NCBI GenBank assembly: GCA_905182415.1
Contig: CAJJBK010000017.1
Span: 1 to 43,864, forward strand
Direction of reading: 5' to 3'
From: an uncultured Woeseiaceae bacterium
Lineage (GTDB): Bacteria; Pseudomonadota; Gammaproteobacteria; Steroidobacterales; Woeseiaceae
Length of the DNA stretch: 43,864 nt
Shown here piece after piece: positions 1 to 43,864 of this stretch (its first letter is position 1; every line of letters begins with the position of its first letter). The notes below the pieces were generated by a model. The model saw only the letters and a list, made by a program, of their open reading frames with translations. It did no database searches and had not been told where the DNA came from. Position numbers and translations under genes: made by a program.

Positions 1-177
1 TTTAATATCGGTGTCGAAATTGGACAGTTAATTGCCTTATTAGGTGCCTTAATTTTGATTAAAGTATGGAGGGACCAAGGTGGTTTTTATCGCCACTCAA
101 GTATATTTAATTTATTACTGATGCTATTTGGTTTTCTTTTGGCTTTATATCAAATATTGGGTTATTTTTTGATTTAA
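1..177 (+). CDS. HupE/UreJ-like membrane protein, C-terminal fragment
   Basis: Reading frame 1 is open from the left edge to a TAA at 175-177 and gives 58 residues; the start lies outside the window. The fragment begins with FNIGVEIGQL, which matches the conserved FNxGVExGQ segment of HupE/UreJ_2-type proteins. It ends in a hydrophobic helix (about residues 38-57). HupE/UreJ proteins are polytopic inner-membrane proteins that are linked to nickel transport in some operons but are of unknown function in many. No hydrogenase or urease gene is visible here, so a nickel role is not supported by context. The next gene starts 61 bases downstream on the same strand and is probably a functional partner. 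Family assignment rests on one motif. Confidence 0.7.
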   Translation, partial: FNIGVEIGQLIALLGALILIKVWRDQGGFYRHSSIFNLLLMLFGFLLALYQILGYFLI

Positions 178-238
178 ACTATTGATCTTCATTTTCATCC
201 AAGTAATCGTCGGGAATATAGAGTGACAATAAGTTATA

Positions 239-928
239 ATGTCTGAAAAAGATAAAAAGGCTCACACTATGACAAAAAATAATAATCACTCTCCTCAGAG
301 TAATTCAAATGGACTGAACCTTAAAAAAATTATAGGCATATTTTTGCTTGCAATAATGATAACTGTGATCTTTGTATTGCCTGCTGAATACGGTGTAGAC
401 CCTAGCGGAATTGGAAGTAAATTAGGATTACTTGAATTAACTGAAGACTCAGATAAAGAGGCAAATCAGATTATCGAGGTAACATTGATTGAAGGCTCTT
501 TCCCTGTGATCCCAGAAGTGTTTGATTCCTGGGAGCCAGATGTTCTTGGAGCACCTTTTTCTAAAACAAATAATACCGCTTATAATTCTAATGAATTAAT
601 AATTAAATTAGAGAGCGGCGAACAAGTCGAATATAAAGCATTAATGCAGCAAGGTGATGCAATTGTTTATTCTTGGGTCGTTGATAAAGGTATCGTATAT
701 ACAGATTTTCATGCAGATCCAGCTGGAAATGCAAATCTTTATCCAGATGACTACTTCATTCGATATCGAGAAAGTGAAACCGCTACTAGCAGTGGTTCAA
801 TCGTTGCTCCTTTTTCAGGTAATCATGGGTGGTATTGGTTGAATATAGAGGAGCACACGATTGAAATTACCCTTAAGGTGGCCGGTTTTTACTCTGAAAT
901 TAAGGAGCTTGGACGCTCTTTTCAGTAG
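239..928 (+). CDS. membrane-anchored periplasmic protein of the 'transmembrane anchor protein' type
   Basis: 229 residues. A polar, Asn-rich N-terminus (1-29) is followed by one hydrophobic helix (about 31-47), the motif LPAEYGVDPSGIG just after it, and a globular C-terminal domain with YSWVVDKG, DFHADPAG and HGWYWLN motifs. This order matches proteins commonly annotated as 'transmembrane anchor protein', which often accompany HupE/UreJ-like genes; their function is not established. The C-terminal part should form a beta-rich periplasmic domain. ATG 239 has no good ribosome binding site. ATG 269, preceded by AAAAAGG at 254-260, is a credible alternative start and would remove ten residues. 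It is probably co-transcribed with the HupE-like gene upstream. The following sulfatase gene is convergent. Confidence 0.75.
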   Translation: MSEKDKKAHTMTKNNNHSPQSNSNGLNLKKIIGIFLLAIMITVIFVLPAEYGVDPSGIGSKLGLLELTEDSDKEANQIIEVTLIEGSFPVIPEVFDSWEPDVLGAPFSKTNNTAYNSNELIIKLESGEQVEYKALMQQGDAIVYSWVVDKGIVYTDFHADPAGNANLYPDDYFIRYRESETATSSGSIVAPFSGNHGWYWLNIEEHTIEITLKVAGFYSEIKELGRSFQ

Positions 929-948
929 ATTTTTATTATTTTAGGAAT

Positions 949-2616
949 TTATTGGTAACGACCATAGCCAATATCTTCATCGATAATTGCCACGCCATTA
1001 ATTTCTGCATAACCCTGCCAATCAGTGATAAGTTCTTGAAGAACACTTGGATGACTTTGGGCAAGATTATTACTTTCAGTAGGATCATCTGAAATATTAT
1101 AAAGTTGCCATTCACCATCACCTTCTGGCGGCCATATTAACATCGCTTTAAAATTACCTTTTATTAGGGCTCGATTACCATAAAGTTCCCAACCGATAGG
1201 GTTATTTTCGTGAACACTTTCAGTTTTATTAGTTAGATATTCAAGAGCAGATCGTCCTGTCATGGGAAGTAGATCAACTTCTTTCATATGTGGATGGTCA
1301 AGGCCAGCTATATCTAAAATAGTCGGTGCAATATCCATTACTGTCATTACTGAATTTTTTTTACTATTTATAAATCGATTTTTTGTACTATAGAAAATAG
1401 CAGGAGTTTTGATTCCACCCTCGGTGGTATACGATTTATAAATACCAAATGGAGCGACCATTGCATTTGCCCAGCCAGCACCCAACCACACATATGAGTC
1501 TCTTTTGCCCATATTTTCTAGTCGATTATCAAATATGGCTGGAATCCAGTATTTATTATCACCAACTTCACCAATGGCATTTCCTTCTGCACCATTATCT
1601 GAAACAAAAATAATAATTGTTTCTCGTTCAATATTTGTCTCAATATATTCGATAAGACGACCAATATGAAAATCCATTAATTCAACCATGGCAGCATGCA
1701 ATTCGATTCGTTTTAGTTCCACTTGTTTTTGAAAGGGTGGCAATTCATCCCAATTTTTTACTGCACGATTCATCGGCGGTAGGTTTGTATTGGGCCCGAT
1801 AATGCCTAATTCTTTTTGCCGCTCGAATCGGTTTTTTCTTATTTCTTCCCAGCCAGAATCATACACACCTTTATATTTCTCTATCCATTCATCCGGAACT
1901 TGGAGGGGCCAATGAGGTGCCGTATAAGCTAAATACGCAAAGAATGGCTTATCATCATTTGGAGCATTATCAATATAACTTAGAACTCGATCAGTATAGG
2001 ATTCGGATGAATAGAAATCATCTGGAAGCTTTGAGACACTCTTTCCATCTTCAAAGTACGCGGCTATTTGTTGGCCGGCAAAAGTTCCTCTAGCATCACT
2101 AAAATGGCTGCCACCACCATCAGCAATTCCAAAATATCGGTCAAAACCTTGATCGGTAGGCAGCTTACCTTTTATTTTACCTAAATCCCATTTGCCTGCC
2201 ATGAAAGTATGGTAACCACCCTCATTGAGTATTTTTGAAAAAGGAATAACTCGATCATTGAGATAACCTTCATAACCAGGCAGACCTCTCAATTCTGGTA
2301 ACCGCCTTAATGCAGCAGAATTCGTTCCTAAACCAGCACGATGATTATCAATTCCAGTCATCAGCATAGCGCGAGTTGGTCCACAAGTTGGGCCAGTATG
2401 ATAATTGGTTAGTTGAATACCTTGTTGTGCAATACGGTTTAAGTTCGGAGTTTTTATTTCACTGCCATAAACCCCTAGATCAGAATAACCTAAATCATCA
2501 GCCACTATTAATATGATATTTGGCTGTGTTGACTCAACTGCATATATATTAGAGATGAAACCAGTCAAAGCAAAAATAACCATGAATTTTATGCAGTTAG
2601 TTTTAAAGAATTTCAT
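949..2616 (-). CDS. secreted arylsulfatase (sulfatase family S1 type)
   Basis: 555 residues with an N-terminal signal sequence (cleavage likely near residue 26). It should hydrolyse sulfate esters in the periplasm or outside the cell. The formylglycine motif C-x-P-T-R is present (Cys78 in TCGPTR), as are the metal-binding DD at 40-41 in VADDLGYSD, the APHWP histidine, the SDNGAEG Asp-Asn pair and a KSYTTEGG lysine. Oddly, the canonical GKWHLG motif reads GKWDLG (Lys142, Asp144), so the active-site histidine of known arylsulfatases is replaced by Asp. Cys78 requires a formylglycine-generating enzyme, which is not encoded in this window. The gene stands alone, divergent from the aldehyde dehydrogenase operon, with a 12-bp palindrome between them. 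Substrate unknown. Confidence 0.9.
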   Translation of the reverse strand: MKFFKTNCIKFMVIFALTGFISNIYAVESTQPNIILIVADDLGYSDLGVYGSEIKTPNLNRIAQQGIQLTNYHTGPTCGPTRAMLMTGIDNHRAGLGTNSAALRRLPELRGLPGYEGYLNDRVIPFSKILNEGGYHTFMAGKWDLGKIKGKLPTDQGFDRYFGIADGGGSHFSDARGTFAGQQIAAYFEDGKSVSKLPDDFYSSESYTDRVLSYIDNAPNDDKPFFAYLAYTAPHWPLQVPDEWIEKYKGVYDSGWEEIRKNRFERQKELGIIGPNTNLPPMNRAVKNWDELPPFQKQVELKRIELHAAMVELMDFHIGRLIEYIETNIERETIIIFVSDNGAEGNAIGEVGDNKYWIPAIFDNRLENMGKRDSYVWLGAGWANAMVAPFGIYKSYTTEGGIKTPAIFYSTKNRFINSKKNSVMTVMDIAPTILDIAGLDHPHMKEVDLLPMTGRSALEYLTNKTESVHENNPIGWELYGNRALIKGNFKAMLIWPPEGDGEWQLYNISDDPTESNNLAQSHPSVLQELITDWQGYAEINGVAIIDEDIGYGRYQ

Positions 2617-2672
2617 TGAATTACCTGTTTATTATTGCTTTTAATTATGATGTATTCGTTAATTTGAATATC

Positions 2673-2684
2673 GTTACTAGTAAC
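2673..2684. promoter_or_regulatory. candidate operator: 12-bp perfect palindrome
   Basis: GTTACTAGTAAC is a perfect 12-bp inverted repeat in the 158-bp gap between the divergent sulfatase and aldehyde dehydrogenase genes. It lies 56 bp upstream of the sulfatase start and 90 bp upstream of the dehydrogenase start, where a dimeric regulator could control both. No recognised regulator consensus matches, and no regulator gene is adjacent. Confidence 0.3.
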
Positions 2685-2774
2685 TTAAGGCTTTATTTAA
2701 CCAAGCAATCGTATCCTTATTTGTTAAGATTCGATAGTATAAACATTGATTAATAATAATTCAGGAGGCGAGTA

Positions 2775-4190
2775 ATGTCTGATTACGGACTTATAATAAA
2801 TGGAAAAAAAGTTTTTTCTAATAATACATTCTCTGTTATAAACCCTGCAAATGAAAGGGTTGTAGCAGAATGCCCTATTGCATCTAAGGAGCAGCTTAAT
2901 GAAGCAGTCTCAGCTGCAGCTATAGCATTTAAAACTTGGTCAGCGGAATCAGATAATATAAAAGCAGAGGCTTGTGGCAATATATCGGCAGCCATTACTG
3001 AACATGCAGAAGAATTGGCACACTTGTTGACACTCGAACAAGGAAAACCACTGAATGGGGCAGGTTCACGTTTTGAGTTAGGAGGTGCAGCTGGTTGGGC
3101 TGGGTATACCAGTACTTTATCATTGCCTGTTAAGACTATTCAAGATGATGACAATGCTAGAATTCTTCAGACCAGAAAACCGATAGGAGTGGTTGGCTCT
3201 ATTCTGCCGTGGAATTGGCCGTTAATGATCGGGGTTTGGCATGTGCTTCCTGCGATCAGAAGTGGTAATACCGTAGTCATGAAACCCTCTCCTTATACAC
3301 CACTCAGCACATTAAGAATGGCTGAAATTATGAATGAATGTTTACCTCCAGGTGTACTTAATTGCGTGGCAGGTGAAGACGAATTAGGTCAATGGATGAC
3401 AGAGCATCCTGATATTCAGAAAATTATCTTCACAGGATCAATTCCAACTGGAAAAAGAGTAATGAGCAGTTCCTCTGCTACATTAAAAAGACTCACGCTA
3501 GAGCTGGGTGGTAATGATGCTGGAATTGTATTGGATGATGTCGATCCAGCGACCGTTGCACCAGGAATTATCGAGGGCGCATTTTTGAATAATGGGCAGA
3601 CTTGTGCAGCCTTAAAAAGACTGTATGTGCATGAATCAGTCCATGATGAATTATGTGAAAAATTAACTGAGGTAGCTAATGCAGTGCCGATGGGTGATGG
3701 CTTGAATGAGGATAATCTTCAAGGACCAATTCAAAATAAAATGCAATACGATAAAGTGGTAGGCCTTTATGAAGATGCCAAAGCAAACGGAGGGAAAGTT
3801 CTTTGTGGTGGCAACATACCCGATGAACCAGGCTATTTTATGCCTTACACTCTGATGACGAATGTTACTGACGGAATGCGTATTGTAGATGAAGAACAGT
3901 TTGGACCATTGCTGCCGATAATAAAATATTCTGACATCAACGACGTCCTTGAAAAAGCGAACGGACTTGAAACGGGATTAGGCGGATCAGTATGGTCTTC
4001 AGATATTGAAAGAGCATCTGATATTGCCTCGAAGCTTGAGTGTGGAACTGCATGGGTCAATCAGCATGGACCAATTGCACCAAATGTCCCATTTGGCGGT
4101 GTCAAATGCTCTGGTATTGGGGTTGAATTTGCTGAAGAAGGATTGCATGAATACACTACCATTCAGGTAGTGAACGTCACTAAGGTTTAA
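2775..4190 (+). CDS. NAD(P)-dependent aldehyde dehydrogenase
   Basis: 471 residues, the usual length for a cytosolic ALDH-superfamily enzyme that oxidises an aldehyde to the acid with NAD(P)+. Visible motifs are PWNWPLMIG (active-site/cofactor region), FTGSIPTGK (Rossmann glycine motif), the general base Glu243 in LELGGND, the catalytic nucleophile Cys277 in NNGQTCAALKR, and EEQFGPLLP. The ATG at 2775 follows a strong Shine-Dalgarno site, AGGAGG at 2763-2768. It is the first gene of a tight operon: the Nramp-like transporter starts 4 bases after its stop and is followed with overlap by a ThDP enzyme. The context suggests it oxidises an aldehyde made by a 2-oxoacid decarboxylation or carboligation step, but the substrate cannot be read from the sequence. 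Confidence 0.9.
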   Translation: MSDYGLIINGKKVFSNNTFSVINPANERVVAECPIASKEQLNEAVSAAAIAFKTWSAESDNIKAEACGNISAAITEHAEELAHLLTLEQGKPLNGAGSRFELGGAAGWAGYTSTLSLPVKTIQDDDNARILQTRKPIGVVGSILPWNWPLMIGVWHVLPAIRSGNTVVMKPSPYTPLSTLRMAEIMNECLPPGVLNCVAGEDELGQWMTEHPDIQKIIFTGSIPTGKRVMSSSSATLKRLTLELGGNDAGIVLDDVDPATVAPGIIEGAFLNNGQTCAALKRLYVHESVHDELCEKLTEVANAVPMGDGLNEDNLQGPIQNKMQYDKVVGLYEDAKANGGKVLCGGNIPDEPGYFMPYTLMTNVTDGMRIVDEEQFGPLLPIIKYSDINDVLEKANGLETGLGGSVWSSDIERASDIASKLECGTAWVNQHGPIAPNVPFGGVKCSGIGVEFAEEGLHEYTTIQVVNVTKV

Positions 4191-4194
4191 TTTG

Positions 4195-5430
4195 ATGCCT
4201 AATATATTTGCTCGGTTGGGTCCGGGATTAATGCTTGCTGCGGTGGGCGTAGGTGTTTCTCATCTGGTTTATTCCACACAAGCCGGTGCTGATTATGGCT
4301 TATCCTTGTTGTGGTTGATTATTGCTATTACTTTAATCAAATATCCGGCTTTTCGTTTTGCTGTTGATTACGCTAATGCTACCGGAGAAAGCTTGGTTAG
4401 GGCTTATGGAGAAATCAGCAAGATAGCTTTAGTTTGGTTGATGGCAGGTTTTGTTGTTGATACATTTATTGCTACCAGTGCAGTTTCTATGGTCACGGCA
4501 GGATTATTTATTAGTGTTTTCGATATACCTTATAGTGCCCCTCAAGTTGCTATCGCCATTACGCTTGTTTCAGCGTTGATATTGATGAATGGTCAATATG
4601 CAAAAGCGGAAAGGATCGTTAAGGTCTTGGTGATAGTTTTCTCGATATTGACATTGATAGCACTGTTTTTTTCATTACCTCTTTTGGGGAGTAATGATCG
4701 AGCTGTATTTGGAGATCTGACTATGGATGTCCCTTTATCTTTATTTGTAATAGCGGTGGCTGGTTGGATGCCTATGCCAACTAATGGGGCAATATTATTT
4801 TCAAAATGGGTTTCTGAAAAAAGAAAAATTAGTGGTGAGAAATTCAAAGATGAAGATGCTTTGAGAGATTTTAAGCTGGGTTATTTTTTATTATTATTTC
4901 TGGCTATTTGTTTTGTTGTTCTTGGCACAGCCGTATTATTCCAAACTGGCAGACCGATACCGGTGACTCCACCAGAATTTGCTGCAGAATTGTTTAGCGT
5001 TTTCACGGAAACTATTGGCGATTGGTCGTATCCGATTATCGCGAGTGCAGGTTTGGCCGTTATGTGGTCCACGCAAATTGCTTTAATGGATGTAATGCCG
5101 AGACTCACGGATCGATTATCAGGTGTTATGATGGGTCGACCTAAAGATTCGCCTGATCGCTATAAGTTATTTTCTGCTATTCAGGTGCTGGGTATCATAA
5201 TAATTTTACTTTTCTTTTTAAGTAGTTTTAAATCTTTTCTTTATTTTGCAACCAGTATCGGATTGATTGCTGCCCCAACTATCGGTTATTATAACTATTT
5301 AGCAATAACCTCAGACAAAATACCCGCCAAGTACCGACCAAAAACCTCATTGGTTGTTTGGAATTGGGCGTGTATTTTTATTATGACTATTTTTGCGATT
5401 GGATTTATTTATACAAGGATTGTGATGTGA
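4195..5430 (+). CDS. divergent Nramp-family transporter lacking the canonical metal site
   Basis: 411 residues, about 11 hydrophobic helices, with the Nramp start pattern GPGLMLAA. In an ungapped comparison with the canonical TM1 pattern GPGLLVAVGYMDPGN, the metal-binding DPGN is replaced by GVSH (residues 20-23). The TM6 MPHN motif reads MPMP (192-195), so the aspartate, asparagine and histidine of Mn/Fe transporters are absent although one methionine remains. It belongs to a divergent branch often annotated 'Nramp family divalent metal transporter', and its cargo is uncertain. The gene lies between enzymes of one operon, which suggests transport of a substrate or of a ThDP-enzyme cofactor such as Mg2+. 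ATG 4195 is preferred; TTG 4192 is also in frame. AAGG at 4182-4185 is the likely ribosome binding site. Confidence 0.75.
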   Translation: MPNIFARLGPGLMLAAVGVGVSHLVYSTQAGADYGLSLLWLIIAITLIKYPAFRFAVDYANATGESLVRAYGEISKIALVWLMAGFVVDTFIATSAVSMVTAGLFISVFDIPYSAPQVAIAITLVSALILMNGQYAKAERIVKVLVIVFSILTLIALFFSLPLLGSNDRAVFGDLTMDVPLSLFVIAVAGWMPMPTNGAILFSKWVSEKRKISGEKFKDEDALRDFKLGYFLLLFLAICFVVLGTAVLFQTGRPIPVTPPEFAAELFSVFTETIGDWSYPIIASAGLAVMWSTQIALMDVMPRLTDRLSGVMMGRPKDSPDRYKLFSAIQVLGIIIILLFFLSSFKSFLYFATSIGLIAAPTIGYYNYLAITSDKIPAKYRPKTSLVVWNWACIFIMTIFAIGFIYTRIVM

Positions 5431-7088
5431 CTAATTTAAAAAAGATGACAGGCGGAGCAGCAATGGTGGCAGCTGCAAAAGCGAATGGTATTGATACTGT
5501 TTTTGGCTTACCAGGAGCACAAACCTATCCCATATTTGATGCCTTACATGGATCAAATGAAATAAAAACCGTCATTAGTCGGCATGAGCAAGGCGCTGCT
5601 TACATGGCTTATGGCTATTCAAAAGCGACTGGAAAACCAGGGGCATTTTCAGTAGTTCCAGGACCGGGCGTTCTAAATGCTACTGCCGCTTTGTGTACAG
5701 CTGCGGGGGGTAATGTTCCTCTTTTATGCATGACAGGCCAAGTTCCATCTCAATTTCTTGGTTCTGGAAGGGGTCATCTGCATGAACTATCTGATCAAGC
5801 GGGAACATTAAGAACAATTATTAAATATGCTGATCGTATCGATAATCCAGTTAATACATTCAAACAGATGAACAAAGCTTTTAGAGTAATGCAGAGCGAT
5901 CGACCCGGACCTGTATCACTTGAAATGTGCTGGGACACCATGGCACAGGAATGGGAAGTTGAGGTTGAGGCTGGCAACTCGCATATTGATTTACCTGTTA
6001 TCGATGAAGATAGCTTGGTTGATGCGGCAGATTTAATAGCGAACTCAAAAAATATCATGATTATGTCTGGAAGTGGTGCTCAGCATGCCAGCCAAGAAGT
6101 AAGAGAATTAACATCATTATTAGGAGCGACTGCTACCTCACTAAGGAGTGGTCGTGGTGTAGTAAGTGAGGACAGTGATTGGGGTGTTTCTTCCGCTGCT
6201 GCGATGGACTTATGGGAGAGTACAGACTTATTAATTGGCATTGGTTCTCGACTTGAGATGCAATACATGCGCTGGTTGTCGATGATGGAATATTATGACA
6301 AACCACCTGAAAATTTTCCTAAATTAATTAGGATAGATGTTGATCCAAAGGAAATGATTCGCTTAAAGCCTCATGTTGCAGTTGTTGCTGATGCTAAAGA
6401 GGGTGTCAGCGCATTGATTGAAAAAGTTATTAAGCGTGGCTTTAAGTTAGGTGACCTTGATCGCGTGAAATCAGCAAAAGTAAAAGCTCGAAATAATATT
6501 GAAGAAATACAGCCACAGTTAGCTTATTTGGATGTAATTCGAGATGTACTACCTAGGGATGGGTTTTTTGTTGAAGAGTTATGCCAAGCGGGCTTTACTT
6601 CTTATTATGGATTTCCTATCTACGAGCCAAGAACATATGTTTCTTCTGGTTATCAAGGAACATTAGGGTATGGCTTTCCAACAGCACTTGGCGTGAAGGT
6701 TGCAATGCCAGATCGTGCGGTAGTGTCAATTATCGGGGATGGTGGTTTCTTATTTGCTATGTCGGAGATGGCTACTGCTGTTCAGCATAACATTGGTCTG
6801 ATCACTATAATCTTTAATAATAGCTCTTTCGGCAATGTTAGACGAGATCAGCAAGAACGATTTAATTCTAATTTGATTGGGGCCGATTTAGTTAATCCAA
6901 ATTTCTTGAAAATTAGCGAAGCGTTCGGAGTTGATGGCTACAGTATTTCTCAGCCTGTTGAATTAAAACCAATCTTGACTAAAGCTATTGAGAACAATCA
7001 ACCGGCTATAATTGAAGTTAAGATTGAAAGAGGAACCGAAGTGAGTCCATGGAAGTATATCCATAAGACGGTTATTGCTCCTAGTTAG
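5427..7088 (+). CDS. ThDP-dependent enzyme of the acetolactate synthase large-subunit family
   Basis: 553 residues from a GTG start at 5427, which overlaps the preceding stop as GTGA and follows AAGGA at 5415-5419 (7-base spacing). A longer frame from 5358 would run through the transporter gene and is unlikely. The PYR domain has GLPGAQTYPIFDAL and the ThDP-activating Glu54 in SRHEQGAA. The C-terminal domain has the ThDP/Mg2+ motif GDGG (437-440) and NN (464-465). Such enzymes decarboxylate 2-oxoacids and may join the product to a second carbonyl. No ilvN/ilvH small subunit and no other branched-chain biosynthesis gene is nearby, so a catabolic decarboxylase or carboligase is more likely than acetolactate synthase. 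Translation is probably coupled to the transporter. Confidence 0.85.
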   Translation: MTNLKKMTGGAAMVAAAKANGIDTVFGLPGAQTYPIFDALHGSNEIKTVISRHEQGAAYMAYGYSKATGKPGAFSVVPGPGVLNATAALCTAAGGNVPLLCMTGQVPSQFLGSGRGHLHELSDQAGTLRTIIKYADRIDNPVNTFKQMNKAFRVMQSDRPGPVSLEMCWDTMAQEWEVEVEAGNSHIDLPVIDEDSLVDAADLIANSKNIMIMSGSGAQHASQEVRELTSLLGATATSLRSGRGVVSEDSDWGVSSAAAMDLWESTDLLIGIGSRLEMQYMRWLSMMEYYDKPPENFPKLIRIDVDPKEMIRLKPHVAVVADAKEGVSALIEKVIKRGFKLGDLDRVKSAKVKARNNIEEIQPQLAYLDVIRDVLPRDGFFVEELCQAGFTSYYGFPIYEPRTYVSSGYQGTLGYGFPTALGVKVAMPDRAVVSIIGDGGFLFAMSEMATAVQHNIGLITIIFNNSSFGNVRRDQQERFNSNLIGADLVNPNFLKISEAFGVDGYSISQPVELKPILTKAIENNQPAIIEVKIERGTEVSPWKYIHKTVIAPS

Positions 7089-7134
7089 TTAAGCTCAGAT
7101 ATTTTTAACCCTATACATGGATATGATATTGACT

Positions 7135-7163
7135 TTCAACTTCGCTCTAGAGCTGCCTATAAT
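7135..7163 (+). promoter_or_regulatory. candidate promoter with palindromic operator in the spacer
   Basis: A perfect -10 box TATAAT lies at 7158-7163 with a weak -35 (TTCAAC, 7135-7140) 17 bases upstream. The spacer contains a perfect 10-bp palindrome, GCTCTAGAGC, at 7144-7153, where a bound repressor would block RNA polymerase. It would drive the flavoprotein gene starting at 7286 and possibly the two genes after it. This is inferred from sequence alone. Confidence 0.4.
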
Positions 7164-7285
7164 TACTGAGATATTTTTCCGGTAATTTAGAAGAAAAGAT
7201 ATCGTGCTTTTTTCTTTAAGTTGATTGGTGTTGAATATAGATATTGATTCATTGTAATGTTGAGAAAGGCTTAGGAAGGGGAGGT

Positions 7286-9127
7286 ATGAAAGATAATATA
7301 ACAAGGCGAGATTTTTTAAATGGTACGCAAATTGCTCTAGGCTCCTCTTTAATCACGCCATGGCAAAGTGTCTTTGGCTCTAGTAGCCAACCCTTCAAGC
7401 ATGATAGTAACTATTATCCACCTAAATTAACGGGATTAAGAGGAAGTCATGACGGCTCTTGGGAGGTTATGCATGCTCGTGTTTTAGGGAAAAAATGGCC
7501 GCAAACTGAATATGAAGAAAAGTATGATTTGGTCGTTGTGGGAGCAGGTATTAGCGGCTTATCCGCGGCTTATACCTACAAAAAAAATCACCCCACCGCA
7601 AAGATATTAATCCTCGATAATCATGATGATTTTGGAGGCCATGCGAAACGTAATGAGTTTACTGTTAATGGTGAGATGAGAATTGGCTATGGTGGGACTG
7701 AAACAATAGACACACCCTCATCATATAGCGATGAAGCAAAACAACTAATCTCTGAGATTGGCGTAGATGTTGGTAAATTTTATGAAGCATTTGACCAATC
7801 TTTGTATTCATCAATGGGATTAGGGAAGGGTATTGTTTTTGATAACAAATCTTTTGATAAGCAAAAATTAGTAACAGGTTATAACAAGATTCCTTGGAAA
7901 GAGTTTGCTGATAAAACCCCAATGAGTGAGCAGGCAAAGCTCGATCTTATTAGAGTTTGGACGGATAAAAAAGATTATCTACCGGGATTATCTGATGAGG
8001 AGAAGTACAAATTACTTAAGAAGGTAAGTTATTATGATTTTCTGAAAGATTACGTAAAGGTTGATCAGCAGGTATTGGAAATATTTAGGCGTTGGGGCAT
8101 GAGTTTTTGGTGTGTAGGGATTGATGAGGTGCCATCAACTTCAATACAAAGTTATGATGGCGGCTTGCCAGGATTAGATTACACCTTAAAAAGAAGTGGT
8201 TATAGGGGGGATGAGCCTTATATATTTCATTTTCCAGATGGCAATGCGTCTGTTGCGCGACTACTAGTAAGAAAATTAATTCCAAATGCAGTTCCAGGTT
8301 CGACAATGGAAGATGTTGTATTAGCCAAAGTAAATTACGATTTATTAGATGGTGATGCTAACTCAAATACAAATATCAGACTCAATTCAACAGTTGTAAA
8401 TGTTGCCCATAAAAATAATTCAAGCGTGATTGATTTAACTTATGTTCGTCAGCATCAGTCACACACCATTAGAGCTGATAAATGTATTTTTGCTTGCTAT
8501 AACAGTGCTATTCCATATATTTTCAATGAATTACCTGAAAATCAGATGGAAGGCCTTAGATATAATGTCAAAGTTCCTTTGACATACACAAAAGTCATGA
8601 TTCCAAATTGGCAAGCATTCGCCGATCTAGGGATGGATTTTGTTTATTATACTAATGATTTCTTTAAACAAGTAGAACTCGATTATCCAGTTTCCTTGGG
8701 TCAATATAAATTTAATAGTTCTCCAAATGACCCAATGATATTGCATATGTGCCATTCACATCATTCGGTTGATATTAAGGGACCAGATCAATGGCGTGAA
8801 GGCAGGAGAAAACTTTTATCAACACCCTTTTCGGTATTTGAGGGCCATGTAAAAAATCAATTAGATCAGGCTTTATCTTCAGCTGGGTTTGATGCGGATA
8901 GAGATATTAATGCGATCACTGTTAATCGTTGGCCGCATGGCTACTCTTATTCAAGTGATTTAATTTGGGAGCCAGAATGGCCAAATGAAGAGAGTAAACC
9001 TTGGGTGATAGGAAGGCAGCAATTTGGACGGGTAGCGATAGCAAATTCGGATGCTGGAGCTTCTGCGGATACTAATGCAGCTATAACTCATGGTATTCGG
9101 GCAGCCAAAGAAGTTTTATCTCTTTAG
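7286..9127 (+). CDS. Tat-exported FAD-dependent oxidoreductase, spermidine dehydrogenase (SpdH)-like
   Basis: 613 residues from ATG 7286, which follows a strong purine-rich site AGGAAGGGGA at 7273-7282; an in-frame ATG at 7244 lacks this and would bury the Tat signal. The N-terminus carries a twin-arginine signal (TRRDFLNG, Arg7-Arg8, then a hydrophobic stretch), so a folded, FAD-loaded enzyme is exported. The FAD Rossmann motif VVGAGISGLSAAY is followed by LDNHDDFGGHAKRNEF and GGTETIDTPSSYS, typical of the family that includes bacterial spermidine dehydrogenase. The C-terminus has NSDAGASADTNAAITHG. The likely role is oxidation of a polyamine or other amine in the periplasm; SpdH function is inferred from family resemblance and the true substrate may differ. 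It probably leads a transcript with the M23-like protein and the symporter. Confidence 0.82.
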   Translation: MKDNITRRDFLNGTQIALGSSLITPWQSVFGSSSQPFKHDSNYYPPKLTGLRGSHDGSWEVMHARVLGKKWPQTEYEEKYDLVVVGAGISGLSAAYTYKKNHPTAKILILDNHDDFGGHAKRNEFTVNGEMRIGYGGTETIDTPSSYSDEAKQLISEIGVDVGKFYEAFDQSLYSSMGLGKGIVFDNKSFDKQKLVTGYNKIPWKEFADKTPMSEQAKLDLIRVWTDKKDYLPGLSDEEKYKLLKKVSYYDFLKDYVKVDQQVLEIFRRWGMSFWCVGIDEVPSTSIQSYDGGLPGLDYTLKRSGYRGDEPYIFHFPDGNASVARLLVRKLIPNAVPGSTMEDVVLAKVNYDLLDGDANSNTNIRLNSTVVNVAHKNNSSVIDLTYVRQHQSHTIRADKCIFACYNSAIPYIFNELPENQMEGLRYNVKVPLTYTKVMIPNWQAFADLGMDFVYYTNDFFKQVELDYPVSLGQYKFNSSPNDPMILHMCHSHHSVDIKGPDQWREGRRKLLSTPFSVFEGHVKNQLDQALSSAGFDADRDINAITVNRWPHGYSYSSDLIWEPEWPNEESKPWVIGRQQFGRVAIANSDAGASADTNAAITHGIRAAKEVLSL

Positions 9128-9235
9128 AGTCAGTTACAGTTAAAATAAATAATTTTTGCCTAAGCTTTGATGCTTATTTCGTCAATGGCAATATAGATAA
9201 ATGGATTATAGAATTAAGTGTTTAATCTAAAATAT

Positions 9236-9251
9236 AAAAGCTCTGCTTTTT
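9236..9251 (+). terminator. weak hairpin with T-run upstream of the M23 gene
   Basis: AAAAGC-TCT-GCTTTT followed by one more T forms a 6-bp stem about 110 bases after the flavoprotein stop and 22 bases before the next start. It could attenuate transcription between the two genes. The stem is short and mostly A-T, so confidence is low. Confidence 0.25.
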
Positions 9252-9272
9252 AATAATGCGAGTAAAAAATAC

Positions 9273-10073
9273 ATGTCTTTTACAAATAATCACCAAAATT
9301 TAATTTATGCAAAAGAAAGGTTTGAGAATGACCGCAGCATAATGAAAAAAATTTCAATGACTATGGACTTTCTAAAATCCCCTTCATTCTCCAGTTCACC
9401 AGTAATTAAAATCGATCAGAGGGCGATAGTATTTAATTTAAGCAAAGGAGCAAATATAAATAATGTTCCAATTAACGGTTTAACGGTAGATGAATTCAGT
9501 GGACTGGTTGAAGATGCTATGAGTTCTAATAATACTGAATATGGATTTGGAAGATGGGGCGAGGTTAGAGAGATTTATGCTAATGAATTCTTTGACTCCA
9601 TAGTTGAGGGTTCGAATGAGAAGCGAAATGTGCATATGGGAGTGGATGTTTTCTGTCAAAGTGGAGAGGATATCTTTACTCCACTTGACGGTCGTATAAT
9701 CATTAAAGCAAACAATAAGAATGAATTAGACTATGGCCCCATGCTAATTCTCGAACATACTGATGATAAGGGTGGAATGTTTTATACTTTATATGGACAT
9801 TTATCTCTAGCGAGTATTGCTAGTATAGAAGAAGGACAAACTGTAGTAGCGGGCCAAAAAATAGCGGAAGTCGGAGCCCCACCAGAGAACGGCAACTGGC
9901 CACCGCATTTGCATTTTCAATTAATACTTGAGTTATTTTCGTTGGGATCTGATTTTCCTGGAGTAGCTTTATCTAGCGAGAAAGAGATGTGGTTGACTCT
10001 TTCACCATGCCCTATTATGTTTTTTTCTGGTATGAATAAACCTATCAACAGTATTCATGCGAATAAATCTTGA
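9273..10073 (+). CDS. free-standing M23 (LytM-type) metallopeptidase-fold protein without signal peptide
   Basis: 266 residues. The C-terminal half has the M23 zinc-site pattern HxxxD (His121, Asp125 in HMGVD), YGHLS (His176) and HLH (His212, His214). N-terminal signal peptide and membrane helix are absent, so it should be cytosolic, unusual for a peptidoglycan endopeptidase. The pattern DYGPMLILEH, YTLYGHLS, WPPHLHFQ, DFPGVA resembles the M23 domain found inside large cytosolic fusion proteins with an aminoglycoside-phosphotransferase-like domain and a class III aminotransferase. This gene looks like that domain on its own. It sits between an amine-oxidase-like flavoprotein and an SSS symporter 22 bases downstream, suggesting action on a small amine or peptide rather than the cell wall. 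ATG 9342 is an alternative start; neither start has a strong ribosome binding site. Confidence 0.78.
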   Translation: MSFTNNHQNLIYAKERFENDRSIMKKISMTMDFLKSPSFSSSPVIKIDQRAIVFNLSKGANINNVPINGLTVDEFSGLVEDAMSSNNTEYGFGRWGEVREIYANEFFDSIVEGSNEKRNVHMGVDVFCQSGEDIFTPLDGRIIIKANNKNELDYGPMLILEHTDDKGGMFYTLYGHLSLASIASIEEGQTVVAGQKIAEVGAPPENGNWPPHLHFQLILELFSLGSDFPGVALSSEKEMWLTLSPCPIMFFSGMNKPINSIHANKS

Positions 10074-10095
10074 AAATAAGATTAAGGAGATTTAG

Positions 10096-11544
10096 TTGAG
10101 TTCCCTGCATTATTTGGATTACATAGCCATGACTGTATATTTTGTTGTGGTTTTATGGATTGGTATCAGCGTGGCTCGATCAAAAAATCAAAAAAGTGAA
10201 TACGACTCTTTTTTGGCTGCAGATCGAAATATGAATTTAGTACAAACAACCAGTAGTGCCGCCGCAACTGATATTGGGGGTGGCTTTAGTATTGCAATGG
10301 GGGGATTGGGTTTCACTTTGGGTATCTCAGGTTCTTGGTATATTGCTGTATCAGGTTTGAGTATCGTCATGGTATCGTTTTTGATGGTTCCAAAAGTAAA
10401 ACGATGGTCTGATCGAGTAAATGGATTAACTACTGGCGATTTGTTTGCGGCTCGATTTGATCGCCGAACTGGAACATTAGCAGCTATAGTCATTGGCATT
10501 GCATGGTTTACTTTTGTGGGAGGACAAATAATAGCAGGAGGAAAGTTACTTCAAGCCACACTCGATATGAATCTAACTTTCGCTGTTTTATTATCAGGCG
10601 CTATTATTCTCGCCTATACCACAATGGGGGGACTTAAAGCCGTTATATACACCGATGTCTTTCAAATGTTTGTTTTGATGATTGGTATAGTTTTTATTAC
10701 TGTTCCCATTGGCTTGATTGAGATAGGCGGTTGGAGTGCCATGGTAGAAATATTCAATTCATCTCCTGAAACGGCTAAATTACTAGATTGGGGCAATGCG
10801 GGTTGGAAAACGATGTTGGGGTGGTTTTTTGCCGTATTTCCAGTTTGGTTTATCTCTATCGCTGCAATGCAGAGAATTGTTGCCGCAAAAGATGTTAAGA
10901 CGGCACAACGAGGATTTTTTCTAGCTGGGATTCCTATTGAATGGCCGCTTTTTGCTATTGGCAGCACTATGATCGGATTGTTTGCTAGAATTTTGATTCC
11001 TGATTTATCAGATCCTGAGTTGGCGGCACCGATGATCATCATGCATTTATTGCCTGCTGGAATTGCTGGGATTGTAATCGCTGCTTATATTGCTGCCATT
11101 ATGTCATCTGCTGATTCATGCCTAATGGGTCCTGTGGCTATATTTACTAACGATATATATAGGAAACATTTGCGCCCAGAAACCAGTGAGAAAGATTTGG
11201 TAAAGGTAGCTAGGTATACCACAGTTATTTTAGGGGTTTTTGCTATTTTGACTGCTTATCTAATACCTGATGTATTAAAGCTAATAAATTTAGCTTATAC
11301 ATTTGGCTCTGCAGGTCTTTTCTTTCCCATGTTAGGGCTTTTGTTTTGGAAAAGAACGACTGCAAAAGGCGCTTATTGGAGCATGCTGCTAGGAGGCTCA
11401 TCGGCGGTGATTTGGACTTTGGCAGGCAACCCTATGGGATTTGCCTCCTCATATTTAGGTTGGGTGGTTGGCTTACCGGTATTGATTATTGTTTCGTTAA
11501 TGACAGAACATAGTATCGATGAAAATATTGATCTATTTGGTTAA
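10096..11544 (+). CDS. sodium:solute symporter (SSS family)
   Basis: 482 residues, about 13 hydrophobic helices, Na+-coupled uptake across the inner membrane. Motifs include GGLKAVIYTDVFQM, typical of the family, and SSADS (residues 337-341), corresponding to the Na+-site helix region. The start is a TTG at 10096, chosen because AAGGAG at 10084-10089 lies at ideal spacing (6 bases) and the first helix begins at once. It follows the M23-like gene by 22 bases and is probably co-transcribed, so its cargo may be the substrate of the flavoprotein/M23 pair. Solute identity cannot be deduced. The next gene is convergent and no strong terminator is visible between them. Confidence 0.9.
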   Translation: MSSLHYLDYIAMTVYFVVVLWIGISVARSKNQKSEYDSFLAADRNMNLVQTTSSAAATDIGGGFSIAMGGLGFTLGISGSWYIAVSGLSIVMVSFLMVPKVKRWSDRVNGLTTGDLFAARFDRRTGTLAAIVIGIAWFTFVGGQIIAGGKLLQATLDMNLTFAVLLSGAIILAYTTMGGLKAVIYTDVFQMFVLMIGIVFITVPIGLIEIGGWSAMVEIFNSSPETAKLLDWGNAGWKTMLGWFFAVFPVWFISIAAMQRIVAAKDVKTAQRGFFLAGIPIEWPLFAIGSTMIGLFARILIPDLSDPELAAPMIIMHLLPAGIAGIVIAAYIAAIMSSADSCLMGPVAIFTNDIYRKHLRPETSEKDLVKVARYTTVILGVFAILTAYLIPDVLKLINLAYTFGSAGLFFPMLGLLFWKRTTAKGAYWSMLLGGSSAVIWTLAGNPMGFASSYLGWVVGLPVLIIVSLMTEHSIDENIDLFG

Positions 11545-11619
11545 TTGTATTAACTGCTTCAAATCAATACAAAAATGACTCAGCTGAAAAATTCTTTTCT
11601 TCTATTACCATACAAAATA

Positions 11620-13032
11620 TTACCCTACAAAAAACCAGCCAATAGAAAAATAGATGAATACACTAATTAATCCGACCAACAAGGCATAAGGCATTTGAGT
11701 TTTAATATGATCAATATGATCTGAAGCTGCTCCTGTGGATGCTAAAATAGAAGTATCTGACAAAGGAGAGCAGTGATCCCCAAAAACACCACCACCTGCT
11801 ACAGCTGCGATAGTTGCATAGACAACCGTATCTAACTCGTTACCAGAAAAATTAAAAGCCAGAGGAACAGCTATGGGTATCATGATGGCATAAGTACCCC
11901 ATGAAGTGCCGGTTGAAAAAGCCACAATACCTGTAATCAAGAAAGCTAACATGGGTAACACTTTAGGGGTTAGCCAAGATTCTGTTGCAGAAACGATATA
12001 ACCAGCGGTATTTAGGATTGCTGAGAGGTCATTGAGGGAATATGCCAAGGCTAAAATTACGACGGCTGGCATAATTCCTTTTATGCCCATCATAGCGGTA
12101 TTGATAATCTCTTTAAGAGGTACACCTTGTATTCGCATGATGATTCCAGCCACAAATGATGAAAGTAAGAATGCTTCCATGGGTTTTGCTGAGGCGGTGA
12201 TGATAAAGGATCCAATGGCAAAACTGATGACTATTATGACGGGAAAAATGAAATTCCAGAATAAACTGGTTTTAATGTCTTTGTAAGGTTTGATATTTGT
12301 TAGTTCGGCTCCCATTAAGGGGTCAGCTCCATCGCGAAGTACTTTATTTTCATGGATTGCGCGGTGCTCTGCTGTTTTCATTGGGCCAAAATCAGGTATA
12401 ACTTTGGTGGCAATTAAACCTACCATAGTAACCGCAAGAATTGCGTATATATTGAATGGTATTGCAGTTATAAATACCTGCATCGCTTGTCCAACATTTT
12501 GAATTGGACCCATACCAATCAATAGGCTTGCTACTAATACAGCCCAGCCAGTTATTGGTACAAGGATGCTCACTGGTGCGGATGTAGAATCGCATATGTA
12601 TGCTAATTTCTCTCTAGAAATTTGAAAACGATCAGAGAGATTTCGCATTGTTGAGCCAACAAATAATGGGCTAAAGTAGTCACTAAAATAGACAAACATT
12701 CCCATGAACCAAGCAATTAATTGAACTCGAACACGTGTCATTTTTTTCTGTGCAATATAATTAGAAAAATTTGCAATAGCACCGGTTCTTTGGAAAAAAG
12801 CAATGGATATTCCAATAAAAAATTCAAGTAACAATACCCATGAGAAATTTGTATTCCCAAGAGAGTTTTTAAGTAAATTAGGAAATCCCATTAAACCTTG
12901 ACCTGAAACAAGTACCCCAACCAAACAAGCCATAACTAAGGAGAAAACCGTATTTCTGGTGAGAAAAGCCAGTAAGATTGCAACACCTGCAGGGACAAGT
13001 GATAAGATTCCATAATATTCAGTAGGTTCCAT
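11620..13032 (-). CDS. NhaC-family Na+/H+ antiporter-like transporter
   Basis: 470 residues with about 11-12 hydrophobic helices. The conserved NhaC-superfamily signature GDHCSPLSDTSIL is present at 418-430, after FSTGTSWGTYAIMIP. Members exchange Na+ for H+, and some exchange organic acids or amino acids for Na+ or each other. The ATG is preceded by AAGGA on the coding strand. It lies 40 bases downstream of the FAD oxidase gene (13073-14365) on the same strand, so the two are probably one operon. That pairing favours a substrate-linked antiporter over pure sodium homeostasis, though this is inference. Confidence 0.88.
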   Translation of the reverse strand: MEPTEYYGILSLVPAGVAILLAFLTRNTVFSLVMACLVGVLVSGQGLMGFPNLLKNSLGNTNFSWVLLLEFFIGISIAFFQRTGAIANFSNYIAQKKMTRVRVQLIAWFMGMFVYFSDYFSPLFVGSTMRNLSDRFQISREKLAYICDSTSAPVSILVPITGWAVLVASLLIGMGPIQNVGQAMQVFITAIPFNIYAILAVTMVGLIATKVIPDFGPMKTAEHRAIHENKVLRDGADPLMGAELTNIKPYKDIKTSLFWNFIFPVIIVISFAIGSFIITASAKPMEAFLLSSFVAGIIMRIQGVPLKEIINTAMMGIKGIMPAVVILALAYSLNDLSAILNTAGYIVSATESWLTPKVLPMLAFLITGIVAFSTGTSWGTYAIMIPIAVPLAFNFSGNELDTVVYATIAAVAGGGVFGDHCSPLSDTSILASTGAASDHIDHIKTQMPYALLVGLISVFIYFSIGWFFVG

Positions 13033-13072
13033 ATTTATTCCTTAAATAAAACAGCAAAGCATAAGAAATTAT

Positions 13073-14365
13073 CTATATTTCAGCTTTCGCTCTATTTCTT
13101 TCTATCATTGAAACCAAGTTAAAGCCAATTTCTCTAAATGGGTCTAAGGGCATCCAACTGGCTTGACCAAAAAACTGTTGGATATTTGGAGTGGGTTGAT
13201 TATTGGCTAAATCTGATAATAATTCACCAAAAAGCGTACCTTTTACAACTCCGCCTCCATTACAACCGGCTGAAATAAATAAATTTTTATCAATTTGACC
13301 CCAAAGTGGCGCACCATTTAATGTTAAACCAGTTGCTCCACCCCAGACACTATGAAAATTTAATTCCGGTAGATTTGGATATCGCATTTTTAAGTGATAC
13401 CTTAATTTTTTAGTGACTGACTCAATTTTTTCTTCTTTATCATAGTTATAAAGTGAACGAATCATTAACCTACCATCAATGGTTCTTCTTAACGTGCTAC
13501 CAAGTCGATGAGTTGGCAAAATACCCCAATTATTATCCGTTCCCAATAAAGATAGAGTCTCTTCATCCAGTTTTTCGGTCAGTGCTGCGTAAGTATATAT
13601 AGTGGCAACACGATGATTTCCGATACCTAGTTTTCCACAAAAGGCATTATTGGCAACAATAACTTTTTTTGTTTTAATTTCTGCTTGAGGAGTTTTGATA
13701 ATCCAATGAGATTTATTTTTCAAACACTCTAAAGCAGGGGTATTTTCATAACATTGAATTGAAGGGGGGAGTTGCTCTGTTAAGCTTCTTATTAATGCTG
13801 CTGGTTGAGCCAAATAGCAGTGAGGAGTATAGAGTCCTTGGCGATAATAGTTAGTGCCAATAAGCTCATTAAGTTGCTCAGTATTTAAGATTTTGTGTTC
13901 AAGTTTCGAAGCCTCTAAAAATCTTTGATATTTTAGTAAAGATTTTAAACCAACATCACCAGCAGCAACCCTGTATGTACCTGTTCGATGCATTTCACAA
14001 TCTAAAGTTGCGGTTGAAGCGACCTGTTTAATTTTGTTGATTGTTCTAGAGATTAATTTGTTGCATTTTATTAATCTTTTTAGTGAGGTTGATTTAGCGT
14101 CATTAGCCAGTGCAATTTCTATCAAAAATCCTGAATTTCGACCAGAGCTTCCTTCTCCACATGAGCTAGCATCAATCATTGTAATAGCATCATCAGGAGC
14201 AAGCTCAAACCAGCGTTTTGCAGCTGCTAATCCTGTATACCCACTACCAATAATTACAACATCTGAGTTAATATCATGCGATAACGTAGATTTATTTTGA
14301 TATTCTGGAAGTAATGCATTCCAGCCACATTTGGTTTTGTAATTTGGATATACGATTTTTTTCAT
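13073..14365 (-). CDS. FAD-dependent oxidoreductase of the DAO family (gamma-glutamylputrescine oxidase-like)
   Basis: 430 residues, cytosolic. The N-terminal FAD-binding motif is VVIIGSGYTGLAAAKR, followed by the SCGEGSSGRNSGF segment typical of PuuB/OrdL-like members of the DAO family. The late motifs SVWGGATGLTLNGAP and SAGCNGGGVVKGTLFG complete the FAD domain. Such enzymes oxidise secondary or primary amines to imines or aldehydes with release of H2O2 or transfer of electrons. It is the first gene of a minus-strand pair with the NhaC-type antiporter and is divergent from the ferredoxin/flavodoxin reductase gene. The exact amine is unknown; no glutamate-putrescine ligase gene is present here, so the puu pathway itself is not supported. 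Confidence 0.85.
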   Translation of the reverse strand: MKKIVYPNYKTKCGWNALLPEYQNKSTLSHDINSDVVIIGSGYTGLAAAKRWFELAPDDAITMIDASSCGEGSSGRNSGFLIEIALANDAKSTSLKRLIKCNKLISRTINKIKQVASTATLDCEMHRTGTYRVAAGDVGLKSLLKYQRFLEASKLEHKILNTEQLNELIGTNYYRQGLYTPHCYLAQPAALIRSLTEQLPPSIQCYENTPALECLKNKSHWIIKTPQAEIKTKKVIVANNAFCGKLGIGNHRVATIYTYAALTEKLDEETLSLLGTDNNWGILPTHRLGSTLRRTIDGRLMIRSLYNYDKEEKIESVTKKLRYHLKMRYPNLPELNFHSVWGGATGLTLNGAPLWGQIDKNLFISAGCNGGGVVKGTLFGELLSDLANNQPTPNIQQFFGQASWMPLDPFREIGFNLVSMIERNRAKAEI

Positions 14366-14489
14366 AATGATTATTTGTTGAGTTAGTCATAGAGTGTAAT
14401 TTTATTTAGATAATTTTGATAATTAAATTTGCAGATAATTTAATTTATGCGGACAATTAACCTGTCAACAAAAAAGGAGCTTTTCTGGC

Positions 14490-15515
14490 GTGATAAAAAC
14501 AGATGTAGTAATTATTGGTGCAGGTCCTTGCGGATTATTTCAGGTATTTGAATTAGGCCTATTAGGTCTTAAGTGTGAAGTAATTGATTCTATAAGAAGC
14601 CCAGGCGGGCAGTGCACAGAATTATATCCAGATAAACCTATTTATGATATTCCAGCGATCCCAATTTGCACAGGACAAGAATTGACAGAAGCTTTACTTC
14701 AACAAATAGAACCGTTTGATTATGGTATGACGTTAAATGACGAGGTCATCGCTTTAGAAAAACTGGCTGAAAATAATTTCTTAATAGAAACAAATGCAGG
14801 AAAGAAATTTCAATCAAAAGCTGTTGTAATTGCTGGTGGCGTAGGTTCATTTCAGCCACGTCAATTAAGAGCTAACAATGTTGAACAATTCTCAAATGAA
14901 TCTCTCCATTATAGTGTGAAGGATTCAAGTGTTTTCCAAAATAAGCATCTTGCTATTCTTGGAGGCGGAGATTCTGCACTTGATTGGGTGCTAGACTTGG
15001 TTAAAATCGCAAGTGAAATTACACTGATCCACCGCAGAGACGAATTTCGAGCGGTTCCTGCGTCAGTATCGAAAATGCGTCAATTGTATTCAGAGGGTAA
15101 AATTAATTTAATTGAGAATGCCAAAGTTACTGATTTAATTGGCGAAAAAAATCAACTTACATCTTGTAGAATTGAAACTAAGGATGGGATGGAAAGAGAT
15201 ATTAAAATTGATAATATACTTGTCTTTTTTGGTTTGGCACCTAAATTAGGTCCTATTGCTGATTGGGGTTTGAATATCAATCGTAAAACAATTAATGTGG
15301 ATACCGAGAAATTTCAGACATCTGAGTCAGGTATTTTTGCCGTTGGTGATATAAACTTTTACCCTGGTAAGAAAAAATTAATACTATCTGGTTTTCATGA
15401 AGCCGCTTTGGCTGCATTTGCAATAAAGCAACAGTTAGAACCAAATAAAAAAGTTCATTTACAATACACTACTACAAGTTCAATAATGCATGAAAGGTTG
15501 GGTGTGAACGAATAA
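14490..15515 (+). CDS. thioredoxin reductase-like ferredoxin/flavodoxin-NADP+ reductase
   Basis: 341 residues from a GTG start; AAAAGGAG upstream is the likely ribosome binding site, with rather long spacing. FAD motif GAGPCG (10-15) is followed by SPGGQCTELYPDKPIYD, characteristic of the YumC-type (TrxR-like) ferredoxin-NADP+ reductase rather than thioredoxin reductase, and no CxxC redox pair is present. The second nucleotide-binding motif ILGGGDSALDWVLD (around residue 155) binds NADPH. The usual SESGIFAVGDI motif is near the C-terminus. It moves electrons between NADP(H) and ferredoxin or flavodoxin in the cytosol. The divergent neighbour is the DAO-family oxidase; the convergent one is a small secreted protein. 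Confidence 0.88.
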   Translation: MIKTDVVIIGAGPCGLFQVFELGLLGLKCEVIDSIRSPGGQCTELYPDKPIYDIPAIPICTGQELTEALLQQIEPFDYGMTLNDEVIALEKLAENNFLIETNAGKKFQSKAVVIAGGVGSFQPRQLRANNVEQFSNESLHYSVKDSSVFQNKHLAILGGGDSALDWVLDLVKIASEITLIHRRDEFRAVPASVSKMRQLYSEGKINLIENAKVTDLIGEKNQLTSCRIETKDGMERDIKIDNILVFFGLAPKLGPIADWGLNINRKTINVDTEKFQTSESGIFAVGDINFYPGKKKLILSGFHEAALAAFAIKQQLEPNKKVHLQYTTTSSIMHERLGVNE

Positions 15516-15537
15516 GTAATTATTCTTAAGTGACAAT

Positions 15538-16059
15538 TTATTTCTTACATAATTGAATAAAGTTATTAAATTCACTTGAAAAATCCTCAAGATTGTATTC
15601 ACTAAAAATAGATGGCTCAGAGTAGGGTTCAATTTCTATTTTCAATAAAGTTCCAGCCAATATTTTATGGATTATTTCTTTATTTATATGAGTGAAATCT
15701 AGTGTAGTAATTTGATTTCCTTTGTTCACTTTGACTGATATCCATTCCGCTCTGTTATTATCTATTGCCATACCAATTTCAGTTTTACTGAATGACGAGA
15801 CAAACCGTCTCCAATTGATTGCTAAAAAAATATCAGGACTATTATTCTCACAATAGAATTCTATTAAAGGATATACAGACTCTGAATCTGTTTCATCTCT
15901 CACTGAAACAAATGATGATGAACTCAACGAAGCGATTTTATCATTATACGGAGTATTTTTATTTTCAGAGACTGACCATGATTGATTTGATTCTTGAGCT
16001 ATTACTGTAAAGGGAAATAGCAGTCCTATAAATAGAAATTTTTTATCTATTGCGATCAT
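15538..16059 (-). CDS. small secreted protein, possibly VasI/TagO-like
   Basis: 173 residues with a signal peptide ending near residue 21 (VIAQES). The mature protein alternates beta-strand-like segments and ends in LCKK, with cysteines at CENNS and near the C-terminus that could form a disulfide. The layout (LIEFYCENNSPDIFLAINW, then a C-terminal cysteine) loosely resembles the VasI/TagO family described beside type VI secretion, but no T6SS gene is present here. A GGAG ribosome binding site precedes the ATG. It is convergent with the reductase gene and divergent from the amidohydrolase gene. Function unknown. Confidence 0.7.
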   Translation of the reverse strand: MIAIDKKFLFIGLLFPFTVIAQESNQSWSVSENKNTPYNDKIASLSSSSFVSVRDETDSESVYPLIEFYCENNSPDIFLAINWRRFVSSFSKTEIGMAIDNNRAEWISVKVNKGNQITTLDFTHINKEIIHKILAGTLLKIEIEPYSEPSIFSEYNLEDFSSEFNNFIQLCKK

Positions 16060-16172
16060 TTTAACTCCAATATTATTGATAGAAAGTATAAATCTAAATT
16101 ATTTATTATTAGTATATTTAAAATAAATTTTTGTTATTGTTATATAGATTATTAACTTTAGGGTATTTTTCT

Positions 16173-17648
16173 ATGATTTCTCTATTTAGGTCCATCATCA
16201 AGAATTATTGTGAATTCTCGTCCTTATTTTTAATTTGCGTACTCGGTTTTATATTATGTGCAGACGTAGATGCGAAATCAAAGGAAGATTCAACAGGGAA
16301 TGTTTTGATCCTTGGAGGCTGGTTGATAGATGCTGTAAGTGAAGAGCGGCGAAAAAATACTGGAATCATAATTGGGGATGGCAAGATTATTGCAGTTGAC
16401 TCTAATGAAAGTAACCCTTTTGTCAAAATATCTCGCACCATTGAGTTATCTGATACTGACACAGTTTTACCAGGCATGATTGATATGCATGCCCATTATA
16501 ATTTTAATCTTGTAGATGTTGGACGGGTTGAGGAGGTCGTATACAACGGAATAATTTTTTTAGCTAATGGCGTAACATCAACCTGGTCTGCAGGAGAATA
16601 CTATCCTGAGCGAGTCATTCAGCAGCGTGATTTAATAGAATCGGGAGAAATGATAGGTCCTAGGTTATTTCCCTCTGGACCCTATTTTGGAGCATTTAGA
16701 TGTGAATATGCTGTAAAAGTAGCTGAAGATGATTGTGCCGCTTGGCCGAATGATATCACAGAGCAGGAAATTAGAAATGAAGTCAATAAATGGGCTCAAC
16801 AGGGTGTAATCAGTATCAAGATCAAACAAGCCTCGCCAGGTGAGGCAAAAATTTTAATTGAACAAGCACATAAAAATGGAATGACAACCACAGCGCATCT
16901 GGCTAATTATCTTGGTGAGTATGATGTTCACCTCAGAGATGCTATTTTGATGGGATTGGATCGGGTTGAGCATCGAATTACTCTGGGGGTTGGAGGCGAA
17001 AGAAGTGCTGATATGGATCAAATGATTGACTTAATGCTAAATAATCAAGTTTATTATGATCCTAATATCCAGATGTATGGAGGTATTGATTTAAGAAGAG
17101 AGTTAGGTGCAGATATGGTTTGGACCGACGAATCACAATACTTTACGCCCTATGCCCAAAATTTATTGAAAGTACGTGGTGATCCACCTCCAGAATCAGA
17201 GCCTCCAGCGTTTAAACAGCGGTTGGTCGAGCTAAAGGCATTTTATCAAAAAGGTGGAGAAGATCTTATTCTGGTGGGTACTGATGAGCCAGTATATACC
17301 TCTTTATTACCTGGTTTTGCATACCATCGAGAGTTATACGCAATGGTTTATGCTGGAATACCGAACATGTCGGTTATAAGGGCTGCCACAATAAATGGTG
17401 CGAAAGCATTAGGCGTGGAAGATGAGTTGGGTTCGATAGAGGTGGGTAAAATTGCAGATATCATCATAATAAATGGAGATCCAATTGAAGATATTAAAAA
17501 TACACGAAATGTAAAGATGATCATTAAAGAGGGTGAATTTTATGATCCGATGATGTTGTTAAATTCAGCCAAAGGAAATATTGGACCAAAGGATTCAGAA
17601 GATCACGCAGAATGGGAATTGAAGATCAGACCTTTGAGGGCAGAGTAA
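16173..17648 (+). CDS. exported metal-dependent amidohydrolase
   Basis: 491 residues from ATG 16173, preceded by AGGG; an upstream TTG at 16131 has no ribosome binding site and is less likely. A hydrophobic segment (about residues 15-30, ending near CADVDAKSK) should export the protein. Amidohydrolase metal ligands are visible: HxH (His106, His108 in MIDMHAHYN), a lysine in ISIKIKQ that may be carbamylated, histidines in TTTAHLANY and DRVEHRI, and Asp in LVGTDEP. The family hydrolyses C-N bonds, such as dipeptides, cyclic amides or hydantoins. It opens a five-gene plus-strand operon of exported enzymes; the PQQ dehydrogenase follows after 27 bases. The substrate is unknown, but a peptide or peptide-derived amide would fit the M24 peptidase downstream. 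Confidence 0.88.
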   Translation: MISLFRSIIKNYCEFSSLFLICVLGFILCADVDAKSKEDSTGNVLILGGWLIDAVSEERRKNTGIIIGDGKIIAVDSNESNPFVKISRTIELSDTDTVLPGMIDMHAHYNFNLVDVGRVEEVVYNGIIFLANGVTSTWSAGEYYPERVIQQRDLIESGEMIGPRLFPSGPYFGAFRCEYAVKVAEDDCAAWPNDITEQEIRNEVNKWAQQGVISIKIKQASPGEAKILIEQAHKNGMTTTAHLANYLGEYDVHLRDAILMGLDRVEHRITLGVGGERSADMDQMIDLMLNNQVYYDPNIQMYGGIDLRRELGADMVWTDESQYFTPYAQNLLKVRGDPPPESEPPAFKQRLVELKAFYQKGGEDLILVGTDEPVYTSLLPGFAYHRELYAMVYAGIPNMSVIRAATINGAKALGVEDELGSIEVGKIADIIIINGDPIEDIKNTRNVKMIIKEGEFYDPMMLLNSAKGNIGPKDSEDHAEWELKIRPLRAE

Positions 17649-17675
17649 ACCATAAGAGATAGTTAAGACCATTAT

Positions 17676-19862
17676 ATGATGCAGAAATATTCGCAAAGAA
17701 GTTATATAAACAGTTTGTTGGTACTCCTATTATTCCTCTCATCTGAACTTACTGCAGGGGGCGAACAAGTCTTCGGAGCTCAATGTGCTCGTTGCCATAC
17801 ATCAAAAAATATGACGGATATTATTCGTGATAAATGGCTCAATCGAAGCATCAGTGAATTTTTCTTAGTTAATAAAAATACCATGCCAGGAGAGTCACCC
17901 GGATCATTGACTGATCAAGAATATGTTGATGTCGTACAATTTATGCTTAATCAAGCAGAAATAGAATTCAAAGATGAATTCTTTTTGACCTCTGATCAAA
18001 AAATCAACCCCAAAGAGACGCAAGAGATATTATTAGATGTTGAGTGGCAGAATTTTGGTGGTAATTTAAGTGCCCAGCGATACGCTCCATTAAATGATAT
18101 TAATTCAGAAAATGTTTCAAAACTAGATATCGCCTGGCGCTGGAAAGCAGAAAATTTTGGCCCGACAGCAGAAATTAGAAATGTTTCAATGCCGATCATG
18201 AGAAGTGGCAAGATTTTTATTGGAGCAGGAGCAACAAGAAATATTGTAGCCATTGATGCTGAGACAGGACAAACATTATGGATGTGGCGACCTAATGAAG
18301 GCGAGCGTTTTGAAGGCGCTGCCAGAAAAGATTCTGGTAAAGGTGTTTCTTATTATGAGCATGAAGATGGCAGTAATGCAGTAATCGTAGTTACCCCTGG
18401 ATACTATCTTGTAAGTTTGGATGCTGAAACTGGAATTCCTAATAGAGATTTTGGTGAGGATGGTTGGGTAGACCTAACTAAAGGTCTTAGAAGGGCATCA
18501 AACAGGGAGCTTGATGTGGGTCTAACTTCACCTGCTTTAGTTGTGGGAGATGTAATAGTTGTCGGCTCTGCACACGATGTAAGTTTTAGACCTCCATCGA
18601 AAGCAAACGTAAAAGGCGATGTCAGAGGTTTTGATGCAAGATCTGGTGAACTACTATGGACTTTTCATACTATTCCAGAGCCAGATGAAGATGGTTATGA
18701 TACTTGGTTCAATGATTCAGCTTTATATACTGGTAATGCTGGAGTATGGGCTCCAATGTCTGCAGATGTGAAGGCAGGATTAGTATTTCTGCCGGTTGAG
18801 TCTGCTACTGGTGATCAATATGGTGGTGATCGTCATGGAGATAATTTGTGTGCAAATTGTTTGATTGCCTTAGATGTGAAAACAGGCAAGATGCAATGGT
18901 TTTACCAATTAATTCATCATGATATATGGGACTGGGATAATCCTTCAGCACCAATAGTTGCAGATTTAGCAGGTGGAAAAAAAATTGTTGCGCAGATCAC
19001 AAAACAAGGTTTTGTTTATGTATTTAACCGTCTAAATGGAGAGCCAGTTTGGCCCATAAATGAACAAAAAGTTCCTCAAACAGATGTGCCAGGTGAATGG
19101 ACATCTTTAACTCAACCTATACCTTCTTTACCCTTACCATTTGAGAGGCAGGGTGTGACTTTATCGGATTTAATTGATTACACTCCTGAAATTCGAGCTG
19201 CTGTGCAACAATTATTAAATAAATATCGATTGGGACCATTATTTACACCTCCCTCAATTATGGGTGCTTCTGATGGAACTGATGGTACTTTAAGTTTACC
19301 TTTTGCAACGGGAGGTGCGAATTGGGAGGGCAGTGCTTTTGACCCTCAGAGTGGTTTGTTGTTTGTGCCATCGCAAACTCGTGTGGGTTTGATGCAATTA
19401 GTTAATGAGCCTGAGGTTTCAGATATTAAATATATTTCTGGTACTACACCTCCACCAAGTGTTTTTGGTATTCCACTAGCTAAACCTCCATGGGGAAGAA
19501 TTACTGCTATTGATTTAAATACAGGTCAGCATAAATGGGTTATAGCAAACGGTGATACTCCAAAAATTATTCAAGATAATCTTGCTTTGAAAGGTGTTAA
19601 TTTACCTCGTACTGGAAAACATACACGTTCAGGTATTTTAGTAACGAAAACTTTATTATTTGCTGGTGAAGGATATGGTGGTGACCCAGTATTTCGAGCT
19701 CATGATAAATTTACCGGTGAGATTATTGCCGAAATTAATCTTCCAGCTTCACAGGCAAGCCCTCCAAGTTCATATCGATATAAAGGTAAACAATATATTG
19801 TAATGACTGTGTCAAATGGAAAGCTGCCAGCTGAGTTGATTGCCTTAACATTATCTGATTAG
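17676..19862 (+). CDS. PQQ-dependent dehydrogenase with N-terminal cytochrome c domain
   Basis: 728 residues with a signal peptide (about 1-28). A short N-terminal cytochrome c domain has the haem motif CARCH (Cys37, Cys40, His41) and a likely axial Met70 in NTMPG. A quinoprotein beta-propeller follows (about 120-728), with repeated propeller motifs such as AIDAETGQTLW and ALDVKTGKMQW, plus HHDIWDWDNPSAPIVAD and YGGDRHGDN. Such enzymes oxidise alcohols, sugars or aldehydes in the periplasm and pass electrons to the respiratory chain. A cytochrome fused at the N-terminus rather than the C-terminus differs from the classical quinohaemoprotein alcohol dehydrogenases. No pqq biosynthesis gene is in the window. 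It is the second gene of the exported-enzyme operon; the substrate is unknown. Confidence 0.88.
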   Translation: MMQKYSQRSYINSLLVLLLFLSSELTAGGEQVFGAQCARCHTSKNMTDIIRDKWLNRSISEFFLVNKNTMPGESPGSLTDQEYVDVVQFMLNQAEIEFKDEFFLTSDQKINPKETQEILLDVEWQNFGGNLSAQRYAPLNDINSENVSKLDIAWRWKAENFGPTAEIRNVSMPIMRSGKIFIGAGATRNIVAIDAETGQTLWMWRPNEGERFEGAARKDSGKGVSYYEHEDGSNAVIVVTPGYYLVSLDAETGIPNRDFGEDGWVDLTKGLRRASNRELDVGLTSPALVVGDVIVVGSAHDVSFRPPSKANVKGDVRGFDARSGELLWTFHTIPEPDEDGYDTWFNDSALYTGNAGVWAPMSADVKAGLVFLPVESATGDQYGGDRHGDNLCANCLIALDVKTGKMQWFYQLIHHDIWDWDNPSAPIVADLAGGKKIVAQITKQGFVYVFNRLNGEPVWPINEQKVPQTDVPGEWTSLTQPIPSLPLPFERQGVTLSDLIDYTPEIRAAVQQLLNKYRLGPLFTPPSIMGASDGTDGTLSLPFATGGANWEGSAFDPQSGLLFVPSQTRVGLMQLVNEPEVSDIKYISGTTPPPSVFGIPLAKPPWGRITAIDLNTGQHKWVIANGDTPKIIQDNLALKGVNLPRTGKHTRSGILVTKTLLFAGEGYGGDPVFRAHDKFTGEIIAEINLPASQASPPSSYRYKGKQYIVMTVSNGKLPAELIALTLSD

Positions 19863-19936
19863 ATCAAAAATGACAGTGACGAAATTCATAATAATAAATG
19901 GTAGGATAATAGATTAATTTAACTTAAAGGATCGAT

Positions 19937-21274
19937 ATGCGAATAACAGTTTTTTTGATACTCAGTACCCTATTTAATACTTTATTTGCAGATTCACTAA
20001 TTCTTCCTATGCGTGAGAGGGCTGTAGCAATTGATCAGATTATTGATGAAAGAATAGCAACAGTATTACCCGGTCTCATGGAGAGATCCGATATCGATAT
20101 ATGGGTTATTATTTCTCGGGAATATAACGAAGATCCAATAATAAAAACATTTTTACCATCAACCTGGCAAACTGCTCGTCGCCGGACAATTTTATTAATT
20201 TCTAATCCAGGAAAAGGTCAGCCTCTAGAAACTTTAGCAGTTGCAAGATATGCGGTTGGTGATACTTTTGAGAAAGCTTGGGATAAGGAGTTGCATGGTG
20301 ATCAATGGCAGCGTTTAGCTCAACTCATTGAGGAGAGAGATCCAAAAAGAATTGGAATCAATTATTCTGATACTTTCGCTCTTGCTGATGGAGTAACTCG
20401 GACCGAATTCGAGCTATTTATGGAAGCTCTTGCACCTAAATTTAAAGAAAGGGTGGTATCTGCTGAAAATCTAGCAGTTGGTTGGCTTGAAACTCGATCT
20501 CAACAAGAAATAACGATATATCAACAGATTTGTCGTATTGCTCATGAGATTTTGGCCGCAGGATTGACTAGTGAGGTTATTCAGCCAGGAATTACAACAA
20601 CGAATGATGTCGCTTGGTGGTATCGAGATCGAATTAGGGAATTGAAACTAACTACCTGGTTTCATCCGTCTGTCTCAATTCAAAGGGAGACTAGTCCGGC
20701 ACTAGACGCTAAAGCATCTATATTAGCGAGGCATGATGACAGTGTTATTTTGCCAGGTGATTTACTACATGTTGATTTTGGAATTACTTATCTCAGGTTA
20801 AATACAGACACTCAACAACATGCTTATGTGCTTAAGCCAAATGAATCAAAAGTACCCAAAGAATTAGAAATAGCCATGAAAAATGGTAATCGACTTCAAG
20901 ATATTCTGACAAATGAATTTATTACAGGAAGAACAGGTAATGAGATTTTATCTATTGCCTTGGATAAAGCAAAAAGAGAAGGTATTAAACCTTCGATTTA
21001 TACTCATCCAATTGGATTTCATGGTCACGCAGCTGGACCAACTATTGGCATGTGGGATCAACAAGATGGAGTTCCAGGCGGCGGCGATTATAGATTATTT
21101 CCAAATACTGCATACTCTATCGAGCTCTATGCAGAAACTGATATTGAAAGCTGGGGAAAGCCAGTAAGAATAAAGCTTGAGGAGGATGCCATGTTTGACG
21201 GAAAGAATGTTTATTATATTGATGGCAGGCAAAAGGAAATTTTTCTAATTCCTCGTCAAATACCAATTCAATAA
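19937..21274 (+). CDS. secreted M24-family metallopeptidase (Xaa-Pro aminopeptidase-like)
   Basis: 445 residues with a signal peptide cleaved near residue 18 (LFADS). The N-terminal half is the creatinase/prolidase N domain and the C-terminal half the pita-bread domain. Metal ligands are Asp280 and Asp291 (VDFGITYLRLNTD), a histidine in THPIGFHGH (His357-364 region), Glu396 (SIELYAE) and Glu415/416 (KLEEDAMF). M24 aminopeptidases remove N-terminal residues next to proline in a dinuclear-metal site. AAAGGA precedes the ATG. It lies between the PQQ dehydrogenase and a Tat-exported aminotransferase, so it would release amino acids in the periplasm. Exact specificity is inferred; this secreted subgroup is little studied. 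Confidence 0.88.
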   Translation: MRITVFLILSTLFNTLFADSLILPMRERAVAIDQIIDERIATVLPGLMERSDIDIWVIISREYNEDPIIKTFLPSTWQTARRRTILLISNPGKGQPLETLAVARYAVGDTFEKAWDKELHGDQWQRLAQLIEERDPKRIGINYSDTFALADGVTRTEFELFMEALAPKFKERVVSAENLAVGWLETRSQQEITIYQQICRIAHEILAAGLTSEVIQPGITTTNDVAWWYRDRIRELKLTTWFHPSVSIQRETSPALDAKASILARHDDSVILPGDLLHVDFGITYLRLNTDTQQHAYVLKPNESKVPKELEIAMKNGNRLQDILTNEFITGRTGNEILSIALDKAKREGIKPSIYTHPIGFHGHAAGPTIGMWDQQDGVPGGGDYRLFPNTAYSIELYAETDIESWGKPVRIKLEEDAMFDGKNVYYIDGRQKEIFLIPRQIPIQ

Positions 21275-21320
21275 TGACATCAAAACTATGTAATAGCTTA
21301 ATTAATTCAAAGGAAGTGTA

Positions 21321-22586
21321 ATGAAATCAGAAAAGGAAGTAGCTAGAACAAAAGATCCAGTCAGCCGCCGTTCATTTATCGCAGCCACGGCAGGCATTGG
21401 ATCCTTATCTTTGTCTTCAAAGTTAAGTCTTGCAGAGATAATAACTTCAAATAAAAATCCTGTAAGTGTCGATCAGTTACATGGTTGGGGTGAAGTTCCT
21501 GGAGTCGCTGGTATTGGATATAATGAAAATCCATTTGGTCCATCACCACGAGCATTACGAGCCATAAATGAGGCTGTTATGGATGTGAATCGTTATGATT
21601 TTGGTGCTTTTACAAAATTAGAAAAAGCTATTGGTGAGCATCTTAGTTTGGCCAGTGTGAAGGTTGATGTCGTTCCTGGAAGAGAGGCTTTTGCTGCTAG
21701 CGGTTATCCAGTTTATGTTGAAGGTGGGTCAGGTTTTATACTTAATCAAATCGTAATGAACTATGGTATTAAATGGAATACATCTAATCCCACTGGCGAA
21801 ATTATTGAGGTAGATCCGGGTTATGGTGGTGTTAGTCGAGCTGCCTTGAGTTTTCGCGAGCTTATGGGTACAGAGGTAACTGTAAAAAGAGTTCCTGCAA
21901 CTTCTGCGCTTAAGCATGATCTTGATGCAATGTTTAAAGCAATTACTAGTAAGACAACTTTGATTGTGATTACCAATCCAAATAATCCTACGGGAACCAT
22001 CTTATCTTACGATGAAATTAAGCGTTTTGTTAATGCAGTACCTAAAAATATTATGATATTGATTGATGAGGCTTATATTCATTTTGTGAGAGAAGAAAAT
22101 TATCAGACGGCGGTAAAGCTTTCACAGGAATATAAAAATGTAATTGTGACACGAACATTTTCAAAAATGTATGGTATGGCTGGGTTGAGGGTAGGTTATG
22201 CGGTTGGAGATCCATCAATAATGTCGGAACTGCGTACACTTGGAAATAGTCTTGGTGTTGGCAGTATTAATTGTTATGCAGCTATCGCAGCATTGGAAGA
22301 TGATGCGTATGTTCGTCACGTAAAAAGATTGACTAATGCTTCTAAGGATTATTTTTATCAAAATCTTGAGAATCTCGGCTTAAGCTATATTCCCAGTCAT
22401 TCCAGTTTTGTGATGGTAAATGTCAATCAAAATGGACAAAAATTAGCTCGGAAGTTATTAGAAAAAAACATCAAAGTAAGAGCTTATGGCAGTGAAGTTA
22501 TACAAAATTATGTCCGGTTTTCAATTGGTACACTAGATGAAATGCAAGCCATGGTAGGGGTTTTATCTGACGAAATAAAAGGTTAG
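21321..22586 (+). CDS. Tat-exported PLP-dependent aminotransferase (HisC-like, class I/II)
   Basis: 421 residues. The N-terminus has a twin-arginine signal (SRRSFIAATAGIG), so the fold-type I enzyme appears to be exported with PLP bound. Visible motifs are YNENPFGPSP, NPNNPTGTIL, DEAYIHF and the Schiff-base Lys282 in RTFSKMYGMAGLRVGY, all typical of histidinol-phosphate aminotransferase-like enzymes. A true HisC works in the cytosol and there is no his operon here, so biosynthetic HisC is unlikely. A periplasmic aminotransferase would need an external amino acceptor, or could act as a lyase or racemase. AGGAA precedes the ATG. It follows the M24 peptidase by 46 bases and precedes the NHL propeller by 54, all one strand. 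Confidence 0.85.
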   Translation: MKSEKEVARTKDPVSRRSFIAATAGIGSLSLSSKLSLAEIITSNKNPVSVDQLHGWGEVPGVAGIGYNENPFGPSPRALRAINEAVMDVNRYDFGAFTKLEKAIGEHLSLASVKVDVVPGREAFAASGYPVYVEGGSGFILNQIVMNYGIKWNTSNPTGEIIEVDPGYGGVSRAALSFRELMGTEVTVKRVPATSALKHDLDAMFKAITSKTTLIVITNPNNPTGTILSYDEIKRFVNAVPKNIMILIDEAYIHFVREENYQTAVKLSQEYKNVIVTRTFSKMYGMAGLRVGYAVGDPSIMSELRTLGNSLGVGSINCYAAIAALEDDAYVRHVKRLTNASKDYFYQNLENLGLSYIPSHSSFVMVNVNQNGQKLARKLLEKNIKVRAYGSEVIQNYVRFSIGTLDEMQAMVGVLSDEIKG

Positions 22587-22640
22587 TGTTATTGTTAGAT
22601 AAATTTAATTTAAACAAAATATGTAATTGAGGTATTAGTT

Positions 22641-23681
22641 ATGCTTAAAAGCTTAAGTAAGAAAATAATTTTTATAAGTGTAATGTCATTTGGTCTAGTA
22701 TCAGGCATTAGCGCACAAGACCATCCTTGGCGAGCCGTTGAAGGTTGGGCAGCAATGGAGGGTGATCGAGAATGGGGAGCAACTAGCGCAGTTTATCCAG
22801 GAAAAAATGGAACAATGTGGGTTGGTGAGCGCTGCGGGGAAAATAGTTGTGTTGGCTCAAAAGATGACCCTGTCTTGCAGTTCGATCGTGATGGTAATTT
22901 AGTTAAAAGTTTTGGTGCTGGTCTTATAGACTGGCCACATGGTATTCATGTGGATTTTGACAATAATATTTGGATTACGGATGCTGCATGTCCTGGATGT
23001 AGTAAAGCCGATCGAAATCAAGGTAATTTAGGTCACCAAATTATCAAATTCAATAGTGACGGTGAAGTTTTGATGACATTAGGACAGCCTGGCGTTGCTG
23101 GAAATGGTGAATATCAATTTAATATGCCTTCAGATGTATTGGTCGCTCCAAATGGCGATATATTTGTCGCAGATGGCCATGGTAGTCAGGGTAATAATCG
23201 TATTGTTAAATATGACAGGAATGGAAATTTTATTAAAACATGGGGCGTAACTGGTGCTGAAAAAGGTGAATTTAGAGATCCACATGCATTAGCAATGGAT
23301 TCCGAAGGTAAGCTATATGTAGGTGATCGAGGCAACAGTCGAATTCAGATCTTTGATCAAGAGGGTGAGTGGATTGCAACGTGGACTCAATTTGGTCGAC
23401 CTAGTGGTTTATTTATAGATAAAAATGACATTCTGTATTCCGCTGATTCTGAATCTCATGTCCCTTGGTCTGGTAATTGGGGATGGAAGAGAGGCATCAG
23501 AATTGGTAGTACAAATGATGCTTGGGTGGTATTTTTTATACCTGATCCTGGCCAACCAGGTCTTGATGGCAGCACAACGGCAGCAGAAGGTGTAGCTGTT
23601 GATGATGATGGAAATATTTATGGTGCTGAAGTGGGTCCTAAACAGCTCGTTAAATATGAACATATCGGTTGGAGGCCTTGA
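22641..23681 (+). CDS. secreted NHL-repeat beta-propeller, peptidyl-alpha-hydroxyglycine amidating lyase (PAL)-like
   Basis: 346 residues with a signal peptide cleaved near residue 25 (GISAQD). Repeated NHL-type motifs are visible, for example WPHGIHVDFDNNIWITDA, MPSDVLVAPNGDIFVADG, DPHALAMDSEGKLYVGD and AEGVAVDDDGNIYGAE, forming a six-bladed propeller. The overall pattern resembles bacterial proteins annotated as peptidyl-alpha-hydroxyglycine alpha-amidating lyases, which cleave hydroxyglycine-type adducts to an amide and glyoxylate. Whether this copy is catalytic is not shown by sequence. Two cysteine pairs (CGENSC and CPGC) may form disulfides. It is the last gene of the exported-enzyme operon, and a strong terminator lies 22 bases after its stop. 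Confidence 0.82.
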   Translation: MLKSLSKKIIFISVMSFGLVSGISAQDHPWRAVEGWAAMEGDREWGATSAVYPGKNGTMWVGERCGENSCVGSKDDPVLQFDRDGNLVKSFGAGLIDWPHGIHVDFDNNIWITDAACPGCSKADRNQGNLGHQIIKFNSDGEVLMTLGQPGVAGNGEYQFNMPSDVLVAPNGDIFVADGHGSQGNNRIVKYDRNGNFIKTWGVTGAEKGEFRDPHALAMDSEGKLYVGDRGNSRIQIFDQEGEWIATWTQFGRPSGLFIDKNDILYSADSESHVPWSGNWGWKRGIRIGSTNDAWVVFFIPDPGQPGLDGSTTAAEGVAVDDDGNIYGAEVGPKQLVKYEHIGWRP

Positions 23682-23702
23682 GCTAGATTGGAATCTATAA
23701 AG

Positions 23703-23734
23703 AAAAAAACCGGTCACAAGGACCGGTTTTTTTT
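23703..23734. terminator. bidirectional rho-independent terminator
   Basis: ACCGGTC-ACAAG-GACCGGT is a perfect 7-bp G-C-rich stem extended by A-T pairs, preceded by an A-run and followed by eight Ts, so it works on both strands. It lies between the convergent NHL propeller gene and the TPR lipoprotein gene and terminates both transcripts. Confidence 0.9.
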
Positions 23735-23756
23735 ATCTCAAATTTTGCGTAATTTA

Positions 23757-25481
23757 TTAGAACCTAGAGGAAGTAATAAATAGATTTGAGCGTGCCCAAC
23801 TGTCTTCGAAATCTGCATTCAATTTTGGGTCATCAATATTTTGCCCTGCTAATGACTCTTTTAGACCAAATAATGACCAACCATTGTGCGGATGTTTCTT
23901 TAGTTCATTTCGATAGACTGCCTCTGCCTGAGAATAATCTCCATCTTCAATCAAAGCGGCTCCAAGCCAATGATGAGCTGAGAAAGGAAGGGGCCCTGGC
24001 TCACTAAAGCCTAAGGTTTTTTCAGCTTCAACAGATGCTTTGAACGAATTAATTGCCCCATTAAGATCGCCTTCAATCATTTTAATTTCGCCTTGAAGTA
24101 TATAAGCCACTATTTCAACTAATGTGGATTTATAATCACCCCTGAAATATAAGGATCCTAGATCGCCTTCCGCCACTTCAAATAAATATTTTTCAATATC
24201 CTTTGCGTTGGCGATATCACCAGTTTTTAAACTGGCATAGCCGTGTGCAAATTTATATAAAGCTAAGGAGTATTTATCATTGGGTATATTTTTATTTTTT
24301 AGCACTTCATCGAAACGTCCAAATCTTATTTGCGTTAATGTTTCGTAAGGTGCCATATCGGTTACTTTTCGATAATCTTTACCTGCCTGAATCGCAACAG
24401 CTCCTTGGCCATCCCAAGATGCACCATAGAGAAGCATATGCAGGTTATGTGAAGTTCCATAAGAAAATCCCTTGTTTGATTTCGCCATAATATCTGACTG
24501 AGATGCTTTAATGCTGGTCATTACATTTTTACCCCACATACCTGTTCTATTATAGGTGTGAGCAGGCATATGTTGAATATGACTAGCAACAGGAATAGCA
24601 TCACTTAGTTGATCAGCACAAGCGATTGCATCACTAGGCCTAGAGGTTGATTCAGTGGCATGTATATATAAATGACATGCTCCAGGGTGAGCAATATTCT
24701 CATCTAAAACACCAGTAAGAACCCCATGAAGATGGTTTAATTCAGGAGTATATTCCCGATAACCACGTCTTTCTTCTAACATAAATAATGATTGTGCATA
24801 TAAAGTAGCAATCTCATGGTTACCAGAATATTTACTATATAATTCAGCCATATTGTCAGAAAAAATCTGATAGGTTGACTCTCTTTTATCTTTGTCATTG
24901 CCTATTTCTGTGGTCCAATTTTCTGGATATCGGTCTAAAGTAGCCATTATGAGATCTTTCTCCATCTCAGTAGTATTACCATTAATCAATTCAACTGCCT
25001 TGAGAATAGCTTTTCTTCCTCTCATGCCTTTTTCTGTTGTCATATGCCCATTTAAAAAAGAACCCAATGCAAATGCTTCGCCCCAATAACACATAGCACA
25101 ATTGGGATCGATTCTTCTTGCTTCAGCCATAGATCTTGCAGATTCATTGACGTTATAGGCCCATCTCAATTGAATACCTTGCTTGAAATATTCTTGCGCT
25201 CTTGGTTCTGCAGTAGAAATTTTCCAATCATAGATACCCAAAGCTTCTGGGATATAATCTATAGGCTTGTCGTAGTTGCTTTCCATAGACATTGCAGAAT
25301 GCTCACCTATCGGCGCAGACAAGGGTGCTACCTTAGGCGCACTGGTATCTTTACTTTTACTAGGTAGAATCTTTGAGGCTCCAGAAATAACTGAATCACC
25401 AAAAGCCTGAAGTTTCTCTTGTGTTCCCGCGCATGCGGATAAAAGAAAAAACATCAGCGTGAAAGAGAGTATATTTTTCAT
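23757..25481 (-). CDS. TPR-repeat lipoprotein
   Basis: 574 residues with a lipoprotein signal peptide and lipobox LSAC (lipidated Cys17). After a linker, helix-turn-helix repeats of TPR type run through the protein, for example YFKQGIQLRWAYNVNESA, RIDPNCAMCYWGEAFALG and a C-terminal block (EAVYRNELKKHPHNG). The motif HLYIHATE...HMPAHTYNRTGMW marks a family widespread in marine Gammaproteobacteria and Bacteroidetes; its function is not established. AGGTG precedes the ATG. A Fur-box-like sequence lies 28 bases upstream of the start, suggesting iron-linked control. It stands alone on the minus strand and is probably anchored in the outer or inner membrane as a scaffold. Confidence 0.85.
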   Translation of the reverse strand: MKNILSFTLMFFLLSACAGTQEKLQAFGDSVISGASKILPSKSKDTSAPKVAPLSAPIGEHSAMSMESNYDKPIDYIPEALGIYDWKISTAEPRAQEYFKQGIQLRWAYNVNESARSMAEARRIDPNCAMCYWGEAFALGSFLNGHMTTEKGMRGRKAILKAVELINGNTTEMEKDLIMATLDRYPENWTTEIGNDKDKRESTYQIFSDNMAELYSKYSGNHEIATLYAQSLFMLEERRGYREYTPELNHLHGVLTGVLDENIAHPGACHLYIHATESTSRPSDAIACADQLSDAIPVASHIQHMPAHTYNRTGMWGKNVMTSIKASQSDIMAKSNKGFSYGTSHNLHMLLYGASWDGQGAVAIQAGKDYRKVTDMAPYETLTQIRFGRFDEVLKNKNIPNDKYSLALYKFAHGYASLKTGDIANAKDIEKYLFEVAEGDLGSLYFRGDYKSTLVEIVAYILQGEIKMIEGDLNGAINSFKASVEAEKTLGFSEPGPLPFSAHHWLGAALIEDGDYSQAEAVYRNELKKHPHNGWSLFGLKESLAGQNIDDPKLNADFEDSWARSNLFITSSRF

Positions 25482-25508
25482 ATTAATTACACCTATATTT
25501 TGCTAAAT

Positions 25509-25527
25509 GTGAATGACAATCATTGCT
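25509..25527. promoter_or_regulatory. candidate Fur box
   Basis: The 19-mer from 25509 to 25527 contains AATGACAATCATT, an interrupted inverted repeat, and agrees with the 19-bp Fur consensus at 13 positions by direct comparison. It lies 28 bases upstream of the TPR lipoprotein start and about 130 bases upstream of the divergent racemase gene. It is a candidate only; the surrounding DNA is AT-rich. Confidence 0.4.
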
Positions 25528-25660
25528 TAAAATTTAATTACAAAGGTTAATATGCATTGGTTATATATTCAAGATCCTTTTCGTTTCTTAACATTAATTT
25601 AATTCTTATTTAATGATGTTAATATTATCTCAATATTTATGTTGGCTAAGCGGGATATAG

Positions 25661-26389
25661 ATGAGTAAAAATAAAAAACAATTTATTGGCGGTGTCCTGG
25701 GTGGAATGGGACCTTTGGCAACGGTAGATTTTATGTCAAGCGTGATCTCTCTTAACCCTATTGAAACTGAAAAAGATCATATTCATCTTATTGTAGATCA
25801 AAACCCACATGTACCGAATAGGCAAATTAAAACGCCAGCACAAAGAAAAAAAATTAGCTCACTTTTGATGGACAGGGCAATAAAACTTGAAGCAGCTGGA
25901 GCTGATTTTTTAGTGATGCCTTGTAATACAGCCCATATGTTTGCTGATGCAATAAAAAAAGTGATCAATATTCCTTTTCTTCATATTGTAGAGGAGACCG
26001 TAGCTGAAATATTGTGTTATCACTCAGAAAAAACAACCGTTGGAATCATGGCAACTTCAGCATGCTTGACATCGATGATTTATCAGGATGGATTAATAAA
26101 TGCAAATAGAAAATTTATTGTTCCGAGTGACTGTTTTCAAGAAAAATGTATGGAAATTATCTTTTCCATAAAAGATGGCAGAGATATTAAATTTATGCAA
26201 AATGAAATGCAGGAGATAGCTGAACATTTGATTACCATGGGTGCTGAGATTATCATAGCTGGTTGTACAGAAATTCCTCTAGTAATTAAGGATAATGACA
26301 TCAATATTCCATTGATTTCATCAACTGAAGTTCTTGCTTTAAAAACGATAGAATTTGCTACTGGAAAAGATTTAAAAAGAGTTTATTAA
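25661..26389 (+). CDS. aspartate/glutamate racemase family protein
   Basis: 242 residues, cytosolic, cofactor-independent racemase fold. The N-terminal motif GVLGGMGPLATVDFM is typical of aspartate racemases, and both catalytic cysteines are present: Cys88 in MPCNTAH and Cys202 in AGCTEIPL. These act as the acid/base pair that inverts the alpha-carbon of an amino acid. It is 14 bases upstream of a D-cysteine desulfhydrase/cysteate lyase-like gene and almost certainly co-transcribed with it, so its substrate may be the amino acid used by that enzyme rather than aspartate. It may instead supply D-amino acids for the cell wall. Confidence 0.88.
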   Translation: MSKNKKQFIGGVLGGMGPLATVDFMSSVISLNPIETEKDHIHLIVDQNPHVPNRQIKTPAQRKKISSLLMDRAIKLEAAGADFLVMPCNTAHMFADAIKKVINIPFLHIVEETVAEILCYHSEKTTVGIMATSACLTSMIYQDGLINANRKFIVPSDCFQEKCMEIIFSIKDGRDIKFMQNEMQEIAEHLITMGAEIIIAGCTEIPLVIKDNDINIPLISSTEVLALKTIEFATGKDLKRVY

Positions 26390-26403
26390 AAAAGGATTAA
26401 ATT

Positions 26404-27405
26404 ATGTTGTTATCGAGATTTCCCAGGGTTTCACTTGCCCATCTACCTACTCCCTTGGAGCACCTGCCAAGACTTTCGAAGCATTTGAATGGTCCTGAAA
26501 TTTACGTGAAGAGGGATGATTGTACGGGGCTTGGTACTGGTGGTAATAAAACCCGAAAATTAGAGTTCTTAATTGCAGATGCACAAAAAAACAATGCTGA
26601 TGTAATTATTACTCAAGGAGCTGTGCAATCAAATCATGCTCGTCAGACAGCTGCAGCAGCAGCTAAATTAGGCTTTCAGTGCGAATTAGTATTTGAGAAG
26701 AGGGTCACTGATGCCTCAAAAGCTTATATGGAATCTGGGAATGTATTTTTAGATCAACTTTTTGGAGCGAATATTCGAGAAGTAGCAAAAGGTTCTGATA
26801 TGAACGATGAGATGGAAAAAGTTGCCAGTGAGATAAGGGCAAATGGTCAGGTTCCATATATTATTCCTGGTGGCGGGTCTAATCCTATTGGTGCTCTGGG
26901 CTATGTCGATTGTGTATTAGAACTAATTGCACAAGCCAATGAGAGAAATTTAGTTATTGATAGCATTGTACATGCAACGGGCAGTGCAGGAACTCAAGCA
27001 GGAATTGTGGTTGGTGCGAAAGCTATGAATAGCAATATTCCAGTATTAGGTATTGGCGTTAATGCCCCAAAAAAATTACAAGAGGAAAAAGTCTATAAAC
27101 TCTCTTGTGAAACTAGTGAATATATGGGTCTTTCTGGGTTAGTGAAAAGAGATGATATTGTTGCGAACTGTGATTATGTTGGTGATGGTTATGGGGTTCC
27201 AACAAAAGGAATGAATGACGCGATTTTATTGCTTGCGAGACTAGAAGGACTGCTGTTTGATCCAGTTTATAGTGGTAAGGGTCTTGCCGGTATGATTGAT
27301 CTAATTGGCAGAGGTTATTTTAAAAATCAACGTAATATCGTATTTATTCATACTGGTGGCGCTACTGGTTTATTTGCTTATCATGATCTTTTAAGTACAA
27401 AGTAA
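26404..27405 (+). CDS. PLP-dependent lyase, D-cysteine desulfhydrase / L-cysteate sulfo-lyase type
   Basis: 333 residues, fold-type II PLP enzyme of the ACC deaminase/D-cysteine desulfhydrase family. It has [20 protein letters not shown] with the Schiff-base Lys49, [16 protein letters not shown], and a C-terminal [11 protein letters not shown] and [11 protein letters not shown]. From memory of the family, [13 protein letters not shown] plus QSNHARQT is closer to L-cysteate sulfo-lyase (CuyA) than to E. coli D-cysteine desulfhydrase, which reads MAMGGNKLRK and QSNHVRQT. Either reaction gives pyruvate and ammonia plus sulfite or sulfide. AAGGA precedes the ATG. The adjacent racemase would allow the other enantiomer to be used. 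The choice between the two activities is inference. Confidence 0.82.
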
Positions 27406-27448
27406 TTTATTCTAGATCTGTTAATCCTATTTGATTTCAAATGAAAGG

Positions 27449-27475
27449 TTAAGATATGTTAAGACTACCTATAAT
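27449..27475 (+). promoter_or_regulatory. candidate promoter for the DUF5916 gene
   Basis: A perfect -10 box TATAAT (27470-27475) has a TTAAGA -35-like hexamer at 27449-27454, with a short 15-base spacer. It lies in the 177-base gap between the PLP lyase and the DUF5916 gene. It suggests that the downstream genes can be transcribed separately from the racemase-lyase pair. Confidence 0.3.
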
Positions 27476-27582
27476 TACTGGTAAAAATAGCCATCCCCAT
27501 CTAAAATCCACCCAAACTTATGAGTCGTCATAACACTTTAAATTATAATTTTTTATTTACGATTAAAAACATGGAGTATATT

Positions 27583-29817
27583 TTGAATCACGAAGGACGT
27601 TCGTTTTTTTTAAGCCTGATTACAAGTTTACTAGTTTTGATTGGTCAGCCCTTGGCTGCTCAAACTACTACTTTACCCGAGCAATTGCCTCGTCCGGTAT
27701 TAAATTCAAATAAGCTCAGTTCAACTCCAATTTTGGATGGCAATATCCTCAGTGATGTTGCGTGGAATGGTGCAGATGCAGCAACTAATTTTACTCAAAT
27801 ACAACCTAATGAAGGCGCTCCAGCTACTCAAAAAACTGAGGTCTATATTGGGTATACTGATTCGGCTATTTATATTGGCTTAGTCGCTTACGATGATAAC
27901 CCAGCAGGTATCATCGTTGCTGATAGCCGACGAGACTCTAAACTCAGCGAGACAGATAGCTTTCAGGTGGTCATTGATGGCTTATTAGACCGTCAAAATG
28001 GATATGTTTTTGGTACCAATCCAATTGGCATCGAATATGATGGCCAAGTTACAAAAGAAGGCGGTAGTGGCTCGGGACAATTCAGTTCGGGTGGTGGCGC
28101 TTTCAATCTAGAGTGGAATGGAAGTTGGAAGGTGGTCTCTAAAATTACTGATTTTGGATGGACGTCTGAGATGGAGATACCTTTTTCCACCTTACGATAT
28201 GGTAAAGGAAAGGATCAGATTTGGGGTGTAAATTTCCAACGTAATATCCGACGTAATAATGAAATTGCTTTTTGGGCTCCTTTATCACGCCAAAGAAAAA
28301 TACATCGTGTCTCAGCCGCAGGAACTGTTGAAGGGATTGTCGCTCCTTCGCAACAAAATCTTCAAGTTACACCTTATTTTCTGGGTACCTCATCTAGCGG
28401 TGGATCACTTGCAAAGAGTGATACTAATCAAGAGGTCGGCTTAGATTTAAAATATTCCATTACGCCAAGCTTAACTCTAGATGCCACACTTAATACAGAT
28501 TTTGCTCAAGTTGAAGTGGATGAACAAGTAGTTAATTTAGATCGTTTTAGTATTTTCTTGCCCGAAAAAAGACCCTTCTTTTTAGAAAATGCCGGACAAT
28601 TTTCTGTCGGTAATGCTCGTGAAGCCGAGTTATTTTTTAGTCGTCGAATTGGTATGGCTAGTGGAAGTCAAGTACCTATTAATGGCGGTGTACGATTATC
28701 TGGAAAAATATCAGATAAGACTAATGTTGGCTTGTTACATATGGATGTTGATGGCGTAAATGGCGTTGCTCCGGGGAATAAATTCACAGTGGCTAGGGTT
28801 AATCAAGAATTTGCCAATAGATCTTCAATTGGCGCTTTAATAGTTGATAGACAGGGTGATGGTGCAATTACAGGTTCTAGTTCGACGGATCAAAACCAAA
28901 CTTATGCACTTGATGGTCAATGGGGTTATAGTGACGAACTCCTTTTTTCTGGTTGGGCAGCAAAAACAAGCACGCCTGGTAAATCAGGAAAAGAAGGTGC
29001 ATTTTCTATCAAAATGAATTATGACTCTGCAAATTGGAACTCACGAATTAATTATAGTGAGGTAGAAGAGAATTTTAATCCAGAGGTTGGCTTTCTGAGT
29101 CGAAAAAATTACAAGAAAACCCAAGCTTATATAATGCGACGAATAAGACCGGAAGACTTATATGGATTACTTGAGGTTCGCCCACATATTATGATTCAGA
29201 GTTACAAAGATTTTAATGGGTTCGAGGAATCTGGATTTGGACACTATGATATCCATTGGGAATTTAAGAATGGTTATCGAATAGACACAGGTATGAATAC
29301 TACTACTGAAGGCGTTAAAGAGTCTTTTGATATTACTAGCGGTGTCACTGTTAAGCCTGGAACATATGATCACAAAGAGGCTATGATTGTTTTCTATACC
29401 AATCAAGGTGCGCCACTGAGTTTTTCAATTCGAAATATTGTTGGCGGCCGTTTTGGTGGTGATAGGAAAAGTATCGAACCTACACTTAAATATCGTATAG
29501 GGGAGAAATTTTCTAGTGAATTGGGTTTAAAGCACAATAATTTTGAATTGCCGGTTACAGGTGGTGATTTTATTGTCAATTTAACAAAATTAAGACTGTC
29601 TTATTCGTTTACTCCAAAAATATTGCTCCAAGCTCTCATTCAACACAACAGCAAAGACGATACAGTTACTACTAATTTCCGTTTCTCATGGTTACAGACA
29701 GCGACTTCAGGATTGTATGTTGTTTACAATGAATTTGATGATAGTTCTATTGGTGCCTTACCCAAAGGAAAAGAATTTTCTATTAAATATAGTTATATGT
29801 TTGATGTTCTCAAATGA
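27583..29817 (+). CDS. outer-membrane protein with CBM9-like domain and DUF5916 beta-barrel
   Basis: 744 residues from a TTG at 27583, preferred because GGAG (27573-27576) sits 6 bases upstream and the product then begins with a compact signal peptide ending LAAQ. In-frame ATGs at 27520 and 27571 lack a ribosome binding site and would give an unusually long leader. An N-terminal carbohydrate-binding family 9-like domain (about residues 30-225, TPILDGNILSDVAW, DSFQVVIDG) is followed by the DUF5916 region with LPEKRPFFLEN (326-336) and LFFSRRIGM. The rest is alternating beta-strand segments expected to form an outer-membrane barrel. The function of DUF5916 proteins is not established. The P1-family peptidase follows after 35 bases. 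Confidence 0.85.
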   Translation: MNHEGRSFFLSLITSLLVLIGQPLAAQTTTLPEQLPRPVLNSNKLSSTPILDGNILSDVAWNGADAATNFTQIQPNEGAPATQKTEVYIGYTDSAIYIGLVAYDDNPAGIIVADSRRDSKLSETDSFQVVIDGLLDRQNGYVFGTNPIGIEYDGQVTKEGGSGSGQFSSGGGAFNLEWNGSWKVVSKITDFGWTSEMEIPFSTLRYGKGKDQIWGVNFQRNIRRNNEIAFWAPLSRQRKIHRVSAAGTVEGIVAPSQQNLQVTPYFLGTSSSGGSLAKSDTNQEVGLDLKYSITPSLTLDATLNTDFAQVEVDEQVVNLDRFSIFLPEKRPFFLENAGQFSVGNAREAELFFSRRIGMASGSQVPINGGVRLSGKISDKTNVGLLHMDVDGVNGVAPGNKFTVARVNQEFANRSSIGALIVDRQGDGAITGSSSTDQNQTYALDGQWGYSDELLFSGWAAKTSTPGKSGKEGAFSIKMNYDSANWNSRINYSEVEENFNPEVGFLSRKNYKKTQAYIMRRIRPEDLYGLLEVRPHIMIQSYKDFNGFEESGFGHYDIHWEFKNGYRIDTGMNTTTEGVKESFDITSGVTVKPGTYDHKEAMIVFYTNQGAPLSFSIRNIVGGRFGGDRKSIEPTLKYRIGEKFSSELGLKHNNFELPVTGGDFIVNLTKLRLSYSFTPKILLQALIQHNSKDDTVTTNFRFSWLQTATSGLYVVYNEFDDSSIGALPKGKEFSIKYSYMFDVLK

Positions 29818-29852
29818 TTGCATAAAAGATCAAAATGACTGAATATTAATAA

Positions 29853-31028
29853 ATGCCAAGTTTTATTTATTTATTAAACGTAGTTCTAATCCTTAGCTTC
29901 AGTTCAGTTTTTTCGGATACAAATGAGAGGCCAAGAGCACGTGAAGCCGGACTTATTATTGGTATTTTTGAGCCTGGACCTTACAACGCCATTACTGATG
30001 TTGAAGGCGTTAAGGTTGGACATGTAACAAAAATCGAAGGTAATGATATTCGAACCGGCATTACGGCCATCATTCCCGCTCCAGGAAATCTTTATACACA
30101 CCCGATACCGGCATGGATTCATGTAGGGAATGGCTACGGTAAGATGATCGGAGAGACTCAGGTTCGTGAGTTTGGAGAAATAGAAACACCCATCCTTTTG
30201 ACTTGCACATTATGTGTTTGGAGTGCTGCGAATGCACTCAAAGAGTGGATTTACGAGCAACCAGGAATGGGGGAGCATACAGTAAACCCGATTGTGGGTG
30301 AAACCAATGATGGCGCTGTCAATGATATGTGGGCAGATCCAATTCAAAAAGATGAGGTATTCACGGCATTGAAGATTGCTCATAATGGTCCAGTAGAAGA
30401 GGGCAGTATTGGAGCAGGTACAGGTACGCAAGCATTTGGTTGGAAAGGCGGAATTGGTTCAAGCTCAAGAGTCTTACCCCAATCTCTGGGCGGTTATACG
30501 ATTGGCGTACTTGTACAGACCAATTTTGGCGGTATTTTGACTATGAATGGCGCTCCAGTAGGAAGAGAATTAAATCAATATTCATATAAAGATAACCTGA
30601 TTGATACTGCAAATGAAGATAAAATTGACGGTTCGATTATGATCGTAGTGGCTACCGATGCCCCTTTAAATGCGAGAAGCTTAGATCGTTTAGCAATGCG
30701 CGCCATAATGGGTTTAGCAAGAACAGGTTCTCATGCAAGTAATGGCTCTGGTGATTATGTCGTGGCTTTTTCAACCCACCCATCAGTTCGACGCCCTCGC
30801 CTGAGTGACAAACCAATAACATCGTTGTCTTTGGTTAATGCATCTATGTCACCCTTATTTGCTGCCACAGCAGAAGCTACCGAAGAAGCAATTTATAATG
30901 CTATTTTTAAAGCTACAACTATAGAAAGTGATCGAGGAATTCGAAAGGCTATTCCGCTAAAAGATCTTATGCGTATTCTAGAAAAATATAATGCCCTTCA
31001 TTGGGATAAGAATATTACAAACAAATAA
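29853..31028 (+). CDS. secreted P1-family peptidase (DmpA/beta-aminopeptidase-like)
   Basis: 391 residues with a signal peptide ending near residue 21 (SSVFSD). Hallmarks of the DmpA/BapA N-terminal nucleophile family are visible: ITDVEGVKVGHVT, NPIVGETNDG, GSIGAGTGT and DGSIMIVVATDAPL. In this family the precursor cleaves itself before the catalytic serine, here Gly260/Ser261, giving two chains. Members remove N-terminal amino acids, D-amino acids or beta-amino acids from short peptides. It is exported, so it should supply free amino acids in the periplasm, consistent with the D-amino acid and racemase genes nearby. No clear ribosome binding site precedes the ATG. It lies 35 bases after the DUF5916 gene. 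Confidence 0.88.
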   Translation: MPSFIYLLNVVLILSFSSVFSDTNERPRAREAGLIIGIFEPGPYNAITDVEGVKVGHVTKIEGNDIRTGITAIIPAPGNLYTHPIPAWIHVGNGYGKMIGETQVREFGEIETPILLTCTLCVWSAANALKEWIYEQPGMGEHTVNPIVGETNDGAVNDMWADPIQKDEVFTALKIAHNGPVEEGSIGAGTGTQAFGWKGGIGSSSRVLPQSLGGYTIGVLVQTNFGGILTMNGAPVGRELNQYSYKDNLIDTANEDKIDGSIMIVVATDAPLNARSLDRLAMRAIMGLARTGSHASNGSGDYVVAFSTHPSVRRPRLSDKPITSLSLVNASMSPLFAATAEATEEAIYNAIFKATTIESDRGIRKAIPLKDLMRILEKYNALHWDKNITNK

Positions 31029-31140
31029 GTCATACGCAAAAATTTAACTTAGTGTATTTTCATTATATGAAATGACGCCTTTATGATTTGAGTCATAGCA
31101 CATACACTTGAATTACTATTTTTTAAGCAAGGTAATAAAT

Positions 31141-32685
31141 GTGCAGCATTTTGATACGATCATTATTGGTGGCGGACACAATGGTCTGGTATGTGCAAAT
31201 TATCTTGGCAAGGCCGGTCAAAAAGTATTACTTATAGAGGCCTCTGAGAAACTAGGCGGCTTAGCCGCAACACGTGAATTTTATCCTGGTTTTAAGGCTA
31301 GTGTAGCTCATGCCATCAATCAGTTTCCTGAAAAAATTGTTTCAGATTTAAATTTAACTAGATTTGGTTATGAGCAAAGTTCGAGAAGTATGAAAAATAT
31401 CGGACTTGATCTAGAAGGTAATCATGTATTCGTCACGCAAGATGGTTTGTCAGGTGTATCCGATAAGGAAGTCAGGCAATATGATTTATATATAGCTTCT
31501 TTAAAACGCTTTGCAAAAGCACTACAACCATTTTGGATGAAAAAAATGCCTGCGATTGGTGGTAATACTATCGCTGAAATTCTGACATTTATTCAGATTG
31601 GCTTGAAGCTTAAATTGCTCGGTAAAAAAGACATGCGTGAATTACTTCGTGTGGCTTCTTTGCCAGCTAGAGACTTGATGGATGAAAATTTTGATTCAGA
31701 TTTACTCAAAGCAACTCTAAGTTGGGATGCATTGGTTGGTTCAACTCAAGCTCCTCGTTCACCAAACAACTCAATATTGACCTTATTGTACCGAATGGCT
31801 GGTAATCATCATGGTCATTACATGCTCCCTGAAGGTGGTGTTCAAAGCTTGATAGATGCACTAACTGATGCTGCAAAAAGCGTTGGAGTGGAAATTCGCT
31901 GTGACTCACCGGTCAAAAAAATCTCAATAAAAGCTGACAAAAATGGAGTCAAGGCGGAAGGAGTGATTTTAGATGGAGGAGAAGAAATTACGGGCGATCG
32001 TGTTATTTCTGCGCTAGATCCAAAGCAAACATTTATTAATTTAGTAGGTGCCGAACACTTAGAAATTGAATTTTTGAATCGAATTAATCGTCTTCGAACA
32101 GATGGTTATGTGGCAAAACTTCATCTGGCTTTATCTGATATTCCTAACTTTACAGGAATCGAAACATTGGATGATCGTTTTATTATTGCACCAACCATGG
32201 ATACCATAGAATTCGCATGGGATGATGCTAAATATGGGCAATGTCCAGAAAATCCTGTAATCGAAATAGTTATTCCAAGCCTTAATAGTCCTGCCTTGTC
32301 TCCGGAAGGAGGGCATGTTCTCTCTGCGAATATTATGTATATACCGTATCGAAAAAAAGGGGGCTGGTCAGAAGAATCAAAAGCTCATCTTGTAAAGAAA
32401 TTACTAAATACGCTGGATCAATATTCTCCAGGATTATCAGAAAAAGTTATTCATGCAGAACTTTTAACGCCAGTCGACCTTGAGAAAGATTGGCGGGTTA
32501 CAGGTGGTCATTGGCATCATACAGAATTAGCATTGGATCAAATGTTAATGATGCGACCAACTTATGAAGCCGCTCAATATCAGACACCGGTGGATGATCT
32601 TTATATTTGTGGTGCTGGCTGTCATCCGGGCGGTGGTCTAATGGGCGCAGCTGGATTCAATGCGGCAAAAGTGATCTTAACATGA
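31141..32685 (+). CDS. PYROXD2/phytoene desaturase-like FAD oxidoreductase (first of a tandem pair)
   Basis: 514 residues from GTG 31141, preceded by AAGG at 31129-31132; an upstream TTG at 31108 lacks a site and adds residues before the FAD motif. The N-terminus is TIIIGGGHNGLVCANYL, then LGGLAATREFYPGFKAS; the C-terminus has CGAGCHPGGGLMGAAGFNAA. This matches PYROXD2-like members of the phytoene desaturase/amine oxidase superfamily. The substrate is unknown. Its stop overlaps the start of a second PYROXD2-like gene (ATGA), so the two are translationally coupled and may form a heteromer or act in sequence. No carotenoid gene is present, so carotenoid synthesis is unlikely. Confidence 0.85.
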   Translation: MQHFDTIIIGGGHNGLVCANYLGKAGQKVLLIEASEKLGGLAATREFYPGFKASVAHAINQFPEKIVSDLNLTRFGYEQSSRSMKNIGLDLEGNHVFVTQDGLSGVSDKEVRQYDLYIASLKRFAKALQPFWMKKMPAIGGNTIAEILTFIQIGLKLKLLGKKDMRELLRVASLPARDLMDENFDSDLLKATLSWDALVGSTQAPRSPNNSILTLLYRMAGNHHGHYMLPEGGVQSLIDALTDAAKSVGVEIRCDSPVKKISIKADKNGVKAEGVILDGGEEITGDRVISALDPKQTFINLVGAEHLEIEFLNRINRLRTDGYVAKLHLALSDIPNFTGIETLDDRFIIAPTMDTIEFAWDDAKYGQCPENPVIEIVIPSLNSPALSPEGGHVLSANIMYIPYRKKGGWSEESKAHLVKKLLNTLDQYSPGLSEKVIHAELLTPVDLEKDWRVTGGHWHHTELALDQMLMMRPTYEAAQYQTPVDDLYICGAGCHPGGGLMGAAGFNAAKVILT

Positions 32686-34301
32686 AGAGTTACGACGCAA
32701 TTATTGTAGGAGCGGGTCATAATGGTTTGACCAATGCTGCGTATCTAGCAAGAGCGGGCCTGAAAGTTCTGGTTGTAGAAAAAAATGATTACATCGGTGG
32801 TGCTGCAGTTACCAGAGAAATGCATAACGGTTGGTTTTATTCAAGTTGCTCTTATGTTTGTTCAATGATGCGTCAATCTATTCATCGAGATCTAGATTTG
32901 ACACGTCATGGGTTAATTTTAGTTCCATATTTAGGGACAGTAAATTTTGGCGATAATGGAGAAACCCTTTCTGCTTACCATGCCGAGGGTCCTTACTATA
33001 ACGAGCTAAGATCACACTCACCACATGATGCTGATGCGATGTTTAGGTTGCAAGCAGATCTTAGTCGCTATGCTCAATTGATCCGCAAAACACTAATGAG
33101 GACACCACCAGACCCCACCTCATTAAAGCCAAGAGATATCAAGGAAATGTTATTTTTAGCAAAAGAATTTGGAAATCTTGGTGAAAAAGAATTCTATGAG
33201 TACGTTCGTTTTTTTACCATGAGTGCTGCTGAGTTTCTTGATGATTATTTTGAGAATGACCTTATCAAGGCAACTATGGCAGGAGCTGGAATCATTGGAA
33301 CAGCTTTGGGGGTTTATTCACCCGGTTCAGCTTATATATTGTTGCATCATGTGATGGGTGATGTTGATGGAAGTATTGGTGCATGGGGATTGGCCCGTGG
33401 TGGAATGGGGTCAATATCAAAGGCAATTGCAGGAGCATTAAAAGAGGCTGGAGGTGAGATCAGAGTGAATGCCGGGGTTCAGCAAATTCTTGTAAAAAAT
33501 GGACGAGCAATTGGTGTTGCTCTTGAGAGTGGTGAAGAGATAAATGCTTCAATTGTTGTATCTAATCTTGATGCTAAACGTACTTTTACAAAAGTAATGG
33601 ATAAAAATGATCTACCCGAGGGTATTTATGAAAAAGCTAGAAATTTCAAGATCAGAGGTTCTTCGGGCAAGGTTAATATAGCCTTATCCGCATTACCTAA
33701 ATTTACCGGCTTGCCGGATAATAAATATATCAATAGAGGTGGGCAGGGATTTTGTGGGTCACTCGAAACAATGGAACGAGCTTACGATTGTTGGAAGCGA
33801 GGTACATGGTCTGATGATCCATTTATTGAATCAGTAATACCATCAGCATGGGATCCGACAGTGGCTCCACCTGGAAAACATTGGATGTCTAATTTTATTC
33901 AATATTGCCCATCAGAGCTTGCGGATGGACCATGGACTCCTGAGAAACGAGATCAATTTGGTCAGACGGTCGTCAATAAGATTGAGAGATATTCTCCTGG
34001 GTTTAAAGATTTAATTGTTCATATGGAGGTACGAACTCCATATGAAATTGAAAATGAGATCGGTCTTACTGAAGGAAATATCTTTCAAGGTGAGTTAACT
34101 ATTGATCAGTTATTATTTAACAGACCTTTTCCTGGCTATTCTCAATATCGAATGCCAATAAAGAATATGTATATGTGTGGTTCTTCGACTCACCCTGGTG
34201 GTGGAGTATCATCATGTTGTGGAGCAAATGCTGCCAGAGAAATATTAATAGACCTCAAAAAGCCAAATACGGTTCCAGAGGACGATTGCTATGACGAGTA
34301 G
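32682..34301 (+). CDS. PYROXD2/phytoene desaturase-like FAD oxidoreductase (second of a tandem pair)
   Basis: 539 residues starting at the ATG of an ATGA overlap with the previous gene; a longer frame from 32607 runs inside that gene and is not used. FAD motif AIIVGAGHNGLTNAAYL, then IGGAAVTREMHNGW; the C-terminal half has SVIPSAWDPTVAPPGKH, PYEIENEIGLTEGNIF and CGSSTHPGGGVSSC. These fit PYROXD2-like oxidoreductases more closely than its neighbour does. Divergence between the two copies suggests different roles rather than a recent duplication. A folate-dependent aminomethyltransferase starts 4 bases after its stop, so oxidation of an N- or S-methyl compound with transfer of the one-carbon unit to tetrahydrofolate is a reasonable model, not proven. 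Confidence 0.87.
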   Translation: MKSYDAIIVGAGHNGLTNAAYLARAGLKVLVVEKNDYIGGAAVTREMHNGWFYSSCSYVCSMMRQSIHRDLDLTRHGLILVPYLGTVNFGDNGETLSAYHAEGPYYNELRSHSPHDADAMFRLQADLSRYAQLIRKTLMRTPPDPTSLKPRDIKEMLFLAKEFGNLGEKEFYEYVRFFTMSAAEFLDDYFENDLIKATMAGAGIIGTALGVYSPGSAYILLHHVMGDVDGSIGAWGLARGGMGSISKAIAGALKEAGGEIRVNAGVQQILVKNGRAIGVALESGEEINASIVVSNLDAKRTFTKVMDKNDLPEGIYEKARNFKIRGSSGKVNIALSALPKFTGLPDNKYINRGGQGFCGSLETMERAYDCWKRGTWSDDPFIESVIPSAWDPTVAPPGKHWMSNFIQYCPSELADGPWTPEKRDQFGQTVVNKIERYSPGFKDLIVHMEVRTPYEIENEIGLTEGNIFQGELTIDQLLFNRPFPGYSQYRMPIKNMYMCGSSTHPGGGVSSCCGANAAREILIDLKKPNTVPEDDCYDE

Positions 34302-34304
34302 AAT

Positions 34305-35501
34305 ATGACAACTGACACTAAATTTGCTGATGAGCGTCTCAAGTTATCTCCTTTTCATGATAGACAGGCGGCATTAAATCTAAGAGATTCATGGTCTGTA
34401 TGGAATGGTTATAAGTTTGCTGATTATTATTATGATGCTGAGTATGAGTATTTTTGTGTCCGCAATACATGCGGTACTTACGATATTTGTCCCATGCAGA
34501 AGTATCTAATTGAAGGAGATGCTGCTGAGGCGATGTTGAATAGGATGGTGACACGTGATATCACTAAATTAAAAGAACATCGTGTTACATATGTTTGTTG
34601 GTGTACCAACGAAGGTCGTATGATTGATGATGGGACTATTTTTAAATTGGGCCCAAAGAAGTTTATGCTTACTTGTGGTTCACCAAGTTTGGCTTGGCTC
34701 AAAAAAGCCAGTTTTGGTTTTGACGCAGTCGAAATTAAGGATATTACTGATACTCTAGCGGCACTATCATTCCAAGGGCCCACTACATTTTCAGTTTTAA
34801 AAGAAATGAGCTTGAAAGGCATAGAAGATTTAAAGCCATTTCAGATTGGGTATTATGATTTTGCTGACACTAAATTAATGATCTCACGAACTGGATTTAC
34901 TGGTGATCTGGGTTATGAGTTATGGATTGAAAATGATAATGCTCTAGAGCTATGGGATACCCTATATGAGATAGGTGAAAATTATGGTATTCAGCCTTAT
35001 GGTGAAGCGGCCACGAATATGGCTCGCTTAGAAGCTGGATTCATCATGCCGTATATGGAATTTAATGAGGCACTAAAGACAGTGCATTATCAACATGATC
35101 AAACCCCTTTTGAGCTCAACTTGGGTTGGTTGGTCGATTTTAATAAACCACTTTTTAATGGTCGACAAGCTTTACTTTTAGATAAAGAAAATGGCCCTAA
35201 ATATACGCTCACAAAACTTGATATTGAAGGCAATAAACCTGCAGAAGGATCTTATATTTATGGTGACAAAAAATGCTCTTTAGAAATTGGTTACGTCACT
35301 TCAGCCATGTGGTCGCCGGCCGTTAAGGCTAATATTGCAATGGCCATGATAAAAACCGAGTATCTTCATGGTGAAATTTGGGCTGAAATATATTACGAAA
35401 AAGAACTACGACAATACGATAAAGTGGCACGTTGTAAGATTAAAGAGAAACCATTCTGGGCCCCAAGCCGAGCTCGGATGACTCCCCCGGAAAAGTATTA
35501 A
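34305..35501 (+). CDS. GcvT-like tetrahydrofolate-dependent aminomethyltransferase family protein
   Basis: 398 residues, cytosolic, of the GcvT/DmdA/sarcosine-dimethylglycine dehydrogenase C-terminal family. Visible are SPFHDRQAALN near the N-terminus, EYFCVRNTCGTYDICPM, TNEGRMIDDGTIF with the conserved acidic pair Asp108-Asp109 at the position of the T-protein catalytic aspartate, and SFQGPTTFSVLKEM. The TGFTGDLGYELWIE segment is the usual GcvT signature. Such proteins move a methyl or methylene group from a substrate to tetrahydrofolate. It is 4 bases after the second PYROXD2-like gene and 21 before an unknown membrane protein. Glycine cleavage is unlikely because gcvH and gcvP are absent. 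Candidate substrates (betaine, dimethylglycine, DMSP or another methylated compound) are inference. Confidence 0.87.
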   Translation: MTTDTKFADERLKLSPFHDRQAALNLRDSWSVWNGYKFADYYYDAEYEYFCVRNTCGTYDICPMQKYLIEGDAAEAMLNRMVTRDITKLKEHRVTYVCWCTNEGRMIDDGTIFKLGPKKFMLTCGSPSLAWLKKASFGFDAVEIKDITDTLAALSFQGPTTFSVLKEMSLKGIEDLKPFQIGYYDFADTKLMISRTGFTGDLGYELWIENDNALELWDTLYEIGENYGIQPYGEAATNMARLEAGFIMPYMEFNEALKTVHYQHDQTPFELNLGWLVDFNKPLFNGRQALLLDKENGPKYTLTKLDIEGNKPAEGSYIYGDKKCSLEIGYVTSAMWSPAVKANIAMAMIKTEYLHGEIWAEIYYEKELRQYDKVARCKIKEKPFWAPSRARMTPPEKY

Positions 35502-35522
35502 TGGTCGTCTGTAAATAAATTA

Positions 35523-36347
35523 ATGACCACTAGAGTAGAGTTTCGTCAATTTCTAAAAATAGCTATTTATAGTTTATTACTTGTTAATTTTATTCTTTAT
35601 ATAATTGATGATATAAGGATTGCATCATACACCATGAGAAATGGTGGCTCACTTCTTGAGTGGACGCGTGCATTTGCTACTACAATAGATGAATCCGCCT
35701 GGTTGATTTTACTTTTTCTGTTTGAGCTAGAGACTTATCTCCTTTCTGATCAGACCCTTAATAGACCTATTTTTAACAGAATAATGTATGTGATCAGGAT
35801 ATTCTGCTATGTATTTTTAGTTCACTCTGTGTATGCCTTTAGTATCATTTATATTGATCTAATCAAGGTTGAGTTAATTCCAAACGTATCTAATTTATGT
35901 GAATTAGTGCCAATGGATCTCTCGTTTGTAAGGAATTTATTTTATACAGAAATTGATTTAAAAAATTGCTTATCACTTTCATCGGATCAGGTTTTTTATT
36001 TTACGGAACCTGCTTTGGTCGTATCAGATATCAGTGGCTTAAGATTAGAAAAAAATCTAGCATTAGTCGATATACTGGAAGTCCTTGTGTGGCTCCTTAT
36101 ATTGTCGACCATTGAGATTATGGTTTGGTTGCATGATAAAGCAATTACAAGAGGGTCACTGATATCCTTTATGCGAGGTGCAAAATATATACTTTATGGA
36201 TCATTATGGTCGATAGCAGCATATTGGACATATCTTGGTCATTATTATTTTGCTTGGGATGAAGCTCTCTGGATTGTTGGCTTTATTTCGATAGAAATGA
36301 ATGTGTCTGATTGGAGAAAAGAGATTGAAGAAGGCAGTCAAGGTTGA
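35523..36347 (+). CDS. unknown multi-pass membrane protein
   Basis: 274 residues with five or six hydrophobic helices (about residues 9-28, 57-75, 85-110, 185-205, 220-255). A region rich in charged and polar residues lies in between (about 115-180) and has two cysteines, CELVP and NCLSL, that may face the periplasm. Motifs such as TTIDESAWLILLFLFELETY and VHSVYAFSIIYIDLI mark a family of proteobacterial membrane proteins for which I know no function. No enzyme motif is visible. The position in an operon with PYROXD2-like and GcvT-like genes and a cupin suggests a role in uptake, sensing or electron transfer for that pathway; this is inference. No clear ribosome binding site precedes the ATG. 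Confidence 0.75.
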   Translation: MTTRVEFRQFLKIAIYSLLLVNFILYIIDDIRIASYTMRNGGSLLEWTRAFATTIDESAWLILLFLFELETYLLSDQTLNRPIFNRIMYVIRIFCYVFLVHSVYAFSIIYIDLIKVELIPNVSNLCELVPMDLSFVRNLFYTEIDLKNCLSLSSDQVFYFTEPALVVSDISGLRLEKNLALVDILEVLVWLLILSTIEIMVWLHDKAITRGSLISFMRGAKYILYGSLWSIAAYWTYLGHYYFAWDEALWIVGFISIEMNVSDWRKEIEEGSQG

Positions 36348-36393
36348 CAAAATTAAAGAGTATTTCAATTGATTAATTTAAAGGAGAGTTTAA

Positions 36394-36738
36394 ATGCCAG
36401 AAATAAAAGTTCAGCATCAATGTGCGTCTAAGAGTGATTTGGTTCTAACAGAAACATTCGGTGAAGCCATTGGGCCTATGCCAAAGCAAACTGATAGTGG
36501 TTTCTTTGAGGAAGGAAATCTAATCTCAGGAACTTGGGAATGTGAACCAGGTAAATTAGAATTGGCGCTTGAAGTGACTGAGTTTTGTCACATATTAGAG
36601 GGGCACTGGATTCTGACTTCAGAATCTGGTCAAGTTACGGAAGTAAAAGCAGGGGATAGTTTTGTTTTTCCTAATGGATGGAAAGGTATTGCTGAAGTTA
36701 AAGAAAAGTTGAGAAAAGTTTATATGATGATTCTCTAA
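36394..36738 (+). CDS. small cupin-domain protein (Cupin_3/DUF861 type)
   Basis: 114 residues, one cupin barrel. The motifs SGTWECEPGKLELAL, EVTEFCHILEGHW and KAGDSFVFPNGWKG match the Cupin_3 (ureidoglycine aminohydrolase-type, EutQ-like) family, often found beside catabolic oxidoreductases. The usual metal ligands are only partly kept, so catalysis is not assured; it may bind a ligand. AAGGAG precedes the ATG at good spacing. It is the last gene of the PYROXD2-like operon, and a terminator overlaps its stop codon. Confidence 0.82.
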   Translation: MPEIKVQHQCASKSDLVLTETFGEAIGPMPKQTDSGFFEEGNLISGTWECEPGKLELALEVTEFCHILEGHWILTSESGQVTEVKAGDSFVFPNGWKGIAEVKEKLRKVYMMIL

Positions 36739-36756
36739 TTAGAGAATATTTTTTTT
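36730..36756 (+). terminator. rho-independent terminator overlapping the cupin stop codon
   Basis: ATTCTCT-AATT-AGAGAAT is a perfect 7-bp stem directly followed by A and eight Ts. The stop codon (36736-36738) spans the last base of the left arm and the first loop bases. It ends the operon begun at 31141 or earlier. Confidence 0.75.
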
Positions 36757-36767
36757 AAGGGTTAGTT

Positions 36768-38057
36768 TTACTGATAAATCTGTTTATAAATGACACCACC
36801 CTTCATTACAAAATGTACTTTCTCCATAAGACGAATATTTTCTAGAGGATTGCCTTGTATAGCGATAACATCAGCGATTTTACCTTTTGTAAGACTGCCA
36901 TGAGTTTCTGCCAAACCAAGAAAATCGGCAGCAATACTGGTCGCTGACTGTATTGCTTCCATTTCTGGCATGCCCGCTTTTACCATAAGAGCAAACTCTT
37001 GAGCATTATCTCCATGAGCTGATACGCCTGTATCTGTTCCAAAAACGATGGGTACACCAAATTCATAAGCCTCAGTGAATGTATTGATTGCTACAGGACC
37101 TATTTCTGCTGCTTTTGGACGTACTAAATCTGGAAAAAATCCATCAATTTTTGCCTTTTCTGCAACCCAACTTCCTGCTAAAAGTGTGGGTACAAAAAAA
37201 GTTCCACGCTGTTTCATGAGAAGCATAATTTCACGATTCATATACGTGCCATGCTCAATTGAGGCAACTCCAGCCATGACGGCGCGTTTCATTCCTTCGG
37301 TCCCATGTGCATGTGCAGCAACACGCAATCCATAATCTTTTGCAGTTTTTACAATCGTATTTAACTCAGCATCTGTAAACTGGGGATTTTGACCACTTTT
37401 TGCAACACTCAATACCCCACCTGTAGCTGTTACTTTGATCCAATCAGCTCCGTCTTTGTAGCGTTGTCTGACTGCTTTTCTAGCATCATCTTCGCCATTA
37501 ACGATGCCATCTTTTGCATTTTGATTACCCGTTATTATTTTTGCCCAGCCATTTGTTGAATCTCCATGCCCACCTGTGGAGCTAAGCGTTTTTCCTGCAC
37601 TAAGAATTAATGGGCCAGGAACTATCTTATTATTGATGGCTTTTCTTAGAGCAATAGTGACATTGTAAGAATCTCCAAGATTTCTAACCACAGTGAAACC
37701 TGCTTCAAGTGTCTTCTTTGCATACATAGAGGCATTTAATGCATAGTCAGCTTCATTTAAAACAAAACGTTGAAGTTGGCTCTTTGCGTTGTATTCACCG
37801 GTTAAGTGAACATGAGTATCCATTAATCCCGGCATAACCGTGCTTTCTTCAAGATTAATGACGGTATCATCATCAGTTGGTATTGAGAATCCTGGTGCTA
37901 TCTTGCTGATGGTATTTCCATTAATATGGATAGTCGCATTAGGTTGCATCTGGTTAGAAATACCATCAATAATATTACCAGCATAGATCAAAGTATCGGC
38001 ATTAGGACTGTTATTAATAAAAGCAATTCCAATGAGACATGTAATTATTTTTTTCAT
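36768..38057 (-). CDS. exported amidohydrolase, prolidase/imidazolonepropionase-like
   Basis: 429 residues with a short signal sequence (about 1-20, ending NSPNADT). Metal ligands of the amidohydrolase superfamily are visible: His82 and His84 (MDTHVHLTG), Lys208 in DWIKVTATGG (probably carbamylated), His249 (VAAHAHG), His269 (SIEHG) and Asp342 (FGTDTG). This pattern fits the group that includes bacterial Xaa-Pro and other dipeptidases as well as imidazolonepropionase-like hydrolases. Export argues for a dipeptidase. AGGA lies upstream of the ATG. It is divergent from the NSS transporter-DadA pair, which could take up and oxidise its product. Confidence 0.85.
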   Translation of the reverse strand: MKKIITCLIGIAFINNSPNADTLIYAGNIIDGISNQMQPNATIHINGNTISKIAPGFSIPTDDDTVINLEESTVMPGLMDTHVHLTGEYNAKSQLQRFVLNEADYALNASMYAKKTLEAGFTVVRNLGDSYNVTIALRKAINNKIVPGPLILSAGKTLSSTGGHGDSTNGWAKIITGNQNAKDGIVNGEDDARKAVRQRYKDGADWIKVTATGGVLSVAKSGQNPQFTDAELNTIVKTAKDYGLRVAAHAHGTEGMKRAVMAGVASIEHGTYMNREIMLLMKQRGTFFVPTLLAGSWVAEKAKIDGFFPDLVRPKAAEIGPVAINTFTEAYEFGVPIVFGTDTGVSAHGDNAQEFALMVKAGMPEMEAIQSATSIAADFLGLAETHGSLTKGKIADVIAIQGNPLENIRLMEKVHFVMKGGVIYKQIYQ

Positions 38058-38158
38058 AGTGTAAATTCCTAGATAGAAAATTAATTATAAGTAATTTAAT
38101 AATTCTTATTAACCTAGCATGAGAAGTGTAAAAAATCATAAAATAAAAGGGGTAATTA

Positions 38159-39538
38159 ATGTCATCAAGCTCTTCAGTTACACAAGAACAATGGTCATCA
38201 CGTTATGGGTTTTTGTTAGCCTCTGTAGGTTTTGCTGTTGGCTTAGGAAATATATGGCGTTTTCCCTATGTGACTGGCCAAAATGGAGGCAGTGCATTTT
38301 TATTCATTTATTTAGCAGCAGCATTAATTATAGGGTTGCCATTACTCATTACAGAATTATCTATCGGTAGACGAGGTAAGAGTAGTGCGCCTGGAAGTAT
38401 TGTGAATGTAGCCAAAGCAAGTGGAGCATCACGTTCGTGGGGGTTAGTTGGAAGCCTTGGAGTATTTTGTGCATTCATCATTCTGTCTTATTACAGCGTA
38501 ATGTCAGGATGGACTTTAGATTATTTCTTTCGTGCTGCTTCAGGATCACTTGAAGGCATTACGGCCAAAGAATCCATGGAGATGTTCAGTGCATTAAATA
38601 ATAATCCATGGAAATTATTATTTTGGAATACCATCATATATTTATTAGTTATTTTTGTGGTTCGTCAAGGGGTACAAGCAGGAATTGAAAGAGCGGTAAA
38701 AGTACTTATGCCTGCTCTATTTGTTATTCTCATCGTCATGATGATTTATAGTGCTATTGCAGGAGATCTGATGGCCGCTACACGTTTTTTGTTAGAGCCT
38801 GATTTCTCAAAGGTGACATCTAGTATGATTATGCAAGCTGTTGGCCAAGCCTTCTTCTCTATAGGAATAGGTTGGGGAACACTGATTGTATTTGGCTCAT
38901 ATTTACCTGATGATGTTTCAATACCAAAGTCAGCGGTGATTCTTATCTTTGCTGATACATTTGTGGCCTTACTTGCTGGTTTTGCAATATTTCCTTTGGT
39001 ATTTGGCTATGGATTAACCCCAACAAGTGGTGCGGGTTTGGCTTTTGAAACACTTCCATTGGCTTTTGGTCAAATGCCAGGTGGAGCATTTTTTGGTGCC
39101 TTATTTTTCTTATTACTCATTACTGCTTCTTTATCTTCTTGTATCGGTATTGCTGAAAGTGTGGTGTCTTGGGTCAGTGATAAATGGAATATTGAACGTC
39201 AAAAAGGCATTTTATTAACCGCATCAATGGCATGGTTTTTGGGAATATTCTCAATTTTATCTTTTGGAAAGTGGTCAGATTTTTATCCATTAGAATTTAT
39301 TCCTTTATTTGCAGGCAAAACAATTTTCTATTCACTGGATTTCTTGGCAGCTAATATTTTATTGCTTATTGGTAGTATGCTAGTGGCAGTATTTTTTGGC
39401 TGGTTTACTACTAAAAAAATCAAAGAAATTGAGATAGGTATTGAGAGTCCTCAATGGTTTGATTTTTGGCATTTTATGATTCGCTTTATTGTGCCATTAG
39501 TCTTATTTATAATACTAGTAATGGCTTTTGTGGAGTAA
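38159..39538 (+). CDS. Na+-dependent amino acid-type transporter (NSS/SNF family)
   Basis: 459 residues with about 12 hydrophobic helices, LeuT-type fold. The TM1 motif VGLGNIWRFPYVTGQNGG is the family signature, with residues that bind Na+ and substrate in LeuT. The ATG 38159 follows AAAGGGG. Bacterial members import amino acids or related compounds with Na+. The D-amino acid dehydrogenase gene starts 6 bases after its stop, so its cargo is probably the dehydrogenase substrate. The amidohydrolase gene is divergent and separated by 101 bases. Confidence 0.92.
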   Translation: MSSSSSVTQEQWSSRYGFLLASVGFAVGLGNIWRFPYVTGQNGGSAFLFIYLAAALIIGLPLLITELSIGRRGKSSAPGSIVNVAKASGASRSWGLVGSLGVFCAFIILSYYSVMSGWTLDYFFRAASGSLEGITAKESMEMFSALNNNPWKLLFWNTIIYLLVIFVVRQGVQAGIERAVKVLMPALFVILIVMMIYSAIAGDLMAATRFLLEPDFSKVTSSMIMQAVGQAFFSIGIGWGTLIVFGSYLPDDVSIPKSAVILIFADTFVALLAGFAIFPLVFGYGLTPTSGAGLAFETLPLAFGQMPGGAFFGALFFLLLITASLSSCIGIAESVVSWVSDKWNIERQKGILLTASMAWFLGIFSILSFGKWSDFYPLEFIPLFAGKTIFYSLDFLAANILLLIGSMLVAVFFGWFTTKKIKEIEIGIESPQWFDFWHFMIRFIVPLVLFIILVMAFVE

Positions 39539-39544
39539 GGTAAT

Positions 39545-40822
39545 ATGACAAACCTAGTTATTGGCGCTGGCCTAGTTGGTATTACCAGTGCTTATGAATT
39601 ACTCAAAAGAGGACAATCTGTTACTTTATTGGAGCAGCAGGAGGGACCAGCTCTTGGAGCTAGTTTTGCGAATGCAGGTATGCTCACTCCATCTATGTCT
39701 GATCCCTGGAATAGTCCCGGAGTATACAAATATTTAGCAAAGTCGCTTTTTAATCCGAGTTCATTTATGTGTCTTAGATTAAATGCTATTCCCTCATTAA
39801 TGGGTTGGGGTGTAAAGTTCCTTCGCTACTCATCAGAACCATATTTTAATGCTGCTCTTAAAGATAATTTTAATCTAACAACTTATTCACTAAGAAAGAC
39901 TCAAGAAATTGCTGATAAATATGATCTTCAATATTGTCGTAAATCTAAGGGCACTTTGAGTATTTTTAATACACCTGAGGATTTTGCTGTTAAAGAGGAT
40001 CTCTATAAAAAATTAAGTAAATTAGGTTTAAAGTGTTCAATTTTGAATCCAGATGAAATAATTTCTCTGGTACCTTCATTGGCATCAATTCGATCACAAT
40101 TACACAAAGGGATTCATTATTATCAAGATGAATCGGGCGATGCGCATCTTTTTTGTAAAGCCCTACTAGCAAAATATCTTGAGGCGGGCGGGCAAATACA
40201 ATATGGAGTTTCCGTTAAGTCATTGGCTATCTCAAATAATAAGATTACTGGCGTAAATACAGAGTCTGAATTTATACCTGCAAAGCGAGTAGTGGTAGCG
40301 AGTGGTGCTAATAGCCCAAGTATTTTGAAATCTGTAAATATTAATTTAGATGTTAAGCCCGCAAAAGGATACTCACTGACGATAAATGTCGATGGGGTGT
40401 CTGGTTTACCGTCATTGCCAGTATTGAATGACGCCATGAATGTTGTGGTTACACCGCTTGGAAATCGTTTGCGATTAGTGGGGACTGCAGAATTTTCAGG
40501 ATTCGACCTCTCCATTGATAAGAAGAGGATGGCAGCTCTTTTTGAAATGTTTGAATATATGTATCCAGAGATTGCTTCTCAAGTTGACCAGAATTCTGCC
40601 ACGCCTTGGGCTGGTCTGAGACCTATGAGTTGTGATGGTAAACCTTTTATTGGAGCTTCAAAGATAAAGGGTCTGTACATCAATAGTGGTCAAGGTCCGT
40701 TGGGATGGACATTGGCAATGGGCTCGGCAAATCTAATTGCTGATATTATGCTTGGTGCTCCTACTGAGATAGATGCTAAGCCATTTTCGATGATAAGAGC
40801 CGATAGGAATATATCTGTTTAA
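39545..40822 (+). CDS. dadA: D-amino acid dehydrogenase family flavoprotein
   Basis: 425 residues, typical for DadA, a membrane-associated FAD enzyme that oxidises D-amino acids to 2-oxoacids and ammonia and passes electrons to the quinone pool. The FAD motif is VIGAGLVGITSAYELL, followed by LGASFANAGMLTPSMSDPWNSPG, the hallmark of DadA. Late motifs are PWAGLRPMSCDGKPFIG and INSGQGPLGWTLAMGSA. It is coupled to the NSS transporter gene 6 bases upstream. The alanine racemase partner (dadX) is not adjacent; the racemase at 25661 is far away. Specificity for D-alanine is assumed from the family; other D-amino acids or hydroxyproline are possible. Its stop is 1 base from the stop of the convergent MFS gene. 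Confidence 0.87.
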   Translation: MTNLVIGAGLVGITSAYELLKRGQSVTLLEQQEGPALGASFANAGMLTPSMSDPWNSPGVYKYLAKSLFNPSSFMCLRLNAIPSLMGWGVKFLRYSSEPYFNAALKDNFNLTTYSLRKTQEIADKYDLQYCRKSKGTLSIFNTPEDFAVKEDLYKKLSKLGLKCSILNPDEIISLVPSLASIRSQLHKGIHYYQDESGDAHLFCKALLAKYLEAGGQIQYGVSVKSLAISNNKITGVNTESEFIPAKRVVVASGANSPSILKSVNINLDVKPAKGYSLTINVDGVSGLPSLPVLNDAMNVVVTPLGNRLRLVGTAEFSGFDLSIDKKRMAALFEMFEYMYPEIASQVDQNSATPWAGLRPMSCDGKPFIGASKIKGLYINSGQGPLGWTLAMGSANLIADIMLGAPTEIDAKPFSMIRADRNISV

Positions 40823-40823
40823 A

Positions 40824-42110
40824 CTATCTTGTTACTTTTGTTTTCCATAATGATGCGGCTAAGATAAGTGAAATTATAGAAGAGCCAATCCAAAAAAGTA
40901 TTACCGCATCAAAATTGTATATTCGCTCATCCTGTATCATCTTAATATTATTACTAATTAATGCAGCACTGATATTTTCTTGTATTGCTGCACCTAGGTA
41001 ACTGAATATCCCCACAAATCCCATCGCTGCCCCAGTAGCTCCTTTTGGGGCAATATCAACAGCGAATAAACCACCAAGAGACGCCATTAAGCCGCTGAGA
41101 GTGAAACCATAACAAGCAAAAGCTATTAATTGTATCCATTCATCACTGGGACCATAAAAGATTAATAATAATGCACCTATTTCGATTATGGCAAAAATTA
41201 AATTAGCTGGTGGGCGTCTAGCATTAAAGAAATTGTCAGAGATAAAACCATAAGCAATTGAGCCAAAAATTCCAGCAAAGGTATTTATGCTCAGAAAAAA
41301 AGCAGCTTCGGTTAAAGAGTATCCGCGTGCTTCTTGAAGATAGAGTATTCCCCAGCTATTGATTGCATATCGGGTCACATACATCATGGCACTTGCCAGG
41401 GCAACCACCCAAATTGCTTTTATACCAAACATTATTTTTTGGGTTGCCCAAGTGGGGCTTTCATTTTTTACTTTTATACTTTCTTCTTTTTTCCATACAT
41501 TGATTGGAGGAAGACCTAAGGTTGAAGGCTTATCTTTGAGAAAAGCAAAAGCCCATGCAGCTACACCAATACATAGAATTCCGGGTGTAATAAAACCCCA
41601 CTGCCAACCATAAGCGGCAACAATCGCAGCGATTATAAAAAAGGTAAAACCTTCACCAATTGAATGCGAAGCATTCCATATGCCATAACAACGACCTCTC
41701 TCTCGATAACTAAACCAATTAGTAATAGACACGACTGATGCGGGTGCAGCCATTCCTTGAAAGAATCCATTCAATAACCAAAGTAGAGTTGCCAACCATA
41801 GATAAGTTGAGATGCCCATCATAATATTGATTATTGCAGCTAAAAATATACTCAATGAAAAGAATACTCGTGGAGAAATATAATCCGCGAGAAAACCATT
41901 AATAAATTTTCCGCAAGCATAGCCATAAAATAATGCAGCCCCAATCATTCCCAGTTCATCTATTGAGAAGATGCCAGCATCAATTAATGGTTTCTTTACT
42001 ATAGACAGACCTAGTCTACAGGTATAAATAAAGCCATAACCAAGGGTAATTGCTAGCAATACTCTGATTCGATGTTTTTGATAAAGAAGATCAATATCTT
42101 TTATATTCAT
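40824..42110 (-). CDS. MFS transporter of the organophosphate:phosphate antiporter (GlpT/UhpC) type
   Basis: 428 residues, 12 hydrophobic helices, major facilitator fold. The N-terminal YTCRLGLSIVKKPLIDAG and LFYGYACGKFINGFLADYISPR segments match GlpT/UhpT/UhpC-like proteins, which exchange phosphorylated or other anionic organic compounds, or sense them. The position beside DadA may reflect chance rather than function, since the two are convergent. It lies 210 bases from the divergent fabA. Confidence 0.88.
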   Translation of the reverse strand: MNIKDIDLLYQKHRIRVLLAITLGYGFIYTCRLGLSIVKKPLIDAGIFSIDELGMIGAALFYGYACGKFINGFLADYISPRVFFSLSIFLAAIINIMMGISTYLWLATLLWLLNGFFQGMAAPASVVSITNWFSYRERGRCYGIWNASHSIGEGFTFFIIAAIVAAYGWQWGFITPGILCIGVAAWAFAFLKDKPSTLGLPPINVWKKEESIKVKNESPTWATQKIMFGIKAIWVVALASAMMYVTRYAINSWGILYLQEARGYSLTEAAFFLSINTFAGIFGSIAYGFISDNFFNARRPPANLIFAIIEIGALLLIFYGPSDEWIQLIAFACYGFTLSGLMASLGGLFAVDIAPKGATGAAMGFVGIFSYLGAAIQENISAALISNNIKMIQDERIYNFDAVILFWIGSSIISLILAASLWKTKVTR

Positions 42111-42208
42111 GGCTTCATCTCTAGGTAATCATTAGCATTATATTTGAGCATCTATGAGTAATACTATATTACAGCTGATATAATAGAATACTGTGAATTT
42201 TTTAGGAT

Positions 42209-42243
42209 ATATTGATCAATATTCGATAAAATACATCAATATT
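42209..42243. promoter_or_regulatory. candidate operator region upstream of fabA
   Basis: A perfect 14-bp palindrome, ATATTGATCAATAT, spans 42209-42222. The half-site ATCAATATT occurs at 42215-42223 and again at 42235-42243, 20 bases apart and so on the same DNA face. It lies about 78-112 bases upstream of the fabA start in the 210-base divergent gap, which otherwise shows no gene. It does not match the E. coli FadR or FabR consensus as I know them. Confidence 0.35.
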
Positions 42244-42320
42244 AATAATTTTATTTAATGATGCAAGGCAAATAATATCGATCACTGCCAATTTGGTATG
42301 ACTTATAAAATAGGAAATTA

Positions 42321-42848
42321 ATGCAATTACCAGCCGATAGAAAAAACGCATACAGTTATGAGGAGCTTCTTAGTTGCGCCAATGGTACGTTATTCAAACC
42401 AGAAAGCGGCAGATTGCCTCTACCAGATATGCTGATGACGGATAGGGTTAATCTTATTTCAGAGACGGGTGGTAAATATGATAAAGGAGTCATTCAGGCG
42501 GAATTAGATATAAATCCTGATATGTGGTTTTTTAAATGTCATTTCGCTGGCGACCCTGTTATGCCTGGTTGCCTGGGCTTAGATGCATTATGGCAATTAG
42601 TAGGTTTTCATCTCGTTTGGTTAGGTTTTGAAGGCCGTGGACGTGCTTTGGGAGTCAATAAAGTAAGGTTTACTGGTCAAGTATTACCAACTTCGAAATT
42701 GGTAACTTTTAAACTCGACTTTAAACGCTTTATCACTCGTAAGCTTGTATTGGCGATTGCGGATGGCACGGTCTTAGTAGATGGAAGGAAGATATATGAG
42801 GCTGAAGACTTACGTGTGGGTTTATTTACATCAACTGAGAATTTTTAA
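42321..42848 (+). CDS. fabA: 3-hydroxydecanoyl-ACP dehydratase/isomerase
   Basis: 175 residues, standard FabA length. FabA dehydrates 3-hydroxydecanoyl-ACP and isomerises the trans-2 to the cis-3 decenoyl product, the branch point of anaerobic unsaturated fatty acid synthesis in the cytosol. The active-site pair is His74 and Asp88 in [19 protein letters not shown], and the [19 protein letters not shown] segment is nearly canonical. AGGA precedes the ATG. fabB follows 9 bases downstream, the classical gammaproteobacterial fabAB operon. An upstream palindrome may take part in regulation. Confidence 0.98.
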
Positions 42849-42857
42849 GGATTAATT

Positions 42858-43864
42858 ATGAGGCGAGTGGTAATTTCTGGTCTTGGCGTGGTTTCATGTT
42901 TAGGGAACTCAAAAGCCGAGGTGCTCGATTCTATTAGAGCTGGTCGCTCGGGTATTACGTTTAATGAAGCTTATAAAGAGAGTGGCATGCGAAGTCATGT
43001 TTCTGGCAGTATTGACCTTGATATCAATGGCATGATTGATAGAAAAATTCGTCGATTTATGGGTGGAGCTGCAGCTTATGCTTATTTGGCTATGCAGGAA
43101 GCAATTGATGATGCGGGACTAAAAGATGATGAAGTATCTAATCCAATGACTGGATTAATAGCCTCTTCGGGTGGTGCTTCAAGTGCAAATATTGTTGCAA
43201 GTTCAGATATTATGAGAACCAAAGGAGTTCGGAGAATAGGTCCTTATATGGTTCCCAGAACAATGGGTAGTACTGTCTCAGCTTGTTTGGCAACACCATA
43301 TAAAATAAAAGGTTTAAACTATTCCATAACATCAGCATGCGCTACTAGCGCCCATTGTATTGGTGCCGGAATGGAGCAAATACAAATGGGTAAACAAGAT
43401 ATTATTTTTGCCGGAGGAGGAGAAGAAGAGGATTCAAGTTTGGCGTGTTTATTTGATGCTATGGGTGCTCTTTCTACAAAATATAACGATACTCCGGAAA
43501 TGGCATCAAGAGCTTATGATGCAAATCGTGACGGATTTGTGATTGCTGCTGGAGCTGGAATGCTAGTTCTGGAGGAATATGAGCGTGCCAAAGCGCGCGG
43601 TGCAAATATATATGCAGAGTTGGTTGGTTATGGTGCAACCTCGGATGGTTATGACATGGTAGCTCCATCAGGCGAGGGTGCTAAACGGTGCATGGAGATA
43701 GCAAAAAGTACGGTAGATGCACCGATCGATTATATTAATACTCATGGAACAAGTACACCAGTGGGAGATACCACTGAATTAAAAGCAATGCGTGAGACAT
43801 TTGCTGTCAACATTCCACATTTTTCATCGAGTAAATCCATGTGTGGGCATTCATTGGGTGCAAC
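42858..43864 (+). CDS. fabB: 3-oxoacyl-ACP synthase I, partial at the right edge
   Basis: The open frame from ATG 42858 runs to the window end (335 codons plus 2 bases; about 70 codons missing by comparison with E. coli FabB). AAGGA precedes the start. The catalytic triad of the KAS I condensing enzyme is visible: nucleophile Cys161 in SACATSAH, His296 in [11 protein letters not shown] and His331 in CGHSLGA. The N-terminus [15 protein letters not shown] is typical. FabB elongates the cis-3-decenoyl-ACP made by FabA, so the pair is needed for unsaturated fatty acids. The gene is intact up to the edge. Confidence 0.97.

Follow-up and report, generated by a model that had tools for sequence, protein, structure and literature searches.

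A conserved flavoprotein pair and a GcvT-like protein as a candidate flavin/folate demethylation module in a Woeseiaceae bacterium and its relatives

The DNA analysed here (the window, 43,864 nucleotides in its whole length) belongs to contig CAJJBK010000017.1 of an uncultured Woeseiaceae bacterium (GenBank GCA_905182415.1), and the open reading frame scan revealed five genes on the same strand spanning positions 31141–36738. The first gene, F1 (31141..32685, + strand), has a GTG start whose position matches that of its relatives and encodes a flavoprotein of 514 amino acids in the CrtI/amine-oxidase fold family (Pfam Amino_oxidase, 2.5e-20). It shares four overlapping bases with F2 (32682..34301, +), whose product is another flavoprotein of this family, 539 amino acids long and approximately 34% identical to F1. 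These are followed, also on the + strand, by T (34305..35501), encoding a 398-residue protein with GcvT-like folate-binding domains (GCV_T, 5.4e-56; GCV_T_C, 2.3e-9), by M (35523..36347), encoding an accessory protein of 274 amino acids with hydrophobic helices and outside known families, and by a gene for an accessory EutQ-like cupin of 114 amino acids (36394..36738; Cupin_3, 8.2e-21). The five genes and the gaps between them (−4, 3, 21, and 46 bases) are as the first-pass annotation had described them. That annotation had also placed a terminator after the cupin gene; at the cupin stop codon there is a hairpin rich in A+T with a run of eight T behind it, but the terminator scan listed none at the end of the unit, and the hairpin stretch folds no better than shuffled sequences (z −0.20).

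Both F1 and F2 match the Pfam family Amino_oxidase over their full length, while the DAO model covers, in its best stretch, just their first 36–41 residues; neither is thus a DAO-family catalytic flavoprotein of the type found in the same protein or complex in dimethylglycine dehydrogenase (DMGDH) and sarcosine oxidase. The best NCBIfam model for the two proteins is the carotenoid ketolase CrtO, with 254.6 and 252.7 bits, a quarter of its cut-off of 1000, and the crtI_fam scores (95.3 and 115.5 bits) are likewise below the cut-off of 238.1, so that both proteins fall outside the carotenoid ketolase/desaturase families as defined by these models. The fold model of F2, of moderate quality (pLDDT 78.4, with low-scoring parts within residues 460–510), suggests a CrtI/amine-oxidase type fold, its closest match being the carotenoid desaturase 4rep; further matches, ranked after it, include putrescine oxidase and monoamine oxidases. 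Lys326 of F1 and Lys330 of F2 occupy one alignment column, which holds Lys in 188 of 192 proteins and Arg in the other 4; the column holds Val in desaturase 4dgk, as read by eye from the alignment, and Lys also in 3nrn, an uncharacterised protein. Amine oxidases with this fold are known to possess an essential Lys close to the flavin. Database records name flavoproteins of this type merely “NAD(P)/FAD-dependent oxidoreductase”.

T carries both Pfam domains of GcvT, that is, the folate module also present in enzymes of the DMGDH/sarcosine oxidase type. Its residues Asp109, Glu205, and Arg241 are unchanged across 21 aligned relatives and align with Asp96, Glu195, and Arg231 of the Thermotoga maritima T-protein, which we take to be residues with a role in folate binding or use. 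The best NCBIfam model for T is that of the trimethylamine N-oxide demethylase Tdm (227 bits, cut-off 1100), of which model residues 386–760 alone are matched, and the solved Tdm structure 9q59 was among the best matches in the structure search.

Related loci were picked by similarity to T, and units sharing an identical stretch of T DNA were merged before counting, giving 127 units in 118 loci. The flavoprotein pair was situated upstream of T in 111 of the 112 related units with visible upstream genes, the exception being L166 with a single flavoprotein; the count omits the 15 of 127 units in which the contig or locus end is too near, including L094 with 236 bases upstream. Among 932 open reading frames with a family match, no fusion of a flavoprotein gene to T was found. 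At L084 the pair is separated from T by a short open reading frame, and at L132 the F1 label was assigned to two open reading frames.

The modules occur in two versions. In version A, that of the window, the order is F1-F2-T in 46/46 complete triples, whereas version B shows the opposite order, F2-F1-T, in 50/50. Within each version the protein distances of F1, F2, and T are correlated (r 0.67–0.86, the best of 999 permutations reaching at most 0.30), shared species history accounting for part of this correlation. In the flavoprotein tree, the version A sequences group as a clade for both F1 and F2; version B was not recovered as a clade and therefore possibly comprises more than one version. 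The second copy in the window's genome is of version B, and a second module is located nearby at 9 of 58 A loci, with the T genes 3.9–7.5 kb apart. The module is present in 62 of 99 relatives and is scattered among other Gamma- and Alphaproteobacteria in the 80 of 571 confirmed matches that were listed; its carriers are many marine and some soil bacteria. Cultured carriers include Halioglobus pacificus and strain HTCC2080 for version A (loci L128 and L118) and Kiloniella laminariae for version B (locus L140). Four of the seven best plasmid matches were examined.

Gene neighbourhoods were counted in those 65 of the 127 units that have 7 kb of sequence on either side (28 of version A, 32 of version B, and 5 of the window's genus) and compared with 40 control windows drawn from six genomes within the same family; each neighbour reference protein originated in a locus that was itself counted, and the Fisher values ignore relatedness. 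The first-pass annotation, which had regarded the five genes as a unit, would have taken a failure to co-occur elsewhere as a refutation, and on this point the outcome was mixed. Outside the window's genus the fixed part is F1-F2-T alone, which co-occurs nearly always, while the 28 full A neighbourhoods include M in 16 cases and the cupin in 5 (0/40 control windows for each). Within the genus, F1-F2-T-M is complete in all eight units, but the cupin is present in four of them. M and the cupin are thus optional accessories recurring beside version A. No Pfam or NCBIfam match was obtained for M at E 0.01; its hydropathy exceeds 1.5 in three regions, and its model (pLDDT 88.2) gave no Foldseek match at E ≤ 0.001 and a best VIA-align Z of 7.9. 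For helical proteins such a Z value says little, and this result is not evidence of a new fold. Downstream, profile matches identified genes encoding a Na+ symporter of the SNF family (38159..39538, +) and a DAO-family oxidoreductase (39545..40822, +), possible partners in the window's genus only. This pair was present in 5/5 full genus neighbourhoods and 0/28 other A neighbourhoods, and its membership in the system is therefore uncertain.

The neighbourhoods of version B were rich in genes that are rare in the control windows, namely those encoding a class III aminotransferase (24/32; A 2/28, controls 1/40), a TetR regulator (20/32; controls 0/40), an acyl-CoA dehydrogenase (18/32; controls 1/40), a CoA ligase (16/32; controls 0/40), a GbcA-like Rieske oxygenase (15/32; A 0/28, controls 0/40), and a polyamine-type binding protein (7/32; controls 0/40). 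Version A was accompanied by an AmaA-like DAO oxidase (17/28; controls 0/40) and an SSF symporter (7/28; controls 0/40), and an AraC regulator was also enriched. A glutamine-synthetase-like gene occurred near both versions (A 4/28, B 5/32, controls 0/40); its nearest model is gamma-glutamylputrescine synthetase (189.5 bits, cut-off 650), a hint of amine substrates too faint to carry weight. Two further neighbours were considered: the GFA (formaldehyde-activating) gene near version A was dropped as support (4/28 versus 5/40 in controls), and the ABC ATPase PotA near version B is weakly enriched (8/32 versus 3/40). Since the Rieske oxygenase was found in 0/28 and the aminotransferase in 2/28 A neighbourhoods, a good part of the case for an N-methyl substrate leans on the paralogous version B.

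The first-pass annotation had proposed that the two flavoproteins feed the folate protein in an oxidative demethylation. Judged from the sequences, we consider it fairly likely that F1, F2, and T constitute such a flavin/folate system, because the three genes co-occur and co-vary, their amine- and betaine-type catabolic neighbours are nearly absent from the controls, and T keeps the residues aligned with those of the T. maritima protein. The conserved Lys column and the amine-oxidase matches of the F2 model also favour it, as do the second modules at A loci and the lack of an H-protein and gcvT above the cut-off in the window's genome; the single flavoprotein of L166, the Lys of 3nrn, and the desaturase as best fold match of F2 count against it. 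F1 and F2 would jointly remove two electrons from an N-methyl substituent on a small amine or amino acid, giving an iminium (or formaldehyde), and T with bound tetrahydrofolate would trap the one-carbon unit as methylene-tetrahydrofolate, releasing the demethylated amine for degradation by the DAO-type oxidases, transaminases, and dehydrogenases of the neighbourhood. Version B probably acts after the GbcA-like Rieske oxygenase, and where A and B adjoin, successive methyl groups may be removed.

Another reading, which we regard as unlikely, is that F1 and F2 desaturate an amine or amino acid in its backbone while T performs a separate, non-oxidative folate-dependent methyl transfer, as DmdA does on dimethylsulfoniopropionate (DMSP). 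The nearest relatives of F1 and F2 by sequence and fold are indeed desaturases, and T matches the DmdA model, at 141.3 bits against a cut-off of 410; however, T scores better on oxidative and glycine-cleavage models, the conserved Lys column is unlike that of desaturase 4dgk, and the invariant pair directly ahead of T suggests a single reaction. There is a rather small chance that the methyl group is an S- or O-methyl, from sulfonium compounds or methoxy-aromatics, and not an N-methyl. The GcvT relatives of T include, by their family names, enzymes for such groups, the DmdA, LigM, and DesA models match T below their cut-offs, and one plasmid cluster, from Fuscovulum, contains a DMSP-lyase-family gene. 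Yet T scores low on both LigM (61 bits, cut-off 580) and DesA (57 bits, cut-off 800), and the genes recurring beside the module encode aminotransferases, GbcA-like Rieske oxygenases, and DAO-type oxidases. Lipids are less likely substrates of F1 and F2, and it is improbable that the two act on carotenoids or other lipids with T beside them by chance: CrtO is their best model and their best solved relatives are carotenoid enzymes, but the CrtO scores are far too low, the pair is linked to T almost invariably, and no carotenoid gene was found among the neighbour families examined, which represent part of all neighbours. Finally, T as the T-protein of a glycine cleavage system was rejected as hardly credible, since despite sharing both Pfam domains it reaches 153.5 bits against the gcvT cut-off of 235.85, and its own genome (99.4% complete) holds no H-protein, gcvT, or P-protein over the cut-off, the P-protein passing in one of nine genomes of the genus, which is not the window's own.

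Algae supply marine bacteria with methylated nitrogen compounds as an important food, and in many cases no genes for the breakdown of these compounds are known. With a conserved three-gene module and its neighbourhood clues, which methylated amines feed the carriers becomes directly testable, and the demethylation reading would assign a role to a branch of the CrtI/amine-oxidase-fold flavoproteins. The window's genome also encodes three DAO+GCV_T proteins and sarcosine-oxidase-like genes. As a tentative extension, which we hold possible but would not presume, F1-F2-T could represent an undescribed demethylase class in which an amine-oxidase/CrtI-fold heterodimer takes the methyl carbon from N-methylated compounds of algae, perhaps terminal-amine betaines or methylated polyamines, and hands it directly to a free-standing GcvT-like folate protein, the versions acting in turn on one substrate; together with DMGDH-type enzymes, it would form a main one-carbon entry to folate where a small marine genome lacks glycine cleavage. 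Among the open-licence literature matches listed, judged by title and the start of the abstract, none described this gene set, and a published account may exist.

Several known systems resemble the module in part. In DMGDH and heterotetrameric sarcosine oxidase, an N-methyl group is oxidised and its carbon captured on tetrahydrofolate by an FAD enzyme combined with a GcvT-like folate module, as F1-F2-T would do, but their flavin part has the DAO fold, either joined to GCV_T in one protein or as a separate DAO subunit, in contrast to the CrtI/amine-oxidase-fold pair and free-standing T described here. The gamma-N-methylaminobutyrate oxidase of nicotine breakdown, a single DAO+GcvT polypeptide, demethylates an N-methylated amino acid in a folate-linked reaction, resembling what is proposed for F1-F2-T. 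Tdm is the best-matching model for T and among its best structure matches, but its N-terminal half is absent from T. DmdA, whose substrate is a methylated marine compound, is likewise a free-standing GcvT-like protein, although T stays under its cut-off, and DmdA is not known to have flavoprotein partners. CrtI and CrtO share the fold and sequence family of F1 and F2, which differ from them in their low CrtO scores and in the Lys column that is Val in 4dgk. On the proposed reading, the module would differ from the known folate-linked demethylases in its flavoprotein fold.

The five-gene operon of the first-pass annotation (31141–36738, with gaps of −4, 3, 21 and 46 bases) was borne out by an ORF check of the window. 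The flavoprotein F1 starts at the GTG at 31141, and its N-terminal residues align with the N-termini of relatives. F1 and the second flavoprotein, F2, both matched the Pfam family Amino_oxidase, while CrtO was their top NCBIfam model, with scores far below the cut-off. They are followed by a GcvT-like protein, T (GCV_T and GCV_T_C domains), the accessory protein M (35523–36347), which had no Pfam or NCBIfam match, and a Cupin_3 protein. Support for the proposed terminator is weak: the terminator scan of the window gave no match there, and the hairpin and T run at the end of the cupin gene folded no better than shuffled sequences. M and 30 relatives from the loci analysed form a family lacking a model in either database, in which two cysteines (126 and 149) are invariant, as are many Trp, Asp and Glu residues. 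Its predicted structure was helical and confident (pLDDT 88.2), and comparison with known structures gave no clear relative; simple hydropathy exceeded 1.5 in only three regions, and its membrane topology is putative.

Of 99 relatives, 62 had a match to T with an E value no higher than 1e-70; at E 1e-80, T was present in only 5 of 369 genomes sampled from the whole class, one of them the host genome itself. Public genome contigs were also scanned, and the best 80 of 571 confirmed loci were taken. According to record titles, the matches listed included T loci in Woeseiaceae, Halieaceae, SAR92, Porticoccaceae, OM182, Lysobacterales, Kiloniella, Rhodospirillales, and others; the module is also plasmid-borne in Parasedimentitalea, Rhizobium sp. 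SL42, Fuscovulum, and Shinella. Merging left 127 units, comprising 58 of version A (at least 60% identity to the window T) and 69 of the paralogous version B. The flavoprotein pair lay upstream of T in 111 of the 112 units with both upstream genes visible; locus L084 has a short ORF between the pair and T, and locus L166 a single flavoprotein before T. All complete triples kept one order within each version, F1-F2-T in A (46/46) and F2-F1-T in B (50/50), and F1, F2, and T protein distances were correlated within each. F1 and F2 formed two deeply split families (support 1.0), both represented in A and B.

Asp109, Glu205, and Arg241 of T, invariant across 21 aligned relatives, align with Asp96, Glu195, and Arg231 of the Thermotoga maritima protein; these residues have a role in folate binding. 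The F2 model (pLDDT 78.4) matched best the carotenoid desaturase 4rep (Z 31.5, 473 residues, rmsd 3.0), followed by putrescine oxidase (Z 22.4, 423 residues, rmsd 4.1); monoamine oxidase A gave a Z of about 21. F1 Lys326 and F2 Lys330 share one alignment column, occupied by Lys in all F2 proteins (A 46/46, B 50/50) and in F1 of A (46/46) and B (46/50, the remaining four having Arg), by Val in the desaturase 4dgk, and by Lys in the uncharacterised 3nrn. In amine oxidases sharing this fold, a Lys close to the flavin is essential, and this column putatively corresponds to it.

The oxidative demethylation initially proposed can be narrowed: F1-F2-T most likely performs folate-coupled oxidative N-demethylation, since a folate-domain protein is combined with flavoproteins whose fold is shared by amine oxidases, and with amine- or betaine-type neighbours. 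Neighbours were counted around 28 A modules with complete flanks outside the genus and around 32 B modules, against 40 control windows, each of 15.2 kb, taken from six relatives. AraC (19/28), an AmaA-like DAO oxidase (17/28), M (16/28), MOSC (11/28), the flavoprotein FADc10 (8/28), an SSF symporter (7/28), and the cupin (5/28) accompanied A, each with 0/40 in controls. Around B, class III aminotransferase (24/32), acyl-CoA dehydrogenase (18/32), and aldehyde dehydrogenase (13/32) each compared with 1/40, and TetR (20/32), CoA ligase (16/32), Rieske (15/32), and a polyamine-type binding protein (7/32) with 0/40. Several neighbour names, among them GbcA, AmaA, and gamma-glutamylputrescine synthetase, denote nearest models with scores under cut-off. 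Counting against N-demethylation are GFA (4/28 A vs. 5/40 controls), PotA (8/32 B vs. 3/40), and the scarcity around A of Rieske (0/28), aminotransferase (2/28), and aldehyde dehydrogenase (4/28) genes. The neighbours of B fit best a methylated-nitrogen compound whose carbon chain would end as a CoA thioester, and those of A a methylated amino acid or amine that would afterwards be oxidised by the DAO enzyme. A second, non-A module lies near 9 of the 58 A loci, on the same strand in 8, an arrangement that would fit successive removal of two methyl groups.

The four plasmid clusters have a TetR-F-F-T layout (in Fuscovulum TetR, aminotransferase, then F-F-T) and also carry genes for aminotransferases and ABC transporters; Rieske-type genes and flavin oxidoreductases each occur in 3/4. 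A DMSP-lyase-family gene (PF16867) lies within the F-F-T region of the Fuscovulum ytuae plasmid (L089:16542–17393). TPR-sulfotransferase proteins (L063:13839–15944 and the same family elsewhere) recur within 7 kb of both versions, at 6/50 A units outside the genus and 4/69 B units. The window operon is flanked by an S58 (DmpA-type) peptidase and a Xaa-Pro-dipeptidase-like amidohydrolase (29853–31028 and 36768–38057), present in 5/5 full genus neighbourhoods and each in 0/28 other A neighbourhoods.

The host genome (1.8 Mb, 99.4% complete; the window is contig C17) holds nine GcvT-like stretches. One, 49% identical, belongs to a second cluster of order F2-F1-T on contig C2; two are separate GCV_T + GCV_T_C proteins; and five lie on contig C5 in three DAO+GCV_T proteins and two sarcosine-oxidase-alpha-like genes, one of which was covered by the Pfam search. 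With these three proteins and two sarcosine-oxidase-like clusters on the 65 kb contig C5 (L012, L013), this small genome is rich in methylated-amine genes. A role for T as a glycine cleavage component in this genome was ruled out, since neither H-protein nor gcvT exceeded the model cut-off. H-protein matches above cut-off were found in 53/60 relatives, including 25–27 bits in the genus members G002, G003, and G005, and exceeded 140 bits in 50/60, with G007 the sole genus member; G007 was also the only one of nine genus genomes, several of them incomplete, with a P-protein above cut-off. These searches place T outside any glycine cleavage system in its own genome, and the genus seems to lack the system despite the nine GcvT-like stretches of the host.

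Known folate-linked N-demethylases have a flavin domain of the DAO fold, and genes of this DAO+GCV_T type are also present in the host genome. T fell under the cut-offs of the models for Tdm, DmdA, LigM, DesA, and the T-protein of glycine cleavage, and searches of open-licence literature listed no paper on the F1-F2-T gene set. From the known folate-linked N-demethylases, F1-F2-T would differ in its flavin part, a pair of proteins of the amine-oxidase/carotenoid-desaturase fold.
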